A DNA stretch of 64,000 bases from an uncultured Ignavibacteria bacterium (GTDB lineage Bacteria > Bacteroidota > Ignavibacteria > Tepidaquicellales > OLB5), in assembly GCA_937873695.1 (NCBI GenBank), contig CALMYL010000007.1, positions 248,001 to 312,000 of the forward strand, read 5' to 3'. The translations under genes were made by a program, and so were the position numbers. Of the stretch, positions 1-64,000 are shown piece by piece; positions within the stretch are counted from its first letter, which is position 1, and every line of letters starts with the position of its first letter. The notes beneath the pieces were generated by a model, which was not told where the DNA came from, did not search any database, and saw only the letters and a program-made list of their open reading frames with translations.

Positions 1-614
1 AACGGACCAATACCGATTGAAAATTTTACAAATCCTTTTTTATCCACAAAGTAAAATGGCAATAGCAGCATTACTGTGAACCACAGCATCGGCATGATAA
101 TTTTTTCAGCGAAGCTGACCATGGTCATTTTAGGGAAGAGTGTAACCATATCGGCATTTCTGTGAAGGGCAATTGTTATGGAATCACGCAGTGAATTTGC
201 GTTATGCAATGTATCGGCATCAGTGAACAAAATGTATTCACCTGTGGAAGCATCATATAGCTGTTTGCATGCGAAACATTTTCCCGTCCACCCTTTTTCA
301 AGCGGCTTGCCGCTGAGTATTTTTAGTTCAGGGTGTGACCTTTGAATATCAATCAGCAATTCACCTGTTTTATCATCTGAATTATCATTCAGCACAATTA
401 CTTCATATGAAGGATAATCCTGCACCAGCAATGAGTTGACAATCTGTGATATGTTGTGCTCTTCGTTCCTTGCAGGAATTAATACTGATACAAAGGGGAG
501 ATCGCTATCCGGAATTTTGGAGTAATTTTTTCTGCGGAGGATATAGAGATTCCATATGCAGATGAGCATTAGCACGAAGAGTATTGCCGTTATTAGTATG
601 TTGTAGTAAAGCAG
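1..614 (-). CDS. Glycosyltransferase family 2, partial (3' end outside window)
   Basis: Translation of the minus strand from about 614 to the window edge gives a GT2 enzyme that would transfer a sugar from a nucleotide-sugar at the membrane. An N-terminal hydrophobic helix (ILITAILFVLMLI) is followed by SVLIPARNEEHNI, VIVLNDNSDD and the metal-binding TDADT. A KGWTGKCFAC segment lies between the last two. More hydrophobic segments follow before the edge. No ATG precedes the helix. A CTG at 614 lies 6 nt after an AAAGG, and the first ATG at 569 would cut the helix, so the start is uncertain. The acyltransferase is next upstream at 772-1473. A GT2 plus acyltransferase pair recalls carotenoid glycosyl-ester tailoring (CrtQ/CrtO type), but that is inference. 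Confidence 0.8.
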   Translation of the reverse strand, partial: MLYYNILITAILFVLMLICIWNLYILRRKNYSKIPDSDLPFVSVLIPARNEEHNISQIVNSLLVQDYPSYEVIVLNDNSDDKTGELLIDIQRSHPELKILSGKPLEKGWTGKCFACKQLYDASTGEYILFTDADTLHNANSLRDSITIALHRNADMVTLFPKMTMVSFAEKIIMPMLWFTVMLLLPFYFVDKKGFVKFSIGIGP

Positions 615-685
615 TGAGATCCTTTATTTATTATAATTTAGTTTTGATAAACAGAATTAACCTTGTATTCGTTAAATATTATGAT

Positions 686-757
686 AACACACCCCGTCTC
701 TGCTAAAGCAGATCCACCCTCCTGCCATGGCGGGACAAGCTTCTCGAGTGGGGAATT
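686..757 (-). repeat. Double-hairpin intergenic repeat, copy 1
   Basis: Between the GT2 and acyltransferase genes. Read on the minus strand it has a GC-rich first hairpin region, a GGTGGA linker, a second short hairpin (TCTGC/GCAGA arms at 699-712) and a GACGGGGTG tail. The same layout with a different second hairpin is seen at 32620-32668, and a close variant at 42815-42880 and 51532-51590. Confidence 0.6.
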
Positions 758-771
758 AAAACAACGTGATT

Positions 772-1473
772 TTAATCAAACGATTTGTTGCGTGAATCTT
801 TTCCGCGGAAGATGGTTTTGAAGGGGTTAAGATTCCCTGCGGTCACATCATCGCGTAATTTATCAAGCTGTGCTTCCAGATTAGACCTTAAGTGTTCTGT
901 AAAATCGCTATCTGATTTACCGGTAAACAATTCAGGTTTGCCTATCGAAATAAATACTTCGGGGCGCTGTTCCATCATGTACTCATACCTGAAGCATACG
1001 GGTACAAGGTTAACTCTGCCGGTTTTTTCCGCGATCTTTGTGATACCTGAAAAGAATTTTAACGGGCGCCTATCCTGCGGCACCATATCACCCTGCGGGA
1101 AGATCCACAAATACCTTGCTGAATCTTTTAGCAGCTCCGCTGCGTAGTTAAGTGATCTGATTGCTTCAGCCGGGACTTCCCGGTCAACAGAAAACACGCC
1201 TATATATTTAAAGAAAGAATACTTCTTCAATTGTTTTATATCCATCATAAGGTAGTCATCTTTTTTCATTACGCGGTTTGTAAGGTAATATGCAATAAAG
1301 CCATCCCACCAGTTTGAGTGGTTTGCATACATTATTACCGGCAGCGAACTATCTAATGATGCAAGGTTCTTTTCACCAGCCAAATGGATCGCATAAAAAT
1401 GTTTCTTTTGCAGTCTTTTATGATAAAAAGCAAACAGGCTGCCGATGAATTTATTTTTCTTCGCGGCTATCAT
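772..1473 (-). CDS. 1-acylglycerol-3-phosphate acyltransferase-like (PlsC family) protein
   Basis: A 233-residue lysophospholipid-acyltransferase-fold enzyme that would move an acyl group to a lipid or glycolipid hydroxyl at the inner membrane. The catalytic HX4D motif is visible as NHSNWWD near residue 52. FPQGD near residue 125 corresponds to the usual FPEG block, and VPVCFRYEY to the fourth block. Length and motif spacing fit the PlsC family. There is no clear transmembrane helix apart from a hydrophobic N-terminal stretch. It precedes the GT2 gene on the same strand with a repeat between them. It could be a lysophospholipid acyltransferase or a carotenoid-glycoside acyltransferase, and sequence alone does not decide. 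Confidence 0.85.
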   Translation of the reverse strand: MIAAKKNKFIGSLFAFYHKRLQKKHFYAIHLAGEKNLASLDSSLPVIMYANHSNWWDGFIAYYLTNRVMKKDDYLMMDIKQLKKYSFFKYIGVFSVDREVPAEAIRSLNYAAELLKDSARYLWIFPQGDMVPQDRRPLKFFSGITKIAEKTGRVNLVPVCFRYEYMMEQRPEVFISIGKPELFTGKSDSDFTEHLRSNLEAQLDKLRDDVTAGNLNPFKTIFRGKDSRNKSFD

Positions 1474-1635
1474 TCAGTCTGCTAAAATAGCTTTTAAGAA
1501 ATTTTTAAAAAATCCAATATCAAATTGCTATGTAGTATATGACGGCTACTAAAAAAAATAAAAAAAATTGCTCATGTAAACTGCTCATAATTATGAAAAT
1601 ATGAAAACATACCGAAAAACCCGAGAAAATTGCTC

Positions 1636-1691
1636 TTGACAAACAGAAAATTATACGCTATTATTGCCGTAGTTAAAGGGACGGCAATTAT
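1636..1691 (+). promoter_or_regulatory. Sigma-70-like promoter with palindromic operator (copy 1)
   Basis: TTGACA (1636-1641), a 17-nt spacer and TATTAT (1659-1664) are followed at once by the inverted repeat TGCCGT-N10-ACGGCA (1665-1686). Its arms extend outward to about 11 nt with one mismatch. The same arrangement with identical spacings stands before the TrmB-like gene at 6737-6787. An operator overlapping the transcription start suggests repression of the 1745 operon by that regulator. The repressor-site assignment is inference. Confidence 0.75.
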
Positions 1692-1744
1692 TGCAATAAT
1701 GAAAATCCCGTAAAATGGAACAAAAATAAACAATATTTAAGAAA

Positions 1745-2176
1745 ATGAAATTTAATTTAACAACAGCTCTATTTTTTGCGTTATTAAGCATTTTTTCGGT
1801 TAATTCACAATCAGTGAATAATGTCGTTTGGGAATCACCTTCTTATGAAATGAGTTTTCGGGGTACAACCGGTTCAAACAAATCACCCGGGGAAGGATCA
1901 GAGCCAATATTTAATTCAGGTTTTGATTTTACCTCGGCGGGAGATTATTACAATTCACAATCAAACCTGAGTGTAATATCATTTACTCTGACTAAGCCCG
2001 GTTTTGTTAATATTAAGATATACGACCAAAAAGGCAATACGATAGATGAGCTGGCAAGAAGCAGTTTCGGTAAAGGGGCACATGAAGTAAAATGGAACAG
2101 CTCTAAAATGCAGGAAGGCTCATATTATTATTCCATAATTACCGAAGAATTTTCTGTTACAAAAAAAATAAAATAA
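1745..2176 (+). CDS. Small secreted protein with Por-secretion-like C-terminal domain
   Basis: A 143-residue protein. Residues 1-21 form a Sec signal peptide ending FSVNSQ. The C-terminal ~75 residues (SFTLTKPGFVNIKIYD, EVKWNSSKMQEGSYYYSI, TKKIK) match the layout of the T9SS type A sorting domain but lack the NPFNP start motif seen in the larger neighbours. It therefore looks like a nearly bare sorting domain with a short, serine- and glycine-rich mature part. It is the first gene after the promoter-operator at 1636 and lies 29 nt before the lipoprotein gene. The function of the mature part is unknown. Confidence 0.8.
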   Translation: MKFNLTTALFFALLSIFSVNSQSVNNVVWESPSYEMSFRGTTGSNKSPGEGSEPIFNSGFDFTSAGDYYNSQSNLSVISFTLTKPGFVNIKIYDQKGNTIDELARSSFGKGAHEVKWNSSKMQEGSYYYSIITEEFSVTKKIK

Positions 2177-2205
2177 GTTTATTTAAATATTCTAAATACA
2201 CATCA

Positions 2206-2907
2206 ATGAAAACAAACAAATCAATCAGGATCTTTTTAACAGCCGCACTATTCAACATCATCCCTTTTTTAATAACAGGCTGTGATATAGGCGGCGATAT
2301 TGTTATTCCAAGCGGAGCTACCGAGCTGAGTGTAAACATAAAAGCTGATGACAATGCTTCAGATAATCCCATGGATGTTGTGGTAATTATCGAAGCAAAA
2401 GCTCTTATTACAGATATTCAGTATGAAAGAGAAAGGGACGGACTTAACCAGCTTCATCATACGGGTCCGTATGTTATAAACCTGGCGCTTGACGGAAGCC
2501 TTAAAGAGTTAATGAACGGGTATGTTGTAAGAGATATTTACACAAAAGCAAAATTCCAGGTTCATAAAGCTGAAGACGGACAGCAGGTATCAGACCCCGA
2601 GTTCAACGAAGGCTCAGGCGAAAACCAGAGGTATTCATTTATAATAAAGGGTACATATAACGGCGCGCCGTTTGTGTACAGATCCAAAAGGTCTATGGAT
2701 GTAATTATTAATCTGAATGCTGCAAGCAATATAAAATTAAAGAACCAGAATTTTACGATACTATTCAATAAAACCGGATGGTTCATGAATGGAGCAACCG
2801 TGCTGAACCCGAACCTTCCTCAGAATGCAGATATGATCGATAACAACATAAAAGCATCATTCAGGAAGGCATTTATAGACGACAACAAAGATGGCATTGC
2901 AGATTAA
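2206..2907 (+). CDS. Lipoprotein, DUF4382-like; paralog of the 10130 gene
   Basis: A 233-residue protein with a lipoprotein signal peptide whose lipobox ends ITGC near residue 26, so it is probably anchored in the outer membrane. It is clearly paralogous to the product at 10130-10846. They share EAKALIT, the block VSDPEFNEGS..NQRYSFIIKGTYNG, a WFMN motif and an acidic DDNKDG ending that resembles a calcium-binding loop. The N-terminal half looks like a beta-sandwich. I infer the DUF4382-type relation from the general pattern only. It belongs to an operon of exported proteins, and its last bases overlap the next small gene. Confidence 0.75.
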   Translation: MKTNKSIRIFLTAALFNIIPFLITGCDIGGDIVIPSGATELSVNIKADDNASDNPMDVVVIIEAKALITDIQYERERDGLNQLHHTGPYVINLALDGSLKELMNGYVVRDIYTKAKFQVHKAEDGQQVSDPEFNEGSGENQRYSFIIKGTYNGAPFVYRSKRSMDVIINLNAASNIKLKNQNFTILFNKTGWFMNGATVLNPNLPQNADMIDNNIKASFRKAFIDDNKDGIAD

Positions 2908-3142
2908 TAACATAATATCAAAAACAGGAAAAGAAAGAACAGATAATAACATGGAAAGCGTACAATCAAATGACAAATTCTTCAATGACCAGGCAATGTA
3001 TATGTGGGTTTACAGCAAGGGGCTGCTTATCAGCACAAATAATCACGTAAGCAGATCATTTATAAATGAACCGGCCGATAACGAAAGGACAGGTAAACAG
3101 GAATCTTTTAACAAGACCAATTTTACAAAAAAAGATAATTAA
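2891..3142 (+). CDS. Small protein with YMWV motif
   Basis: A hypothetical protein of 83 residues, or 63 if the ATG at 2951 is used, which would remove the overlap with the lipoprotein gene. Its centre reads QAMYMWVYSKGLLIST, matching NTYMWVFVEGRMFVIN in the small protein at 9939-10133. Both sit beside paralogous lipoprotein genes. There is no signal peptide or transmembrane helix, the C-terminus is polar and lysine/asparagine-rich, and the function is unknown. The repeated association with the lipoprotein is the best evidence that the frame is real. Confidence 0.6.
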   Translation: MALQINNIISKTGKERTDNNMESVQSNDKFFNDQAMYMWVYSKGLLISTNNHVSRSFINEPADNERTGKQESFNKTNFTKKDN

Positions 3143-3168
3143 AAAAAATAAATCAGGGGGATACAAAA

Positions 3169-4404
3169 ATGAATAACAAAAATAATTTAACAATTTTAAT
3201 CAGGTTCGTAATTTTAGTTTTAGCAGTTGTTTCAATGGTCAGGGGTACAAATTCCCAAAACTGGGTATCGCAATCAAGCGGAACAACCAACACCCTGCAT
3301 GGCGTTTGGTTCCTGGATAACCAGAATGGTTTCGCAGTTGGAGACCTTGGAACGATCAGATACACCACAAACAGCGGTACAGTTTGGCTGGCAATAAACG
3401 GAGTTACAAACGAAGATCTGCATGATGTAACATTCTTAAGCTCATCAATTGGAATAATAGTTGGCGATAACGGAAGGGTTTACAGATCAACAAATGGAGG
3501 AACATCGTGGGTACAGCAGGCAAGCGGAGTAACAAATAACCTAAGGACAGTATCGTTTGGCTCTAATAACATGGTATATGCTGCGGGTGTTGATGGCGTC
3601 ATAATCCGCTCAACAAATGGCGGTGTAAGCTGGAGCTCGATCACTCCTGGTTCAACCAGGTTCAGGGGTTCTTCTGCATCAGGCTCAAAAGTATGGCTGG
3701 TTGGCGATAATGGTGTTATTGCTTTAAGCCAGAATAACGGGGCAAGCTTCACACCGCAGACATCAAACACAGCAAGTGACTTTCACGGTATATATATGCT
3801 TAATGAGCAGACCGGATTTGCAGGCGGACAAAATGATATGCTGCTCTATACAAATAATGGCGGCTCAAGCTGGTCGGCAAGGAATACGGGAATCTTCCAG
3901 AGTGTAAACGCAGTGCATTTTCCGGCGGCAAATCTGGGTTCAGTGGTATGTGAAGCAGGAGCAATATATTTTACTACAAATGCAGGATTAACATGGGTAA
4001 ACGATAACAGCGGTACTGCAACTGAATTGAACGATGTATATTTTCCTTCAACTTCAAAAGGATGGGCTGTTGGTGTTGGCGGTATCATAAAATACAGGGG
4101 AACCGCTTTAGGTATTACAAACATCTCAATTTTAACGCCGGATAATTTTTCATTAAGCCAGAATTATCCAAATCCGTTCAATCCTTCAACAAAGTTTAAA
4201 TTCGCAATTACAAAAATGGGAAATGTGAATGTTTCTGTGTATGATATAAACGGAAAGAAAGCTGATGAACTGGTAAAAGGATTCTACAATGCAGGTGTAT
4301 ATGAAGTAAGCTGGGATGCTTCAAAGCACTCAAGCGGTGTATATTTTTACACAATTGTTACAAATGAATTCACAGAAACAAAAAGAATGCTTTTAGTAAA
4401 GTAA
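3169..4404 (+). CDS. Secreted YCF48/BNR-like beta-propeller with T9SS sorting domain
   Basis: A 411-residue exported protein. A signal peptide ending near GTNSQ is followed by about seven propeller repeats of ~40 residues (pattern VGDxGxxxRSTNGGTSW) filling residues 30-310. The C-terminal type A sorting domain starts at NYPNPFNPST near residue 327 and ends SSGVYFYTI..TKRMLLVK. By family knowledge the protein should be moved to the cell surface or released by the type IX system. YCF48-like propellers usually bind partners, and no catalytic residues are evident. A weak ribosome site (GGGGGAT) precedes the ATG. It is the fourth gene of the operon and lies 79 nt before a longer paralog. Confidence 0.9.
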   Translation: MNNKNNLTILIRFVILVLAVVSMVRGTNSQNWVSQSSGTTNTLHGVWFLDNQNGFAVGDLGTIRYTTNSGTVWLAINGVTNEDLHDVTFLSSSIGIIVGDNGRVYRSTNGGTSWVQQASGVTNNLRTVSFGSNNMVYAAGVDGVIIRSTNGGVSWSSITPGSTRFRGSSASGSKVWLVGDNGVIALSQNNGASFTPQTSNTASDFHGIYMLNEQTGFAGGQNDMLLYTNNGGSSWSARNTGIFQSVNAVHFPAANLGSVVCEAGAIYFTTNAGLTWVNDNSGTATELNDVYFPSTSKGWAVGVGGIIKYRGTALGITNISILTPDNFSLSQNYPNPFNPSTKFKFAITKMGNVNVSVYDINGKKADELVKGFYNAGVYEVSWDASKHSSGVYFYTIVTNEFTETKRMLLVK

Positions 4405-4483
4405 TAAAACAATAAGGAATATCAAGAATAGCATAATGGACATTAAATTAAATAATTTAAAAAACAAAAAGGAAAAAAATTCA

Positions 4484-6625
4484 ATGAAAACTAGATTTAT
4501 CCTTATGGCCCTCGTAGCAATAATTTTTACAGTTTCATCATATGCCCAGCTGAATGATAACTGGAAGTGGTTAAATCCGAGTCCGCAGGGCAATACACTT
4601 AATGCCGTGGATTTTGTTGATAACAATACCGGTTATTCTGCGGGAACCTATGGTACACTTCTTAAAACAACGGATGGCGGCACAGAATGGACTCCGTTAA
4701 ACAGCGGAACAGATAAAAACCTTATGAGTATGTGTTTTGTAAACTCAAGCACGGGTTACGTGGGCGGCGCAAGACAGCTTTTAAGAAGAACCACAGACGC
4801 AGGTCAAACATGGCAAAACCTGCAGCTGCCTGTACAGGGGCAGTGGGATACGGCATATTATGTAATGGATATAAATTTTGTTAACGCAAATATTGGATAT
4901 ATTGTTGGATTTTTCCAACTGGAAAGCAAGATATGGAAGACTACAGACGGCGGAAACTCATGGGTAACACAGGGTACAGGCGGAGCTGATTATCTAAAAG
5001 AAACATACTTCCTTGATGAAAATACGGGGTTTGCATTTGGCGGACCAACTTATAGCGAAGTAGTTAAAACCACCAATGGCGGCTCAACATGGCAGTCAGT
5101 AAGCCAGGAAAGCTACATTGCATACAGTATGTGTTTTATAAATGCAGCTACCGGAGTTTACGGCTGCGCTGACGGAAGAGTTTACAGAACAGTTGATGGC
5201 GGCAACACTTGGAATTTTGCCATGTGCCCGAGTTCACTTGATATTACTTCAATTCACTTTATCAACGCAACTACCGGTTATGGTTTTGGCTCAGGTTCTG
5301 TTTATATAAAGACTACGGATGCGGGTCAGACATGGAATGAGTATTCAATTGGTGTTGGAAGTGTTAATCAGTACTTTGATGCCGATATGACAGCGAATGG
5401 AAATCTGCATGCAGTAGGTACCTACGGAGCAATGATACGCTCAACAAATTCTGGTACTTCATTTATATCACAGCCATTTGTGACCGAGCATTCAATCACA
5501 GATATTGAATTTCTTAATGTTTCAACGGGTTACGCTGTTGCAGGATTTGGAGAAGGTGATATATTAAAAACAACCGACGCAGGTGAAACATGGGTCTCGC
5601 AGGTTAGTTCATACACACTTCCTTTGTACGGAATTGCTTTCACAAGTCCTGAAACAGGATATCTCGCAGGCAGCATCAATATCAAAAAGACAACCAACGG
5701 CGGCACAAACTGGATTGATGTTTATACAAGCAGCCAGAATGAAATATTCGGCGATATATTTTTTACAAATGTAAATACAGGTTATGCCGTGGGATCATAT
5801 GGTAAACTGTTAAAAACAACAAATGCGGGTGCTTCATGGAATTCTTCAACAATCCCAAATTCCGGAACATTTTTAAACTCTATATTTTTTGTAGATGATA
5901 ACACAGGTTATGCAGTCGGCGGTGAGAGTAAATCACTTAAAACAACAGATGCCGGTGCAACTTGGTCGGTAATGAATATTACTTCCGGATTCCTGAATTT
6001 TAATAATGTTTTCTTCATTGATATCAATACCGGTTATGTATCACATGGTGCGGGAATTTTTAAGACAACTAATGGCGGTACCACATGGTTTCAGTTAAAT
6101 ACACCCGCTGGCGGATATAATAACGTACAGTTCAGAAATAATTATGGCTATGCAATTGCAGGTGACGGAAAGATCATTAAATCAATTGATGGCGGCAACA
6201 GCTGGATAGTTCAGCCGACTGTAACATCAAATCCGCTGTATGCGCTTTATTTCAACTCAGATAATTTTGTTTATGCGGGCGGAGTGCGCGGTAACATGAT
6301 GAAAACAATTCCGCAAGAGCTTCTTGTAACTCCGGTATCAGGTAACCAGAATGAAACACCCCGCAATTTTTACTTAGGTCAAAATTATCCAAATCCGTTT
6401 AATCCAGTAACTACTATCAAGTTTGGTATTATCAAATCAGGTAATGTGCAGATAAAGGTTTATGATGCTGCAGGCAGAATTGTTGATGAGCTTGTTAACA
6501 ATGGATATAACCCCGGTTCATATGAAGTAAGCTGGGATGCATCAAAGTATTCAAGCGGAATTTACTTCTACAGCATTGTAACAAATGAATTTTCGCAAAC
6601 TAAAAAAATGGTATTGGTTAAATAA
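4484..6625 (+). CDS. Large secreted YCF48-like beta-propeller with T9SS sorting domain
   Basis: About 713 residues from the chosen ATG at 4484, which gives a clean signal peptide (MKTRFILMALVAIIF..SSYAQ). The in-frame ATG at 4436 would add a lysine- and asparagine-rich leader. About fourteen repeats with LKTTDGGTxW and NTGYAVG signatures fill the middle, enough for two seven-bladed propellers. The sorting domain begins at NYPNPFNPVT and ends SSGIYFYSI..KKMVLVK. It is probably surface-exposed. The gene ends the first operon and is followed by an imperfect hairpin at 6633-6680 and then the regulator gene. Confidence 0.9.
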   Translation: MKTRFILMALVAIIFTVSSYAQLNDNWKWLNPSPQGNTLNAVDFVDNNTGYSAGTYGTLLKTTDGGTEWTPLNSGTDKNLMSMCFVNSSTGYVGGARQLLRRTTDAGQTWQNLQLPVQGQWDTAYYVMDINFVNANIGYIVGFFQLESKIWKTTDGGNSWVTQGTGGADYLKETYFLDENTGFAFGGPTYSEVVKTTNGGSTWQSVSQESYIAYSMCFINAATGVYGCADGRVYRTVDGGNTWNFAMCPSSLDITSIHFINATTGYGFGSGSVYIKTTDAGQTWNEYSIGVGSVNQYFDADMTANGNLHAVGTYGAMIRSTNSGTSFISQPFVTEHSITDIEFLNVSTGYAVAGFGEGDILKTTDAGETWVSQVSSYTLPLYGIAFTSPETGYLAGSINIKKTTNGGTNWIDVYTSSQNEIFGDIFFTNVNTGYAVGSYGKLLKTTNAGASWNSSTIPNSGTFLNSIFFVDDNTGYAVGGESKSLKTTDAGATWSVMNITSGFLNFNNVFFIDINTGYVSHGAGIFKTTNGGTTWFQLNTPAGGYNNVQFRNNYGYAIAGDGKIIKSIDGGNSWIVQPTVTSNPLYALYFNSDNFVYAGGVRGNMMKTIPQELLVTPVSGNQNETPRNFYLGQNYPNPFNPVTTIKFGIIKSGNVQIKVYDAAGRIVDELVNNGYNPGSYEVSWDASKYSSGIYFYSIVTNEFSQTKKMVLVK

Positions 6626-6632
6626 CAAAAAT

Positions 6633-6680
6633 TCGGTCTACCGGGCTTCGAAGATCAGTTTTTTTGAAGCCCAGACTGAG
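6633..6680 (+). terminator. Imperfect hairpin after propeller gene
   Basis: Arms TCGGTCTA-CCGGGCTTC and GAAGCCC-AGACTGA pair across a loop containing T7. It lies 8 nt after the stop of the 4484 gene and is probably a transcription terminator, although no clear T-tract follows the 3' arm. Confidence 0.45.
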
Positions 6681-6736
6681 TTTAATTAATATAAAAACAA
6701 TACATTAAGTTTCGGAAATAATTATTTTATAAGGTA

Positions 6737-6787
6737 TTGACAAACATAACATTTTACATTATTATTGCCGTAGTTAAACAGACGGCA
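6737..6787 (+). promoter_or_regulatory. Sigma-70-like promoter with palindromic operator (copy 2)
   Basis: TTGACA (6737-6742), a 17-nt spacer, TATTAT (6760-6765), then TGCCGT-N10-ACGGCA (6766-6787). Nine bases separate the operator from the ATG of the TrmB-like gene, so the transcript leader is very short and negative autoregulation is likely. The block matches 1636-1686 in motif, order and spacing. Confidence 0.75.
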
Positions 6788-6795
6788 GAAATTCA

Positions 6796-7656
6796 ATGAA
6801 AGAAATCATCCAAAATCTCGAGGCTTTAGGGTTCACAAATTACGAATCCAAAGTATTTTGCGTGCTGTTTGAAGGCAACCTTCTGACAGCGAGCGAAATA
6901 GCTAAAAAAGCTGAAATCGCCCGCTCTTCTGCGTATGATATTCTGAAATCATTCACAGAAAAGGGCATATGCAACGAGATACAAACGAGCAGCGTAGCAA
7001 AGTATGAAATTATCGATCCTAAAGTAGTTCAGGATAAGATAGAAAAAGAAATACATGATACATATGTAAGCAAATCAACAAAACTTAAGGATTCTTTTGA
7101 TAAGCTTACGCCGATCTTTAAAGCTAAGGAGCTTGAGGGGGAAAAGGTCGACGTGGAGCTTATCAAGGGATTCAATAAACACCGTTCGGCAAAGTTTATG
7201 CAGCTTTGGGAAGCTTCTGCTAAAGAACTCCTGCTTATGAATAAGCTGGAAGTTATGGCGGATACATCAATTGATGAATTTACCGCGAACTTTGTAAAAA
7301 ACGGCGGAACGATCAAAACCATATATGAAGTAAGCGAGAACTTCAGGATTAACGAAGGCGGTAAGTGGGTTGTTGTAGGCGCAGAAAAACTTATAGACAT
7401 ATTAAAAGAGACAGAAGGCGAAGGCGGTGAAGTGAAACTTACTAAAAAAGTATACCAGAATATGGCAATATTTGACCGCAAGGTTGTATATATCAGCCTT
7501 GTAGACCCGACAGTTTCAAGGTACAACAGAAGTGATATTATAGTTAAGAACCAGAATTTCGCTGAGGCTATGGCTTTATATTTTGAGCAGTCATGGCGTG
7601 AAGCTGAAAAGCCGGAAGATTTTAGGGATAAATTTCTAACGGTTAATAAAGGATAA
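6796..7656 (+). CDS. TrmB-family transcriptional regulator
   Basis: A 286-residue DNA-binding protein. The N-terminal ~75 residues form a winged helix typical of TrmB (LGFTNYESKVFCVLFEGNLLTASEIA, ARSSAYDILKSFTEKGI). A short coiled-coil-like stretch follows, then an effector domain (VELIKGFNKHRSAKFMQLW, IFDRKVVYISLVDP). TrmB regulators are best known as sugar-responsive repressors in archaea, and the ligand here is unknown. The palindrome in its own promoter and in that of the 1745 operon is the natural candidate binding site. It is followed 18 nt later by another secreted-protein operon. Confidence 0.85.
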   Translation: MKEIIQNLEALGFTNYESKVFCVLFEGNLLTASEIAKKAEIARSSAYDILKSFTEKGICNEIQTSSVAKYEIIDPKVVQDKIEKEIHDTYVSKSTKLKDSFDKLTPIFKAKELEGEKVDVELIKGFNKHRSAKFMQLWEASAKELLLMNKLEVMADTSIDEFTANFVKNGGTIKTIYEVSENFRINEGGKWVVVGAEKLIDILKETEGEGGEVKLTKKVYQNMAIFDRKVVYISLVDPTVSRYNRSDIIVKNQNFAEAMALYFEQSWREAEKPEDFRDKFLTVNKG

Positions 7657-7674
7657 TTTAGAGGGAATACTATT

Positions 7675-9711
7675 TTGAAGACAATTATTAAGATATTTTT
7701 CATTGCGGCGCTTATAACAGTATCAAACAATCTTTTTGCGCAGACATATACATGGCACGCCCTTGGGAGCGGTTTGGTAAACGGCACGAATGACACAGTA
7801 AAAGCTATTACATCATTCAACGGAAAAATAATTTACGGCGGGAATTTTTCCCAGGCAGGCGGAGTTAACGCTCAGAATATCGCGGCATACGACCCTGTAA
7901 CAAATACATGGTCTGCATTGGGTTCAGGCATTAACGGTGAAGTTAAAGCTTTGTTTGTCTCCGGTTCAGACTTAATAGCAGGGGGAAGTTTCACGCAGGC
8001 TGGCATTACCAACGCAAACAATGTAGCAAAATGGAACGGCACGAACTGGAGCGCTATGAGCAGCGGCCTGAACGATGATGTGAATGCTCTGATAGTATAT
8101 TCCGGCAGCATAGTGGCCGGGGGTAATTTTTCGATGCCCGGGGGTAACGATAATGTTGCAAGATGGAACGGCTCAAACTGGGTATCAATGGGAAACGGAT
8201 TAACGGGCAGCGGAGACAGGGTAAATGCGTTCACACTGTTCCAGGGTAACCTCGTCGCAGGCGGCAGGTTCGAAGAATCCGGCTCAACCAATATCAGTAA
8301 CATCGCAAAATGGAATGGTTCTTCATGGAGCGCTTTTAACAGCAATAATTTTGATGGTGATGTAAATGCATTGGTGGTTTATAACAATGAGCTTTACGCC
8401 GGCGGAGATTTTAACCACATTGGCAGTAATGACAGGAAGTATATTGCAAAGTGGAATGGTTCTGGCTGGTTAAGCGTCGGAGGGGGACTTGATGACGGGC
8501 CCGTTGAAGCGTTCAGTGTTTTCAGGAATACACTTATTGTCGGCGGAAACTTCAGGGTTACCGGAACAGGATTGTTTGTTGACAGAATTGCCTCATGGAG
8601 CGGGAGCTCATGGAGCAGAATGCTTACCGGGCACAACGACCATGTTTATGCTTTGTATACAAGGAATTCAACGGATACAATATTATATTCAGGCGGCGAG
8701 TACACCACTGCAGGGGGAAAGTGGTGTTATCACGCCGCGATGTGGGGACGATTTGATACAGTTTCAGTAAGCGGGCAGGTAAGATATGCTGATAATAACA
8801 GCATAGTAACCGGCGGACGCATCAAAATTCTCAGAATGGACGTTATAACAAGGGAAATTATAGCGATCGATTCCGCTAACGTTGATGCTTTCGGCAATTA
8901 CATTCTAACCAGGGTGCCGCGCAATGACAGCACTTTAAGGGTTATGATCTTTCCGGATGACGAGTTAAATGACGGAATAGATACGGGTTTTGTGCCAACT
9001 TACTATCCTTCAACCATAGAATGGCTTTCAGCCGGAGTTTTGTATGCCGGCGGAAACCTGACGAACATTAACATAAATGTGATAAGAAGAAATACAAGCT
9101 CAATGCAGGACGGTATGGCTGCCAATATCAGCGGCAATGTTTTCCTGAACATACTGCCTCCGATGGATAACAGCGATCTTCTTGCGGGGCCTCTTCCTTA
9201 CCTGAAGGGATCCATCCTTTATCTCAAAAAAGACACAAGTTTTGTTAAATCAGTTATATCAGATGATGATCAGCATTACTCAATTATAGGGGTTACAGCC
9301 GGTACGTACACACTTACTGTCCAAAGACTGGGTTACGAAACGGAAGCAAGACAGATAGTTATAGGCACCGCTAATCTTGATACGGTTAATTTCTATCTTG
9401 ATACGCTGAATGTTATTGGCATTGTGAATATTAATACAGGCGTGCCAGGGAATTTCAGCCTGGAGCAGAACTACCCGAATCCGTTTAACCCGCAGACCAG
9501 GATAAAGTTTTCGATTACCGGGTCCACATTTGCGGAGCTTAAGATCTTTGATATCCTTGGCCGTGAGGTTAAGACATTGGTTAATGAAAATCTGCGGGCG
9601 GGCGAGTACGAAGTGACATTCAGCGCGGTAAACCTGCCAAGCGGTGTATATTTTTACAGATTAAAAACAACAGAGTTTACCGAAACCAAAAAAATGGTTT
9701 TGATAAAGTAA
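7675..9711 (+). CDS. Secreted kelch-like beta-propeller with prealbumin-like domains and T9SS sorting domain
   Basis: A 678-residue exported protein starting at TTG, 9 nt after AGAGGG; no ATG gives the signal peptide (ends NNLFAQ). Residues ~25-360 hold seven repeats of the form GGNFSxAGG...NIAKWNG..WSALGSG. Two carboxypeptidase-regulatory-like beta domains follow (VSVSGQVRYADNN, YSIIGVTAGTYTLTVQRLGY). The type A sorting domain starts at NYPNPFNPQT and ends SGVYFYRL..KKMVLIK. It is probably a surface or released binding protein. It opens the second exported-protein operon, only 18 nt behind the regulator gene, so the two may be co-transcribed. Confidence 0.88.
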   Translation: MKTIIKIFFIAALITVSNNLFAQTYTWHALGSGLVNGTNDTVKAITSFNGKIIYGGNFSQAGGVNAQNIAAYDPVTNTWSALGSGINGEVKALFVSGSDLIAGGSFTQAGITNANNVAKWNGTNWSAMSSGLNDDVNALIVYSGSIVAGGNFSMPGGNDNVARWNGSNWVSMGNGLTGSGDRVNAFTLFQGNLVAGGRFEESGSTNISNIAKWNGSSWSAFNSNNFDGDVNALVVYNNELYAGGDFNHIGSNDRKYIAKWNGSGWLSVGGGLDDGPVEAFSVFRNTLIVGGNFRVTGTGLFVDRIASWSGSSWSRMLTGHNDHVYALYTRNSTDTILYSGGEYTTAGGKWCYHAAMWGRFDTVSVSGQVRYADNNSIVTGGRIKILRMDVITREIIAIDSANVDAFGNYILTRVPRNDSTLRVMIFPDDELNDGIDTGFVPTYYPSTIEWLSAGVLYAGGNLTNININVIRRNTSSMQDGMAANISGNVFLNILPPMDNSDLLAGPLPYLKGSILYLKKDTSFVKSVISDDDQHYSIIGVTAGTYTLTVQRLGYETEARQIVIGTANLDTVNFYLDTLNVIGIVNINTGVPGNFSLEQNYPNPFNPQTRIKFSITGSTFAELKIFDILGREVKTLVNENLRAGEYEVTFSAVNLPSGVYFYRLKTTEFTETKKMVLIK

Positions 9712-9792
9712 TCAAAATTTTCATACAGGGAAGAAAATAAACAATACGGTTCATCTAAATTAAATTAGTAATAGTTCAAGGGGGATACTATT

Positions 9793-9942
9793 ATGGATCT
9801 GAATTCAGTTATCGTTAAATCTTTTAAAAATATTTTATTCGCAATAGCAGTACTTGCCATGACGCTGCCTATCTTGCTTTCGCTGCCGGGATTTTCGGGG
9901 TACATAGTAAGCGCTCTAAGCATGCTGGGTATAGGGGAATGA
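9793..9942 (+). CDS. Small one-helix membrane protein
   Basis: A 49-residue frame with a ribosome site (AAGGGGG) about 9 nt before the ATG. It has a hydrophobic segment ILFAIAVLAMTLPILLSLPG and a second weaker one ending LGIGE. Its stop overlaps the next start in the ATGA arrangement, which implies translational coupling and supports a real gene. The function is unknown. The first operon has no obvious counterpart unless the 1745 product plays that part. Confidence 0.6.
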   Translation: MDLNSVIVKSFKNILFAIAVLAMTLPILLSLPGFSGYIVSALSMLGIGE

Positions 9943-10133
9943 AACACTCAGTATCAATAAAAACAAAATGGGATAAGCTTCACTTTTGGAACGCAAATAC
10001 TTACATGTGGGTGTTTGTGGAAGGGAGAATGTTCGTGATCAATGAGGCAGAATATGAACATAAAAATGACAAATTAAACAAGAAAATTTATGATGGAAAA
10101 TTCATAAATAAAGAGAAAGAGAGAAACAAATGA
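9939..10133 (+). CDS. Small protein with YMWV motif (paralog of the 2891 gene)
   Basis: A 64-residue soluble protein with NTYMWVFVEGRMFVINEAE, matching the core of the small product at 2891-3142. It is rich in lysine and asparagine toward the C-terminus, with no signal peptide. It overlaps both neighbours by 4 nt (ATGA at each end), so three genes are translationally coupled: membrane peptide, this protein, lipoprotein. The function is unknown. Its presence beside both lipoprotein paralogs suggests it works with them, perhaps in expression or assembly, although it lacks an export signal. Confidence 0.65.
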   Translation: MKHSVSIKTKWDKLHFWNANTYMWVFVEGRMFVINEAEYEHKNDKLNKKIYDGKFINKEKERNK

Positions 10134-10846
10134 GAACAAAAAAATCAGTAGGCACAACAATTCTTCTTGGGATATTGTTTGTAATACTTCTTGCATTTAC
10201 AAGCGGCTGCGGCGAAGAGAGTTCTGTTACAAATTCAAGCGGTAATGGCGGCACAACCGATAACACGAGCTTAAGCGTAAAGCTTGATGAAAGCGTAACC
10301 GGCGCAAATTACCCGGTGATAACCGAAGCTAAAGCGTTAATTACTGAAATTGAGCTTGAAACCGAGCCTTCAGGCACCAGCCAGGAAGTACGCATTTCAC
10401 CGGTTGTGATATACTTTAACACGGGCGGCCAGGTAATTTCTGTTACAGCGGCAAATCTGCCTGCGGGAACCTGGAATAAAATAAAATTGCAGATACACAA
10501 ACCGGAAGATACCGAATCAATTCCCGACCCTGAGTTCCGTGAAGGTACAAGCGGTAACCAGAGATATTCATTCATTATTAAGGGTACATATAACGGCAGC
10601 CCGTTTGTATATAAATCAAGAAAAAGGGCTGATATTATTATCAATCTTCCGGCGCCCCTGGTTACAGGGGGAAGTCAGAAGAACATCACAATTCTTGTTA
10701 ATCCCGCCTTATGGTTCATGAATAACGGCAATGTGCTTGATCCTTCAAATTCCGGCAATGATGATATGATCGACGATAACCTGAAGAATTCATTCAAAAG
10801 GGCTTTCAGGGATGACGATAAAGACGGAAGATCAGACGATAATTAG
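10130..10846 (+). CDS. Lipoprotein, DUF4382-like; paralog of the 2206 gene
   Basis: A 238-residue lipoprotein. The signal peptide is long (starting MRTKKSVGTTILLG) and ends at SGCG. The mature part begins with a serine/glycine/threonine-rich linker, then EAKALIT, a WNKIKLQIHKPED segment, IPDPEFREG..NQRYSFIIKGTYNG, WFMNNGNVLDP and an acidic DDDKDGRSDD tail resembling a calcium-binding loop. The shared blocks make it a clear paralog of the 2206 product. It is last in its operon and is followed by a strong terminator hairpin at 10951. Its role at the cell surface is unknown. Confidence 0.75.
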   Translation: MRTKKSVGTTILLGILFVILLAFTSGCGEESSVTNSSGNGGTTDNTSLSVKLDESVTGANYPVITEAKALITEIELETEPSGTSQEVRISPVVIYFNTGGQVISVTAANLPAGTWNKIKLQIHKPEDTESIPDPEFREGTSGNQRYSFIIKGTYNGSPFVYKSRKRADIIINLPAPLVTGGSQKNITILVNPALWFMNNGNVLDPSNSGNDDMIDDNLKNSFKRAFRDDDKDGRSDDN

Positions 10847-10950
10847 CAGCAAGGTTTTCAAGAATGAAATTTTTTGATGGTGTGAAGAGGAGTTATTTAA
10901 ACAGATTGTTTCAAAGGTCATGGTGACATGATTCTCCTCTAATATCCCAT

Positions 10951-10987
10951 GGGGCATGGCTGTAAAAGGCTGTGCCCCTGTTTTTTT
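10951..10987 (+). terminator. Rho-independent terminator
   Basis: GGGGCA (10951-10956) pairs with TGCCCC (10973-10978) around a 16-nt loop and is followed by G and T7. It closes the lipoprotein operon and overlaps the 3' end of the convergent methyltransferase gene. Confidence 0.7.
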
Positions 10988-12185
10988 ACAGTCCCGGATA
11001 TTTGCGGCAATGGAAAAACAGTTTCCCGTTATTTCTGTCTGCCGTAAAGAAGAAATAGTCTTCACCTCCATCTTTAAGCTTATAGTTCTTCCTTATATCT
11101 TCCGGCTTCAGAGGAAAATTCCTGCACGAAATATTCGCTTGTGAGATCTTTGAATCAGAAAGATATTTTTTAAAAGCAGAGCCTGTAAACGGCATCTTTG
11201 CTATGGTGTAAAAAGACCTGCCCATTAGTCCTTTTGGTTCAGCGGCAGATGTATAATATAAACTGCCATCAAAAACATTTTCCAAACCGCTATTTACAGC
11301 ATACTCACCGGCCAACCCTGATTTGATAAGACCGGCAGAAGGTTCAAAAAAATAATTAACTTTGCTGTTAACCCCCGCAGTCACTTTATTAACGGTACCG
11401 GATAAATATTCTTTTATATTCCCATTCTTTGAAATTTCCACTGCAGCAATCAGGGTTTGCCCTTTGAAATTTCTATCCAGCAGTACAAGTATTTCTTTTA
11501 CCTCGTTTGCGAGTGATATTACCCTGATTTCCTTAATGTTCTTTAACGATCTTTCAAGGTAAGTTATATCAGCCAGGGGGGAGAGTTTGAGTAATATCAA
11601 AGGTGAAATTTCATACAGCCTATCCAGAATTTTCAGTATATCCGGCGAAGCGTTATGCAGTGTAACAGTACGTTTACCGGACTTATCGTTTCGCCTGTCT
11701 GCATCTATGTAAACCAGGTTTGCGGAAATGTTATTTATTATAAATTCTTCTGCGCGGGCAGTAATTCTTTCAATATTTATTATGCCCAGTTTTTCAAAAT
11801 TTACTTCAGCCAGCAGGTTCAGCTCAGCATCAGTATCAACAGAAATCACTTTACGGAATTTTCGCGAAAATGCGATATCATCTATTCCTAATCCGCCCGT
11901 AAGATCAATTATCAAATCACCCGAAAATAGTGAGGCCTTATATTCTGCTAATGCTTCTGAGCTTGACTGTTCATAGCTCTTAGTTGTTAAGTAACAATAC
12001 TTTGAAGTAAATTCCGGCAGTTTGGATACTGCCTTTGGATACAGCGAAAGTTGTGATGCAAGCAGTTTGTAGTCACGGGGGAATTTTTTCTTTAGCTGAA
12101 GAGAGGATAAACCTGAATATTCCTTCAAGAATGATTGTAAATCAAACTTTAACAGGTTATTTTTGTATTCTTCCGGTGAGCTCAT
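10986..12185 (-). CDS. THUMP-like-domain class I SAM-dependent methyltransferase
   Basis: About 399 residues from the ATG at 12185; a TTG at 12215 would extend it by ten. An N-terminal helical region (YKNNLLKFDLQSFLKEYSG) precedes a Rossmann methyltransferase core with the glycine-rich motif LIIDLTGGLGIDD, the acidic SVDTD and a YIDADRRND segment. The C-terminal third (EPKGLMGRSFYTIAKMPF, ISCRNFPLKPEDIRKNYKL) matches the THUMP-like domain of uncharacterised methyltransferases, which suggests an RNA substrate. It is transcribed alone, convergent to the lipoprotein operon and divergent from the beta-lactamase-like gene. Confidence 0.8.
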   Translation of the reverse strand: MSSPEEYKNNLLKFDLQSFLKEYSGLSSLQLKKKFPRDYKLLASQLSLYPKAVSKLPEFTSKYCYLTTKSYEQSSSEALAEYKASLFSGDLIIDLTGGLGIDDIAFSRKFRKVISVDTDAELNLLAEVNFEKLGIINIERITARAEEFIINNISANLVYIDADRRNDKSGKRTVTLHNASPDILKILDRLYEISPLILLKLSPLADITYLERSLKNIKEIRVISLANEVKEILVLLDRNFKGQTLIAAVEISKNGNIKEYLSGTVNKVTAGVNSKVNYFFEPSAGLIKSGLAGEYAVNSGLENVFDGSLYYTSAAEPKGLMGRSFYTIAKMPFTGSAFKKYLSDSKISQANISCRNFPLKPEDIRKNYKLKDGGEDYFFFTADRNNGKLFFHCRKYPGL

Positions 12186-12236
12186 CACTGCAATATTTGT
12201 AATTTCCGTAAACAATTAAATACATAAATTTTGATC

Positions 12237-13010
12237 ATGAAAACAATCTTATTATTGCTGTTGTTTGTAACAATATCAGCGCAGGCGCAGGATGTAAAGA
12301 AATATTTTGATGAATATGATGTCAAAGGCTCGTTTGTAATGTATGATCTGAACAATGACAAATACTTTTATTATGATTCCGCAAGATGTAATACAGGGTT
12401 CAGTCCCGCATCAACTTCCAAGATCATAAACGCGCTGATAGGCCTGGAAACCGGAGTTATTACAGATGAAAATTTCATTATTCCATGGGATGGGATTAAA
12501 AGATGGGTTGACGCGTGGAATAAGGACCTTGACCTCAAAGAAGCGATGCGTGTATCAGGTGTTCCGTATTTTCAGGAACTGGCAAGAAGAGTAGGTTATG
12601 AAAAATTAAGGGATATGTACACTAAACTGGAATACGGCAATATGGATATTGACGGCGGTGTTGATCAATTCTGGCTTTCGGGGGCACTTAGAATTACGCA
12701 GATGCAGCAGATAGATTTTTTGAAAAGGCTGTACAAAGAAGAGCTTCCTGTTTCAAAACGTTCAATGGATATAGTTAAAAGCATTATAGTACTTGCAGAT
12801 ACCGGCGGGTATGTTATGAGGGGCAAAACCGGCTGGGCACAAAGTGACACGGAAAATATCGGGTGGCTTGTTGGCTGGGTTGAAAAAGGCGGCAATGTGT
12901 ATTTTTACGCAGCTAATGTTGAAGGCGCTCTTGATAATAAAAAATTTGCGGAATCCAGAAGGGCAATTACTGAAAAAATACTCGGGGATCTTGGCATAAT
13001 CAGCAAATAA
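12237..13010 (+). CDS. Class D beta-lactamase-like serine hydrolase
   Basis: About 257 residues from the ATG at 12237, with a signal peptide ending AQAQ. The class D (OXA) signatures are all present and ordered: SxxK as STSK with Ser59 and Lys62, SxV as SGV, the YGN of class D, WLSG, and KTG as RGKTGW. Known members open penicillins through an acyl-serine intermediate with a carboxylated lysine, or act in peptidoglycan sensing. Real resistance activity cannot be judged from sequence. It starts a compact three-gene run in which each stop overlaps the next start by 1-4 nt, linking it to an epimerase and a GNAT. Nothing here suggests recent mobilisation. Confidence 0.85.
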   Translation: MKTILLLLLFVTISAQAQDVKKYFDEYDVKGSFVMYDLNNDKYFYYDSARCNTGFSPASTSKIINALIGLETGVITDENFIIPWDGIKRWVDAWNKDLDLKEAMRVSGVPYFQELARRVGYEKLRDMYTKLEYGNMDIDGGVDQFWLSGALRITQMQQIDFLKRLYKEELPVSKRSMDIVKSIIVLADTGGYVMRGKTGWAQSDTENIGWLVGWVEKGGNVYFYAANVEGALDNKKFAESRRAITEKILGDLGIISK

Positions 13011-13921
13011 TGGCAAACACAATTCTGATTACTGGCGCAACAGGAATGATAGGCGGATATTTGATCCGCGCAATAGCCGTGCGCGGAGATAAGTATATAG
13101 CAGTTACCACAAATCCTGAAGCAGCGCAGAGGAAACTTAAGGACGCATACAGAATAGCCGGTTTGAAAGATATTTTTTCACTTTCAGGTGAAAGAATAGA
13201 TGTTATGATAAATCTTGCCGGCTCAAATCTCGGCTCAAAAAGGTGGACAGAAGCAGCTAAGAGGGAATTTTATGATTCCCGAATGAATGTAACAAACAGT
13301 TTGGTTGAGCTTACCGCAAAAATGGAATTCAAACCCAAACTTCTCATAAGTACTTCAGGGGTGGATTACTACGGCGATACAGGCAGTAAAGATATGTATG
13401 AAGAAGCACCGCCTGCGGATAGTTACCTGGGCAGATTAACCAACGACTGGGAGCAGGCGGCATTAAAAGCTGAAGTTAACGGTGTGAGAACCGTTATCTT
13501 TAGAACGGGATTTGTAATGGCGGCGGATTCTGATGCGGTGAAGAAGCTTTTAATGCCTGTGAAGTTTTTTGTTGGCGGACCCCTTGGCAGCGGCAAACAA
13601 TTTATGTCATGGATCCATATTGATGACCTGATAGCAATGTATATGTACGCAATTGATAATGATAATATTCGGGGAATATATAATGCATCAGCACCAAATC
13701 CGCAAATTAACGCATTATTCACTAAACACGCAGCAAAGCTGCTTAAAAGACCTGCACTCATACGTGTACCGGCATTTATGATCAAAGCAGTATTGGGGGA
13801 AATGTCAACTGTTGTACTTGCCGGCAGGCGTGCAATGCCGAAGAAAATTCTGGATGCAGGTTTTAAATTCAGATTTGAGCAGGATTCCAATGCCTGGAAA
13901 GATATCCTGAGACAGGAATGA
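13010..13921 (+). CDS. TIGR01777-type NAD(P)-dependent sugar epimerase
   Basis: A 303-residue SDR-fold protein. The N-terminal nucleotide-binding motif is GATGMIGGYL. The family features MINLAGSNLGSKRW, a STSGVDYYGD active-site region with Tyr and Ser, and the C-terminal DUF1731-like end (VPAFMIKAVLGEMSTVVLAGRRAMPKKIL) are all visible. Family members are YfcH/SulA-like proteins whose substrate is mostly unknown. The start ATG overlaps the stop of the beta-lactamase-like gene by one base, and its own stop overlaps the GNAT start, so the three are probably co-translated. Confidence 0.88.
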   Translation: MANTILITGATGMIGGYLIRAIAVRGDKYIAVTTNPEAAQRKLKDAYRIAGLKDIFSLSGERIDVMINLAGSNLGSKRWTEAAKREFYDSRMNVTNSLVELTAKMEFKPKLLISTSGVDYYGDTGSKDMYEEAPPADSYLGRLTNDWEQAALKAEVNGVRTVIFRTGFVMAADSDAVKKLLMPVKFFVGGPLGSGKQFMSWIHIDDLIAMYMYAIDNDNIRGIYNASAPNPQINALFTKHAAKLLKRPALIRVPAFMIKAVLGEMSTVVLAGRRAMPKKILDAGFKFRFEQDSNAWKDILRQE

Positions 13922-14310
13922 TAAATTATAATTATGACATTGCAGGTTTAAGTAAAGCGGATCTTGAGCCTTTTTTTGAAGATTGGCAAAAAAAACCTGA
14001 ACCTGCGAAGAGATTGGAAATCCTTAGGAACAGTGACCATGTAATTATAGCTATGGATGGCACCCGTATAGCCGGATTTATAAACGCTGTAACAGACAAC
14101 ACTCTATCGGCTTACATTCCCCTGCTTGAAGTAATACCGGAATACAGAAATATGGGAATTGGCACAGAACTGGTTAAAAAAATGCTGGAGCAGCTTAAGG
14201 ATTATTATATGATAGATCTCTGCTGTGATGAACATTTGGAGGGCTTTTATAAAAAGCTTGGTATGGTAAAGGTCACCGGAATGATAAAGAGAAATTATGA
14301 GAAGATCTGA
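13918..14310 (+). CDS. GNAT family N-acetyltransferase
   Basis: A 130-residue single-domain acetyltransferase. The acetyl-CoA binding region is EVIPEYRNMGIGTELVKKMLEQL, containing the R/Q-x-x-G-x-G pattern. The C-terminal FYKKLGMVK segment matches GNAT motif B. The size is typical of a minimal GNAT. It is the last gene of the three-gene run beginning at 12237. The substrate is unknown. Confidence 0.8.
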   Translation: MINYNYDIAGLSKADLEPFFEDWQKKPEPAKRLEILRNSDHVIIAMDGTRIAGFINAVTDNTLSAYIPLLEVIPEYRNMGIGTELVKKMLEQLKDYYMIDLCCDEHLEGFYKKLGMVKVTGMIKRNYEKI

Positions 14311-14329
14311 GTTTAGTCTAAAAGCCTTT

Positions 14330-14355
14330 GTTTCCCAAACCGGAGTTTAGGAAAC
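14330..14355. repeat. Degenerate GTTTCCCAAAC hairpin
   Basis: Arms GTTTCC(C)AAAC and GTTT(A)GGAAAC lie 20 nt after the GNAT stop. It looks like a decayed relative of the perfect 11-bp hairpin at 44000-44025. It may also help end transcription of converging genes. Confidence 0.45.
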
Positions 14356-14380
14356 CGGGTGTATCGGAATATAATACTGC

Positions 14381-14815
14381 TTACTTTCGTGCCTTAGGTT
14401 CAACTATTAATCCCGCCGGCCCGTACCATTTTTTGATCACTGCCTCAAGTCTTCCGTTAATAATTGCGGGGTCACGGTTAATCTGCTCGCGGGCTTCTTC
14501 TTCTGTGGCAACATCAAGTATCACAATTCCCCGCATTTCGCCGCCATCCATAAACGGACCCGCAAGCCTTGATTTACCTTCATAATACATTCTTTCCAGG
14601 TTTGCCATGTGACCTTTCTGAATTTCGAAGGCGGTTACTGAATCAATAACGGGTCTATCCTTAACAGCATTAAGAAAAACGAAGTAATATATTTTCATTT
14701 CCCACTCTACTTTTTCATTGCTTACTTCTATTGAATCATTTGATGGTTGTGCGTTAACAGAATTCATGAAAGCCAGCATTAGAATTACGAACAGTGCGCA
14801 AAGATCTTTTTTCAT
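14381..14815 (-). CDS. Exported YCII-domain protein
   Basis: A 144-residue protein. The signal peptide ends near FMNSVNAQ, and the rest forms a ferredoxin-like YCII domain (KIYYFVFL, HMANLERMYYEGKSRLAGPFMDGG, EEAREQINRDPAIINGRLEAVIKKW). YCII domains carry a conserved His and Asp and occur in small enzymes and muconolactone-isomerase-like proteins. The His of GHMANL and the Asp of FMDGG are present. Export is unusual for the family, which is more often cytoplasmic. The gene sits directly after the tandem 514-residue genes on the same strand, 8 nt away. Confidence 0.75.
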   Translation of the reverse strand: MKKDLCALFVILMLAFMNSVNAQPSNDSIEVSNEKVEWEMKIYYFVFLNAVKDRPVIDSVTAFEIQKGHMANLERMYYEGKSRLAGPFMDGGEMRGIVILDVATEEEAREQINRDPAIINGRLEAVIKKWYGPAGLIVEPKARK

Positions 14816-14823
14816 ATAAATAA

Positions 14824-16368
14824 TCAGTTTATTGGTTTTTGTGTTTTTCTGGTTTCTTCAAACATTGTTATACCCGCTGATTCCGCTTTTGCCCATACAG
14901 TAAAGTTAAACATGCTGTATAGGCTCTGTGTATTGTTATCAGCCGGAAGTTTGTTAAGATTAAAATGCAGTTCTTTAAAAAGCTCTTTGTGTTCCTTCGG
15001 TTCGGCTTTTATCAGTCTTTTGAAATGTGTCAAAATAATACTTTCCGCTTTCTTAAGCACGTTTTTTTCCCTGAAGAATTTGTATGTGTTTTCAACATTG
15101 TATTCCAGCAGGTCAAAATTATCCAGTCCATAATGAATAACAAGATTCAGCAGCCTGCCGAACAAATAAACATCGCTTTTAAAATTCAACCCTGATTCTT
15201 CGGTCAGCCTGTTGTTGAATTTGAGCGCGCTATCAAAGCTTCTATCCATTACCAGGAATGATGCAATATTACTTAACAGAGAAATTCTTAATTGGGGCGG
15301 GATCTCATTTCCATACTTAGGCAGTTCGGATTCAAGCCTTTTTACAAGATTTCTGCCCCTCCGGGTATCGGCTGAATTTCTATAGACCAGCATTTCTGAA
15401 TTTGCAGCGTGAAATGAAATTTGTAGCTGAAGCGAGAGAGGTACTTTGTTTTTGAGTTTCTTTCTGAGAGCATTCAGTTTTGTCAGCGCAGAAAGCACAT
15501 CTTTTCTGTACCCGGTAATTTGAGAGAAGAGAAGGTAGTTAATTAGCGCGCTTGAATAATTTTTAGGGTTATGGTCAATAAAATGCCTGTTGTTTTCAAG
15601 CAGTTCAATTTCTCTCTCAAGAAGCATCTTCACATTAACAAGATCATTCTTTCCCAAATGATAGAATAATTTGGTATGAAGCCTGTAGAATTCCATATTA
15701 AGGTCTTCTGCCATGCTGTCATTGCTTATAAGCGGCATCTGCATGATCTTATCCATTTCCTTACCGCGAGCGGCGTCGGTAAAATCACCTTTTTGCTCAA
15801 CGCAAATGACCATTTGGTCAGATAGCCAGCTGTATTCAAAATTTTTGCCGAGCATTCTTAATGCTTCAGCCTGTTCATCGTAGAGCTGCTTTCTGATCTC
15901 AGATATATTTTTATCAGGCATTACAGAAATGATATTCCGTTCCGCAATAAGGGTTTCAAGCAGTATAATTTGATTCGAGAACTTCCTGGCAAGCTCCTTG
16001 GCTTTTTTTAGCTGCTTCAATGCTTCGCGGTAAAGTGCTTTAGAAGAGAGTATCTTTGAGTTTTCAATGTACTCCTTCATTTTTGTACCGGCATCAATGA
16101 TAACTGAATTCGGCGCAAGTGATCTTAAGATCAGGTTGAACAGGTAAACTTTATAAACAGGAAGCTGTTTTACGAACGATTCATTCTTCAGCTTCTTCTT
16201 AAGCAGTTCTTCGTCATACTCCTGCATTGCGTCAATGGCATCAAACAGAAGAATGTAATTCTGTTTGCTGCCCGCTTCATTTTTGGCGGCATATTTCTTA
16301 AAGTATCCTTTTTCAGACTTATTCAGGGATTTTATGAGCCTGAAGAGGTCATCACTTACTGTTTTCAT
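14824..16368 (-). CDS. Uncharacterised helical-repeat protein, tandem paralog B
   Basis: A 514-residue, lysine- and leucine-rich, apparently all-helical protein without signal peptide or membrane segment. It begins MKTVSDDLFRLIKSLNKSEK and is nearly identical over the first ~85 residues to the gene just upstream, diverging later. The helical pattern resembles TPR or SARP-like repeats. I recognise it as a Bacteroidota-type hypothetical family, not a named function. Its ATG overlaps the stop of its paralog by 4 nt, so the pair is translationally coupled. The product at 54537-55997 has a similar plan and may be a distant relative. Confidence 0.65.
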   Translation of the reverse strand: MKTVSDDLFRLIKSLNKSEKGYFKKYAAKNEAGSKQNYILLFDAIDAMQEYDEELLKKKLKNESFVKQLPVYKVYLFNLILRSLAPNSVIIDAGTKMKEYIENSKILSSKALYREALKQLKKAKELARKFSNQIILLETLIAERNIISVMPDKNISEIRKQLYDEQAEALRMLGKNFEYSWLSDQMVICVEQKGDFTDAARGKEMDKIMQMPLISNDSMAEDLNMEFYRLHTKLFYHLGKNDLVNVKMLLEREIELLENNRHFIDHNPKNYSSALINYLLFSQITGYRKDVLSALTKLNALRKKLKNKVPLSLQLQISFHAANSEMLVYRNSADTRRGRNLVKRLESELPKYGNEIPPQLRISLLSNIASFLVMDRSFDSALKFNNRLTEESGLNFKSDVYLFGRLLNLVIHYGLDNFDLLEYNVENTYKFFREKNVLKKAESIILTHFKRLIKAEPKEHKELFKELHFNLNKLPADNNTQSLYSMFNFTVWAKAESAGITMFEETRKTQKPIN

Positions 16369-17909
16369 TGGTTTTGGGTGTCCATTGATCCTTTCATATT
16401 GTTTTTAAGAACTTCCAGAAGCGCTTTTCCTTCAGCGTGTGCCCTGCCCCATGAAATAAGATCAAAGTAATTCAGTATACCGTATGTATCAGGCACACGC
16501 CTGATAGCAAAAATAAGTTCATCAAAAAGCGCGGGGTGTTCATCAATTGAATGACCGGTTACTTTGGCAAAAAATTTCAGCAGCAGCTGTTCCAGTTTAG
16601 ATGATTTAGTTCCAAAATATTTTTTTGCCGAAGTCTGCAGATATTCAAGAAGGTCGTAATTCTTCATTTCGTAATGGATCACCAGCTGCAGAATTCGGGC
16701 AATTTTAATTACATCGGTTCTTATACTGAGCTCGGGGGTATTAAGAAGAGTATTAAGGAATTTAACCGCAGCCTGGTAATTTTCATCAATTATATTAAAA
16801 CATGCAAGATTGAGCAGCATTAACGCTTTGATGTGGAACGGAACTTCATTACCGTATGTTCTGAAATCCGCTTCTATTTGTTTTGCTTTGGCTCTGCCTG
16901 AGACCAGGTCACAGTTCTTTTCGAATATGATCATTTCAATATTTGAAGCATGGAACATTATCTGTATCTCATTTTCACGGGCTATCTTGCCTTTCATCTT
17001 TTTCTTCACTGCTTCAAGTTTAGCAAGGGTTATATCTATCTGCCGGGTATCTTTGGCATAGTGAGAGTACAACAGAAGGTTGATAAGGGCATAAACATAA
17101 TTCTGCGGATTTTCTTCTATAAAATGTTTATTCGCCTCATCAAAAGCTATCTGTTGTTTTAAATTTTTCAGTATTTCGGTATTATCCCCTTTTGAACCGC
17201 TGTAGATAAGGTGCGTATGATAGTAATTCATTTGAGCATAATAACCTTTTAATTTTTTTCCGGGTTTAAGTACGCTGCTGTTCATTATTTCATCAATCTG
17301 CCGGGATTTTTCGTTTGTCCTGAAATCTGCTTCATTATCAACCAGTATAGTCATCCTGTCACACAGCAGGCTCTGGTCGTAGAATTCTTTCATTCTTTCA
17401 ATTAGATCCTGTTGTTCATTGTACAGCGCCAGGCGTTTTTCCGTGATATTTTTTACCGGAGAGAGCATCAGTATGTGCCTTTCAGCGGCAAGAAGCTCCA
17501 TCATGAATTTATGTTTATCAAAGCGGTAAGCCATTTCTTTGGCTTTCTTAATTATCTTCCGTGCTTCGCGGTAATGATGTTTTGAAGTAAGGATTTTGAT
17601 ATTGGCAAGTAACTCACTTAACTGGCTTTCGGAGTTATCATACGCGCCGTATAAATTAAGCGCTTTCAAAATGAGATTGAACAGATATACCTTATAAACC
17701 GGAAGCTGTTTTAACAGAGATGGATCCTTTAGTTTTTTCTTAAGCAGCTCTTCATCGTACTCGCTCATAGCGTCAACTGCGTCAAACAGAAAAATATAGT
17801 TCTGTTTGCCGCCGGAGGCGTTTTTTGCAGCAAATTTCTTAAAATAGCCCTTTTCTGACTTATTTAAGGATTTTATCAGCCTGAACAGGTCATCGCTTAC
17901 AGTTTTCAA
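16365..17909 (-). CDS. Uncharacterised helical-repeat protein, tandem paralog A
   Basis: A 514-residue paralog of the next gene, exactly the same length. It starts at TTG where the paralog has ATG, and the following codons (AAA ACT GTA) are identical, so the start is well supported. All-helical, basic, probably cytoplasmic. The N-terminal ~85 residues (DDLFRLIKSLNKSEKGYFKKF, YDEELLKKKLKDPSLLKQ) are the most conserved part and may be a DNA- or protein-binding module. The remainder looks like TPR-type repeats. The function is unknown. Upstream to 18153 I see no further gene. Confidence 0.65.
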   Translation of the reverse strand: MKTVSDDLFRLIKSLNKSEKGYFKKFAAKNASGGKQNYIFLFDAVDAMSEYDEELLKKKLKDPSLLKQLPVYKVYLFNLILKALNLYGAYDNSESQLSELLANIKILTSKHHYREARKIIKKAKEMAYRFDKHKFMMELLAAERHILMLSPVKNITEKRLALYNEQQDLIERMKEFYDQSLLCDRMTILVDNEADFRTNEKSRQIDEIMNSSVLKPGKKLKGYYAQMNYYHTHLIYSGSKGDNTEILKNLKQQIAFDEANKHFIEENPQNYVYALINLLLYSHYAKDTRQIDITLAKLEAVKKKMKGKIARENEIQIMFHASNIEMIIFEKNCDLVSGRAKAKQIEADFRTYGNEVPFHIKALMLLNLACFNIIDENYQAAVKFLNTLLNTPELSIRTDVIKIARILQLVIHYEMKNYDLLEYLQTSAKKYFGTKSSKLEQLLLKFFAKVTGHSIDEHPALFDELIFAIRRVPDTYGILNYFDLISWGRAHAEGKALLEVLKNNMKGSMDTQNQ

Positions 17910-18153
17910 CCGGTTTTAAATTTATCCTTTCAAAAATTTACAAATATTAGGGAAAAATAGCGAATTTAATAGATTTTTGCAAATTAAAACCATTCAATTG
18001 CATCATCAGCCTTTAATTTATGGAGAAAATCAATTTTTTAAGGCTGGCATTAAAATATATCTTTGCTTCATAAGAGAACAAAAATGATCATCAAGATCAT
18101 GAAAAAAACAAAAAAGAGCAGTAATAATCAGTAAGCAGAAAGGACAATAAGAA

Positions 18154-18348
18154 ATGCATCATAAAATATTAAAACACCTGTTATCGCTTTTTTTCGTTCT
18201 GGCGCTGCTCACAATCCTGGGACTCCAGTGGGCGGTCGTAGAAAACGGTCCACTGATGAAAGAAGCAATGCAGCAGGAAACCGAAAATTACAGGTTCATA
18301 ATGCCAAAGCACCCGGAAAATCCGCACATACAGGTGAAGATTTATTAA
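18154..18348 (+). CDS. Small membrane-anchored protein
   Basis: A 64-residue frame with an N-terminal hydrophobic helix (LLSLFFVLALLTILGLQWAV) and a short polar tail (ETENYRFIMPKHPENPHIQ). An AGAAAGGA ribosome-site-like stretch precedes the ATG by ~12 nt. A dyad, ATGATC-N5-GATCAT, lies upstream at 18084-18100. It is followed by another small one-helix protein and a secreted propeller, mirroring the loci at 1.7 and 7.7 kb. The function is unknown, and expression is plausible but unproven. Confidence 0.5.
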   Translation: MHHKILKHLLSLFFVLALLTILGLQWAVVENGPLMKEAMQQETENYRFIMPKHPENPHIQVKIY

Positions 18349-18405
18349 AACGTGAAACGTCAAATGCCAATGGTAAATCGTCAAATGCCAAACGCGAAGT
18401 AATGA
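18349..18405. repeat. GTCAAATGCCAA-type low-complexity repeat
   Basis: Two close copies of CGTCAAATGCCAA separated by ~18 nt. Related GTCAAA/GCTCAAA strings occur at 50047-50086 and 51436-51500. Overlapping frames through this stretch are not convincing as genes. Confidence 0.45.
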
Positions 18406-18480
18406 CACTCAAAAAAAATAAGAAAAAGAAAACAAATAATAGAAAATCAATAAATAACAAAAGAAAGAAGTAAAAACAAA

Positions 18481-18624
18481 ATGATCACAGTAATAGCAAT
18501 ATTTTCGATAGTAATAACATTGGTAATAAGCGAGCTTTATCTTGTTTACCGAAATTACAGAGTTGGAGCAGAATTAAAGAACCTGAACAACGATGTTAAG
18601 AATTTAAATTACTCCTCCAGGTAA
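18481..18624 (+). CDS. Small one-helix membrane protein
   Basis: A 47-residue frame: a hydrophobic N-terminal helix (MITVIAIFSIVITLVISELY) and a polar, coiled-coil-like tail (ELKNLNNDVKNLN). An AAAGAAAGAAG purine stretch precedes the ATG. It is shorter than common gene-finding limits. Placement between the 18154 gene and the propeller at 18724 resembles the small-membrane-protein genes at 9793. The function is unknown. Confidence 0.5.
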   Translation: MITVIAIFSIVITLVISELYLVYRNYRVGAELKNLNNDVKNLNYSSR

Positions 18625-18637
18625 TTTCTTTTGGAAT

Positions 18638-18665
18638 CCCCCTTTGATAAAAATATTGAAGGGGG
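18638..18665. repeat. CCCCCTT/AAGGGGG hairpin
   Basis: CCCCCTT (18638-18644) and AAGGGGG (18659-18665) pair across a 14-nt AT-rich loop, just after the small protein gene and before the propeller gene. It may be an attenuator or a member of the dispersed hairpin repeats. Confidence 0.4.
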
Positions 18666-18723
18666 ACGAAAAAAGTTTTCAATCAAAAACAACTAAACTA
18701 ACTAACTAATAAAATTTATAACA

Positions 18724-20817
18724 ATGAACATAATAAACAAAACAATTCTGATCCTTTTGCTGGCTGTTTCAGCAGTGTATTCACAAACGTGGGAATGGGT
18801 TAATCCCAAACCGCAGGGCAACAATCTTTCATCAGTAGTTATGAACAGCAACACCGAGGGTTTTGCAGTCGGTATGCTGGGAACAGTAATGAAAACCACC
18901 GATATGGGCTCCACATGGCAGGTACAAAATGTACCCACAAAAAAATTCATTTATGATATAACATATTCATGGTTAAACGATGTATTTGCCTGCGGCGATA
19001 GCGGTACGGTAATAAATACATGGAATCTTGGTGGTAACTGGGCGGTAACACAGACTCCCGTAACTACACCTTTAAGGGGAATTTTCTTCCCTTCACGTGA
19101 TACGGGTTTTGCTGTAGGTTTTGGCGGAAAGATAATTCGTACAACCAACCAGGGCGCCGGCTGGCATTTGATAAGCGTGCCATATACAAGGAATTTTAAC
19201 GGCGTACATTTTGTCAATAAAACAACCGGATTTATTGCCGGAGATATGGGTTTCTTCGCAAAAACCACAAACGCAGGTCTTACCTGGGATACTGTTTCAA
19301 CCGGAACAACATCATCACTTTTCAGAATGTATTTCAATACTCTTGGAACAGGGTATGTTGTCGGAACACAGGGAAGAATACTTAAAACAACTAACTTTGG
19401 TACAACATTTGAATCGAGTATTTCAATAACCTCATCAGGATTGTATGATGTATCTTTTGTGGGAAATTTTGGCGCAATTACAGGCGAGCAGGGCGCTATA
19501 TGGACAACAACAAACGGCGGTACTAACTGGACTCCTGTTTATTTTGGTCATACTCCTTTCAGGGGAATAACGAATAATTTCACCAATAGTTTTATTGCGG
19601 TTGGCGAAGGAGGAAAAGTTTATACTTCTACAAACGCAGGTGCAAACTGGGTGGCGAAAGTAACTCCCCAGACAGGTACAATTTATTCCAGCGCTTTTGC
19701 GGATGCCAATACCGGCTTTATAGGCGCATTTGGCAATAAAATTCTTAAGACTACTAATGGCGGAGATAACTGGGCTGAAATACCAACACCCGTTAGTGCA
19801 TACCTGTACGAAATTAAATTTTTAAACAGCCAGTTCGGGTATGGTATATTCAACAGCGGGTATTTTATGAAGACCACTAACGGCGGAGCAAACTGGCAGG
19901 GAAGCCAGATCGCACAGGGCATGTACGGCTGGACGATTCATTTTACTTCACCGTTAAATGGGTATGCTGCAGGTGATCCGGGTAAAATATACAGAACTAC
20001 CAATGGCGGCGATAACTGGACAATGACGACTCACAGCTCAAATGTATATTTAACCGGAATTAACTTCATTAATGCCAATACCGGTTTTATTACGGGTCAT
20101 AACGGGTTGATCTTAAGAACAACTAATGCAGGTAACAGCTGGGATTCACTTGTAACAGGAACGACATCTATTTTAACTAAGATAACGTCAAATCAAAACG
20201 GTGTAATTCTGGTATCAGGTATTTTCGGCAGAATAATGAAATCAACAAATCTTGGATCAAACTGGGTATCCGTGACGGGCTTAACGCCATACACTATAAA
20301 CGATGTTAAGTTCCTGAACAACAATACAGCTTACGCGGTAGGTTCCGGCGGCGAGCTTTTCATAACGCACAATGCAGGTGATACATGGGTAAAAGAGCAG
20401 TCAAAATCAGGAAACATTGTAAGAACCTTCAGCATAGTATCTCCTTCAAAGCTGATGCTTTTTGGAGAAGAGGGCAATATGCAGAAATATACACCGGACC
20501 TAACATCAACAGGCAACGGGAATAGCAGTGAAGTTCCTTCACGATACAGCCTGGAGCAGAATTTCCCGAATCCGTTTAACCCAAGCACAAATGTTAAATT
20601 CTCAATTCCGTCAGATGGAAACGTTAAATTAACAGTGTTTGATATCACAGGCAGGGAAGTAAAAGTTTTAGCCAATGAAAAAATGAATACAGGAAGTTAT
20701 GAAATAAACTTTAATGGTACGGGAATTTCATCAGGTGTTTACTTTTACAGGCTTGATGTAACAGGCGATGAGGGTCTTAGCTTCAGTGAAACAAAAAAAA
20801 TGATTCTGGTAAAATAA
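18724..20817 (+). CDS. Secreted YCF48-like beta-propeller with T9SS sorting domain
   Basis: A 697-residue exported protein. The signal peptide ends VYSQ; the mature start WEWVNPKPQGNNL matches WKWLNPSPQGNTL of the 4484 product. About fourteen repeats (MKTTDMGSTW, RTTNGGDNW, NTGFITGHNGLILRTT) would make two propellers. The sorting domain starts NFPNPFNPST and ends SSGVYFYRL..TKKMILVK. It is close kin to the 4484 gene, so this is a third copy of the exported-propeller theme, but without the lipoprotein and YMWV genes. A diheme cytochrome c gene follows 48 nt later. Confidence 0.9.
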   Translation: MNIINKTILILLLAVSAVYSQTWEWVNPKPQGNNLSSVVMNSNTEGFAVGMLGTVMKTTDMGSTWQVQNVPTKKFIYDITYSWLNDVFACGDSGTVINTWNLGGNWAVTQTPVTTPLRGIFFPSRDTGFAVGFGGKIIRTTNQGAGWHLISVPYTRNFNGVHFVNKTTGFIAGDMGFFAKTTNAGLTWDTVSTGTTSSLFRMYFNTLGTGYVVGTQGRILKTTNFGTTFESSISITSSGLYDVSFVGNFGAITGEQGAIWTTTNGGTNWTPVYFGHTPFRGITNNFTNSFIAVGEGGKVYTSTNAGANWVAKVTPQTGTIYSSAFADANTGFIGAFGNKILKTTNGGDNWAEIPTPVSAYLYEIKFLNSQFGYGIFNSGYFMKTTNGGANWQGSQIAQGMYGWTIHFTSPLNGYAAGDPGKIYRTTNGGDNWTMTTHSSNVYLTGINFINANTGFITGHNGLILRTTNAGNSWDSLVTGTTSILTKITSNQNGVILVSGIFGRIMKSTNLGSNWVSVTGLTPYTINDVKFLNNNTAYAVGSGGELFITHNAGDTWVKEQSKSGNIVRTFSIVSPSKLMLFGEEGNMQKYTPDLTSTGNGNSSEVPSRYSLEQNFPNPFNPSTNVKFSIPSDGNVKLTVFDITGREVKVLANEKMNTGSYEINFNGTGISSGVYFYRLDVTGDEGLSFSETKKMILVK

Positions 20818-20865
20818 AAATTTTAAATCTAATCAACTAACTAAAAACTCAAATAGATTACAAAA

Positions 20866-21852
20866 ATGAAAAAATTTAAAAAAATAATACTCATATTCCT
20901 TGGACTTGTAGTGGTCCTTGGAGTATCGGGTTATGTGTACTTCAATCAGCAGTTCCCAAAGGATATAGCGGTTGAGGAGATCAAAATTGAAATTACGCCG
21001 GCAAGATTGGAGCGTGGAAAGTATATATTTAATCATGCGGCAGCATGTGTAGATTGCCACTCAACCCGTGATTTCAGCAAACTTTCGGGACCTATAAAAC
21101 CCGGCACAGAAGGTATGGGCGGTGATAAGTTTGATGAAGAACTCGGACTCCCCGGTACATTTTATGCAAGAAACATAACACCGTATGGTGTGGGTACCTG
21201 GACTGATGGTGAGCTTTTAAGGGCTATTACCGAAGGTATAAGTAAAGATGGTTCAGCGCTTTTCCCGATAATGCCTTATCTTGTGTACGGAAAAATGGAC
21301 AGGGAAGATATATATTCTGTTATAGCTTATATAAGGTCACTGCCATCTATTAAGAATGATGTCCCTAAAGATGAAGTCAAATTTCCAATGAGCATGATAA
21401 TGAAAACGATCCCGGAAAAGAACGCTTTTATCCGGAAGCCGGACAAAAAAGATATAATTGCATATGGTGAGTATATGGTAAAAGGTGCATCATGCAGTGA
21501 TTGCCACACTCCTTCAAAAGATGGTGTGCCAATACCTGGCAAAGAATTTGCGGGCGGAATAGAGATCAATCTTCCCGGGAACACAGTTGTAAGGACAGCG
21601 AACCTAACACCCGATAACGAAACAGGATTAGGTTTGTGGACAAAAGAGCAGTTCATTAAAAGATTTAAGCAGTGCAGTGACCCGGCCTATGGCAATACAC
21701 CCTATAAACCGGGTGAATTCCAAACCATTATGCCATGGACCATTTACGCAGGTTTAACCGAAGAAGACCTTGGAGCAATATATGAATATTTGAGAACTAT
21801 CCCCGCTGTAAAGAACCAGGTTGAAAAATTTTCAGTGAAGCAGCAGTATTAA
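20866..21852 (+). CDS. Membrane-anchored diheme cytochrome c
   Basis: A 328-residue electron carrier. The N-terminal helix (IILIFLGLVVVLGVSGYVYF) is probably an uncleaved anchor to the periplasmic face. Two c-type heme sites are seen: CVDCH near residue 62 and CSDCH near residue 210. Each is followed by an ARNITPYG or RTANLTPD segment and a later Met-containing loop (FPIMPY, QTIMPW) that could give the axial ligand. This arrangement matches the cytochrome subunit of alcohol/aldehyde dehydrogenases, but no dehydrogenase gene is adjacent. A strong terminator follows at 21929. Confidence 0.88.
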   Translation: MKKFKKIILIFLGLVVVLGVSGYVYFNQQFPKDIAVEEIKIEITPARLERGKYIFNHAAACVDCHSTRDFSKLSGPIKPGTEGMGGDKFDEELGLPGTFYARNITPYGVGTWTDGELLRAITEGISKDGSALFPIMPYLVYGKMDREDIYSVIAYIRSLPSIKNDVPKDEVKFPMSMIMKTIPEKNAFIRKPDKKDIIAYGEYMVKGASCSDCHTPSKDGVPIPGKEFAGGIEINLPGNTVVRTANLTPDNETGLGLWTKEQFIKRFKQCSDPAYGNTPYKPGEFQTIMPWTIYAGLTEEDLGAIYEYLRTIPAVKNQVEKFSVKQQY

Positions 21853-21928
21853 AAGTACTGTATATAATTACATCACTTAATTTTTTCAGCAGAGATTTCC
21901 TTTACAAGTTAGGGGGTTAGTTGATCAG

Positions 21929-21957
21929 CAGGGAGGGTAGTGCCTCCCTGTTTTTTT
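21929..21957 (+). terminator. Rho-independent terminator
   Basis: CAGGGAGG (21929-21936) and CCTCCCTG (21943-21950) form a perfect 8-bp stem with a 6-nt loop, followed by T7. It ends the cytochrome c transcript. Confidence 0.85.
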
Positions 21958-21976
21958 ATGACCGATAATATATTGA

Positions 21977-21995
21977 CAAGGGGCTGCAGCCCTTG
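21977..21995. repeat. GGGCTGCAGCCC palindrome
   Basis: CAAGGGGCTGCAGCCCTTG is nearly self-complementary. It resembles GGGGCTGAAGCCCC at 24764-24778, suggesting the same dispersed repeat type. Confidence 0.4.
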
Positions 21996-22013
21996 TTCTT
22001 AACTGATTCCGTA

Positions 22014-22511
22014 TTAACGATTTACCAGTGATTCATCATCAATAAGTGTTTCGCGGAGATCGATTCCATGCTCGAGCACGGATTTTAGATTTGTAAGGAA
22101 AAACACCCAGCATACACAGCAGTTAATATGCGCAAAATCGTTTTTTTCAGCTCCGGCAGTGTATTTTTGATGCAGATTTAACAAGCTTCGTCCATTATCT
22201 TCTTTAATTGAAATTGTAATTTCAAATAAATTTCCAAACGTAAAGGAAAACAATTCATCGCTTATTGTTTTAAGTACCTTTCCGCTTACACTCAGATCTT
22301 TATTCAGCCAATGCCAGCTAAAAGTATCACCTCTGCAGGCGGTATCAGCCGGATTTAATGTATTTCCAGCATAATCAGTATATACAGCTTTACCCATAAA
22401 CCATTTGCAGATACCATCCGCTGAAGCAATGTAATAATAAACTTCACTCAGGTGAGAGCGCAGGTAAATTGAATGATGAAATTCAGATAAATTGAAATTG
22501 TCTTCTGTCAT
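22014..22511 (-). CDS. SRPBCC (AHSA1-like) domain protein
   Basis: A 165-residue single-domain protein of the Bet v1/START helix-grip fold. It shows the AHSA1-type pattern: HHSIYLRSHLSEVYYYIASADGICKWF near the N-terminus, a WHWLNKD strand, TFGNLFEITISIKED, and the C-terminal helix WVFFLTNLKSVLEHG. Such domains bind small hydrophobic ligands or act as chaperone co-factors; the ligand here is unknown. The gene lies 12 nt after the STAS-like gene and is probably co-transcribed with it. Confidence 0.75.
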   Translation of the reverse strand: MTEDNFNLSEFHHSIYLRSHLSEVYYYIASADGICKWFMGKAVYTDYAGNTLNPADTACRGDTFSWHWLNKDLSVSGKVLKTISDELFSFTFGNLFEITISIKEDNGRSLLNLHQKYTAGAEKNDFAHINCCVCWVFFLTNLKSVLEHGIDLRETLIDDESLVNR

Positions 22512-22523
22512 TATATGCGCAGG

Positions 22524-22904
22524 TTAATCATCATCTTCACACATAAGCCAGTTTACAGCTTCTTCAAAATCATCAAAAGCATTAACATTGTATCCCCTGT
22601 TTGAAGCGCACATTTCAAGGAAACGGGCTTTATCAATATCATGCTGAGAGCCCAGAAGAATAGCTATTTTTTTTCTGAAGGCCTGCCTGTGATTTCCGAC
22701 TTCGGTAACAAGCTCATATATATCAGATAGCGAGAGCCCTGAAATTGTATCGCGTATATCAACAAGTATATCATGAATATCATCAGGGGTGTTAAGTTTC
22801 GCGATTTCTTTCAGAACTTTTTTGCTTTGATCCAAACTTAGCTGCCCCGAGGCAGTTGTTTTAATGAAATCCTTTGTTTTAACGAATTTTATTTCAGCTT
22901 TCAT
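22524..22904 (-). CDS. STAS/SpoIIAA-like domain protein
   Basis: A 126-residue cytoplasmic protein with alternating strands and helices. FIKTTASGQLSLDQSKKVLKEI, DDIHDILVDIRDT and KIAILLGSQHDIDKARFLE resemble the STAS/SpoIIAA-like family of regulatory domains. The usual phosphorylatable Ser/Thr position cannot be assigned with confidence. The C-terminus is acidic (MCEDDD). It is transcribed between the dehydratase and SRPBCC genes, with short gaps. Confidence 0.6.
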   Translation of the reverse strand: MKAEIKFVKTKDFIKTTASGQLSLDQSKKVLKEIAKLNTPDDIHDILVDIRDTISGLSLSDIYELVTEVGNHRQAFRKKIAILLGSQHDIDKARFLEMCASNRGYNVNAFDDFEEAVNWLMCEDDD

Positions 22905-22924
22905 GGTAGTCTCATTGAAATTTG

Positions 22925-23875
22925 CTAAAAAGGCAGGTTGTTAAGATCAACATTGCCGCCTGATACAATTACGCCAATCTTTTTATTCCTAAATTTCTTT
23001 ATGTTTTTAAACAATGCGGCAAATGCCACAGCGCTTGAAGGTTCAATTATTATTTTCATTCTTTCCCAAATCAAACGCATAGCGTAAATTATATCACTTT
23101 CTGTAACAGTGAAAATTTCTGTGACGTACCTTTTGATTATCGGGAAAGTGACATCCCCAAGAGAAGTCCTGAGACCATCTGCTATTGTATCGGGATTATT
23201 GACGGGAATTATCTTTCCCGCCTTTATGCTTTGATACGCATCATCAGCGTTTAAAGGCTCTGCGCCGTATATTTTTGTTTCAGGACTGAAATTTTTAAAT
23301 CCAAAAGCCATTCCGCTTATCAATCCGCCGCCGCCAACGGGAGTGAAAACCGCATCAAGTGTATCTGTATCGCGAATAAATTCAATTGCGCAGGAACTAT
23401 GACCTTTGATAACGTTTATATCGTTTGATGGATGTACAAATGCTGCGCCTGTCTCGTTGCGGACTTCTTCACATTTTGTTTCTCTATCAGCTGGTTTGCT
23501 GCCTGAATATATTATTTCTGCGCCGTAACCAAGAACAGCATCGCGCTTCGCGGGAACTACAGTTTCAGGCATTACAATTTTTGCATTAATACCTGCCTTT
23601 TTTGCAGCATATGCAAGCGCCTGAGCAAAGTTACCTGATGAATGCGTTACAACTCCTTTAGCTTTCTCTTCTTTGCTTAATGAAAGAACGGCGTTCATAG
23701 CTCCGCGTATTTTAAATGACCCGGTTTTCTGGAAATTTTCACATTTAAAGAAAATATCAGCACCTGTTATATCATTGATAAGCCGTGAAGTCAATACGGG
23801 TGTTCTGCGGATAAATGGTTTAAGATTATCCGCTATCAAGTCTAATATATTTTTTCCGGGGAGTTCAGCTGGCAT
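22925..23875 (-). CDS. PLP-dependent threonine/serine dehydratase or serine racemase
   Basis: A 316-residue fold-type II PLP enzyme. The Schiff-base lysine is in SFKIRG, the cofactor-ring asparagine in HSSGNFAQALAYAA, and the phosphate-binding glycine loop is GGGGLISG. It lacks the C-terminal ACT regulatory domain of biosynthetic IlvA. Its length fits catabolic threonine dehydratase, serine racemase or threo-hydroxyaspartate dehydratase, which sequence does not separate. It would convert threonine to 2-oxobutanoate and ammonia, or act on serine. Its start overlaps the end of the small membrane gene by 11 nt. Confidence 0.85.
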   Translation of the reverse strand: MPAELPGKNILDLIADNLKPFIRRTPVLTSRLINDITGADIFFKCENFQKTGSFKIRGAMNAVLSLSKEEKAKGVVTHSSGNFAQALAYAAKKAGINAKIVMPETVVPAKRDAVLGYGAEIIYSGSKPADRETKCEEVRNETGAAFVHPSNDINVIKGHSSCAIEFIRDTDTLDAVFTPVGGGGLISGMAFGFKNFSPETKIYGAEPLNADDAYQSIKAGKIIPVNNPDTIADGLRTSLGDVTFPIIKRYVTEIFTVTESDIIYAMRLIWERMKIIIEPSSAVAFAALFKNIKKFRNKKIGVIVSGGNVDLNNLPF

Positions 23876-24077
23876 TTTTGTTTGAGGATGATCTGTAAAT
23901 ATTGATTACTGCAAATATAGCAATTATGAGCCAAACAATATTTACAAATGTTGAGGGATATGCGCTGTAAAACATAGTATTAATTATAAGGCAAATACTG
24001 CCTATTATGTTCAGTATTTGGTATAATTTTGAGCGTGCCGTGATCTTGTGAATACTTAACAGGCCATATGCCGCCAA
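23865..24077 (-). CDS. Small membrane protein, CBU_0592-like
   Basis: A 71-residue frame from a TTG start, but the reading frame upstream (about 24078-24113, giving LIDITGWTGSICVL) continues the typical CBU_0592-family N-terminus. The true start therefore probably lies further upstream at a non-standard codon or was lost. Two to three helices are seen (LNIIGSICLIINTMF, FVNIVWLIIAIFAVINIY). This family occurs as small inner-membrane proteins of unknown function. The 3' end overlaps the dehydratase start. Confidence 0.6.
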   Translation of the reverse strand: MAAYGLLSIHKITARSKLYQILNIIGSICLIINTMFYSAYPSTFVNIVWLIIAIFAVINIYRSSSNKNAS

Positions 24078-24188
24078 TACACAAATTGAGCCCGTCCAGC
24101 CGGTTATATCTATTAATAGTCTTTCGATGTTGATTCGGTTTATACTTTAAAAAATGACCCCTAAAAAAAACATAAGGGGAATATTTCT

Positions 24189-24731
24189 CTACCAGCCTTT
24201 AAACTTCTTGAGATTTGTGATGTGTGCCAGGTGGTGATCTGAATGCCATGCGTATAAATGCAGAAGTGAAGCAATTGTCATTTGCTGTTTGCTGCCGGGG
24301 TGGTATAATTTTCGTTCTGTATCACCGGGCTTCATTCCCTTAAGCATTACAACCCACCTTTTATGCAGTGCTTCAAGCAAGGGGAGCGATAGATCTATTG
24401 CGCCCGTTTTCGCCTCTGGAAGCTCCGCCCAGTCAGCCTCTTCATACGGGCGAATAGTCGGGTTGTCTTCGGTAAGCGCAAGCTTAAATCTTGTGTAACT
24501 GTTTATGTGGCTATCGGTTACGTGGTGAACCACCTGCCTTATTGTCCACCCGCCTTCGCGGTAAACGGTATCAAGCTGCTCATTGTTTAAGCCGGAGATT
24601 GCCTGTTTTATTTTTGCCGGAAATAATTCAATAATATTAATGTACCATTTAATATCATCCGGAGTGTAATTTTCTTTGGGGCTGAATTCGCCAATCGGGT
24701 ATTTGAGGGATTGAAGTTCTGTTTGTGTCAT
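24189..24731 (-). CDS. DinB-fold metal-dependent transferase, YfiT/BstA-like
   Basis: A 180-residue four-helix-bundle protein. The family signatures GGWTIRQVVHHVTDSHINSY and WHSDHHLAHI supply the three histidine metal ligands, and EADWAELPE is characteristic of the YfiT/BstA branch. Relatives in Bacillus transfer bacillithiol to electrophiles. Whether this organism makes bacillithiol cannot be told here, so a general thiol-transferase or hydrolase role is safer. It is a single gene; a dispersed repeat lies upstream. Confidence 0.82.
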   Translation of the reverse strand: MTQTELQSLKYPIGEFSPKENYTPDDIKWYINIIELFPAKIKQAISGLNNEQLDTVYREGGWTIRQVVHHVTDSHINSYTRFKLALTEDNPTIRPYEEADWAELPEAKTGAIDLSLPLLEALHKRWVVMLKGMKPGDTERKLYHPGSKQQMTIASLLHLYAWHSDHHLAHITNLKKFKGW

Positions 24732-24763
24732 TTCTAATGATTCTATATTATATACTAATATTC

Positions 24764-24818
24764 GGGGGCTGAAGCCCCATATTTTTTATTTACTGTATCC
24801 ACGACCTAAAGGTCGTGG
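24764..24818. repeat. Two tandem hairpins (GGGGC/GCCCC and CCACGACC/GGTCGTGG)
   Basis: GGGGCTGAAGCCCC (24765-24778) is followed 20 nt later by a perfect 8-bp stem CCACGACC-TAAA-GGTCGTGG (24799-24818). It sits in a gene gap without coding signs. The second unit is a kind of dispersed repeat I recall from related genomes; that is memory, not a search result. Confidence 0.55.
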
Positions 24819-24877
24819 CAATTCAAAAACTGTTTTATCTGAATAATTTGTTCGGATGATGCTCAGAGAGTTATTTA

Positions 24878-25333
24878 TTATTTAAATATACTTTTTATTT
24901 TTTCCATGCGGTAATCAAAAATGTGTTCCAGTTTTTTCTTCACAGCAAGTTTATGTATCACGGGCTCTAAAACCCGGCCCGGCGGCAGGTATGATACTAT
25001 ATCTTTGACAAATGTATTGTTACCCTTTGACCCGAAGATATGTTCATGTATCCATACCCGGTATGGACCCTTAAGCTGAGTATCAACAAACCTGTACGGC
25101 GGAGACCAATCCGTAATTTCTGTTTTCCATTTAAATGGTATACCGTTAAGTTTTATCTTATAATCTATCAGTGTACCTTTTTTCATATCTATTGGAAGGG
25201 GAGTCGTGATTTTGAATTTCAGTTCAGGCGGTGTAATGATATTCAGATTTTCGGCTTTTGCGAAGAACGCGAACACTTCATCAATCGGTTTATTTACCGA
25301 AGTTTCTCTTGATATTATGCGCAATTTACTCAT
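24878..25333 (-). CDS. SRPBCC family cyclase/dehydrase-like protein
   Basis: A 151-residue protein with a START/Bet v1 fold: SRETSVNKPIDEVFAFFAKAENLNIITPPELKF at the N-terminus, WKTEITDWSPPYRFVDTQLKGPY in the centre, and VDQL-like EHIFDYRMEKI at the end. This branch often accompanies epimerases and lipid or ligand handling. No catalytic function is assigned. It overlaps the kinase-like gene by 8 nt, so the two are probably co-translated. Confidence 0.78.
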   Translation of the reverse strand: MSKLRIISRETSVNKPIDEVFAFFAKAENLNIITPPELKFKITTPLPIDMKKGTLIDYKIKLNGIPFKWKTEITDWSPPYRFVDTQLKGPYRVWIHEHIFGSKGNNTFVKDIVSYLPPGRVLEPVIHKLAVKKKLEHIFDYRMEKIKSIFK

Positions 25334-25859
25334 TGTTATGTACTTTCATGCTTACCAAGATTCTTTCCATTGCTTTAAGTTCTTTTCTTTTTTTGATTAC
25401 AAAGATCAGTTTGTAGACTTTGTATTCATCAAGCCATAGTTTGAATTCCGGTTCATAAACTTTTCTTACAAGGTTCATAGCTTTGAACATCCGGATAGTT
25501 TTTTTCCAGATCCAGCTATTGGGCGGGTCATAGGGATTTTGTCTGAAAGTGTATTGTAAATGCCGCTTTGCGGCATATAAATAACTGTACCACGCAGGGT
25601 ATGCAAGATAAATTATGATATCTGAAGCATCCATTCGTTTTTTCATAGTTGATTGATAAGACCAGCCTTCAACAATCCAGTTCTTTCCCGAGAGAACTCT
25701 TTCAAGGGTTTGCATATGCCGGTGCTCTTCATACCTATCCCAGTTCTTTTTAAATGTAATTTTATCGAGATGAGTTACAGGCAGCTGAAGTATTGTACCA
25801 AGCTTTTCTGCAAGTGTAGATTTACCCGAACCTCCGTTACCTGTGATGATTATTTTCAA
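25326..25859 (-). CDS. P-loop kinase-like ATPase (adenylate-kinase-like, FlaR type)
   Basis: A 177-residue nucleotide-binding protein starting at TTG. The Walker A loop is GNGGSGKSTLAEKLG, followed by LPVTHLDKITFKKNW and IVEGWSYQSTMKKRMDASDIIIYL, characteristic of the topology-modulation/FlaR group of small P-loop kinases. The substrate is unknown. It lies between the FAD oxidoreductase and the SRPBCC gene, and overlaps the latter. Confidence 0.8.
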   Translation of the reverse strand: MKIIITGNGGSGKSTLAEKLGTILQLPVTHLDKITFKKNWDRYEEHRHMQTLERVLSGKNWIVEGWSYQSTMKKRMDASDIIIYLAYPAWYSYLYAAKRHLQYTFRQNPYDPPNSWIWKKTIRMFKAMNLVRKVYEPEFKLWLDEYKVYKLIFVIKKRKELKAMERILVSMKVHNNE

Positions 25860-25875
25860 TTTATCTTTTAAGTTC

Positions 25876-27042
25876 TCAAAAGAAAGGAATTTGCCGGATC
25901 AATTTGCCATAAGAAAATCTGGTTGGGCTTAGAATATCGGTATCAACTTCATTTTTTTTGCCGCAAATGATATTTGCGAGCAGTTCACCTATCGCAGGGG
26001 AGTGCATCACGCCGTGCCCGGATGAACCGTTTGCGTAATAGAAATTATTCAGACTTTCAGCTCTGCCAAGTATCAAATGTTCATCCGGCGACATTTCATA
26101 ATAGCCCGCCCATGAGGCGGCAGTATCAATACTGCAATTGTTAAGTGCGGGAATTTTTTGTCTGGCAATCGCATGCACTTTCTCAAGCCAGCCTGGCTCA
26201 ACATTCAAATTATTATTGTTTTCGGGTTCATCGGGCATCAGAAGGATAAGATGTTCATCACGCATTCTGAAATGAAAGCGTGAATCCACCCAAATTGTCA
26301 TTGGAGTATTTTGTGGCAGAGTGTTTTTCTCTTTTATTCTGCAAACCTGGCGTTTTAATTTTTTTACAGGCAGTGTTTCACCTGCAAGTGAGGCAATTTC
26401 TGCAGCCCATGCTCCCGCTGCGTTTACTATAACATCACCTTTTATTGTTCCGATTGATGTTTCAATGCTCATAATATTGCTTGGGCTGCGGTTGATCCCG
26501 GTAACTTTTGTGTTATATAAGAATTCAACACCGTTATTTTTTGAGGAATTAATATATCCCTTCAGAATATTCATGGGTTTTATAAATCCATCACTATGAC
26601 AGAATGAACCGCCAAGAATATTTTCAGGGTTTATGTGAGGATTCAGTTTGCGTATGTCATCAGCTGATACAAGCGCTGCATCTCTTAAACCGCAGCTTCG
26701 CTGCAATGAATTAGCAAGCGAAAGTGATGTCATTTCTTCACTGTTACCTGCCAGAAAAAGATATCCGCAGGGTTCATATCCCGGATCAATTCCATGTTCG
26801 TATTTAAAATCTATTAATTTTTGACGGGAAATAAGAGAAAGCTGAACGTTTATCCTTGAGCCGAACTGAGCGCGGTACCCTCCCGTAGCTCTGCCGGTAC
26901 TGCCTATACCTGCTTCTGGATTGCCGTCTATTACCAGGATGTTCCTGATGCCGTTCAAACAGAGATGATATGCAATGCTTGCGCCAATTACTCCTGCGCC
27001 AATAACAACAGCATCAGCATACCGGATGTTCATTGAATTCAT
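25876..27042 (-). CDS. FAD-dependent oxidoreductase, DadA/glycine oxidase family
   Basis: A 388-residue flavoprotein. The dinucleotide-binding motif VVIGAGVIGASIAYHL lies near residue 12, followed by the acidic VIDG, GSTGRATGGYRAQFG and the C-terminal NGSSGHGVMHSPAIGELLA that contacts the flavin. It likely oxidises an amino acid or N-methyl amino acid; the substrate is unknown. The start may be 27042 or the second ATG at 27033. The VOC gene ends at its first base, so the two form an operon with the kinase-like gene. Confidence 0.85.
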   Translation of the reverse strand: MNSMNIRYADAVVIGAGVIGASIAYHLCLNGIRNILVIDGNPEAGIGSTGRATGGYRAQFGSRINVQLSLISRQKLIDFKYEHGIDPGYEPCGYLFLAGNSEEMTSLSLANSLQRSCGLRDAALVSADDIRKLNPHINPENILGGSFCHSDGFIKPMNILKGYINSSKNNGVEFLYNTKVTGINRSPSNIMSIETSIGTIKGDVIVNAAGAWAAEIASLAGETLPVKKLKRQVCRIKEKNTLPQNTPMTIWVDSRFHFRMRDEHLILLMPDEPENNNNLNVEPGWLEKVHAIARQKIPALNNCSIDTAASWAGYYEMSPDEHLILGRAESLNNFYYANGSSGHGVMHSPAIGELLANIICGKKNEVDTDILSPTRFSYGKLIRQIPFF

Positions 27043-27494
27043 TACAGGTTACTGCTGTACTTTTCCTGTTTAACATTCAGCGTGAACATATGTTCGGGAT
27101 TTTTATAGCATTTTATTTCCAGTGAATTACCGCTGGGGTCTTTAAAGAACATAGTAGCCTGTTCACCCGGCTGCCCGGCAAACCTTATGGAAGGCTCTAT
27201 TATGAATTCAACTTTTTCAGCATGAAGTTTATCTGCAAGTTTGTGGAATTCATCCCATGGCATTATGCAGCCAAAATGAGGTATGGGTACTATTACATGA
27301 TCTACTACTCCGCACGGTATTGACTCGGGTACTTTTTCGGATACATGCATCGAAAGCTGGTTGCCCCCAAAATTGAAATCAACCCAGGAGTCACTGCTTC
27401 TACCTTCGGCGCAGCCAAGTATTTGACCGTAGAATTTACGGGTTGAAGTCAGATCTTTAACCAGGAACGAAAAGTGGAATGGATATGCAGGCAT
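27042..27494 (-). CDS. VOC family (glyoxalase/dioxygenase fold) protein
   Basis: A 150-residue vicinal-oxygen-chelate protein. HFSFLVKDLTSTRKFYGQILGC begins the first beta-alpha-beta module, VDHVIVPIPHF begins the second, and FFKDPSGNSLEIKCY supplies the usual C-terminal Glu ligand. Metal ligands His, His and Glu are placed as in the family. Substrate unknown. First gene of the run leading into the FAD oxidoreductase. Confidence 0.82.
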   Translation of the reverse strand: MPAYPFHFSFLVKDLTSTRKFYGQILGCAEGRSSDSWVDFNFGGNQLSMHVSEKVPESIPCGVVDHVIVPIPHFGCIMPWDEFHKLADKLHAEKVEFIIEPSIRFAGQPGEQATMFFKDPSGNSLEIKCYKNPEHMFTLNVKQEKYSSNL

Positions 27495-27572
27495 TGAACT
27501 GTTTAAAATTTATTGAAATGTAAAAATATATAATAAAGGGCAGAATATAAATACAAATGGAGGGTTTTTTAA

Positions 27573-27608
27573 TAAAAAAAGGGATTTTCTGAATAAAAGA
27601 AAATCCCT
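27573..27608 (-). terminator. Rho-independent terminator
   Basis: An 11-bp stem AGGGATTTTCT (27580-27590) / AGAAAATCCCT (27598-27608) is followed on the minus strand by T7. It ends the small membrane gene at 27628. Confidence 0.85.
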
Positions 27609-27627
27609 TAAAAAACAAAAAAGTAAA

Positions 27628-27864
27628 TTAATTACTTAAACCGCCTAATACTGTTACAAGAACATTGATAACTATGCCAACTGCAACGCCAATAAGGGCG
27701 AATGTGCAGGCTGACTTAGCTGCTTTCGGGTTCTTATCTTTGTTGATAAACCACAAAATAGCTCCCACAAGCGGGATACAGAAAGAGACGATCTTAAGTA
27801 TCAAACTCAGATCTTCAGTCTGCTGATTATCTGTTGGTGCAGGTGGTGGTGTTGTTGGTTCCAT
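27628..27864 (-). CDS. Small two-helix membrane protein
   Basis: A 78-residue protein with a proline-rich cytoplasmic N-terminus (PTTPPPAP) and two hydrophobic helices (ILKIVSFCIPLVGAILWF and CTFALIGVAVGIVINVLV) separated by a basic NKDKNPKAAKSA turn. The pattern is common among small CCC- or DUF-type membrane proteins of Bacteroidota. A GGAGGAAT ribosome site precedes the ATG. The function is unknown. Flanked by its own terminator. Confidence 0.7.
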   Translation of the reverse strand: MEPTTPPPAPTDNQQTEDLSLILKIVSFCIPLVGAILWFINKDKNPKAAKSACTFALIGVAVGIVINVLVTVLGGLSN

Positions 27865-27943
27865 GATTTGATTCCTCCTTTAGATTACTTAAATATACAG
27901 CTTAAATTGTTGTTCTTAAATATATTATGTTCAAAAACAGAAA

Positions 27944-28270
27944 CTAAGTTAAAGCCAATATCAAATGACCGATCCACTGACCAAGCAAAGCGGCAAGTGC
28001 CATGCAGGCAGCGCCTGCAGGGATACCGGTTGCCAGGCGGAGCCAGTTATTGCTTTCCCTGTTCATGTATGCCTGTGTCAGGCCATCAACCAGGGCGGGC
28101 AGCATAAGGAGGAATATCCACAGAAAGCCCGGCATCCAAATAGAAAATGTGAAGATAGGCAGCGCAAAATATCCCAAATAAAAGCCTGTGCAGCGTGCGC
28201 AAACAGGGAATTGTTTACCCTTGTAAAAAAAGGAACGTTCGGGTTTGCGGTGGCAAAAGACGAATTCCAT
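27944..28270 (-). CDS. DUF2085 membrane protein
   Basis: About 108 residues from the ATG at 28270, which has AAAAGG 6 nt upstream; a TTG at 28312 would add fourteen residues. It has the DUF2085 signatures FCHRKPERSFFYKGKQFPVCARCTGFYLG and four hydrophobic helices. The conserved Cys-His and Cys-x-x-Cys pairs suggest a metal or heme site. The function is unknown in the family. A single gene. Confidence 0.8.
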   Translation of the reverse strand: MEFVFCHRKPERSFFYKGKQFPVCARCTGFYLGYFALPIFTFSIWMPGFLWIFLLMLPALVDGLTQAYMNRESNNWLRLATGIPAGAACMALAALLGQWIGHLILALT

Positions 28271-28395
28271 TTTTACCTTTTGTTTCGGAGTATTTATTGC
28301 GGCTTCCTGCAAATAATATGTAATTTATGGATTTAAAAACATAAACTAATAATGCTAAAAAGTAAAATCAATGTAATTTTACAATTACAACAATT

Positions 28396-28872
28396 TTATT
28401 CCGGATTGGCATCTTCCAGTTTTTTGAGCTCAGTTTCCACCCAACGGCACAAAATATCCTTATCTGACTGAGAGAGCTTCGCATCGCCGTGCAAAATCAG
28501 GTACGGCGGCAGAGGCATTTCGTCTGATTTGATCTCCTCGCAGATCTCATTAAGCCGTGCTTCCTGCTTTGCCGCAGAAAGCTTGTTCCACTGGCTGAAA
28601 TTCATCTTTTTTCTGCCCTTCACAACATCATCGCCTACCAGCCAGCTTACCGGGGCAATTGATGAATACCATGGCCATACGGTATGATCGCTGTGACAAT
28701 CATAGCAGGAACGCTTTAGTATGCTTTCAACATCTGCAGGAACAGTCATAACTTTAGTAATATGACCCGGTGTAATATCGGCAGTGCTCGACATATCAGG
28801 TCTGTTAAAGAACTGGATGGCTATTATGCCAACCAGCAGTAATACCAGGATTATTTTAATTATTTTTTTCAT
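28396..28872 (-). CDS. Membrane-anchored heme-binding protein (Haem_bd family)
   Basis: A 158-residue protein. The N-terminal helix (IIKIILVLLLVGIIAIQFF) anchors it, and CYDCH near residue 55 is a single c-type heme site followed by HTVWPWYSSIAPVSWLV, the signature of the Haem_bd family. A later MPLPPYL segment could give the axial methionine. It probably acts in periplasmic electron transfer. It follows the propeller-like gene at 28899 on the same strand with a 26-nt gap. Confidence 0.85.
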   Translation of the reverse strand: MKKIIKIILVLLLVGIIAIQFFNRPDMSSTADITPGHITKVMTVPADVESILKRSCYDCHSDHTVWPWYSSIAPVSWLVGDDVVKGRKKMNFSQWNKLSAAKQEARLNEICEEIKSDEMPLPPYLILHGDAKLSQSDKDILCRWVETELKKLEDANPE

Positions 28873-28898
28873 ACTTGCTGTGGTTAAAACGGCAATTT

Positions 28899-30110
28899 CT
28901 AAATATCCATTTCAAAAAGTTTTTTACCTGTCCTATAATCAAACCCCATAATACCCTGACCCTTTAGCTGCAGTACAACAAGGTTTCCCGAGCGTTTTAC
29001 ATCAATATTTGATTTTGTAAAGAAGAGGCTTGAAAAGGTATCATCTTCTTCGTCAATTTTCATTTCGTCGAACATCTCGTCCGGCTGAACTGTCCACATT
29101 TCTTTGCCGGTCTTTACGTCTATGCATGTCATAAGTCTGTCGCTTTTTTTACCCAGCTTATCAAGATGTATTACAATCGCGCAGTCTTCATCATCATAAT
29201 ACATTATTCCTTCCAGATATACTTTTTCGCCGGGCTCTCCTACTTTTATCTTTAAATGATTTTCAAGGTAATCATCTTTGTCATCAATTCTTTCAACCCT
29301 TGATTTATTATCCTTTATGCTTGCCTTTGGACCGGTTGCCGTAAGGAACCTCTTTCGCGGTGAAGATGAGTTATCTTCAGCAGCCAATATTGGAATTGTT
29401 ATGATGGTTGAATCCTTATCCTGTTTTTTGTTGAGCTCAGAATAATCTTTATATAGTTTTGAATCACCAAAGCTATAAAGTTTTTCTCTTCCGTCACGGG
29501 TTTTCATCCTCAACGCATTATCATCTTTTGAGTAATGGACTTCAGTGAGTCCCGCTGAAAGATCCGGATATTTTGAAATGAATTCTTTGGTATCCATCTC
29601 TTTATCGCCGGTTTCAGAATTGTAGGCTTCAACACGCGGCTCATTTTCACCGTATTCACGGGTTATCATCCAAACCGCGTTGTTATGATAGATCATATCT
29701 ATCTGTGTGATAATATCCTCATACGGGGTTTTTGTCTTTTTTAATACCTTCTGGTCTTCGGGGTCTACTATATAGGTCCAGGTTTTGCAGAAGTAACACT
29801 CTCTGCCCGTTGAAGTTCTCCCGGGAGATTTGGTAGTCTGGATAAAATTAAAAGAGCCATCGGTTAGTATCCACATTTTTTCTTTGCCGTCTTTTGTGGG
29901 TACAATAACCATATTCAAAAAATCACCGCTCAGGCTGTTTGGCATCAAGGCGGGTAAAGCAAAATAATAGCCGGCAATTCCGATAATTACCAGGATAACC
30001 ACTGCGCCAACAACGCCAACGCAGCTGAATTTAGCGCAGCCGGATTTTTTGCCGTAAATTCTTCTGCCCTGGTATGAATCTGACTGGGGATAAGATACAG
30101 GTGGTTCCAT
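28899..30110 (-). CDS. Membrane-anchored PQQ-like propeller protein of unknown function
   Basis: A 403-residue protein. A short cytoplasmic basic head (QGRRIYGKKSGCAKF) leads into one transmembrane helix (VVGAVVILVIIGIAGYYFAL, residues ~34-53). The large external domain has propeller-like strands (KMWILTDGSF, CYFCKTWTYIVDP, VDVKTGKEMWTV, YRTGKKLFEMDI), including a CxxC pair. It resembles uncharacterised PA2928-like proteins, from memory only. No enzyme motif is visible. It may be co-transcribed with the heme-binding gene. Confidence 0.6.
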   Translation of the reverse strand: MEPPVSYPQSDSYQGRRIYGKKSGCAKFSCVGVVGAVVILVIIGIAGYYFALPALMPNSLSGDFLNMVIVPTKDGKEKMWILTDGSFNFIQTTKSPGRTSTGRECYFCKTWTYIVDPEDQKVLKKTKTPYEDIITQIDMIYHNNAVWMITREYGENEPRVEAYNSETGDKEMDTKEFISKYPDLSAGLTEVHYSKDDNALRMKTRDGREKLYSFGDSKLYKDYSELNKKQDKDSTIITIPILAAEDNSSSPRKRFLTATGPKASIKDNKSRVERIDDKDDYLENHLKIKVGEPGEKVYLEGIMYYDDEDCAIVIHLDKLGKKSDRLMTCIDVKTGKEMWTVQPDEMFDEMKIDEEDDTFSSLFFTKSNIDVKRSGNLVVLQLKGQGIMGFDYRTGKKLFEMDI

Positions 30111-30251
30111 TACTTTTATATGTTTAATTTTTGTAAATATATGAAAAATTGTTGAATATAAAGGTATCTTATTATGGCAAAAAACCAGAAATTTTTTGCT
30201 GTTTGTTTCATATATCAGAAATGCAAACGGTAGTTTGCGCCTGTATTTCCA

Positions 30252-30824
30252 TTAAAAGAAGAAAGCGAATCCAACACCCAGCGAAATATCGTTGATATTT
30301 GATTTAGCGGGGTCTTTTATGAATGTGTGCCTGTATTTTAGGTAAGGATTAAACATCAGGGGTTCACCCGGTCCAAGCAAGGCACCAACAGAACCCTGCA
30401 CGAACCAGCCTTCATTTTTGGTATCTGTAAAATATCCGGCGCCCGGTGAAGCAATAATTCCCACAAAATCACCGGCTTCAAGTATTACATCATAGTTATA
30501 AGAAAACCGGAGATGACTGGTATTGTAACTTCTGAAAATGTAGGAATACTCAAGTGCAAGCCTTCCATAAGGAAATACCCCCGCAGAGATCTCTTTTGTC
30601 AGACCGAAAAATACCCTTTTGTCTTCTATTACAAGCATTGGATTAATGATAGCTGCAAGATACCACGAAAAAGGAATATCAGCTTTATTATATTCAGCAG
30701 AAGGAGTTTTAAAGAACAAGTTTCCATAAACAGGTTCTTTTAATCTTAGATTATTTGTCTGCGAATTTGATGGCCAGCTGTATAGAAAAAGGATAGCAAT
30801 AACAAGAATTAATATGATTTTCAT
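30252..30824 (-). CDS. Outer-membrane beta-barrel protein, hypothetical
   Basis: A 190-residue exported protein: signal peptide ending SNSQ, then alternating amphipathic strands (RLALEYSYIF, LRFSYNYDVIL, VQGSVGALLG, FNPYLKYRHTF) and a C-terminal phenylalanine run (VGFAFFF) typical of BAM-assembled barrels. Probably eight strands. The function is unknown. It lies 6 nt after the SMR transporter gene and is probably co-transcribed. Confidence 0.65.
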   Translation of the reverse strand: MKIILILVIAILFLYSWPSNSQTNNLRLKEPVYGNLFFKTPSAEYNKADIPFSWYLAAIINPMLVIEDKRVFFGLTKEISAGVFPYGRLALEYSYIFRSYNTSHLRFSYNYDVILEAGDFVGIIASPGAGYFTDTKNEGWFVQGSVGALLGPGEPLMFNPYLKYRHTFIKDPAKSNINDISLGVGFAFFF

Positions 30825-30830
30825 GTCTTT

Positions 30831-31151
30831 CTACTGATTTGATACGAATTTTAAACCAATAATTGAACTGATGAGTGTAAAAATAAAAAATATTCTCCAA
30901 AAACCGGCCGGCTCGCCAAGATAAAATATACCAATAAGCGCAATTCCGGAAGCTCCTATGCCTGTCCATATTGCATACGCCGTGCCCAGCGGAATTGTTC
31001 CAATGGCCTTATCAAGAAAAATATAACTAAGTATCGTAAATACTATGAATAGTACAGATGGCAATGGTTTTGAAAAACTTTCGGAATATTTAAGCGATAT
31101 TGCGAAACATATTTCAAAAATGCCCGCAATTGCGAGGTAAAACCAGCTCAT
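30831..31151 (-). CDS. SMR family small multidrug/guanidinium exporter
   Basis: A 106-residue protein with four transmembrane helices. The essential glutamate is Glu13 in GIFEICFA, and TIPLGTAYAIWTGIG matches the SugE/Gdx and EmrE families. SMR proteins work as dual-topology dimers that exchange protons for cations such as guanidinium or quaternary ammonium. Which subtype this is cannot be fixed from the sequence, and I saw no guanidine riboswitch upstream. Confidence 0.85.
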   Translation of the reverse strand: MSWFYLAIAGIFEICFAISLKYSESFSKPLPSVLFIVFTILSYIFLDKAIGTIPLGTAYAIWTGIGASGIALIGIFYLGEPAGFWRIFFIFTLISSIIGLKFVSNQ

Positions 31152-31261
31152 ATGTTATTTTTTTAGTTTTACAAAAATAGAATATCAAAGAACAAATAGC
31201 AAAAACCAAATAACCACTGTATTAGCGGTATACCGGTTATGCAGATTAATATGCCGATGTA

Positions 31262-31289
31262 AAAATAAAAGGCGATCACTGAGATCGCC
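31262..31289 (-). terminator. Rho-independent terminator of msrA
   Basis: GGCGATC (31271-31277) pairs with GATCGCC (31283-31289). On the minus strand the stem is followed by TTTTATTTTT, 33 nt after the msrA stop. Confidence 0.85.
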
Positions 31290-31321
31290 CGTATGAATTT
31301 TACATTTTTTCCGGCTGCCGG

Positions 31322-32038
31322 TTATTTTACGTTATCTTTTAGAAGCTGGGGGAATTCTTTATAGAACTTCTTCACTTTGGGTGCTATCACTACTGAACAA
31401 TACCCCTGGTTGGGATTATTATTGTAATAATCCTGGTGGTAGTCTTCCGCTTTGTAGAACTTATCAAAAGCCGTTACTTCCGTTACTATCGGGTCATCCC
31501 ATAATTTTGATGCAGTAACATCGGCAATGACTTTTTCAGCAGATGTTTTCTGCTCATCGCCTGTATAAAATATAGCTGAACGGTACTGTGTGCCAACATC
31601 CGCGCCCTGTTTATTCATTGTAGTTGGGTTGTGGATATGGAAGAATACCGTCAATAACTGCTCGTATGATATTACCGCCGGGTCGAATGTTATCCTTACT
31701 ACTTCGGCGTGACCTGTATTGCCTTCGCATACATCTTTATAGGTCGGATCTGCAGTCGAGCCGCCCGAGTAACCTGATTCAACCTTTTCTACTCCTTTTA
31801 AGTCCTGGAAAATTGTTTCTATGCACCAGAAACATCCGCCCGCAAGTATTGCTGATTCGTATTTAGTTGTATCTCTTTTATCTGCAGCTGTCATTTTTTC
31901 TCCGCCGATTTTTTTATTTTCATCTGAATTTTGTGATACTTTTTCATTTTTGCCGCTCAACATAGAGCATCCTGAAACTGATGCTGAAACCAGCATCAAT
32001 ACCGCAAAAAGCAAAAATATTGCTTTATTTTTAAACAT
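31322..32038 (-). CDS. msrA: Peptide-methionine (S)-S-oxide reductase MsrA, lipoprotein form
   Basis: A 238-residue enzyme that reduces methionine-S-sulfoxide in damaged proteins. The lipobox (VSGCS) in residues 1-24 suggests anchoring outside the cytoplasm. The catalytic motif is GGCFWCIE, followed by VESGYSGG, the GHAEVVRITFDP block and YHQDYYNNN, all standard for MsrA. A lysine- and glutamate-rich linker joins the lipid anchor to the enzyme. A terminator follows. No msrB gene is nearby. Confidence 0.93.
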   Translation of the reverse strand: MFKNKAIFLLFAVLMLVSASVSGCSMLSGKNEKVSQNSDENKKIGGEKMTAADKRDTTKYESAILAGGCFWCIETIFQDLKGVEKVESGYSGGSTADPTYKDVCEGNTGHAEVVRITFDPAVISYEQLLTVFFHIHNPTTMNKQGADVGTQYRSAIFYTGDEQKTSAEKVIADVTASKLWDDPIVTEVTAFDKFYKAEDYHQDYYNNNPNQGYCSVVIAPKVKKFYKEFPQLLKDNVK

Positions 32039-32114
32039 TATACAGCCTTTCTTAGTGATATAACTTAATAACCACTTTTACATACGAATCGTTTCAGGGG
32101 TTGGATTTTGGTAT

Positions 32115-32576
32115 TTAATGCTGATGCCTGATGCCCTTTTTGACGAAAATGTAGTTAACAGGGAAGGCAGCTATGAAACCTGCAGTTAAACCAAGCAGCA
32201 TACCAAGCCAGAAAATGCCATCTGTCAGACCTGCATCCATTACACCCGGGGTATAGACCTGTACCAAAACTTCAAAGGTTTCCATTACCGCAATGCTCAA
32301 TCCTTCTGCAACAAGAACCTGCTTAAATGCAGCCTTCCATGTATAGCCTGCTTTTTTCAGGGGAATTACCCCCAAGCCAAAGCCGCCTACAAATCCTAAA
32401 ATAATTGCAAGTATCATTGTTGAGTGGTTACTCATTAATAGTGTTGTCCCGATAACCATTCCGGCAACCTCACCAAGACCGCAGCCTATTAAACAATGCA
32501 GTGTTGCGCTGAAGGCTAGTTTGAATGTGCCCGGGTTTTCAGCAGTGTGTATGTGATGATTCATTGTTGTATTCAT
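32115..32576 (-). CDS. DUF4396 membrane protein
   Basis: A 153-residue protein with four hydrophobic helices. The family pattern AFSATLHCLIGCGLGEVAGMVIG is clear, with a conserved His-Cys pair, and the N-terminus is histidine-rich (MNHHIHTAE). DUF4396 proteins often stand beside heavy-metal resistance genes, and here the gene follows a histidine-rich outer-membrane protein and an HMA protein on the same strand. A role in metal handling is inference. Confidence 0.8.
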   Translation of the reverse strand: MNTTMNHHIHTAENPGTFKLAFSATLHCLIGCGLGEVAGMVIGTTLLMSNHSTMILAIILGFVGGFGLGVIPLKKAGYTWKAAFKQVLVAEGLSIAVMETFEVLVQVYTPGVMDAGLTDGIFWLGMLLGLTAGFIAAFPVNYIFVKKGIRHQH

Positions 32577-32619
32577 ATTGTTTGATATAATCTTTCTAAA
32601 AATTTTTAGGTGTCATTAA

Positions 32620-32668
32620 ACCCACTCCGTCTTTGCCTTCGGCAAAGCCACCCCTCTCGGGAGAGGAA
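32620..32668 (-). repeat. Double-hairpin intergenic repeat, copy 2
   Basis: On the minus strand: CCTCT-CCCG-AGAGG, linker GGTGG, second hairpin CTTTGCC-GAA-GGCAAAG (32631-32647), tail ACGGAGTGGGT. Same architecture as the copy at 686-757, with an unrelated second stem. It separates the DUF4396 and porin-like genes. Confidence 0.65.
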
Positions 32669-32678
32669 TTTGATATTA

Positions 32679-34115
32679 TTACATGTCGGCGGGATTGAGT
32701 TTAATGTATATCTGTGCTGAAAGCGGATTTTTTCCGTAGATTGGCTGCAATTCCTTTGGTGTAAAATACATACTGCCCTGAATACCAAGCGATACATTTG
32801 TGTTCGAAAATTGGAGGAGCCTGAAATTTGTACCAAGTGTAATTGCGTTAATGTTGAATTTTGCATCGTGTTCAAATCCGTCGAGAGCAAGTTCATCGGG
32901 ATCTTTCTGTACAAATTCGTACCTGCCGTAAATTGCCAGCCTATTTATCTGAAGATTACTTTCGAGTAAAAATGAATGTTCAGTGTGACCATGTCCCTTA
33001 TCATTATATCCCCACGCGAAAGTGGTGTTGATATTTCTTGTTGAGGTGAAGTTGTGACTGTGAATTACTGAAGCTGTAGTTCTTGTTACATCAACTCCGG
33101 GTTCAAGGGCTTCAGGTGATTTGATGAATCCTTGAGAGAACTGCAGGGCAAAATTTTTAGTTGGATTTACCGAAAGCCGGTAACTGTAAGAATTCATATT
33201 CATTTTATCAAATCCCCATCTTTCTTCATCGGGCTCGCTGCCGTTAAAAATGGAGCCTTCCAATTTGAATATTTTATTACGAAGCCCTAAAGTACCAACC
33301 CCGAAAGTAATATGTGATGCATCCTGCCAGTGATGTGAAAGCGGCGCATCGGGATTGTTTGAGCTTGATACTCTGTGCATGAATGCTACAGGTCCAAGTG
33401 CAGGCTCGCCCGGATATCCGAAGTATCCCGTGATATCAATATCTTTACTCAGTCTTTGTGTATAACCCACGCTTAATTCAGCAAATAGATCATGCGGGTG
33501 CTGCCTGTTAACAAGCGGTTTTCCTTCCCAGGTTTCTCCTGATTGGTAAAGCAGCGGATATCCATCTCCTCCTTCTGTCAGACGGTCGAGCGAGAGCATC
33601 AGACCGAATTTCAGCAAACCATTTGAGCCGATCTTACGCTGTGCCATGCCCATGAACCAGTTAGGTGCGTCCCATTTGCTAAGACCTTTTGAGCCCTCTT
33701 TTGTGATATCAGTTGAAGTGTACCTGAGGAATACACTGCCATGAAACATCAGCATCCATTTTCCTGAATGCAGCATGTATCCGTTCATTGGCGATTCATC
33801 AGGCAGCCAGCCCGTGCCTGAACCATTGCGGTTCATAGGCAGGCTGAGTGAATACGAATGAGACATTGGGATATCAGACTTCATATTGTGTGTGCTGTGT
33901 TCATTAAGCTTGTTCTCATTGATATTATTTTCATTTATATCATGATTCTGTTTGTGTTGTGTATTGTTTGTATCTGCGTTTATGGTTGAATCCATAACCA
34001 TAATGGAATCATTGTGATTCATTTTTCCGTGATCCATTGTATTATGGTCATGCTGCGAATAAAGTTTGCTTATTGTTATGCTTAATACAAATGCTATTAT
34101 TAATATGTTTTTCAT
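32679..34115 (-). CDS. Histidine-rich outer-membrane protein of metal locus
   Basis: A 478-residue exported protein: signal peptide ending KLYSQ, then a long His-, Met-, Asp- and Asn-rich stretch (residues ~20-90, e.g. HDHNTMDHGKMNHND) suited to binding copper or other soft metals. The rest is a predicted beta-barrel (GKWMLMFHGSVFLRYTS, FAWGYNDKGHGHTEHSFLLES) ending in an aromatic-poor strand. It is downstream of the HMA-MauE gene with a 30-nt gap. The likely role is metal sequestration or efflux across the outer membrane. Confidence 0.75.
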   Translation of the reverse strand: MKNILIIAFVLSITISKLYSQHDHNTMDHGKMNHNDSIMVMDSTINADTNNTQHKQNHDINENNINENKLNEHSTHNMKSDIPMSHSYSLSLPMNRNGSGTGWLPDESPMNGYMLHSGKWMLMFHGSVFLRYTSTDITKEGSKGLSKWDAPNWFMGMAQRKIGSNGLLKFGLMLSLDRLTEGGDGYPLLYQSGETWEGKPLVNRQHPHDLFAELSVGYTQRLSKDIDITGYFGYPGEPALGPVAFMHRVSSSNNPDAPLSHHWQDASHITFGVGTLGLRNKIFKLEGSIFNGSEPDEERWGFDKMNMNSYSYRLSVNPTKNFALQFSQGFIKSPEALEPGVDVTRTTASVIHSHNFTSTRNINTTFAWGYNDKGHGHTEHSFLLESNLQINRLAIYGRYEFVQKDPDELALDGFEHDAKFNINAITLGTNFRLLQFSNTNVSLGIQGSMYFTPKELQPIYGKNPLSAQIYIKLNPADM

Positions 34116-34145
34116 TTTATTTATCTCTTTTTTATTTAACAGTTA

Positions 34146-34895
34146 TTACATTATTAACATTGCAGCTGCCATGAATACCATAAGCAGGTCTTCAATAAGA
34201 GTTATATTAGACATTGGCAGATTGAAAACTGTGCCAAGGCACGCGCATTGAATTTTCTTTTTGGCAAGCAGGCTTTGTATCACACCAATACAGCTTACAC
34301 TCATTACCACTAAAGTAATTATGGTTGCTTCAAGTATTGCAAAGTGGAACAGGTAAGCAAGCCCAAGTGAAAGTTCAATTACAGGGTATAAATATCCCCA
34401 CCCGATCCATTTTTTGGCAATGATATCATATGACATATATGAATAGGCAAACCCTTTAATATCCAGTAGCTTAAAAAATGAAAATACCAGAAAGAATCCT
34501 CCCATAAAAAGATGCATTGCTTCCATCAAATGGAAACTGCTTTTGGATAGTTCATTGAGTAATGTAATACCAATCAAATAACCGAATACAAGAAGTATAG
34601 GCTTGTAGGCGGCAAAAAAACCCCGATTTTCTTCTGATAGAGAATTCTCTTCACTTACGACTGTGCTCATTTCATGGTGAATACTCTCAGTTTCTTCAAG
34701 ATTGTATTTACCGGCTGCTGCCAAATGTTTATTCATTATTGCTGTTGGTACATGAGTACTCATTGTAATAACAGCCTGCGGTGGGTCCAGGGTTACATCT
34801 GCTTTTTGTATCTCTTGAATTTTTTTTAAAACGGATTTGATCGTCGCCAGACATTTGCCGCAAGTCATTCCCGTTACTTTATATGTGTGTGTCAT
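34146..34895 (-). CDS. HMA domain fused to MauE/DoxX-like membrane domain
   Basis: A 249-residue two-domain protein. Residues 1-65 form a heavy-metal-associated domain with Cys12 and Cys15 in GMTCGKC, the usual copper site. After a linker, four hydrophobic helices form a MauE/DoxX-like module with the Cys pair CACLG near the C-terminus. In family terms it would pass copper or thiol electrons across the inner membrane. It lies upstream of the histidine-rich barrel and downstream of the HMA-AraC regulator, all on one strand. Confidence 0.85.
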   Translation of the reverse strand: MTHTYKVTGMTCGKCLATIKSVLKKIQEIQKADVTLDPPQAVITMSTHVPTAIMNKHLAAAGKYNLEETESIHHEMSTVVSEENSLSEENRGFFAAYKPILLVFGYLIGITLLNELSKSSFHLMEAMHLFMGGFFLVFSFFKLLDIKGFAYSYMSYDIIAKKWIGWGYLYPVIELSLGLAYLFHFAILEATIITLVVMSVSCIGVIQSLLAKKKIQCACLGTVFNLPMSNITLIEDLLMVFMAAAMLIM

Positions 34896-34921
34896 TTTTG
34901 TATCCTTTCTTATTAACGATA

Positions 34922-34929
34922 CAAAGATA
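34922..34929 (-). promoter_or_regulatory. Possible -7 element (TAnnTTTG)
   Basis: TATCTTTG on the minus strand fits the Bacteroidota -7 consensus TAnnTTTG, 27 nt before the HMA-MauE ATG. No clear TTTG -33 box is seen at the expected distance, so the call is weak. Activation by the upstream AraC-type regulator could explain a poor -33. Confidence 0.35.
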
Positions 34930-34994
34930 GTACACCGTGGAGCAGAGAGCGTTACAGAATTTTTTAAAAGATGTATATAATTATTAAAAGGGTG

Positions 34995-35564
34995 TTATTT
35001 GTGGATTTTATCGATAAAACGGCGTTTTTGTTCTTTTAATTCTTTAAAATAGCTGGGGGTGAAACCTGTAATTTTTTTAAACTGACCCGATAAATGCTGG
35101 GTACTGCTGTATCCAAGGCGGTAAGCAATCTCGCTAAGGGTAAGCTCGCCGTATACGAGGAGTTCCTTGGTCCGCTCAATTTTTTGTGCGATTATGAATT
35201 TTTCTATAGTACTATTTTCAACCGATGAAAATAAGCTGCTTAATAATGTATAAGGTTTACCGGTAGCTTTGGAAAGGTAATCGGAATAATTAATTTCTTC
35301 AGGCTTATTGCTATCGTAAATAGATCTAATGATAAGGGTTTTTACTTCCTCGATCAGTTTTGTCCTAGAATCATCAATAAGCTCAAATCCGTTTTCAAGC
35401 AGTGTTGCCCTGAGCTTCTCAAGTTTTTCGTTTGAGATTTCTCCGGCAAGCTCAACTTCTCCAAGCTGAACGGAATTGTAGTCTATACCCAGTTTCTGCA
35501 GTTCTTCGCGCACGACCTTGATACACCTGAGGCAAACCATATTTTTTATGTAGAGCTTATTCAT
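34995..35564 (-). CDS. AraC-family regulator with N-terminal HMA-like metal-binding domain
   Basis: A 189-residue regulator. The N-terminal ~65 residues resemble an HMA domain (MNKLYIKNMVCLRCIKVV, Cys11 and Cys14, then IDYNSVQLGEVELAGEIS). Residues ~95-185 are an AraC double helix-turn-helix (LSEIAYRLGYSSTQHLSGQFKKITGFTPSYFKEL). The fusion implies direct metal sensing, probably copper(I), controlling the HMA-MauE, barrel and DUF4396 genes immediately downstream. The HMA call rests on the CxxC and the spacing. Eleven nt upstream the GNAT gene begins a different run. Confidence 0.8.
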   Translation of the reverse strand: MNKLYIKNMVCLRCIKVVREELQKLGIDYNSVQLGEVELAGEISNEKLEKLRATLLENGFELIDDSRTKLIEEVKTLIIRSIYDSNKPEEINYSDYLSKATGKPYTLLSSLFSSVENSTIEKFIIAQKIERTKELLVYGELTLSEIAYRLGYSSTQHLSGQFKKITGFTPSYFKELKEQKRRFIDKIHK

Positions 35565-35574
35565 TTATTATTAT

Positions 35575-36075
35575 TTATATGCCGATTTTTTTACTGCGGC
35601 GTTCAAACAGAATTGTATCACGCCAAACACCATTCATGCAGCCTGCTTTTTCCATGAAGCCAATTTCACGGAATCCGCAGGAAAGGTGAAGTTTAATGCT
35701 TGCAGTATTTTCGGGAAATATTGCAGCGTATAATGTCCAGACACCATTCTTTTCACTTTCTTCGATCAGAGTGTTGAGTAATTTTTTACCAATACCTTTA
35801 CCGGTCCCGGCGGCGGAAATATAAATACTCTCTTCACAAACGCCCTTATAAACTTCCCGGGTTGAAGTTGCAGATAATGCAGCCCAGCCGATTATTTCAT
35901 TGTTCAAAACTGCTGCAAGCCTGCAAAAGGGCAGTTTATGTGTATCCCAATGATGCCAGTCTGGCGCAGTTTTTTCAAAAGTCGCATTGCCGGAAGCAAT
36001 TCCTTCTTCATAGATCCCCCTTATAAGAGGATAATCTGAGACCGTAATTTCTCTTATAATAATATTTTCATTCAT
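35575..36075 (-). CDS. GNAT acetyltransferase, phosphinothricin-acetyltransferase-like
   Basis: A 166-residue enzyme. It follows the Pat/ArsN1-type plan: IREITVSDYPLIRGIYEEGIASGNATFE at the N-terminus, the YKGVCEESIYISAAGTGKGIGKKLLNTLIEES acetyl-CoA loop and YAAIFPENTASIKLHLSCGFREIGF. Members acetylate phosphinothricin, arsinothricin or methionine derivatives; the substrate here is unknown. Its start overlaps the 3' end of the small 36072 gene by 4 nt. Confidence 0.85.
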   Translation of the reverse strand: MNENIIIREITVSDYPLIRGIYEEGIASGNATFEKTAPDWHHWDTHKLPFCRLAAVLNNEIIGWAALSATSTREVYKGVCEESIYISAAGTGKGIGKKLLNTLIEESEKNGVWTLYAAIFPENTASIKLHLSCGFREIGFMEKAGCMNGVWRDTILFERRSKKIGI

Positions 36076-36371
36076 AACAGGTCTTCAATGGAATCCAGAA
36101 TATTGTTCCATTCTGCAGCCGGGTCAAAACCTGTTTCAGGCATATTCTGTTCAGCGCGCATATACCAGTATTTTGCATTTATAAAATCTCCTTCTTTACG
36201 GTGAAGGTATGCATGGATCCATTTTGCAGCTTTGGAGGTGAGATCCTGAACAATTTCGTGGGCTTTATGCCAATCACCTTTTGCATCATACCATAAGGAA
36301 AGAATAAGCGGGTCAAGTCCTGCAGGAGGCGATGCGTTTTTTAAAGAACCAATAAGTTCAGCCCTGGTCAT
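36072..36371 (-). CDS. Hypothetical protein, 99 residues
   Basis: A small soluble helical protein with many tryptophans and alanines (SLWYDAKGDWHKAHEIVQD, AKWIHAYLHRKEGDFINAKYWYMRAEQ). The last part resembles a tetratricopeptide pair. It overlaps the downstream GNAT gene by 4 nt (ATGA) and lies 7 nt after the esterase gene, so all three are probably one transcript. The function is unknown. Confidence 0.65.
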   Translation of the reverse strand: MTRAELIGSLKNASPPAGLDPLILSLWYDAKGDWHKAHEIVQDLTSKAAKWIHAYLHRKEGDFINAKYWYMRAEQNMPETGFDPAAEWNNILDSIEDLL

Positions 36372-36378
36372 TTATGTA

Positions 36379-37302
36379 TTACTCTCTTTCGGGCAGTGAT
36401 TTAAAGAATTCCCAGATCATTTCTGTAGCTTTAAAATCTTTGCACACATTGCCAACAATAATTTTGGGCAGGTACTGAGATGCACCGGGCCATGTGTGAC
36501 CGCCGCCCTTTATTGTTACAAGAATAACTTTAGTTCCATCTGCGCATTTGTAATATGTTTCTTTTTCAGCTTTGCAGTCATCATCTTCTTTATCATCAAT
36601 TTCTTCCACTTTTACGCCGGGCATACATGAATTGTTTTCAGTCAGTATCTTAACAGTCCAGCTGGTTGATAGGCTTACGCCTCTTCCGGTTTCATCATCT
36701 TTAAATCCCACGGGACCCCCATCAAACTTCACCAGCGGATCTTTCGTGCCGTTTACCAGCAATACCGATATTGGTTTATCAGTTTTCCAGGAATCTTTAA
36801 GATTCTCCGGGAGGTTTGCGGTAACCGGCGCAATTGCGAGTATTCGGCTGGATAGCTTTAATGCCAGGTAAAATGAAAAAAATCCCCCGTTTGATATACC
36901 TGTTGAGAAGATACGTTTACTGTTAATTTTATAATTTGCAGTGAGCGTATCAAGCATCATTGAAATGAATTTTACATCATCTCTGTCCATCGGAAGTTTA
37001 TCACCTATTCTGCCGTCGTTCCAGTTCTTTTCTATTGCGTTTGGATATACTACAATAAAATTTTCTTTATCGGCAAGTTTGCTGAATTTTGTATGATTCA
37101 TAACCTGTTCGGCGGTGCCGCTTCCACCGTGAAAGACCATAACCAGCGGCAGCAATTCACTGCCGTAATTTTTGGGCAGGTGAAGGATGTATTCGCGTTC
37201 AATGCCGTCAACTGTCATTTTTCCGTTAATATCACCTGCGCTGTAAGCCACTGAAAATACAGCAAATAAAGCAATAATGATCAGTAGAATGTGTTTATTC
37301 AT
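36379..37302 (-). CDS. Secreted PHB-depolymerase/feruloyl-esterase-like alpha/beta hydrolase
   Basis: A 307-residue exported esterase: signal peptide ending VAYSA, then the CE1/LpqC-type fold. MVFHGGSGTAEQV forms the oxyanion loop, GISNGGFFSF holds the nucleophile serine, NGTKDPLV the aspartate and GGGHTWPG the histidine. Likely hydrolyses esters of polyhydroxyalkanoate or of plant phenolic acids; the exact substrate is unknown. First gene of a run of three on this strand. Confidence 0.82.
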   Translation of the reverse strand: MNKHILLIIIALFAVFSVAYSAGDINGKMTVDGIEREYILHLPKNYGSELLPLVMVFHGGSGTAEQVMNHTKFSKLADKENFIVVYPNAIEKNWNDGRIGDKLPMDRDDVKFISMMLDTLTANYKINSKRIFSTGISNGGFFSFYLALKLSSRILAIAPVTANLPENLKDSWKTDKPISVLLVNGTKDPLVKFDGGPVGFKDDETGRGVSLSTSWTVKILTENNSCMPGVKVEEIDDKEDDDCKAEKETYYKCADGTKVILVTIKGGGHTWPGASQYLPKIIVGNVCKDFKATEMIWEFFKSLPERE

Positions 37303-37412
37303 AAATTATATCTATCAAATTTGAAACCTTTTTTAGAAATTATTCCTTTTAAAATATGAAAATATTTAATAAAATGTTGCTGTAAAAATCATAGTCTGCT
37401 TTCAATCAATAA

Positions 37413-38024
37413 ATGATAAATAAAGAAGAACATATTATAGAAGAAAATATACCGCTTTTTCCGCTTGGAATTGTTGTTTTGCCCGGTGAAACCAGATTCC
37501 TTCATATATTTGAAGAGCGTTATAAGAACCTGTTTGCAGATATTGAATCTGCGGGGGGATTTTTCGGTATTCCGTTCATTCGCTCCGGCTCAATTGACGG
37601 TACCGGCTCATATGTAAAGATAGAAAAAGTTCTGGCAAGATACCCTAACGGAGAGCTTGATATTGCAGTGAAAGGAATTGATATCTTTAACACGCTGGAA
37701 TACAACGATGAGCATCCCGAAAGGCTATATCCATACGGAAACCTGGAGCTGCTTCAGAGGGACGGGATAGTGCCCAGCAAATCACTTGTTGAGGCTTTCA
37801 ATAAATACAACAAACTGGTGTTAAAGCTTGATCTTGAAACATTGCCTAAACCCGGATTTTATCTGATCGCAAATTCTGTTGGACTGAGTGATCTTGAGAA
37901 GTATGACCTGGTGATAAGGGGAAGCGAACAAGCCCTGAATAAGACAATGACGAATCATGTTAATCTGCGGACACTTCTTGCGCTTCAGCAGAACTCCCTG
38001 CAGGAATATTATTGTTTGAATTAA
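37413..38024 (+). CDS. LON N-terminal (substrate-binding) domain protein
   Basis: A 203-residue protein made only of the Lon substrate-binding domain: IPLFPLGIVVLPGETRFLHIFEERYKNLFADI at the N-terminus, then YVKIEKVLARYPNGELDIAVKGI and a helical C-terminus with SVGLSDLEKYDLV. It has no ATPase or protease domain. Such stand-alone LON proteins are common and of unknown role, perhaps substrate adaptors. Convergent with the 38065 gene, sharing the terminator at 38030-38050. Confidence 0.82.
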   Translation: MINKEEHIIEENIPLFPLGIVVLPGETRFLHIFEERYKNLFADIESAGGFFGIPFIRSGSIDGTGSYVKIEKVLARYPNGELDIAVKGIDIFNTLEYNDEHPERLYPYGNLELLQRDGIVPSKSLVEAFNKYNKLVLKLDLETLPKPGFYLIANSVGLSDLEKYDLVIRGSEQALNKTMTNHVNLRTLLALQQNSLQEYYCLN

Positions 38025-38029
38025 TAAAA

Positions 38030-38050
38030 AGAGAGGATCAAATCCTCTCT
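38030..38050. terminator. Bidirectional terminator
   Basis: A perfect 9-bp stem AGAGAGGAT/ATCCTCTCT with a 3-nt loop, flanked by A-rich and T-rich tracts. It serves the convergent genes at 37413 (+) and 38065 (-). Confidence 0.85.
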
Positions 38051-38064
38051 TATTTTTATTTCAA

Positions 38065-38784
38065 TTACTCGCCTGCTTTTTCAGTTTCAAATTTTTTCCA
38101 TTGTTCCCTTGCATAAGCAAAAAATCCTGAAGGTGCTTTATTGAATGAAGGATCCGTATTCATAGTGCCGCCGTATTTTTTACCATCCATTAACAGAATT
38201 CTCTCACCGCGGATTGCATACTTGTTCTCTCCTTCATGCATTATCAGCTTCATGTCATCAGGTGATACATCACCTTTGCATGACATCCTGTAAAGAAATG
38301 TATTTTCAGCTATTCCGTCTTTGTTGATATCTGTGACAGTTATAGATTTTGGTATTAGGCTCAGCATAACATCAACCGGGCAATCTTTGATGAAATCATT
38401 CACTTTCCAAAGCTGCTTTGCGTCTTCACCGTTTAGTATATACTGGTATGCAAACAGTTCTTTCGAGCGGTTATCACCTGAAGTTTTTTCATCTGTTTCA
38501 CAGACAATCAAAACATTCTGCCCGTTTTTATCTTCCCATCTTGCACCTGCAACTATTTTGCCCTCATATTTAACTGATGCGGGCAGTTTACCCGGTTCAT
38601 ATGAAATGTTTTTGATCCCGCCGGCTGAATTGTTCCTTTCTGCCGTATCAATTTTTGTTAATGTTTCAGTTTTTGTTTGAGTGGTCGAATCTTTTTTCTG
38701 TGAATCTGTGGTCTTTACATCATCCTTTTTGCCGCATGATGTAAATATTACCGCTGTTACAAGTAATGTCAAAAGTAATTTCAT
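38065..38784 (-). CDS. Lipoprotein of unknown function
   Basis: A 239-residue lipoprotein. The lipobox ends TSCG near residue 17, and a lysine- and threonine-rich linker (KKDDVKTTDSQKKDSTTQTK) leads to a globular part with PASVKYEGKIVAGARWEDKNGQNVLIVCET and a DINKDGIAENTFLYRMSC segment. The latter looks like a VCBS/FG-GAP-type calcium loop. I do not recognise the family with certainty. Single gene. Confidence 0.65.
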   Translation of the reverse strand: MKLLLTLLVTAVIFTSCGKKDDVKTTDSQKKDSTTQTKTETLTKIDTAERNNSAGGIKNISYEPGKLPASVKYEGKIVAGARWEDKNGQNVLIVCETDEKTSGDNRSKELFAYQYILNGEDAKQLWKVNDFIKDCPVDVMLSLIPKSITVTDINKDGIAENTFLYRMSCKGDVSPDDMKLIMHEGENKYAIRGERILLMDGKKYGGTMNTDPSFNKAPSGFFAYAREQWKKFETEKAGE

Positions 38785-38810
38785 TAATGAGTATTTTTTT
38801 GATTTTTAGA

Positions 38811-39317
38811 TTATTTACCTGAGAGAATATTAAATATACTTCCCAAATCAGGTGATTGTTCCTGCTGCCCTTGGTTCTGCTGCCCGCCAAGCAATCCGCC
38901 TAAATTGAATTGATCTGATTTACCGCCGGTTAATGATCCGAAAATTGAATTGATATCGAATCCGTTATCATTAGGGTCGTTGGTACGGTTTACAAGTTTT
39001 CCAATAACCACGGGAACAAGCGACGCTGCTATTTGCTTTGCTACCGGATTTGAAACACCGAGTTTATCCATCAGGCTATTGGTTACATTTGATGTTAGGT
39101 TACCTACCATTGGATTCCCCTGAACACCGGACTGACCGCCAAGCAAACTTAACACATCGGCACCGTTGCCGCCTGCAATTTGTCCTTTTAAGCTATCCAT
39201 AATACTTGATGTTGTAGTTTCTATTGCAGCATCGTTTTGTTCATTGGGTATCTGCGGATTATTGATTATCTGTTCACCTGATTCATTTGAAACCAGTTTT
39301 AATAATTCATCAAACAT
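38811..39317 (-). CDS. DUF937 protein
   Basis: A 168-residue protein of low complexity, rich in glycine, asparagine and glutamine. The helical core (VTNSLMDKLGVSNPVAKQIAASLVPVVIGKLVNR) matches DUF937/YidB-like. There is no signal peptide. The C-terminal tail (GGLLGGQQNQGQQEQSPD) is probably disordered. Function unknown. It is followed by a lipoprotein gene 26 nt downstream on the same strand. Confidence 0.75.
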   Translation of the reverse strand: MFDELLKLVSNESGEQIINNPQIPNEQNDAAIETTTSSIMDSLKGQIAGGNGADVLSLLGGQSGVQGNPMVGNLTSNVTNSLMDKLGVSNPVAKQIAASLVPVVIGKLVNRTNDPNDNGFDINSIFGSLTGGKSDQFNLGGLLGGQQNQGQQEQSPDLGSIFNILSGK

Positions 39318-39338
39318 AATATTTTCTCCCTTAAAAAA

Positions 39339-39361
39339 AGAGAGGTCTTGTAAGCCTCTCT
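39339..39361 (-). terminator. Rho-independent terminator
   Basis: AGAGAGG (39339-39345) and CCTCTCT (39355-39361) with T/A tracts on both sides, 27 nt after the stop of the 39388 gene. It separates that transcript from the DUF937 gene. Confidence 0.8.
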
Positions 39362-39387
39362 TTTTTTGTTATTTTTACAAATATAAC

Positions 39388-40038
39388 CTATTTTTTCAAT
39401 AGTTTAAATGCATGATTCCACTGGCCCTCTCTGAATCCGCGGGCGCACCATATTATACACAGCCCTTCCAGGGCATTTGATGCTTCGATGCCGCCGGAAT
39501 CCATCACCTCCCAGCCAAATTTCTCAAGGATACCGGTAACTTCATTTTTGGCTTCTTCATTATTGCCGCAGATGAACATTGTCGGCTGACCATCATCAAA
39601 CTTAGGCTTATACATATACCCGCTGCCAATACTATTGAATGCTTTGACCACATGTGAATTTGGCAGCATACTCTGTATATGCTCTCCGGCAGAACCTTCT
39701 GCTATTTTAACATATTTAAGCACTCCATTTACAGGCGGCTCTTCTGCTATTGGATTTGTAGTATCAATAACTATTTTGCCCTCAAAATTTTTCTTTCCTG
39801 CAAGCTCTATTACTTCATCAATTGCACGGTACAATGGACATAACACTATCATCTCTCCAAACTTTGCAGTTTCATCAAATGTACCTGCGGTTATCCCTTT
39901 GCCTGCTCCTGTAAGCCACTCAGTGATTTTTGATGCTTTTGGGTCACGGGTGCCAAGCATTACTTCATTTCCTTCAGATGTAAATCCGATTGCCAGCGCT
40001 TTGCCAACTGCGCCGGAGCCTAAAATTCCTATTTTCAT
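39388..40038 (-). CDS. NADP-binding F420-reductase-like oxidoreductase
   Basis: A 216-residue Rossmann protein. The N-terminal motif is KIGILGSGAVGKALAIGF, followed by EVMLGTRDPK, where the Arg favours NADP. VIDTTNPIA and VVKAFNSIGSGYMY are typical of the NADP oxidoreductase coenzyme F420-dependent family (PF03807). Many bacterial members do not use F420, so the substrate is open. It is 17 nt from the SnoaL-like gene upstream and probably shares its transcript. Confidence 0.82.
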   Translation of the reverse strand: MKIGILGSGAVGKALAIGFTSEGNEVMLGTRDPKASKITEWLTGAGKGITAGTFDETAKFGEMIVLCPLYRAIDEVIELAGKKNFEGKIVIDTTNPIAEEPPVNGVLKYVKIAEGSAGEHIQSMLPNSHVVKAFNSIGSGYMYKPKFDDGQPTMFICGNNEEAKNEVTGILEKFGWEVMDSGGIEASNALEGLCIIWCARGFREGQWNHAFKLLKK

Positions 40039-40055
40039 TCTTCTACTCTCTAATT

Positions 40056-40370
40056 CTAATTGTTGTTATAAAACACTTCAATATTTGTGATTTTGCCGTC
40101 TTTAAAAATCAGCCATTCTATCATAGCTTTGGCTGTCCCATCCGGCATGGGAAAATCGTATTTGACGCAGACATTATCACCGCCAGAAAGAAATATCTTA
40201 TTTTGGAATTTTACTCCGCTGAACTGCCAGCACTGATCAAGAAATTCCTTTGCACCCGGGAAACTCCCGTCAGGTGAAGTAAATTTAAGCTCAGGCGAAA
40301 CATTCAAAAGTTCTTTGTTAGATGTTTCCCAGCCTTCGTAATATTTTTTTGCTGTTTCTAAATTATCCAA
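40056..40370 (-). CDS. SnoaL/NTF2-like protein
   Basis: A 104-residue protein starting at TTG. The cone-shaped NTF2 fold is suggested by AKKYYEGWETSNKELLNVSPELKFTSPDGSF, a central VCVKYDFPMPDG strand and the final IEWLIFKDGKITNIEVFY. Such proteins act as small isomerases, lyases or mere binding proteins. Between the methyltransferase and oxidoreductase genes on one strand. Confidence 0.7.
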   Translation of the reverse strand: MDNLETAKKYYEGWETSNKELLNVSPELKFTSPDGSFPGAKEFLDQCWQFSGVKFQNKIFLSGGDNVCVKYDFPMPDGTAKAMIEWLIFKDGKITNIEVFYNNN

Positions 40371-40394
40371 ATTTTCTATTAGTTACTATCTAAA

Positions 40395-41195
40395 TTATTT
40401 ATGGGCTGTTGCAATGAATTCCGAAAGCGGTATTGTAAATCTGCCCGGTCCGAATTCCTTTATAAGTTCTTCCTTCAGCATTTTCTGGAAAACCGGAAGT
40501 ATGGCAGGATCACGCTCCATTATCTGCAGATAAATTGGATTGCCCTCAGTAAATGCAGTTACCGCGTTATCTGGTGATTCAGAATAACCCTCGATCCTTT
40601 TATTTTCTATTTTAATATCACTGAATCCGGCTGTTTTCATCAAAGCTTCAATTTCCGCGGGATCGTACATAGAAAACGGAATTTTATAGAATGGGGGCGG
40701 GTCATCAGGAAAAACCCTGTTAATCACCTCTTCCGGAATCATACATATCCTGTTATTTTCAAGGCTATCCCACGTATTGAAAACAATTTGCCCGCCGGGC
40801 TTTAATACCCGAAATGCTTCGTTCATTGCTTTTTGCTTATCGGGAAAGAACATTACACCAAACTGGCATATTATTGCGTCAAAGCTGCTATCCTCAAAGG
40901 GAAGTTCACATGCATCGGCAGCCTGCCAGTTTATATTGCCTGAGGGGACAATTTTTTTTCCTACATCAAGCATACCGGGATTTATATCTGTGGCTGTTAT
41001 CTTCGCCTCAGGAAAAACTTTTACGATATTTCTTGTTACCTGACCTGTACCGGCAGCGATCTCAAGTATTTTTACGGGACTTCCTTTTAAATGCGAGACC
41101 AGGTCTTTGGATGTTGATATGAAAAATACCGGTGCAAGGTATTTTTCATAGTTTTCGGCAATACTTGCCGTGAACTGAATTGAGTTTTCTGACAT
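40395..41195 (-). CDS. Class I SAM-dependent methyltransferase (UbiE-like)
   Basis: About 266 residues from the ATG at 41195 (AAAGAG 6 nt upstream); a TTG at 41237 would add fourteen. The SAM site is ILEIAAGTGQVTRNI, with the acidic ATDINPGML and the motif FDAIICQFGVMFFPD, all of the UbiE/Methyltransf_11 type. The C-terminal half (AGFSDIKIENKRIEGYSES) caps the substrate site. Probably a small-molecule methyltransferase. Likely co-transcribed with the two genes downstream. Confidence 0.85.
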   Translation of the reverse strand: MSENSIQFTASIAENYEKYLAPVFFISTSKDLVSHLKGSPVKILEIAAGTGQVTRNIVKVFPEAKITATDINPGMLDVGKKIVPSGNINWQAADACELPFEDSSFDAIICQFGVMFFPDKQKAMNEAFRVLKPGGQIVFNTWDSLENNRICMIPEEVINRVFPDDPPPFYKIPFSMYDPAEIEALMKTAGFSDIKIENKRIEGYSESPDNAVTAFTEGNPIYLQIMERDPAILPVFQKMLKEELIKEFGPGRFTIPLSEFIATAHK

Positions 41196-41278
41196 TGCTC
41201 TTTTTGGTTTAGTTGGATGAATGTTTGATGCGGTCAAAATTAGGGTAATATTTTCAATATTAAAACATATTTAAAGCA

Positions 41279-42535
41279 TTACCCCGAAAAATCTTTCTTC
41301 AGAAGGTCTTTACTTCTGAAATATATGTAAGTTACAATTATCATTGTGACAGCTCCGCCTAATATTACTGAAGGCACTGTACCCATTAATTTGGCGGCTA
41401 AACCTGATTCAAATGCGCCTACCTCATTTGATGATGAAAGAAAAATACCGTTTATGGCATTAACTCTGCCGCGCATGTTATCCGGCACAAGCAGCTGCAG
41501 CAGAGTGGCGCGTATTACAACGCTTACGCTGTCAAAGGCTCCTGTGGCAAATAACGCGGCAATTGAAAGAATAAAATTTTCTGAAACAGCAAACACAAGT
41601 GTCGCTATGCCGAATCCCGCAACTGCCCACAACAGATTCCGCCATGCGCGCTTCATTGGGGAGTATTTTGAAAGCACAAAAAGTACCAGCACAGCGCCAA
41701 TCGAAGGCGCTGCGCGCATTATCCCCAACCCTTCAGCGCCAACATGCAGGATATCTTCAGCGAACACGGGCAGGATTGCCACTACGCCGCCGAACATGAC
41801 CGAGAACATATCAAGCGAGATGGAATAAAATATGATCTTCGTTTTATATGTGTAACGGAATCCCTCTTTGATCTTTTCAAGCATTGAGCCTGCATCCGAG
41901 GGATCAGGAGGGCGGTTCTTGATGAGTGATACAGCAATAATTGAAAGAAAAATTATGGCTATTACAAATAACAGGGTACCCGAAAATCCGAAAAGGCTGT
42001 ATAGAAACCCCGAAATACCGGGACCTACAATTACGCCAGTTTGCCATGATGAAGAGCTCCACGTGGATGAATTTGCATAGACTTCTCTGGGTACAAGATA
42101 TGCCTTCAGTGAGGTTGATGCCGGATAGAAGAACGCTTTGCAGATGCCGATAAAGAAAATTACTCCCCATATAAGATACTTAAACTCTTCGGCATGATCT
42201 GCGGTAAGCAGGCTGAAAGAAAGTACATACAGTACAATAGACGCAAGCGTTATAAATGCAAGCGACCACATCATTATGTTCTTTTTTTTGAGCTTATCTG
42301 AGTAATGACCGCCAAATAATGAAAGCAATATAAACGGTATCGCCTCTGCAAGTCCTATCATGCCTATTGCGAGCGGGTCATGCGTAAGGCGGTATAGCTC
42401 ATATCCAATAATGACCTCCTGTATAAGCAGCCCTACGGTTACAAAAAAATTAGAAAATAAAAAGTAGCGGAACTCCGCGAATCGGAGAGCGAGAAAGGGA
42501 TCTTGTTTTACCGGGGGTGTGTTATTCTTTATCAA
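41279..42535 (-). CDS. MFS transporter, enterobactin-exporter (EntS)-like
   Basis: A 418-residue membrane protein with about twelve helices. The N-terminal LRFAEFRYFLFSNFFVTVGLLIQEVIIGYELY and the loop GGHYSDKLKKKNIMMWS match the MFS motif A and the EntS-like (MFS_3) branch of drug and siderophore exporters. The substrate is unknown. Its ATG lies inside the 3' end of the DUF433 gene (14-nt overlap). Confidence 0.85.
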   Translation of the reverse strand: MIKNNTPPVKQDPFLALRFAEFRYFLFSNFFVTVGLLIQEVIIGYELYRLTHDPLAIGMIGLAEAIPFILLSLFGGHYSDKLKKKNIMMWSLAFITLASIVLYVLSFSLLTADHAEEFKYLIWGVIFFIGICKAFFYPASTSLKAYLVPREVYANSSTWSSSSWQTGVIVGPGISGFLYSLFGFSGTLLFVIAIIFLSIIAVSLIKNRPPDPSDAGSMLEKIKEGFRYTYKTKIIFYSISLDMFSVMFGGVVAILPVFAEDILHVGAEGLGIMRAAPSIGAVLVLFVLSKYSPMKRAWRNLLWAVAGFGIATLVFAVSENFILSIAALFATGAFDSVSVVIRATLLQLLVPDNMRGRVNAINGIFLSSSNEVGAFESGLAAKLMGTVPSVILGGAVTMIIVTYIYFRSKDLLKKDFSG

Positions 42536-42722
42536 ACAGCAGGCAAGATTGAATATCTTCTTTTGTTATTGAAGGATATGATCTTAGTAGTTGCTCAGTT
42601 GATTCACCGAGAGAAATTTTTTCTAAGATCAATTGTACGGGAATACGAGTTCCTTTTATTACAGGTTTACCTAACATAACCCCAGGATTCGTATCAATAT
42701 GTTCTCTCCAATTTAATTCCAT
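42522..42722 (-). CDS. DUF433 antitoxin-like protein
   Basis: A 66-residue protein with the DUF433 pattern: MELNWREHIDTNPGVMLGKPVIKGTRIPVQLILEKI, then SYPSITKEDIQSCLLF. DUF433 is a small winged-helix domain found as the antitoxin partner of PIN-like (DUF5615) toxins. No toxin gene adjoins; instead the gene overlaps the MFS transporter by 14 nt. It may be an orphan antitoxin or a transcription factor of the transporter. Confidence 0.82.
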   Translation of the reverse strand: MELNWREHIDTNPGVMLGKPVIKGTRIPVQLILEKISLGESTEQLLRSYPSITKEDIQSCLLFDKE

Positions 42723-42814
42723 TTAACAAATTTAATGAAATTTGCCAGCAAATTCTATTGAGTAAATTGAAGGAGTTTAAGATTTTTTTGGACGCTAAAT
42801 TATGTTTAACCAGG

Positions 42815-42880
42815 TGACCACCCCTCAATTAACTTCCTGCGGGAAGTTAATTTCTTCCCCTCCTTAAAAAAGGAGGGGAG
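42815..42880 (-). repeat. Double-hairpin intergenic repeat, copy 3
   Basis: On the minus strand: CCCCTCCTT/AAGGAGGGG stem, linker AAGA, an 11-bp second stem AATTAACTTCC/GGAAGTTAATT (42827-42852), and tail GAGGGGTGGTCA. It shares layout and tail with 51532-51590 while the second stem is unrelated. Upstream of the DUF433 gene. Confidence 0.65.
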
Positions 42881-42985
42881 CTGTTATGAATTTCAATGAT
42901 ACCCGATGGTTTAAGTTCTCCGCGGCGAATTTAGATCTGGTGCTGTTTTTTTTACTTGTCGTTCCAGCAGTTTGCCGTAATCATT

Positions 42986-43246
42986 TCACCCAATTTTACC
43001 ACCGGATGTCCTATTCCATTTTTCCTTAACTTTGTTCATCAGTTTTTCATTTCTTATATCTTCATCCCTGATGAACTCTTTAAAATATCCGCAGCTTGTG
43101 CAAACATACGTATCTACATTAAAACTTTTAGTAGCTGATACTATTATGAATTTTCTGTGATTAGCCGGTGTTGTATTGCGGTTATCGTACACTTCATTTG
43201 ATCCGCAAACGGGACATTTGCCGGTTTTGATGGTTTCTACGTTCAT
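42986..43246 (-). CDS. Small zinc-ribbon protein
   Basis: An 86-residue protein with two Cys pairs, CPVCGS near residue 11 and CTSCGYF near residue 52, forming a likely zinc ribbon. The rest is polar (FIRDEDIRNEKLMNKVKEKWNR). Function unknown. One base separates it from the stop of the hemerythrin-like gene, so the two are probably co-transcribed. A similar zinc-ribbon protein is encoded at 47369-47611. Confidence 0.7.
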   Translation of the reverse strand: MNVETIKTGKCPVCGSNEVYDNRNTTPANHRKFIIVSATKSFNVDTYVCTSCGYFKEFIRDEDIRNEKLMNKVKEKWNRTSGGKIG

Positions 43247-43247
43247 T

Positions 43248-43910
43248 TTATTTCAAATTCTCCTTTATTGCGGTGAATTCTTCCACAGGCAGGAATTTTT
43301 CCGCCATTACAATAAGTCTTGTGAATTGCTCGGGAGCGTTAGCTTTCATACCGCCCAGCATCATAAGCAGATCGCTTTGTGTTATAGCAGGCATAATGTA
43401 ACTTTGCCATTTTTCAAAGGCATCGGGTGTGAAGCGCCCGATAATTTTTCCGCGCATTGCATGCAGTTCCTGGTCGGTGAAGTTCTCCCACAACAATCGC
43501 TGGGTTTCGGTCTCTTCTTCAACGGTGTGCAGTAAATACTCACCGTGGAACCTTGAGAACTTCATGTAAAGCTCCGCTCCCGTTCCAAGGGCATCCTGCC
43601 CTTTGGAGTTCAGTTCTTTAATATCATCAAGCAGTTTTTCTATTGCATCCTGGTCATATTCAAGCCTTTCGTGATCATCCATATCATGTTTGGATGAACC
43701 CGGTACTTTTTCTTCAAGTGCTGCAAGTATTAATGTGTTTTCATCGTTGGCATGTGTGCTTAACATCATAAACAGATCTTTGCCAAGTCCGTGCAGTTTA
43801 GCAATATCAACCGGGCTGTTGAAATCACATTTGCCAAGCATAAATGAAAATTGCGATAAAGCATTCCGCAATCCTTTGTGAGCTGCTTCAAAAAGTTTTA
43901 CACGCTGCAT
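43248..43910 (-). CDS. Hemerythrin-like (HHE) domain protein
   Basis: A 220-residue helical protein. The histidines and acidic residues of a hemerythrin-like bundle are seen: LFEAAHKGLRNALSQF, MMLSTHANDENTLI, DDHERLEYDQ and FHGEYLLHTVEEE. A C-terminal helical region follows. Such proteins bind a di-iron site and sense oxygen, NO or iron. The call is based on residue pattern. Co-transcribed with the zinc-ribbon gene. Confidence 0.72.
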   Translation of the reverse strand: MQRVKLFEAAHKGLRNALSQFSFMLGKCDFNSPVDIAKLHGLGKDLFMMLSTHANDENTLILAALEEKVPGSSKHDMDDHERLEYDQDAIEKLLDDIKELNSKGQDALGTGAELYMKFSRFHGEYLLHTVEEETETQRLLWENFTDQELHAMRGKIIGRFTPDAFEKWQSYIMPAITQSDLLMMLGGMKANAPEQFTRLIVMAEKFLPVEEFTAIKENLK

Positions 43911-43999
43911 TGTAATTATTAATATTTAAATAGGTTAATGAAAATTATATTTTGCAAATTTAATGGGAATAGTAGAAAAATGAAGTGATAAAAGTATTT

Positions 44000-44025
44000 C
44001 GTTCCCAAACAGAAGTTTGGGAACG
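44000..44025. repeat. CGTTCCCAAAC perfect hairpin
   Basis: An 11-bp stem CGTTCCCAAAC/GTTTGGGAACG with an AGAA loop, in the gap between the M16 and hemerythrin-like genes. It matches a degenerate copy at 14330-14355. Confidence 0.6.
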
Positions 44026-44103
44026 AGGAAGAAATGTGTTATTATTACAGTATTATGCTTTTATTTGAGACTTTGAGTCCGTTTGTTTTATATTGTAATC
44101 AAT

Positions 44104-45462
44104 TTAAAAACCTATCTTTTCAAGCTGTTTAAAATCTTCCGGTGATACTTTTGTTTCATCACCAAGGTAGTTCCATTTTATATTTCCTGTATTGCTGGTA
44201 AATACACGGTTTATATCCTGTACCGTTACGGCATTGACCAGTGCTTCGAAATTATCGAAAGCGCTCAGATTTCCCCGCAGCTTCCATCTGCCGATATTTT
44301 GGGTCTGACTTGATGCTGTTTCAAGCCGCATAAAATAACGAGTTAGGTATGCATGCTTTGATTTAGCGAATTCATCATCGGTAAACCCGTTTTTGCGTAC
44401 ATTATTAATAATATCAACCATAACATTTATGGCATCTTTGGGGTGATCGGTAGTAATATAAAACACGCTGAACGGGTTTGTAATGGCATCACCGTTCATA
44501 TACGCCGCGGGCGCGTAGCTTAAACCGCGTTTTGAGCGGAGCTCAACGAAGTATTTATCATACATAATACTCATTGCAACCATCATCGCAACCGCGTCCG
44601 GGGAATCCCACGGAATACCTGACATGATACCGGAGAGATAATTGGTTGATATTTTACGCGCCTCAATATCCTGCCCCGGCTGCTCAATTTTCGTGACCTG
44701 TTCTTTTGGCGAAGGTGTTCCTTCAGGCAGTTTTGCGAGCGTTGACCGTACTTTCTCGATCAGATCACTTTCAGAAACATTACCTGCCACAACAAGGAAT
44801 GCCCTTTGTTTGCAGAGATTTGTTTTAATGAATGTTTTAATATCTTCAAGTGTTAAAGCGGCAAGCGTGTTTTCGTTTCCGTACGGGTCTTTCTCATAAT
44901 TTTTACCTTTAAACGCTGTTTCAACCGTTATTCGCTCCAGGCGTGAATCAGGGTCGCCTTCATTTTGCCTGGCATATGAAATGTACTGCTCTTTTTTATT
45001 TGCGAATTCATTCGGGTCATACGCCGGGTTCATAAGCGCATCTGTGAATAGAAGCCATGATTTATCCCATGATTCCTTTAGACACTGCATGTTCAGCTCA
45101 CCGAAATCCAGCGATGCATCACTGCCGAAAGTTGTACCCATTTTTTCGGCTGCTGCAAGAAAATCGGTCTTGCTCATTGTAGCTGTACCGCCTTTTATGA
45201 TATAACTGTAAGCAACGGCTTCTATTCCTTGCTTATCCAGTGGATAATTTGCAGTACCGCCGGTTACGAAAAGTCTTGCGCTGATTACATCTTTGCCGGT
45301 ATTCTTTATTATTACCTTAAAGCCGTCAATATCAATTTCTTTAATAGTGTTCTGCGAAAACAAACCAGAACCTGTGAAAAAGAGTATTGCTGCAAGTATT
45401 ACAAAGAAGGTTTTTGATATTTTTAGTGTATTCATATTCATTTTTATTGAACTAACTTTCAT
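44104..45462 (-). CDS. Exported M16-family peptidase homolog, non-catalytic partner
   Basis: A 452-residue protein with a signal peptide (ends SGLFSQ; starts at 45441 or 45435 are also possible). The M16 fold is clear (DFGELNMQCLKESWDKSWLLFTDALMNPAYDPNEF, RAFLVVAGNVSESDLI, LRSKRGLSYAPAAYM). However the region where HxxEH should be reads GIEAVAYSYIIKGGTATMSK, so the zinc site is absent. By analogy with paired M16B peptidases it probably completes the chamber of the active protein encoded just upstream, at a 4-nt distance. Confidence 0.85.
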   Translation of the reverse strand: MKVSSIKMNMNTLKISKTFFVILAAILFFTGSGLFSQNTIKEIDIDGFKVIIKNTGKDVISARLFVTGGTANYPLDKQGIEAVAYSYIIKGGTATMSKTDFLAAAEKMGTTFGSDASLDFGELNMQCLKESWDKSWLLFTDALMNPAYDPNEFANKKEQYISYARQNEGDPDSRLERITVETAFKGKNYEKDPYGNENTLAALTLEDIKTFIKTNLCKQRAFLVVAGNVSESDLIEKVRSTLAKLPEGTPSPKEQVTKIEQPGQDIEARKISTNYLSGIMSGIPWDSPDAVAMMVAMSIMYDKYFVELRSKRGLSYAPAAYMNGDAITNPFSVFYITTDHPKDAINVMVDIINNVRKNGFTDDEFAKSKHAYLTRYFMRLETASSQTQNIGRWKLRGNLSAFDNFEALVNAVTVQDINRVFTSNTGNIKWNYLGDETKVSPEDFKQLEKIGF

Positions 45463-45466
45463 TTGT

Positions 45467-46837
45467 TTAATTTAAGAGGTCTTCAAATTTATTTATGTTC
45501 ATTTTATTTTTCATATCCGGCGAGAGAAGTATACCGTAAACCGCAGGTTTATCTTTGATGTATTTCCTTACGTACTTTCTTATATCATCGCGGGTTGTTT
45601 TGTTGATGTTATCAATGTAATTGAATCCATAATCCAGGTCCTTAATTGCCCAGTTATAACCAAGAGCGTGTGCGTATCCCGAAGTCTGTTCCATCCTGAA
45701 TTTTTCCTGGATAGCAAGCTGGTTCTTTGCGGTTTCCATCTGTTCATCGGTAAAGTATTTATCTGTATCCCACATTTCAATATGTTCTTCCAGTTTCGCC
45801 ATGCATTCTTTGATCTTAGCCGGGTTTGGCACTATTCTCAGTGATATGGGCCCCGTATAAATATCTGTTCCGTAGTACAGGCTTGCTTCCAGTGCAAGAC
45901 CCGCATCAATGAGCTCTTTGCTGAACTTTGAGGATTCAAGATTAACAATATAAGAAAACACATCAGCGGTGTATGTTGCCTTAACATCGTTCCTTGTATC
46001 GGGTCCGTGCCAGCCTATATATATCACCGGCGCCTGCGCGTTTTCACTGGTGGTTACAAAGTATGTGTTTTCTTTTATTGGCTTAAACTCAGGTATCGGA
46101 AATTTTTCAAACGGGTCAAATCCGGATGGCTGCCAGTCACCGAAAATACTTTTCGCTTTGGTAAATGCTTCGGTATGGTCAACATCCCCCGCAATAATCA
46201 ATATTGAATTATTGGGCCAGTAGTATTTCTGCTGAATGGTCCTCATTTTTTCGGGGGTTGCAGAAAGTATCACATCATGATCGCCGATAGGTATTTTGCG
46301 GCTTTTATCCTTGCCCCACATTTTTTCCTGGAACTCGTAGTATAAATTGAATTCAGGGTTTGATTCACCCCTCTGAAACTCGCCGTTCACAACTGGATGC
46401 TCATTGGTCATTTCCTGCTCAAGGAACAATGGATATCTTATGGCGCTGTTCATGAACTTTAAGCCGTCATCAAGATTGCTTGCAGGAAGAGTGAAGAAAT
46501 AGTTCACACGATTTGTTGATGTTGTACCGTTCCACACAATGCCAAGCTCCCTGGTGCGGTTGATGTATGCTTCCTGTGAAGGGATATCTTTATTTGCTTT
46601 AAAGAACATGTGTTCGTAGAAGTGTGAGAGTCCGCTGTACTCAGGTGACTCGGTATAAGCGCCGTTTTTAACATTAATTTCAATTGTGGTAATCGGAACG
46701 CTTTTATCTTCAACCACCAGTACATCAAGACCGTTTGGCAGTGTTTTAAAGAAATACCCGGCAGGCAAATTTGCCTGCGCAAGCAGAAATGCAGAATTAA
46801 AAATGAAGGCAAGAAGCGCAATTAAAGTACGTTTCAT
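45467..46837 (-). CDS. Exported M16-family zinc peptidase, catalytic
   Basis: A 456-residue protein with a signal peptide ending AFLLAQ. The inverted zinc motif HxxEH is His72, Glu75, His76 (SHFYEH), and the third ligand probably lies in the HPVVNGEFQRGESNPE region. The C-terminal half has the substrate-contact R/Y segment. M16 peptidases degrade unfolded peptides in a clam-shell chamber; this one would act in the periplasm. It pairs with the inactive homolog downstream. Confidence 0.88.
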   Translation of the reverse strand: MKRTLIALLAFIFNSAFLLAQANLPAGYFFKTLPNGLDVLVVEDKSVPITTIEINVKNGAYTESPEYSGLSHFYEHMFFKANKDIPSQEAYINRTRELGIVWNGTTSTNRVNYFFTLPASNLDDGLKFMNSAIRYPLFLEQEMTNEHPVVNGEFQRGESNPEFNLYYEFQEKMWGKDKSRKIPIGDHDVILSATPEKMRTIQQKYYWPNNSILIIAGDVDHTEAFTKAKSIFGDWQPSGFDPFEKFPIPEFKPIKENTYFVTTSENAQAPVIYIGWHGPDTRNDVKATYTADVFSYIVNLESSKFSKELIDAGLALEASLYYGTDIYTGPISLRIVPNPAKIKECMAKLEEHIEMWDTDKYFTDEQMETAKNQLAIQEKFRMEQTSGYAHALGYNWAIKDLDYGFNYIDNINKTTRDDIRKYVRKYIKDKPAVYGILLSPDMKNKMNINKFEDLLN

Positions 46838-47047
46838 GTATAGTATTAAATTAATTATAGATTATTTTGGTGCTGCTGAAGAGGACTGTATGCGCAAATA
46901 TAGGGATTTTTGCTTTTATAGGAAACTGAAAAACATTAATGTCTTATATGCTTCTTTTAGATGATTATACAATAAATAACAAAACTCCTAAATGTACAAA
47001 TTGAAGTTTTTTGAATATTGAGTTAATTATAGATGTATCTAGGCAGT

Positions 47048-47250
47048 ATTTTTGTTCTTTTTGTCTTGACACAAAAAGAACCAAAAAAGTCAAGGCTGAT
47101 GAAAAACGACTAAACTTTTCGAACGCTATAGATGCAAAAAATAACTCGTCACGCTTGATACGCACCATAGGTGCGATTTCCGTGACTCAAACAGATTTTT
47201 TGCATCTATACATGCGTTCTCAAGTTTTTAACGCCGTTTTTCATAGGCCG
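47048..47250. repeat. Long compound-hairpin intergenic element
   Basis: In a 530-nt gene gap. A first hairpin (TTGTTCTTTTTGTC/ACAAAAAGAACC, ~47050-47085) adjoins a ~150-nt nested structure. Outer arms TGATGAAAAACG (47098-47109) and CGTTTTTCATA (47234-47244) enclose ACTTTTCGAACGC/GCGTTCTCAAGT. Inside them are TATAGATGCAAAAAAT (47127-47142) and ATTTTTTGCATCTATA (47195-47210), and the tip is CGCACC-ATA-GGTGCG (47161-47175). Apparent frames across it are by-products of the symmetry. From memory, relatives of this element are widespread in Bacteroidota intergenic regions. It may be a mobile repeat or a structured RNA. Confidence 0.65.
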
Positions 47251-47368
47251 TTTATGATATGTTATTAAGGTATCAGGACTTTTATTGAATGTTTTTTTGT
47301 CAATTGCGCATTATTGAGCCGCGCTTTTTGCGGCGAAACCTTACTTCGAAGGAGGAAGGCTAATTGAT

Positions 47369-47611
47369 TCAATGCCGCCATTCTTCGGCGGGATCCGCGT
47401 AATGCTCAATATATCCGCAGTTTGCGCATTTGTATGGAGTAACCGGATACTGCGGAGCATTGGCATTTGTACCCATGAATTCGGTTATTTTTTCTTTCTC
47501 GCCTTCAACCCATACAACATAATTATAAAATATGGGATGCTCGCTGTTGCGGACATAAAAAAATCCTTTTTTCATTTCCGCCATGCATTTGGGGCATTGT
47601 TTGTTGTTCAT
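47369..47611 (-). CDS. Small zinc-ribbon protein (DUF6487-like)
   Basis: About 80 residues from the ATG at 47611 (MNNKQCPKCMAEMKKGFFYV); a further upstream start would run into the preceding gene. Cys pairs CPKC and CANCGYIEHYAD form a likely zinc ribbon. The middle carries YNYVVWVEGEKEKI. Function unknown. The start lies 1 nt after the TPR fragment's stop on the same strand. Confidence 0.7.
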   Translation of the reverse strand: MNNKQCPKCMAEMKKGFFYVRNSEHPIFYNYVVWVEGEKEKITEFMGTNANAPQYPVTPYKCANCGYIEHYADPAEEWRH

Positions 47612-47612
47612 A

Positions 47613-48515
47613 TTATTTTTTCTTTTTAGATCTGCTCTGTGTGACGGGATCAACTTTTCCTTCCAAAACCATAAGAACGCTTTCTTTGAGTTTCTTATAA
47701 TCTACAGGTTCCTTCAGAACTAACGTTGAATACGTTTGATGAAGATATTCATCACCTTCATACTTGCCGGCTCCAATCACATAGATTATGTCCGATCCGG
47801 GCTTAAAAGTCAGAAACAATTCTGTTTGTACGGTGAATTCCTCATTCCAGTCCTTATCCAGTATAACATAAACCTGTTTGTGAAATCTGATATCTTTTTC
47901 CGGATCAGGAACATAGTAATCTTCATAGGCATGTACCCATTTATCGTTCCACTTAAATCTTTCAAAGCAGTACCTTTTTGATAACTTTCCTTCAAGCTGT
48001 CCGTTTTTATGTGCCTCGTACAGCTTTTTTTGATATATCATTGCTGAATCATACATTTGAAGAGCAAAATAATTCTGGATAATTGGAGGAAGTAAATTGT
48101 AGTTCCCAGGATCATTATTGACCAATTCCAGGATCTGTATTTTCGATTCTAAAAATTCGCCGCTTTCATATTCGATCAGATATATGTTGTATGTTATTGC
48201 TCCGTAATGTTCATCGTCCTTTTCAATTTTGTTTTTCCCTGAGTATGATATTTCGAGGGCTCTTTTATGATCTGCTTTTTCGTAATAATAGTCACTAAGC
48301 AGATAGAATGTTTTACCCAGGTACGTATTGTTGCCAATAGACTCTTCCAGAACTTTCACTGCTTCTTCATTTTTGCCAAGTTCAAATAAAATTTCAGCTT
48401 TTTCCGTGGGGTAAGTACGTTTTTCAGGGAATTTTATCAGGACTTCTTCTGTCAGGGAAAGGGCTTTATCAAATTGTTTTAAATGTTTGTAAGACTGTAT
48501 GAGAAAATAATACAT
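47613..48515 (-). pseudogene. TPR protein, C-terminal piece of a frameshifted gene
   Basis: A 300-residue frame of tetratricopeptide repeats (FDKALSLTEEVLIKFPEKRTYPTEKAEILFELGKNEEAVKVL) followed by a beta-rich tail (VYVILDKDWNEEFTVQTELFLTF). It starts only 1 nt after the stop of the 48517 frame. If one base is removed in the A7G3 run (minus strand, 48532-48541) the two frames join smoothly as AIKKGPEESKMYYFLIQ, completing a broken repeat. So this is the larger part of one exported TPR gene. It is either a true frameshift, a sequencing slip or a slippage site. Confidence 0.75.
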
Positions 48516-48516
48516 C

Positions 48517-48777
48517 TTACTTTCTTCGGGACCCTTTTTTTATTGCCTTATCAAAATATTCTATGGCTTCGTGATAACTTTTTCTGTCAAAATAAGCGAT
48601 TCCAATAATATAAAGTGAAGTAGCGCTTAATGTCTCTTCGTTCAATTGTGTTTTATATGTAAGGATCTCATCAAACTTGTTCTGTTTAAAAAGCGTATCA
48701 AGTTTTTCGATCTCAGAATCTTGTGAGAATAAATGGAGGTTACCTAATAACAGTGCAAAAAATATTATTGTTTTCAT
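48517..48777 (-). pseudogene. TPR protein, N-terminal piece of a frameshifted gene
   Basis: An 86-residue frame with a signal peptide (FFALLLGNLHLFSQ) and the first two tetratricopeptide helices (SLYIIGIAYFDRKSYHEAIEYFDKAIKKG) that end abruptly in SRRK at a stop. The missing repeat continues in the next frame at 48515. The break lies in a homopolymer AAAAAAAGGG. Together the pieces make a periplasmic or lipoprotein-like TPR protein of ~388 residues. Confidence 0.75.
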
Positions 48778-48885
48778 TTTTGCGGTATGAAAGATTTTTA
48801 TGAGAAATCAGTTGGTTAATTTCATACTTCCGGCAATCAAGCTATGGGCAGATTTTACAGCTTTGAGAACAGCTCCGATTTTATC

Positions 48886-49959
48886 TCAGGCCTGTTCCTC
48901 TGAAAGCTTTTCGGCTCTATCGGCAATTTTGAGTTTTTCGAAGAGCTCCGCAAGATCGCCTTCCATCACCTGCGATAGATTGTACATAGTTAAGCCAATG
49001 CGGTGATCTGTCAAACGGTTCTGCGGGAAATTATATGTGCGTATCTTATCGCTCCTATCACCGGAGCCAACCATTAATTTTCTTTTCTGCGAGGTTTCCT
49101 TATCATGTTTTTCAATTTCGGCTTCAAGCAGCCTTGAGCGCAGCACTTTCAAGGCTTTCTGCTTATTCTTAAGCTGTGAGCGTTCATCCTGGCACTGCAC
49201 AACAACGCCCGTGGGTATATGTGTTATGCGGATAGCTGTTTCAACCTTGTTAACATTCTGTCCGCCTGCGCCGCCGGAACGGAATACATCAATTTTAAGG
49301 TCAGCAGGATTTATATCAATATCTACTTCATCCGCTTCAGGCAGTACTGCCACAGAGGCGGCTGAAGTGTGAACCCGTCCCTGGGTTTCAGTTTCAGGTA
49401 CACGCTGCACGCGGTGAACACCGCTTTCATATTTAAGTGTGCCGTATATATCTTTGCCTGTAACGCTTACAATTACTTCCTTTAGGCCGCCAAGTCCTGA
49501 AGATTCATTATAAGTAACAATTTCCATCTTCCAGCCGATTCGTTCGGCAAAACGCGTGTACATCCTGTACAGATCTGCGGCAAACAGCGCGGCTTCATCT
49601 CCGCCGGTACCGGCGCGAATTTCAAGCATAGCATTCTTGGAATCGTTGGGATCTTTTGGGACGAGCAGTTCTTTTATTTCAGCTTCAAGTTTATCAAACC
49701 TGCCCTGCAGTTCTTCCTGTTCAGATGCTGCAAGCTCTTTCATTTCTGCGTCATTGGTTTCATACAGCAGCTTTTTGTTTTCTTCAAGCTGTGACTTCAC
49801 CCGGATATATTCATCGTATGCATTAACAATATCCGTTAAGTCACTGTATTCCTTTGATAGCCTGCGGAATTCCTTCTGGTCGTTTGCCGCATCCGGTTTA
49901 TTGAGCAGTTCCGCTATTTCGTTGTAACGCTGTTTTACTTTTTCTAATTTATCGAACAT
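48886..49959 (-). CDS. prfA: Peptide chain release factor 1
   Basis: About 357 residues from the ATG at 49959; a TTG at 49980 would add seven. It ends translation at UAA and UAG. The GGQ motif that triggers peptidyl-tRNA hydrolysis is in FRSGGAGGQNVNK, and the codon-recognition PxT motif of RF1 is PET in RVPETETQGRVHTS. The N-terminal coiled coil (FDKLEKVKQRYNEIAELL) and length fit RF1, not RF2. No prmC methyltransferase gene is adjacent. Confidence 0.96.
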   Translation of the reverse strand: MFDKLEKVKQRYNEIAELLNKPDAANDQKEFRRLSKEYSDLTDIVNAYDEYIRVKSQLEENKKLLYETNDAEMKELAASEQEELQGRFDKLEAEIKELLVPKDPNDSKNAMLEIRAGTGGDEAALFAADLYRMYTRFAERIGWKMEIVTYNESSGLGGLKEVIVSVTGKDIYGTLKYESGVHRVQRVPETETQGRVHTSAASVAVLPEADEVDIDINPADLKIDVFRSGGAGGQNVNKVETAIRITHIPTGVVVQCQDERSQLKNKQKALKVLRSRLLEAEIEKHDKETSQKRKLMVGSGDRSDKIRTYNFPQNRLTDHRIGLTMYNLSQVMEGDLAELFEKLKIADRAEKLSEEQA

Positions 49960-50046
49960 GATTTTTCTTTCTGATTGCAAAAATAGTTTTAATTGTATGC
50001 AAGTTCAATTCCAAATTAGACCAGGGAAGTGAGAGATTGATGTTGT

Positions 50047-50086
50047 TAAATGTCAAAGCTCAAATGTCAAATAACCTGCGTTAAAT
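50047..50086. repeat. GTCAAA/GCTCAAATG low-complexity repeat
   Basis: Two copies of AATGTCAAA-type units (AAATGTCAAAGCTCAAATGTCAAAT) in the 390-nt gap before the ATP-grasp gene. Matches strings at 51436-51500 and 18349-18405. Confidence 0.45.
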
Positions 50087-50210
50087 TTTTTTCAAGTGAG
50101 TTTGAATGAATAAATTTTTTATGCACGAAACTTCTTTGAAAGATATTGCTGATAATAATTTTCTAAAATTATTTTTTAAAAAATATTTTTCACTTTTTTG
50201 CGTTTACCTA

Positions 50211-50238
50211 TTGACTATGATTGTTAGAATGTTATATT
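50211..50238 (+). promoter_or_regulatory. Candidate promoter of the ATP-grasp/KamA genes
   Basis: TTGACT (50211-50216), 16 nt, TATATT (50233-50238). The rest of the gap to 50351 is AT-rich leader with AAGGAG at 50331 before the first ATP-grasp gene. Confidence 0.45.
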
Positions 50239-50351
50239 TGCAGTGATTTAAAAATGATGAAGTATATACCGTAAAAAAATTTTGTAAAAAGTTTTTGGAA
50301 GTATAAAAAAAGTTTCATCATAAAATTATAAAGGAGATAAGTAAACACTTT

Positions 50352-51452
50352 TTGCGGGTAGGATTTACTTACAATATAAAAAAAGAAACGGAGCACAGCT
50401 CCGCTGAACATTTATCCGAAGGACAGGATAAAAGAATTCAGAACGAAGCATATGTTGACGAAAATTTGGTCAGCAACTATTCTCATCGCCTGAGCGATGT
50501 TTACGCTGAGTGGGATGATGAAGAAACTATTTCAGCTGTTGAAGCCGCGATAAAAAAAGCGGGTCATGAAGTAATCAGGATTGAAGCAGACGAAAATGCT
50601 TTTGAAAAGCTTCGCAGCACAAGGCCTGATATCGTTTTCAACATGGCAGAAGGTTTTGGCGGCGCTTCGCGCGAATCTCACATTCCCGCTATGCTTGAAA
50701 TGCTTAACATACCCTACACTGCAAGCGATCCCATCACAATAGGCAATTGCCACGATAAATCACGCTGTAAAGAGATATTAACTTATTATGGAGTGCCTAA
50801 TCCGGGCTTTTTTATTACGGATAGCCACGTAAACGGTTACCCCAAGGTTAAATACCCCGCTTTTGTGAAGCCTTTGCATGAAGGCTCATCTAAGGGTATC
50901 TATAATAGTAGCGTTGTTTATAACAACGATGAGCTAAATCGCGAAATAACAAGAATTAAGGAAAACTACAGTCAGCACTCTATAATAGAGGATTATCTCG
51001 AGGGTCAGGAATTCACTGTGGCATTGCTTGGAAATGGCGAAAATGTGCGGGTTTTGCCCATAGTTGGCATAAATCTGGATTGTTTACCCGCAGATTTCCC
51101 CAAAATTTACTCATATGAAGTAAAATGGTATTTTGATACGAGGGAAAACAAGCTTGATATTTTCACATGTCCCGCAAAGATAAGCGATAAGCTGACAAAA
51201 CGTATCGAAGAAATCTGCAAGCAGGCATATCATGCCTTACGCATACGCGACTGGGCAAGAATGGATGTAAGATGTGATGCAAATGATGAGCCGTATATTA
51301 TTGAAATTAATCCATTGCCGGGAATTTTACCAAACCCGGATGATAATTCATGTTTCCCAAAAGCTGCAAGGGAAGTTGGAATTGATTATGACGGGCTGAT
51401 ACAGACTGTGCTGAATGGTGCGATTGAAAGATATCAACTAAATGCCAAATGA
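50352..51452 (+). CDS. D-Ala-D-Ala-ligase-like ATP-grasp enzyme 1
   Basis: A 366-residue ATP-grasp ligase. The likely start is TTG at 50352, giving the typical (M)RVGFTYN strand; AAGGAG lies 15 nt upstream, which is long. The Ddl-type order is present: DIVFNMAEGFGGASRESHIPAMLEMLNIPYTASDP, YPAFVKPLHEGSSKGI and the metal-binding end WARMDVRC..PYIIEINPLPGI. The D-Ala recognition loop differs from canonical Ddl, and a second copy follows, so a non-peptidoglycan amino-acid ligation is likely. Upstream of a GNAT and a lysine 2,3-aminomutase. Confidence 0.82.
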   Translation: MRVGFTYNIKKETEHSSAEHLSEGQDKRIQNEAYVDENLVSNYSHRLSDVYAEWDDEETISAVEAAIKKAGHEVIRIEADENAFEKLRSTRPDIVFNMAEGFGGASRESHIPAMLEMLNIPYTASDPITIGNCHDKSRCKEILTYYGVPNPGFFITDSHVNGYPKVKYPAFVKPLHEGSSKGIYNSSVVYNNDELNREITRIKENYSQHSIIEDYLEGQEFTVALLGNGENVRVLPIVGINLDCLPADFPKIYSYEVKWYFDTRENKLDIFTCPAKISDKLTKRIEEICKQAYHALRIRDWARMDVRCDANDEPYIIEINPLPGILPNPDDNSCFPKAAREVGIDYDGLIQTVLNGAIERYQLNAK

Positions 51453-51500
51453 CAAAGCTCAATTGTCAAATAGTAAATTACAAATATCAAATAACAAAAT
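51436..51500. repeat. GTCAAAT/CAAATATCAAA low-complexity repeat
   Basis: A run of related strings (CAAATGACAAAGCTCAATTGTCAAAT and ACAAATATCAAATAACAAA) overlapping the end of the first ATP-grasp gene. Same family as 50047-50086. Confidence 0.45.
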
Positions 51501-51531
51501 TGATATTAGTACATATTAAATTATAATCCCG

Positions 51532-51590
51532 CCCCTCTCCTTTGGAGAGGGGAAGTCAGCACCAATGGTGCTGAAGGGGTGAGGTCAATG
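51532..51590 (+). repeat. Double-hairpin intergenic repeat, copy 4
   Basis: Perfect stem CCCCTCTCC-TTT-GGAGAGGGG (51532-51552), linker AAG, second perfect stem TCAGCACC-AAT-GGTGCTGA (51556-51574), tail AGGGGTGAGGTCA running into the ATG at 51588. The tail is the only good Shine-Dalgarno (GGTGAGG) for the next gene. Confidence 0.75.
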
Positions 51591-52655
51591 AATAAAAAAC
51601 TAAACATATCAATAATCTTCAATGATCCGGTGCAGTATGCGCAGGGTCCTATTTATGAAGGCACTGATGTTGATATCGATGCACTTCCGGATGCTATTGA
51701 TATGAGTGAGTACGGTGTGCTTGATGAAGTCAAAAGCGTTGAGCGCGCTTTGGCACCGCTTGAGCACAACACTAAGATAATTCCGGTTGCGCTTGATATA
51801 AACAAACTTATTACAGAACTGAATGAAAACAGGCCTGATATAATTTTTAATTTATGCGAAAGCGTTGATGGCGATCCTACACAGGAAATGAACATTGCGG
51901 GATTGTTTGAGCTTCTGAAAATCCCGTACACAGGCTCACGGGCTTTTACACTTGGTCTGGCATTAAACAAGCCGCTGGTGAAATCAATTTTGAACCAGAA
52001 CGGGATACCGACAGCGAAACATTTTGTTACTAATACCTCGGCTATACATCTCAACGGTCACAAGTTCCCGATGATAGTAAAACCCTCCCGCGAAGATGCG
52101 AGCATAGGGATAACAAATGAATCGGTGGTAACAAATGAAGCTGACCTGAAGAAAAGAATAGAATACGTGCTCGAAGAGCACAAACAGCCGGCGCTGGTTG
52201 AAGAATTTATTGATGGCAGGGAAATAAACGTATCGGTGGTTGGCAATGATGACCCGATAACTTTCCCCATAAGTGAAATTGATTTCACGGGTCTGCCTTC
52301 AGATTATCCGAAGATAATAAGCTACAACAGCAAATGGATGTATAAAACCGTTGAGTTTGAAAATACCAAGGCTGTATGTCCGGCTCAGAATTTAACGGAT
52401 AAAGAAGTACAGGTCATACAGGATACTGCAAAGAAAGTATATAAACTGCTTGGTGCCGCTGATTACGCGAGGGTTGATATGAGATTAAAAGACGGTGTGC
52501 CTTATGTGCTTGAGATGAACCCGAATCCTGATATTGCAAGCGATGTACCCGAAGATACCGGCTTTACACGCAGCGCCAAAGCGCACGGGTGGGAGTACAG
52601 TTATCTTATCCAGCAGATAATAGGTTTTGCATTGAAGAGGTGGGGAGTTAAATAG
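51588..52655 (+). CDS. D-Ala-D-Ala-ligase-like ATP-grasp enzyme 2
   Basis: A 355-residue ATP-grasp ligase from the ATG at 51588; an in-frame GTG at 51579 lies inside the repeat. Features: DIIFNLCESVDGDPTQEMNIAGLFELLKIPYTGSRAFTLGLALNK, FPMIVKPSREDASIGI, LVEEFIDGREINVSVVG and the metal site YARVDMRLKDGVPYVLEMNPNPDI. It is paralogous to the previous gene and again resembles, but is not, classical Ddl. ATP-dependent ligation of two amino-acid-like substrates is expected. Confidence 0.85.
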   Translation: MNKKLNISIIFNDPVQYAQGPIYEGTDVDIDALPDAIDMSEYGVLDEVKSVERALAPLEHNTKIIPVALDINKLITELNENRPDIIFNLCESVDGDPTQEMNIAGLFELLKIPYTGSRAFTLGLALNKPLVKSILNQNGIPTAKHFVTNTSAIHLNGHKFPMIVKPSREDASIGITNESVVTNEADLKKRIEYVLEEHKQPALVEEFIDGREINVSVVGNDDPITFPISEIDFTGLPSDYPKIISYNSKWMYKTVEFENTKAVCPAQNLTDKEVQVIQDTAKKVYKLLGAADYARVDMRLKDGVPYVLEMNPNPDIASDVPEDTGFTRSAKAHGWEYSYLIQQIIGFALKRWGVK

Positions 52656-52656
52656 G

Positions 52657-52706
52657 TTTCAGGTTAAGAAGTTACAAGTTTTAGGTTTTAGGTTTCAGGT
52701 TAAAAG
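52657..52706. repeat. AGGTTTCAGGTT/TTTTAGG low-complexity repeat
   Basis: Repeated GGTTTCAGGTT, AGTTTTAGG and GGTTTTAGG units directly after the second ATP-grasp gene. No coding or hairpin pattern. A recurring kind of spacer DNA. Confidence 0.5.
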
Positions 52707-52726
52707 TTTTTTCAAAATAATAGTAG

Positions 52727-52746
52727 CACAGACATTCCTGTCTGTG
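52727..52746. repeat. CACAGACA hairpin repeat
   Basis: A perfect 8-bp stem CACAGACA-TTCC-TGTCTGTG. The GNAT gene's alternative start (GTG at 52744) lies inside it, which favours the ATG at 52768. Confidence 0.55.
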
Positions 52747-52767
52747 GGTTTTTGGACTGATGCTGAT

Positions 52768-53241
52768 ATGATACGGAAGTTAATACAGAGCGACAGAGAT
52801 AAGATTCAAAGGATACTTACTGACACTAAGCATTTTAATGATGATGAGATAAAAGTTGCGATAGAATTGATTGATGTCTATCTGAACGATGCAAAGCAGA
52901 GTGATTACATTATTTATGTGTATGGATCAGACGATACGAATGAGACAGCAGGTTATATTTGTTATGGTAAAAGACCGCTGACTGACTGGACTTACGATCT
53001 TTACTGGATAGCTGTTGACCCCAATATTCACGGCAAAGGGATAGGCAGCAGGCTGGTAAAACATATGGAAGAAGACCTGGCGGCACATGGCGGAAAAATT
53101 ATACTGATAGAAACCAGCGGAAAGCCGGAATACGAAAATGAACGGAAGTTCTACACAAAAAACGGCTATAATGTGCAGACTATCATAAAAGATTTTTACA
53201 GAAGCGGTGATGATTTATATGTTTACCGCAAATATCTTTAA
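52768..53241 (+). CDS. GNAT acetyltransferase (possible beta-lysine acetyltransferase)
   Basis: About 157 residues from the ATG at 52768. The acetyl-CoA site is LYWIAVDPNIHGKGIGSRLVKHMEEDL, followed by ILIETSGKPEYENERKFYTKNGYN. It stands directly before a lysine 2,3-aminomutase gene. In methanogens and some bacteria AblB-type GNATs acetylate the beta-lysine made by that enzyme, giving the osmolyte N-epsilon-acetyl-beta-lysine. That role is inferred from position only; the ATP-grasp neighbours suggest other possibilities. Confidence 0.75.
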   Translation: MIRKLIQSDRDKIQRILTDTKHFNDDEIKVAIELIDVYLNDAKQSDYIIYVYGSDDTNETAGYICYGKRPLTDWTYDLYWIAVDPNIHGKGIGSRLVKHMEEDLAAHGGKIILIETSGKPEYENERKFYTKNGYNVQTIIKDFYRSGDDLYVYRKYL

Positions 53242-53295
53242 AGAAAGCCTTTAAAGATAAGGTAACCTGAAAATATAGTAGGGTGCCCTGTGAAA

Positions 53296-53319
53296 CCTTC
53301 CCCAAGAGAAATGGGAAGG
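53296..53319. repeat. CCTTCCC/GGGAAGG hairpin
   Basis: A 7-bp stem CCTTCCC/GGGAAGG around a 10-nt loop, between the GNAT and aminomutase genes. Similar in kind to the other CT-rich hairpin spacers. Confidence 0.4.
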
Positions 53320-53352
53320 AATCCAAAAAACTAAACAAGGAGTTAATATTTT

Positions 53353-54483
53353 ATGGAACTATGGCAGCAGCTGCTAAAACAAAGCGTCAGCTCAGTAGAT
53401 CAGCTTGTCGATCAGTTCGGAATCAAAAAAGAAGTTGCCGAAAGGCTGGATGATTTTTTCCAGGCGAGGATAAATCCATATTATCTCAGCCTCATCCGCT
53501 ATCCCGGCGATCCTATCTGGCTTCAGGCGGTACCTGATGAAGTAGAATTATACGACATCGATGCACCTGAAGACCCGCTCAACGAAGATGAAATGAGCCC
53601 GGTTCCTAATATTACTCACCGTTACCCGGATAGAGCTTTATTTTTAACTACCAGCCAGTGCGGTTTGTACTGCAGGTTCTGCACGCGCAAACGCAAGGTT
53701 GGTGATTCAAGCAAAATTAACATGCGTGAGCTTGAAGCGGCATTCCAGTACCTGGAGCAGCACACCGAAATTAACGATGTGATACTCTCAGGCGGTGATC
53801 CGCTTATGCTTACAGACGCAATGCTTGAAAAAGTACTCATAAGGCTGCGCCAGATACCGCATATTTCTATTATCAGGCTTGGCACAAAAATGCCGTGCGT
53901 ACTGCCGCAGAGAATTACACCGCAGTTATGCGATATGCTGAAGAAATATCATCCCATTTATGTTAATACACATTTCAATCACCCGTGGGAAATTACTCCC
54001 GAGAGCACAAAAGCATGTGAAATGCTGGTAAACTCCGGAGTACCGGTTGGTTGCCAAACCGTACTGCTTAAAGGTGTGAACGATGACCCCGAAGTGATGC
54101 GCGACCTGATGAAAAAACTGCTTGCTATAAGGGTAAGGCCGTATTACATATACCAGGCTGACCTGACCAAGGGCGCGAACCACTTCCGTACACCAATAGA
54201 TGTTGGTTTGGAAATAATGGATAACCTGCGCGGTCACATTAGCGGACTTGGAGTGCCGCAGTTTGTGATTGATGCACCGGGCGGAGGCGGAAAAATTCCG
54301 TTACTGCCTGAATATGTTCTGGCGCGCGATAAGGAAAAAATTATACTGCGTAATTTTAAGAATGAAGTTTATGAATATCCTGATGTGCAGGAAGAGCATA
54401 TTGTGCTTAAACGCGGAAGGAATATTGATAAACCGCCAAAGAAAAAGGCAAAGAAAAAAGTACAGCTCCCGGTTCTGCAGTAA
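53353..54483 (+). CDS. Lysine 2,3-aminomutase (radical SAM, KamA family)
   Basis: A 376-residue radical SAM, PLP-dependent mutase that moves the alpha-amino group of L-lysine to give L-beta-lysine. The iron-sulfur cluster motif is Cys103-x3-Cys107-x2-Cys110 in SQCGLYCRFCTRKRK. The PLP lysine is in DAPGGGGKIPL. The two aspartates that in clostridial LAM bind the epsilon-amino group appear as YQADLTKG and FVIDAPG, whereas glutamate mutases have Lys and Asn, so lysine is the likely substrate. It is slightly shorter than classical LAM (416). It closes the ATP-grasp/GNAT run and is followed by a strong terminator. Confidence 0.9.
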   Translation: MELWQQLLKQSVSSVDQLVDQFGIKKEVAERLDDFFQARINPYYLSLIRYPGDPIWLQAVPDEVELYDIDAPEDPLNEDEMSPVPNITHRYPDRALFLTTSQCGLYCRFCTRKRKVGDSSKINMRELEAAFQYLEQHTEINDVILSGGDPLMLTDAMLEKVLIRLRQIPHISIIRLGTKMPCVLPQRITPQLCDMLKKYHPIYVNTHFNHPWEITPESTKACEMLVNSGVPVGCQTVLLKGVNDDPEVMRDLMKKLLAIRVRPYYIYQADLTKGANHFRTPIDVGLEIMDNLRGHISGLGVPQFVIDAPGGGGKIPLLPEYVLARDKEKIILRNFKNEVYEYPDVQEEHIVLKRGRNIDKPPKKKAKKKVQLPVLQ

Positions 54484-54508
54484 AAGGGAAATATTTATTA
54501 AATTCACT

Positions 54509-54534
54509 AAGGCGCTTAATTTTTTAAGCGCCTT
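54509..54534. terminator. Bidirectional terminator
   Basis: An 11-bp stem AAGGCGCTTAA/TTAAGCGCCTT with a T4 loop and T/A-rich flanks, serving the aminomutase gene (+) and the 54537 gene (-). Confidence 0.88.
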
Positions 54535-54536
54535 TT

Positions 54537-55997
54537 TTACTTTCTCAGATCCGCGGCTTTATCAAGCAGCCACCGGCGTGAAAGTACGCTTTCATCTTCC
54601 TGTAACTCTTTAATAAGTTTGTGATGCCTGAAATCATCGTATTTAAGTCTGATATTAATTAATTCAGTGTAGAACTTAATGAATGTGAGATGCAGTTTTT
54701 TAACACCTTCCGATATATTTAACCCTCCTGAAAGTAAATGCTTCGTGGCATCTATAACCGAAATTGCTGTTTCATAATAACCAAGTTCATAGTAGGTTTT
54801 CATCAGTATATTTTTAACATCTATCTTGAAAATTTCATGGTCATATTTCACTTTCATGATATACTCAAGTGTTTTAGAAAAATCAGAGATCTCAAATGAT
54901 AGTATTCCAAGCGAGATATTTTCAAGAGAATCCTTATTATCTGCCCTTACATATTGCAGATACTCAGCAATAAATTTCCTTATCCATTCATACTCTTTTA
55001 CTTCTATTGCTATATAAAGAATATTCCTGTAAGTAACCAGGTTCATAAATTTATTATGAAATGAAAGAAGATTGCCGTGCTCAAGAGAAAATTTATACAG
55101 GCTGAATAATTCCTTATAGCTTTCATTATCTTTTTTGTGAATTATCCTTGAAAGCCTGAAATTCAATAGGGCGGTAATAACCCTGCATGCGTAAGCGTGA
55201 TCATACCGGCCGATATTTTCATAAAGCTGGTTTTTCAGTTCATTGTAAGACTTGAAATCATCAAGATCAGAGTTCAGTTTGATAAAAAGGTACGACTCCC
55301 GCAGGGAAAAATAATCGGGGTTATGTTTTGGATCTGTTTCCGCTGTAAAACGCTCAAGATCAAAGTTCCGGAAAAAAATATCGAATGCAGAATTGCTTTT
55401 TTCCTTTTTGTAGGAAGATATAACCTGGCTCTTCAGTTTGTAAATATCTGCAAAAGTCTGGAAAAAATGGCATAAAGTATAGTCGCCGTAATCACTTAAA
55501 CTTTCAGAAGCTTCCTTAAACAAATTGTTATTGACACAGTAATTGTATTTTATCCTGTTGAGTGAAGCTTTATCCTTCAAATGATCGTTATTTATCTTTT
55601 TTTCAGTGATCGTAGTTTCAAGGTCACTCAGTTTGCTTTTGATGGTTGTACCGGAGCTGTATTGATTGATATTATCAAGTATAGTGATTTTTTTTAATGC
55701 TTTATCATTCCTAACGGAGTTAATAAAAATAAATTCCTCTGTTAAAATTATCAGATTAGATATCAATTTCCTGAGCAATTCATAATTATAAACCCTGCTG
55801 CCGTATACTGCCGAAAACAATGTTTCCCTGGAATAGTTTTTTCTATCAAAAAGCGGGTAGTACTTTTTAATTTCATCAAAAAGCAGTGCGGTAGCTTCGC
55901 TGGTATTAAAATAAGGTGAATTTACAAATCTCCCGAACTCTTTTATTTCTTCCTTCGAAAAATTTTTCAGGATCCTGGTTATGGATGAACTTTGCAT
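54537..55997 (-). CDS. Uncharacterised helical-repeat protein divergent to the CHAT/subtilase genes
   Basis: A 486-residue, all-helical, probably cytoplasmic protein with no signal peptide. The N-terminal ~95 residues (ITRILKNFSKEEIKEFGRFVNSPYFNTSEATALLFDEIKKYYPLF, VYGSRVYNYELLRKLISNLIILTEEF) are a compact module seen in many hypothetical Bacteroidota proteins. The rest resembles TPR-like repeats. Its plan recalls the 14824/16365 paralogs. It is read away from the CHAT/subtilase operon across a 190-nt region with a palindrome, which suggests but does not prove co-regulation. Confidence 0.65.
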   Translation of the reverse strand: MQSSSITRILKNFSKEEIKEFGRFVNSPYFNTSEATALLFDEIKKYYPLFDRKNYSRETLFSAVYGSRVYNYELLRKLISNLIILTEEFIFINSVRNDKALKKITILDNINQYSSGTTIKSKLSDLETTITEKKINNDHLKDKASLNRIKYNYCVNNNLFKEASESLSDYGDYTLCHFFQTFADIYKLKSQVISSYKKEKSNSAFDIFFRNFDLERFTAETDPKHNPDYFSLRESYLFIKLNSDLDDFKSYNELKNQLYENIGRYDHAYACRVITALLNFRLSRIIHKKDNESYKELFSLYKFSLEHGNLLSFHNKFMNLVTYRNILYIAIEVKEYEWIRKFIAEYLQYVRADNKDSLENISLGILSFEISDFSKTLEYIMKVKYDHEIFKIDVKNILMKTYYELGYYETAISVIDATKHLLSGGLNISEGVKKLHLTFIKFYTELINIRLKYDDFRHHKLIKELQEDESVLSRRWLLDKAADLRK

Positions 55998-56081
55998 AAT
56001 ATATTTTTCGGTTTGCTTTCACAGCTAAGTGCTGAATTCTGCGTAATTTTGCGGATTTTAAGCAATAAATCAAGCTATTTT

Positions 56082-56107
56082 GTTGTGAGATTCTTCACAA
56101 CTTGTGA
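56082..56107. promoter_or_regulatory. CRP/FNR-type palindrome with a third half-site
   Basis: TTGTGA-GATTCT-TCACAA is a perfect inverted repeat fitting the CRP consensus TGTGA-N6-TCACA (56084-56099). A further TTGTGA at 56102-56107 makes an overlapping second dyad, TCACAA-C-TTGTGA. Located between the divergent 55997 and 56188 starts. Confidence 0.65.
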
Positions 56108-56115
56108 ATACTTTC

Positions 56116-56147
56116 TTTGCGAAGGGTTAACAGCAGGCATAAATTTG
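56116..56147 (+). promoter_or_regulatory. Bacteroidota-type promoter of the CHAT operon
   Basis: TTTG (56116-56119), 20-nt spacer, TAAATTTG (56140-56147) fits TTTG-N19/21-TAnnTTTG. The palindrome at 56082 lies just upstream, where an activator would bind. Followed by AGAAAGGA before the ATG at 56188. Confidence 0.55.
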
Positions 56148-56187
56148 TCTCGTAATAAAAACCAAACATAAGAAAGGAAACAAAAAA

Positions 56188-56529
56188 ATGGCAACAGCAA
56201 ATATTATCGTGGGTTCAAATGACTGGATTAACCGGGCATACAGGGCAATAAATTCAAAAAAAAGGATAAACCTTGTTTTAAAAGGAATAGAAGCTTCAAC
56301 ATTATGGACAGCTATTCAAAGAACGGTTAATCCGCACAGGGAAGTGGCTGTAGCAATTACCGCAGCTATTGTTATTGGGGTAATTGCGGCTTTGGGAATG
56401 GGAGTTTTGGCGGCAGTTTGCCTTTACGGCATGAACCGCGGGTATACAGTTAAGGCTAAACATAAAGTAAAAGGACCCCTGCCCTTTGATGACGAATTAA
56501 CCTTTGAACTTTATCCGCCAAAAAGATAG
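56188..56529 (+). CDS. Small single-helix membrane protein of CHAT/subtilase cassette
   Basis: A 113-residue protein with a good ribosome site (AGAAAGGA). Residues 1-50 are a polar, basic N-terminal region (NDWINRAYRAINSKKRINLVLKG). A long Ala/Gly/Val-rich helix spans residues ~53-81 (VAVAITAAIVIGVIAALGMG). The C-terminus is lysine-rich then acidic (KAKHKVKGPLPFDDELTFEL). There is no cleavable signal. I do not recognise the family. Being first in the operon with two protease-like proteins, it could be a pore-forming or membrane-tethered effector, or a substrate; this is inference. Confidence 0.65.
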   Translation: MATANIIVGSNDWINRAYRAINSKKRINLVLKGIEASTLWTAIQRTVNPHREVAVAITAAIVIGVIAALGMGVLAAVCLYGMNRGYTVKAKHKVKGPLPFDDELTFELYPPKR

Positions 56530-56548
56530 TTGATTTCTTTTTTCCGCA

Positions 56549-56568
56549 AAGGAGGCTTCGGCCTCCTT
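56549..56568 (+). promoter_or_regulatory. UUCG-tetraloop hairpin between cistrons
   Basis: A perfect 8-bp stem AAGGAGGC-TTCG-GCCTCCTT lies 20 nt after the small gene and 22 nt before the CHAT ATG. No T-tract follows, so it is more likely an RNA-stability or attenuation element than a full terminator. It would set the small protein above the proteases in amount. Confidence 0.6.
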
Positions 56569-56590
56569 ATGAGGAAAGATTGAAAATTAT

Positions 56591-57196
56591 ATGGATGTAT
56601 CTCTGAAAATACTGATGTTCGCATCTGACCCGGCTGAGGGAAAAAAGCTGAACATTCCCGGTGAAGTGAAAGCAATTGAATCTGCGATCAATGAATCACC
56701 TTTAAGAGGATCAGCTGAATTAAAAGTCGTATGGAATACAGGATACGAAGACATTCTTTTTGAAATCTGCAGATACCATCCGCGAATTGTGCATTTCAGC
56801 GGAAGGAGTACAAACCGCGGGCTGATCCTGCATGGCGGTAACAGTAAAAGCAGGCTGCTGGATTTCGGCAGGTTTGCGAAAATACTAAATGCGGTAAAAG
56901 AAGAAGTTGAACTGTTGTTTTTGAATTCCTGTTTTTCATCGGCAAGGTCAAAAACGATTGTAAACGAAATAGAACATCTAATTTCACTTAAAGGTTATGC
57001 CGATGATAAAGCAGCAGTCATGTTTCCCGGTTTTTTTTACAGGTATTTATTCTGCGGGTACTCCCCCTGGAAGTCTATGGAGCTGGCAAAAACAGAGCTT
57101 CTGCTCAGGAAGATCAAAGCAGGCTATGAACCTGAATATGCTGCAAAATGCCGGGATAATATCTGGCAGCTGTACAATGAAAATTCAATAAAATAA
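56591..57196 (+). CDS. CHAT-domain (caspase/separase-fold) protein, atypical catalytic site
   Basis: A 201-residue stand-alone CHAT domain, cytoplasmic. The start KILMFASDPAEGKKLNIPGEVKAIESAI matches the ILFLAANP-type opening of CHAT domains in conflict-system proteins. RIVHFSGR (residues 65-72) corresponds to the usual HFSGHG, and LFLNSCFSS holds Cys114, the expected nucleophile. The second histidine of GHG, normally catalytic, is Arg72 here, so proteolysis may be weakened or lost unless His68 serves. The gene precedes the subtilase by 12 nt. It may sense or relay a signal instead of cutting. Confidence 0.82.
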   Translation: MDVSLKILMFASDPAEGKKLNIPGEVKAIESAINESPLRGSAELKVVWNTGYEDILFEICRYHPRIVHFSGRSTNRGLILHGGNSKSRLLDFGRFAKILNAVKEEVELLFLNSCFSSARSKTIVNEIEHLISLKGYADDKAAVMFPGFFYRYLFCGYSPWKSMELAKTELLLRKIKAGYEPEYAAKCRDNIWQLYNENSIK

Positions 57197-57208
57197 ACTA
57201 TAAAAATT

Positions 57209-59146
57209 ATGCCGAATGTAATCAGTTTTCCCCCAATTGGCTCAGATACCGGAGGAACAGGTAATGTAATATCACCACCCGTAATTGATGTACCAAGAAA
57301 TTTCGTTCCGAAACCGGAAGAAAGATATGTATCGTTTGTAATAGAGCTTAATAACCGCGCAGGCGCAGCAGAGCTGCGTAATCTCGAAGCGGAGATCAAC
57401 CGGAAACTTTGCACAAAACTCTCGGGGTATTTTCCTGAGCTGCTGAACTATAAACCAAATATTTTCGATCTGCACAAAAGCTGGATAAAGACCAGAAAAC
57501 TTAAGGAACCGCTGTTTTTCGGAAAAGCAAAGCTTGGTAAAACTCTGGTTGATATCCGCGGGAAAAAATATCCGAAACTTCCTTTTACTCTCACAAGACT
57601 GTTCCCGGGTTCAGAAAATGATTTCAAGGGTGCAAAAAAGTTCGGGCTGCATAAGTTCATTCTTTTAACACTGCCAGTATTTGAAAGACAGTTTGAACGA
57701 AGGACCTCAAAACCAAGATATTCAGCGGCACTTTTTGAATCGGCATATGTACTCAAAGAGATCAGAACTGTAAAAACGGTTAATCCTTCGTCGGAATTCA
57801 GAAGGTTTCAGCTGTTTTCGGGTGCACCTGGTTCAGGCAGCAACAATTTGCCAAAAAACTGGATGTTAGATAACATGAAAGCAATAAACATCCCGCCTGG
57901 AATTAACGGCAGCGGAGTGGTCATTGCGCATCCCGATAGCGGCTGGACACCGCACAGTGAATTGAATTTTACGAATATTCAAACGAATCCCGCAAGCCCG
58001 AACTTTGATCTGACCAAAGACTGGAACGTTTTCAACAATGAAGATACCGCTGAAGAACCGCTGGATTCAACAATGCCGTTTCATTTCCACGGTACATCTA
58101 CCTCAAGTATAATTGTTAGCGGTGGTAACCCTAACAACCCTAATCAGTTAACCGGCATAGCACCTGGTGCAAAGATCATTTCCATCAGAACAATCCATGA
58201 ACAGCCTGTTGACCAGACAGGAGTAGCGTTAATACTGGATACAGATGTTGCACGGGCGATATGGTACGCCACAGAGCAGAATGCAGACGTTATATCTCTG
58301 AGTGTAGGCGGATATCCAAATCCCGTGCTTGAGTGTGTTGTAGCTCATGCGGTATATAATAATACTATTGTAGTAGCTGCAGCGGGTCAATATTGGCCAT
58401 TTTTGGTTTACCCGGCAGGTTACCCTGAGTGCATCGCTGTTGGTGCATCAAATGATCAGAACAGACCCTGGGTTGATTGTGTAAAAGATAAAAAAATAGC
58501 TATTTCTGCACCGGGTGAAAAAGTATGGTCAGCTTATTGGGATGATTCATCACCTAACCGCCGAGAAATAATTGATGGCAAGGGTAATGGCTGCTCATTT
58601 TCCGTTGCGTTAACTGCTGGAGCGGCATCTTTGTGGCTGCAGCGTTACGGTAAACAGAACCTGATTAACGGGCTAAACGGAAGGGCTGTACTGCAGGAAC
58701 TATTTTTGGCTCATATTCAAAGCACAGCAACGGTACCTGCTGGCTGGAAAACCAACGAAAGCGGAGCAGGCATACTTAATGTTGAAAGACTTCTGGATAC
58801 TGCAACGCTGCCTTCACTAAGTACTTTTAGCGGACAGGATTGGAATAACTGGCTCAGAAAAACCAACAATGAACTATTTTACAAAATGTTCGAAGATTCC
58901 GACCCTGTGGTATTAAGGAAACGTTTGAAAGATTTTCTTGATTCAAATGACCCTGATTCAATGCTTGACAGGTTCGGGCAGGAGATGATAAACCTGTTCA
59001 TGGGTATAGAAAATGCAGTAGAAGATATGAAAAGATCAGTTGAGGAAACCGGAAGGCAGGCACAGGATCTGGTGGAAGAAGCGGTAGATAATGTAAATGA
59101 CTTCGTTTCCGATACGCTGGGAACTGTTGCCGGCTGGTTTTCCTGA
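57209..59146 (+). CDS. Cytoplasmic subtilisin-like (S8) serine protease
   Basis: A 645-residue protein without signal peptide. Residues 1-~215 are an uncharacterised N-terminal domain that may act as an internal inhibitor. The S8 domain follows: Asp243 in AHPDSGWT, His294 in FHFHGTST and Ser463 in GCSFSVALTAG make the triad. The oxyanion residue, Asn in most members (AAGN), is Gln394 in VVAAAGQYW. The C-terminal ~80 residues (GIENAVEDMKRSVEETGRQAQDL) form an amphipathic helix that may dimerise or bind membrane. Coupled to the CHAT gene; a terminator follows at 59250. Confidence 0.88.
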   Translation: MPNVISFPPIGSDTGGTGNVISPPVIDVPRNFVPKPEERYVSFVIELNNRAGAAELRNLEAEINRKLCTKLSGYFPELLNYKPNIFDLHKSWIKTRKLKEPLFFGKAKLGKTLVDIRGKKYPKLPFTLTRLFPGSENDFKGAKKFGLHKFILLTLPVFERQFERRTSKPRYSAALFESAYVLKEIRTVKTVNPSSEFRRFQLFSGAPGSGSNNLPKNWMLDNMKAINIPPGINGSGVVIAHPDSGWTPHSELNFTNIQTNPASPNFDLTKDWNVFNNEDTAEEPLDSTMPFHFHGTSTSSIIVSGGNPNNPNQLTGIAPGAKIISIRTIHEQPVDQTGVALILDTDVARAIWYATEQNADVISLSVGGYPNPVLECVVAHAVYNNTIVVAAAGQYWPFLVYPAGYPECIAVGASNDQNRPWVDCVKDKKIAISAPGEKVWSAYWDDSSPNRREIIDGKGNGCSFSVALTAGAASLWLQRYGKQNLINGLNGRAVLQELFLAHIQSTATVPAGWKTNESGAGILNVERLLDTATLPSLSTFSGQDWNNWLRKTNNELFYKMFEDSDPVVLRKRLKDFLDSNDPDSMLDRFGQEMINLFMGIENAVEDMKRSVEETGRQAQDLVEEAVDNVNDFVSDTLGTVAGWFS

Positions 59147-59249
59147 TCAATTTGCAGGATTTTATTTACCGGCAGCTCTAAATAAAACTGGTTAAAGAGA
59201 TTAGAACGACGGATCAAAGTTTGATAAAATGCAGAAAAAAACAAAAATG

Positions 59250-59273
59250 GGTATTCAGTGAATGCCTTTTTTT
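59250..59273 (+). terminator. Rho-independent terminator of the CHAT/subtilase operon
   Basis: GGTATTC (59250-59256) and GAATGCC (59260-59266), with one G-U pair, loop AGT, followed by T7. About 100 nt after the subtilase stop. Confidence 0.75.
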
Positions 59274-59350
59274 GTTAATACGCGCGTAGTTTGATTCAGT
59301 GTTTCTTAAATGATATATTTGTAGAATTTTTTGAACAATTTCTGCAAATA

Positions 59351-59899
59351 ATGAAATACAACTATCCTGTTACAATAGAAAATGGTTTGGGTGAAACGCT
59401 CATCTTCAAAGCCTGTGAAATTGAGAACGGTGAAGAAAAAATTATCGCTGAAAATTTTGTAAAACCCGGAGCGGGGCCGCTGATGCATACTCATTTGCTT
59501 CAGGATGAAGAACTTACCGTAGTTTCAGGAGAAATGACGTATCAGATCCCGGGAGAAGAACCTAAAATAGCCCATGCTGGCGATACTGCGCTGTTTAAAA
59601 GGGGAGTTGCCCACAAATTCGTGAATTCAGGCACAACCGAACTACACTGTGTTGGCTACATAAAACCGGCTAATACCATAATTTTTTTCCTTTCGGGCAT
59701 ATTTGCAGCCCAGAAGAAGTCCGGGAAGCACCAGCCGGCGCTGTTTGACGCGGCTTACCTTATTTACAGGTATAAGAGCGAATATGATCTTCCTGAAATG
59801 CCTTCATTTGTAAAGAAGATCATGATCCCGGTTGTATATTTTCTTGGAAAAGTATTTGGTAAATATTCTCACTTTAAAGATGCACCTGAACCGCTTTAG
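59351..59899 (+). CDS. Cupin-domain protein
   Basis: About 182 residues from the ATG at 59351; the frame opens at 59291 but the earlier part (MIQCFLNDIFVEF) is unlikely protein. A single cupin: GPLMHTHLLQDEELTVVSGEMTYQIPGE is motif 1 with two His and Glu, and AHAGDTALFKRGVAHKFVNSG is motif 2 with the third His. The C-terminus holds two short hydrophobic segments (IIFFLSGIFAAQ, IMIPVVYFLGKVFG), which may be membrane-associated. No reaction is assigned. Separate from the subtilase operon. Confidence 0.8.
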   Translation: MKYNYPVTIENGLGETLIFKACEIENGEEKIIAENFVKPGAGPLMHTHLLQDEELTVVSGEMTYQIPGEEPKIAHAGDTALFKRGVAHKFVNSGTTELHCVGYIKPANTIIFFLSGIFAAQKKSGKHQPALFDAAYLIYRYKSEYDLPEMPSFVKKIMIPVVYFLGKVFGKYSHFKDAPEPL

Positions 59900-60526
59900 A
59901 ATTATTGAGCAGATATTTTTATTTCCTGAATGATTTTATTTTACAGCCAGAAGAATTATTATTAATAAAAAAAATTTTCAGCAATAATTTTTCCGTGAAT
60001 GAAGAATATTCTGTGATTTTTACAAAGCTGATTTTTTATTACGATAGATCATAGCAGAGTAACCGGGAAAATTTATACAATTTTTTTCCCGGTCTTCATA
60101 AATCCTTACAAAATTATTTTTTAATATCAAAACGACTGTGGTCAAGTGATTTCTTGACGGATATCCTTGGAAAGAGCCAGCAATTTCCCTGCCAAAAAAA
60201 TTTTTTTGTGTCAAAAAATTTTCCTGATTTTAGAAACTGCCTGTACAAGAGGGTTTACGGCTTGTCAAGAGATTTAGGAAATTTTTTTCTTACGATGTAA
60301 TTTGCATTTATAGTTTTGTTCTGTTAATTTTGTTTCCAATCGTTAACGAAAGCTAATCAAGGTGAAAATAAGGAAAGCTTTTTAGATAAGAACAGCTCCA
60401 AAGGAGCTCCTTCGGAGAAGCAAAAACCCCTTCTGTTTTACAAGATAGAATTACGATGTTACTTCCGTGTTAACGATGAGTTAAATTTTAATAAAAGAAT
60501 TCCGAAAATTTTTAATTACTTACCGC
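59900..60526. other. 627-nt gap before nrdJ with several hairpins, no gene
   Basis: No convincing coding frame. Contained are GTCAAG-TGATTT-CTTGAC (60141-60158), ACAAG...CTTGT near 60245, and the CT-rich hairpin AGCTCC-AAA-GGAGCT (60394-60408), which competes with a CTCC-TTC-GGAG hairpin at 60407-60417. I looked for a cobalamin riboswitch (B12 box GCCACTG-like) and did not see it. A long leader upstream of ribonucleotide reductase may carry another control. Confidence 0.5.
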
Positions 60527-63500
60527 ATGAAGATAGACAGACTGTTTGCCGGAGAATCGAACAATCCCTATGATAAAATTGAATTTGATAAACGCACATC
60601 TGTAATAAGAAATCCGGACGGCTCTATTGTTTTTGAAATGATAGATATTGTCGTTCCCAAACACTGGTCTCAGGTAGCAACCGATATTATTTCACAAAAG
60701 TATTTCCGCAAAGCCGGGATACCGCGCGTATTAAAAAGAGTACATGAAGAGGGTGTGCCCGTTTGGCTGCAGGCAAGTGAGCCGGATATGGAGGCCATGA
60801 AGGATATCCCGGAATCTGACCGCTATCTATCAGAAACAGATAGCCGCCAGGTTTTTAACCGTTTGGCAGGCTGCTGGACCTACTGGGGCTGGAAATATGG
60901 CTATTTTAACACAGAAAGCGACGCTTTGGCGTTCTATAATGAGCATTGTTATATGCTGGCTCAGCAGATGGCGGCACCGAATTCACCCCAATGGTTTAAT
61001 ACCGGCTTAAACTGGGCTTATGGTATTTCAGGACCCGCGCAGGGCCACTATTATGTAGATGGCAAAACCGGGGAACTGGCAAAATCAGAGGATGCGTACA
61101 CACATCCTCAGCCGCATGCGTGCTTTATTCAGTCAGTAAGCGATGACCTGGTGAACGAAGGCGGTATTATGGATCTTTGGGTCCGTGAAGCGAGATTATT
61201 TAAATACGGCTCAGGCACAGGTTCAAATTTTTCAAACTTAAGGGGCAGCAATGAACCATTAAGCGGCGGCGGAAAGTCATCAGGCCTAATGTCGTTCTTA
61301 AAGATCGGCGATAGATCAGCCGGCGCGATAAAATCAGGCGGTACAACACGCCGCGCAGCAAAGATGGTTACGCTTGATCTGGACCATCCGGATATTGAAG
61401 AGTATATCAACTGGAAAGTTGTTGAAGAGCAGAAAGTAGCTGACCTGGTTACCGGCTCTAAATTGCTGAATATACATTTAAATAATGTTATCAAAGCATG
61501 TTTTGAAGTTCACCCTGAAAACGACCCGTTTGACAGGAAACAGAACAAACATCTTGCAAAAGCAATAAGTGATGCAAGAAAGTCACTTATACCCGAAAAT
61601 TATATCGAAAGAGTTATCCACCTGGCTAAGCTTGGTGTAAAAGAAGTACATATTCCAACTTACGATACTGACTGGAACAGCGAAGCTTATCTCACCGTTT
61701 CTGGGCAGAACAGCAATAATAGTGTAAGAGCCACCAATGAATTCATGAAAGCCGTTGAAAATGACGGAATGTGGAATCTTTACTGGAGAGTTGAGCTTAG
61801 CAAAGCTAAAAAAGAAGGCAGAGACCCCGTTGCATGCAAAAAACTTAAAGCACGCGACCTTTGGGATCAGATAGCTTTCAGCGCATGGGCAAGCGCGGAC
61901 CCCGGTATGCAGTATCACACTACTATTAATGAATGGCATACTTGCCCCGCAGGCGGCGAAATAAAAGCTTCAAACCCCTGCAGTGAATATATGTTCCTTG
62001 ATGATACAGCATGTAATTTAGCCAGCTTAAACCTGGTTAAATTCTACGATATAAACAAAGCCGAGCTTGATATTGAAGCATACCGTCATGCGGTAAGACT
62101 CTGGACAATTGTGCTTGAAATAAGCGTACTTATGGCGCAGTTCCCCAGTAAAGAAATAGCGAAGCTTTCATATGATTACCGTACTTTAGGCCTGGGTTAC
62201 GCAAACCTTGGCGCGCTGCTTATGATGCAGGGTATTCCATACGATTCCCAGGAAGCACTGGCTATCACAGGCGCGCTGACATCAATTCTGCATATGCGCT
62301 CATACGCAACATCTGCAGAAATGGCTAAAGAGCTTGGCACTTTCCCGCGCTTCAAAGAAAATGAACAGAACATGCTGCGTGTTATCAGGAATCACCGCAG
62401 GGCTGCGTATAACGTTCCTAACGAAGAGTATGAAGGTCTATCCATAACTCCTGTTGGGATAAACAAAAGATACTGCCCTGAGCCTCTCCTGCACGCTGCC
62501 AGAGAAGACAGCGATATGGCACTTGATCTTGGTGAGCGTTACGGGTACCGCAACGCGCAGGTAACTGTAATTGCGCCTACAGGCACAATAGGTTTGGTTA
62601 TGGATTGCGATACTACGGGGGTTGAACCCGATTTTGCGCTGGTTAAATTCAAAAAACTTGCAGGGGGCGGTTATTTTAAAATTATCAATGAATCTGTTCC
62701 GCCTGCGTTAAAGAAACTTGGCTACACAGAAAACGAAATTCACGATATAGTAAAATACTGCACGGGTCACGGCTCTATTATCGGCTGCCCCGCAATTAAT
62801 CCGCAAAGCCTTGCTGAAAAAGGCTTTACAGCCGATGTGCTTGCACAGGTTGAAAAATCACTTCCTTCGGCATTTGATATCAACTTTGTGTTCAATAAAT
62901 ACACTTTAGGCGCTGATTTCTGCAAAGATACGCTTGGATTCACGGATGAACAGCTTGATGACTACAATTTTAACATCTTAAAAACACTTGGCTTCACAAA
63001 AGAGGAAATTGAGGCTGCAAACGATTACGTTTGCGGTACTATGACGGTTGAAGGAGCCCCAAATTTAAGGGAAGAGCATTACGCAGTGTTTGATTGCGCC
63101 AATAAATGCGGTAAAAAAGGCACACGCTACATTTCAGCGGATGCGCACATAAAAATTATGGCTGCAGCGCAGCCTTTTATCAGCGGCGCTATCAGCAAAA
63201 CCATCAACCTACCCAACGAGGCATCTATTGAGGATATGAAACACGCTTACCTGCTTTCATGGAAGCTTGGAATTAAAGCCAATGCGCTTTACCGTGATGG
63301 CAGCAAGCTCTCACAGCCGCTGAACTCAGTAAGCGATGATGATAATTTTGAACATGAGTCAGAAGAAATTGCCGATACAATGAGCAAACCCAATGATATT
63401 ATCCGCATTGCGGAGCGTATCATTCACCGCTACATCGCAAAACGCCGCAAATTGCCGTTCCGCAGACGCGGTTACACGCAAAAAGCTAAAATTGGCACTC

Positions 63501-64000
63501 ATTCAGTATATTTAAGAACGGGTGAATACGAAAACGGGCAGTTGGGCGAAATATTTATTGATATGCACCGCGAAGGCGCGGCATTCAGAAGCTTAATGAA
63601 CTGCTTCGCTATAGCCGTATCACTGGGCTTACAGCACGGCGTACCCTTAGAGGAGTTTGTTGACGCGTTTGTTTACACAAGGTTTGAGCCAAACGGCATA
63701 GTTATTGGTAATCCCAATATCAAGATGACAACCTCGCTCATTGATTACATCTTCCGTGAGCTTGCAGTAACATACTTAAGCCGCAATGATCTCTCGCACA
63801 TTTCCCAGGAAACTGAAATGAGAACGAGCCCCATTGACAGCATAAGCAAACTTGATACTGAAACCGATTACGAGGATGAGGAAATTTATTCAGAGCGTTT
63901 TATTGATGAGCCGGCAAACAAAAGCGCAATTAAAGCAGAGCAGTCATCACCTCATATTCAGCCGCAGAACGTGAATGTATCGGCGGTAAGCTCACAGCAG
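60527..64000 (+). CDS. nrdJ: Adenosylcobalamin-dependent (class II) ribonucleoside-diphosphate/triphosphate reductase, partial
   Basis: At least 1158 residues, running off the window. It makes deoxyribonucleotides with a cobalamin-generated thiyl radical, so it needs no oxygen. The start [11 protein letters not shown] and family landmarks [24 protein letters not shown] and [15 protein letters not shown] are seen. The active-site Cys/Glu NPCSE is at 61973-61987, with [16 protein letters not shown] and the long C-terminal region ([19 protein letters not shown]) also present. It matches the large single-chain B12-dependent RNR of Bacteroidota and Chlorobi. No intein is apparent. The C-terminal redox cysteines are outside the window. 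Confidence 0.95.

Follow-up and report, generated by a model that had tools for sequence, protein, structure and literature searches.

What is the long, palindrome-rich intergenic stretch at positions 47048-47250 of the window, the 64,000-nucleotide stretch of DNA from an uncultured Ignavibacteria bacterium analysed here? The original prediction described a compound hairpin and offered two identities for it, a structured RNA or a mobile repeat. We find that it is a copy of a real, phylum-wide, mobile and structure-conserved DNA repeat, for which we found no name.

Architecture of the window element

The element sits in a gap (46838-47368) bordered by two leftward genes, a peptidase gene (M16 by inspection) and a small-protein gene. 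Folded as DNA, 47048-47250 reaches -52.7 kcal/mol on the bottom strand (z = -9.46) and -51.2 kcal/mol on the top strand (z = -9.43), and on neither strand did any of 200 shuffles fold as well; the RNA fold of 47000-47300 gives z = -6.06. All of the nested arm pairs named in the original prediction are present, as are the perfect tip CGCACC-ATA-GGTGCG and the separate left hairpin, and the reading frames that it had called false (46965-47168 on the minus strand and 47011-47268 on the plus strand, both crossing the element) are indeed by-products of the palindrome. A feature that it overlooked is a pseudoknot, in which the loop of the left hairpin (hereinafter P1) at 47065-47070 pairs with 47089-47094. 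The same architecture emerges from single-sequence folds made without a covariance model. The parts are given below on the plus strand; the folding strand is probably the reverse complement.

47048..47250, + strand (orientation of the original prediction): whole element, from copies, models and DNA folds, its outer boundaries placed to within about 25 bases
47054..47081, + strand: P1 hairpin, arms 47054-47064 / 47071-47081, loop CTTGAC at 47065-47070, conserved across genera
47089..47094, + strand: GTCAAG, pseudoknot partner complementary to the P1 loop CTTGAC, covarying among copies
47094..47249, + strand: long arm P2, pairs 47094-47097/47246-47249, 47099-47108/47235-47244, 47112-47117/47222-47227 and 47121-47126/47214-47219
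47127..47210, + strand: inner stem P3, 16 bp, perfect, 47127-47142 / 47195-47210
47143..47147, + strand: AACTC, conserved and unpaired, 5' of the tip
47148..47186, + strand: replaceable tip hairpin, pair 47148-47153/47181-47186, differing between orthologous copies
47161..47175, + strand: small palindrome CGCACC-ATA-GGTGCG nested within the tip
47186..47194, + strand: CTCAAACAG, conserved and mostly unpaired, 3' of the tip
47225..47234, + strand: TTTTTAACGC, conserved (TTTCTTAACGC in many copies), opposite CTAAA at 47110-47114 in a conserved internal loop

Copies in the same genome and relatives in other families and classes share one plan: P1, an A-rich spacer, the partner strand of the P1 loop, GCTAAAA, AACTC-tip-CTCAAACAG, TTTAACG, TTTCTTAACGC and a closing AGGYCG, with a hairpin forming one end and AGGYCG the other. 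In many Bacteroidales-type copies (L181, L184, L187, L196, L220, L231 and L241) a second conserved hairpin, GGGGCTTTGCCCC-AACCCC, abuts P1 on the left.

A family spread across the Bacteroidota

With the element as query, about 20 true copies were found in its own genome. Ten of these served to build a covariance model, which recovered 20 copies there, detected the family in 12 of the 13 genomes of the genus and also matched relatives in other families and classes. The search across Bacteroidota that the original prediction had proposed, run with a second covariance model that includes P1, places the family in at least 103 of 395 genomes and at least 50 of 170 genera, the counts being lower bounds because seven candidates were scored per genome. 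A pattern combining P1 with its partner strand matched more than 116 stretches in genomes of named species, nearly all of them Bacteroidota (including Flavobacterium, Chryseobacterium, Polaribacter, Pedobacter, Dyadobacter and Paludibacter), and the second covariance model confirmed full element structures at pattern matches in the named genomes. Outside the Bacteroidota the pattern scan gave one Chlorobi and one Calditrichaeota assembly and a few likely stray matches. Phage sequences yielded no element match, plasmids one partial match, and viral contigs four by the P1 pattern.

The original statement that similar sequences with varying arms occur in many Bacteroidota is borne out, and so is the expectation that the element is unnamed: Rfam, searched under both strict and loose thresholds, returned no family matching it, and the papers covered by a literature search gave no description. 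An element found in at least a quarter of the sampled genomes of a major phylum is apparently without name or annotation, and it breaks assemblies (one contig ends inside a copy) and creates false reading frames.

Covariation of the arms and the pseudoknot

Among 104 distinct copies, 26 of the 27 modelled pairs have changed on both sides, and the covariation score is 0.581, compared with 0.146 for shuffled copies and at most 0.097 with slid partners. The pseudoknot provides the cleaner test, because the alignment was fitted to a model from which the pseudoknot is absent. Its mean complementary run is 5.37 versus 4.40 after shuffling (maximum of 300 shuffles, 4.69), and it covaries via six pairings (CTTGAT/ATCAAG, CTTGAC/GTCAAG, CTTGAA/TTCAAG, GCGAT/ATCGC, GCCG/CGGC and TGTCC/GGACA). 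The tip stem likewise covaries between species (CACGC/GCGTG, CCGGC/GCCGG, CCGAT/ATCGG). The original prediction had called for a test of compensatory changes and had named missing arm covariation or missing copies elsewhere as results that would speak against it; the arms covary and copies elsewhere exist. Covarying secondary structure, a mark of structured non-coding RNA, is present, and folded DNA would be expected to show the same.

Probably single-stranded DNA rather than RNA

The pair cells are 93% Watson-Crick. Among about 2,740 cells, G-U accounts for 30 on the top strand (1.1%) and 52 on the bottom strand (1.9%); structured RNAs are normally far richer in G-U than this. The near-absence of G-U speaks more for an element acting as single-stranded DNA than for an RNA gene. 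Intergenic copies have no fixed orientation relative to gene strand (arrangements of the neighbouring genes: -- 17, +- 16, ++ 11, -+ 9), and a simple search for sigma-70 promoters and terminators, which leaves out Bacteroidota-type promoters, gave nothing above chance.

The two strands are not equivalent. Where an isolated mismatch interrupts otherwise good helix, it reads C-A, C-T or C-C on the top strand in 55 distinct contexts, corresponding to the well-tolerated G-T, G-A and G-G on the bottom strand, and the reverse kind occurs in 8 contexts. The bottom strand is also the better fold in 91 of the 104 copies. From the mismatch kinds and the better fold we infer that selection acts on the bottom strand, most likely as single-stranded DNA; the mismatch asymmetry could also arise from strand-biased mutation.

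Mobility and tip turnover

At the orthologous site upstream of the M16 gene, the element is absent in five genomes of the genus (G011, G005, G002, G009 and G008), whose M16 proteins are 85-97% identical; in a further genome, G003, a contig end falls inside an element at this site. The five genomes that lack the window copy at this site show the family to be mobile. Of the two identities originally proposed, the mobile repeat thus gains support from empty orthologous sites, and the structured RNA loses ground through the scarcity of G-U and the lack of a gene orientation. A syntenic block shared by G000 C23, G009 C1 and G002 C1 likewise has some element sites in common and some empty. No target duplication was seen, including at the empty site of the window copy, and the element ends are inexact.

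Copies at common sites have nearly identical arms, with the tip and the P1 loop exchanged for other short hairpins. The CGCACC-ATA-GGTGCG palindrome is carried by some copies and not by others, including the one at the same site in another species, and TCCCGCATCAAGTGCGGGA in the P1 loop is present or absent between orthologous copies.

A local same-strand rule

The copies lie between genes. Neighbours within 20 kb are on the same strand in 43 cases and on opposite strands in 2; in the genus, neighbours 0.9-20 kb apart give 29:0, a count that includes sites shared by descent. In three complete genomes the same:opposite numbers are 23:0 below 0.9 kb, 5:1 at 0.9-20 kb and 7:8 beyond 20 kb, and the last of these values shows that the rule is local, not replichore-wide. 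A link to the replication strand via GC skew is weak overall (50/83) and absent in the named genomes (29/55). Of the 13 copies in G009, 12 fall within 69 kb, and the elements at C1:597-614 kb alternate with different genes in one orientation.

Head-to-tail arrays of 2-6 copies with a period of about 310-480 bp are seen in several complete genomes (G133 C1:4341006-4348001, L530; G247 C1:3517279-3572742; G344 C1:1354309-1355475, L528), so that part of the same-strand neighbours reflect simple tandem duplication. In G133, two arrays separated by 6 kb are divergently oriented. Within the class, many copies are located in surface-polysaccharide-like clusters (G009 C1:597-614 kb, L337, L346) containing epimerases, aminotransferases and probable flippases.

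The search for a mobilising enzyme

Searches of RAYTs, integrases and flanking proteins tied no transposase or recombinase to the element. RAYTs were the first suspects because they are common in element-bearing genomes, with Y1_Tnp genes in 23 of the 24 tested, and because 'atypical structures', unusual hairpin DNA elements, are described flanking genes of the Bacteroidetes-specific RAYT subclass 2.6 (PMC6006769). We rejected them as partner on finding the element within about 1.5-2 kb at 0 of 53 RAYT loci (8 in the same genome, 30 and 15 in others). G153 carries the element and has no Y1_Tnp match. Three RAYT genes of the element's own genome (L031 C12:47438, L032 C23:134308 and L033 C20:27695) are each flanked by arrays of their own short REPs (GACCCCTACGGGGTC, CCCACGGCTGAAGCCGTGGG and CACCGCTTCGCGGT), several such families existing in one genome.

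Of 14 tested genomes, 4 carry integron integrases that pass the cut-off; the genomes tested within the genus carry none. Integron integrases too were rejected as partner, the element being nearby at one of six (G333, 1.9 kb away) and at none of the other five. In G073, G365 and, in part, G377 the element flanks or has invaded an integrase-primase module; because the module's relatives in G085, G214, G354 and G154 are without the element, it looks like an insertion into the module, which was rejected as its carrier. The module recurs in the class (L330, L335, L378-L381) and comprises an uncharacterised 280-aa gene, HTH_17, a tyrosine recombinase and Prim-Pol/PriCT_2; in two genomes of one genus the hairpin element lies at roughly codon 9 of its integrase.

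No common neighbour gene family was found among 103 flanking proteins of named genomes, and of 101 proteins close to copies in relatives at the class and phylum levels, the known integrases and sugar-nucleotide genes are the only ones to recur. In G196, several copies adjoin a truncated transposase gene (C1:199160, C11:450487, C8:15006), with which they were apparently amplified; other copies in this genome do not, and an insertion-sequence partner was rejected.

Interpretation

The element is best read as a member of a new REP/BOX-like family of non-autonomous mobile DNA whose mechanism we infer. We assign a probability of about 0.5 to the proposal that this non-coding, non-autonomous mobile DNA repeat of Bacteroidota acts single-stranded and depends on an enzyme supplied in trans. 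Such an element would act while exposed as single strand, for example in a lagging-strand gap or on a displaced strand, where its bottom strand would fold into the long arm and the P1 hairpin, locked by the loop-to-strand pseudoknot. A putative enzyme would recognise the folded shape and copy or move the element elsewhere within the same single-stranded stretch. Movement confined to one such stretch would lead to local, same-orientation spread, and insertion or exchange of short palindromes in exposed loops may underlie the turnover of the tip. Palindrome-perfecting template switching could keep the arms complementary without a binding protein.

Template switching, together with tandem duplication and gene conversion, might even suffice for a passive repeat that has no dedicated enzyme or function, as the near-identical head-to-tail arrays, the almost perfectly Watson-Crick arms and the exchange of tips between copies would lead one to expect. 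We regard this as unlikely, since the unpaired motifs and the pseudoknot are deeply conserved in numerous families and classes of Bacteroidota and new copies appear at unrelated intergenic sites. A structured RNA, whose copies would be transcribed and serve as small RNAs or as signals for RNA processing, with mobility incidental, would accord with strong covariation and with the RNA-like look of a hairpin-adjacent pseudoknot and conserved unpaired motifs. However, G-U makes up 1-2% of cells on either strand, gene orientation is inconsistent, the simple sigma-70 and terminator search gave no promoter or terminator, Rfam holds no match and unrelated hairpins freely replace the tip, all of which renders an RNA rather improbable.

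Two further explanations appoint a specific enzyme. A REP-type repeat of a RAYT (TnpA-REP), possibly of the subclass 2.6 with 'atypical structures', is suggested by the hairpin elements reported beside such genes (PMC6006769) and by the prevalence of Y1_Tnp genes; it strikes us as quite unlikely given that none of the RAYT loci has the element close by, that the inspected RAYTs of the same genome carry their own short REPs and that G153, which has the element, gives no Y1_Tnp match. An attC-like recombination site of a tyrosine recombinase, with a folded bottom strand and one-orientation arrays with genes between, draws on the bottom-strand asymmetry, the single-orientation gene-element-gene layout at G009 C1:597-614 kb, the integrase genes adjoining the element in G073, G365 and G377 and the integron integrase in G333. 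This is highly doubtful, as the five other integron integrases and the related modules of G085, G214, G354 and G154 are without the element, integron integrases over the cut-off are missing from the genomes tested within the genus, and element insertions move no gene along. A broader proposal, and a long shot, is a previously unrecognised single-stranded-DNA recombination system in which the knotted hairpin is a directional, attC-like bottom-strand site for an unknown or host recombinase and same-strand arrays reshuffle genes; if so, genes between same-strand copies, for instance in surface-polysaccharide loci, would be gained, lost and reshuffled. With hypervariable arms and a fixed fold and local orientation, the repeat offers a test case for the recognition and spread of folded single-stranded DNA.

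Comparison with known systems

The kind of element is already known, namely a non-autonomous intergenic palindromic repeat. REP, BIME and REPIN sequences, mobilised by RAYTs, are likewise intergenic, palindromic, multi-copy, non-autonomous and probably single-strand DNA. However, REPs are 20-40 bp long, compared with about 200 bp and a pseudoknot here; they have a GTAG/GGAG tag at the 5' foot, of which there is none at the element ends in the copies listed, and they flank RAYT genes, which the element does not (0/53 loci). MITEs, including those of Porphyromonas and Cardinium in the Bacteroidota, resemble it as short non-autonomous mobile repeats, but their terminal inverted repeats, derived from a DDE transposon, and their target duplication are not seen in the element, whose ends are inexact.

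The likeness to attC sites lies in the folded bottom strand and in one-orientation repeats with genes between (43:2; genus 29:0). A conserved bottom-strand GCGTTAAG is, by eye, near the attC R box GTTRRRY (GTTRRRY/RYYYAAC) without matching it. The element is longer than most attC sites and forms solitary insertions without cassettes, and attC arrays adjoin an integron integrase whereas the element is near 1 of 6 integrases over the cut-off.

ERIC and BOX sequences are imperfect palindromes of about 100-200 bp, intergenic and modular, and are not known to have a mobiliser. The element shares these general features and differs from them in its phylum-wide distribution, its covarying pseudoknot and its local same-strand rule. 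Among non-autonomous intergenic palindromic repeats it is a distinct variant, set apart by its size and pseudoknot, by the signature of the bottom strand and by the local rule of orientation.
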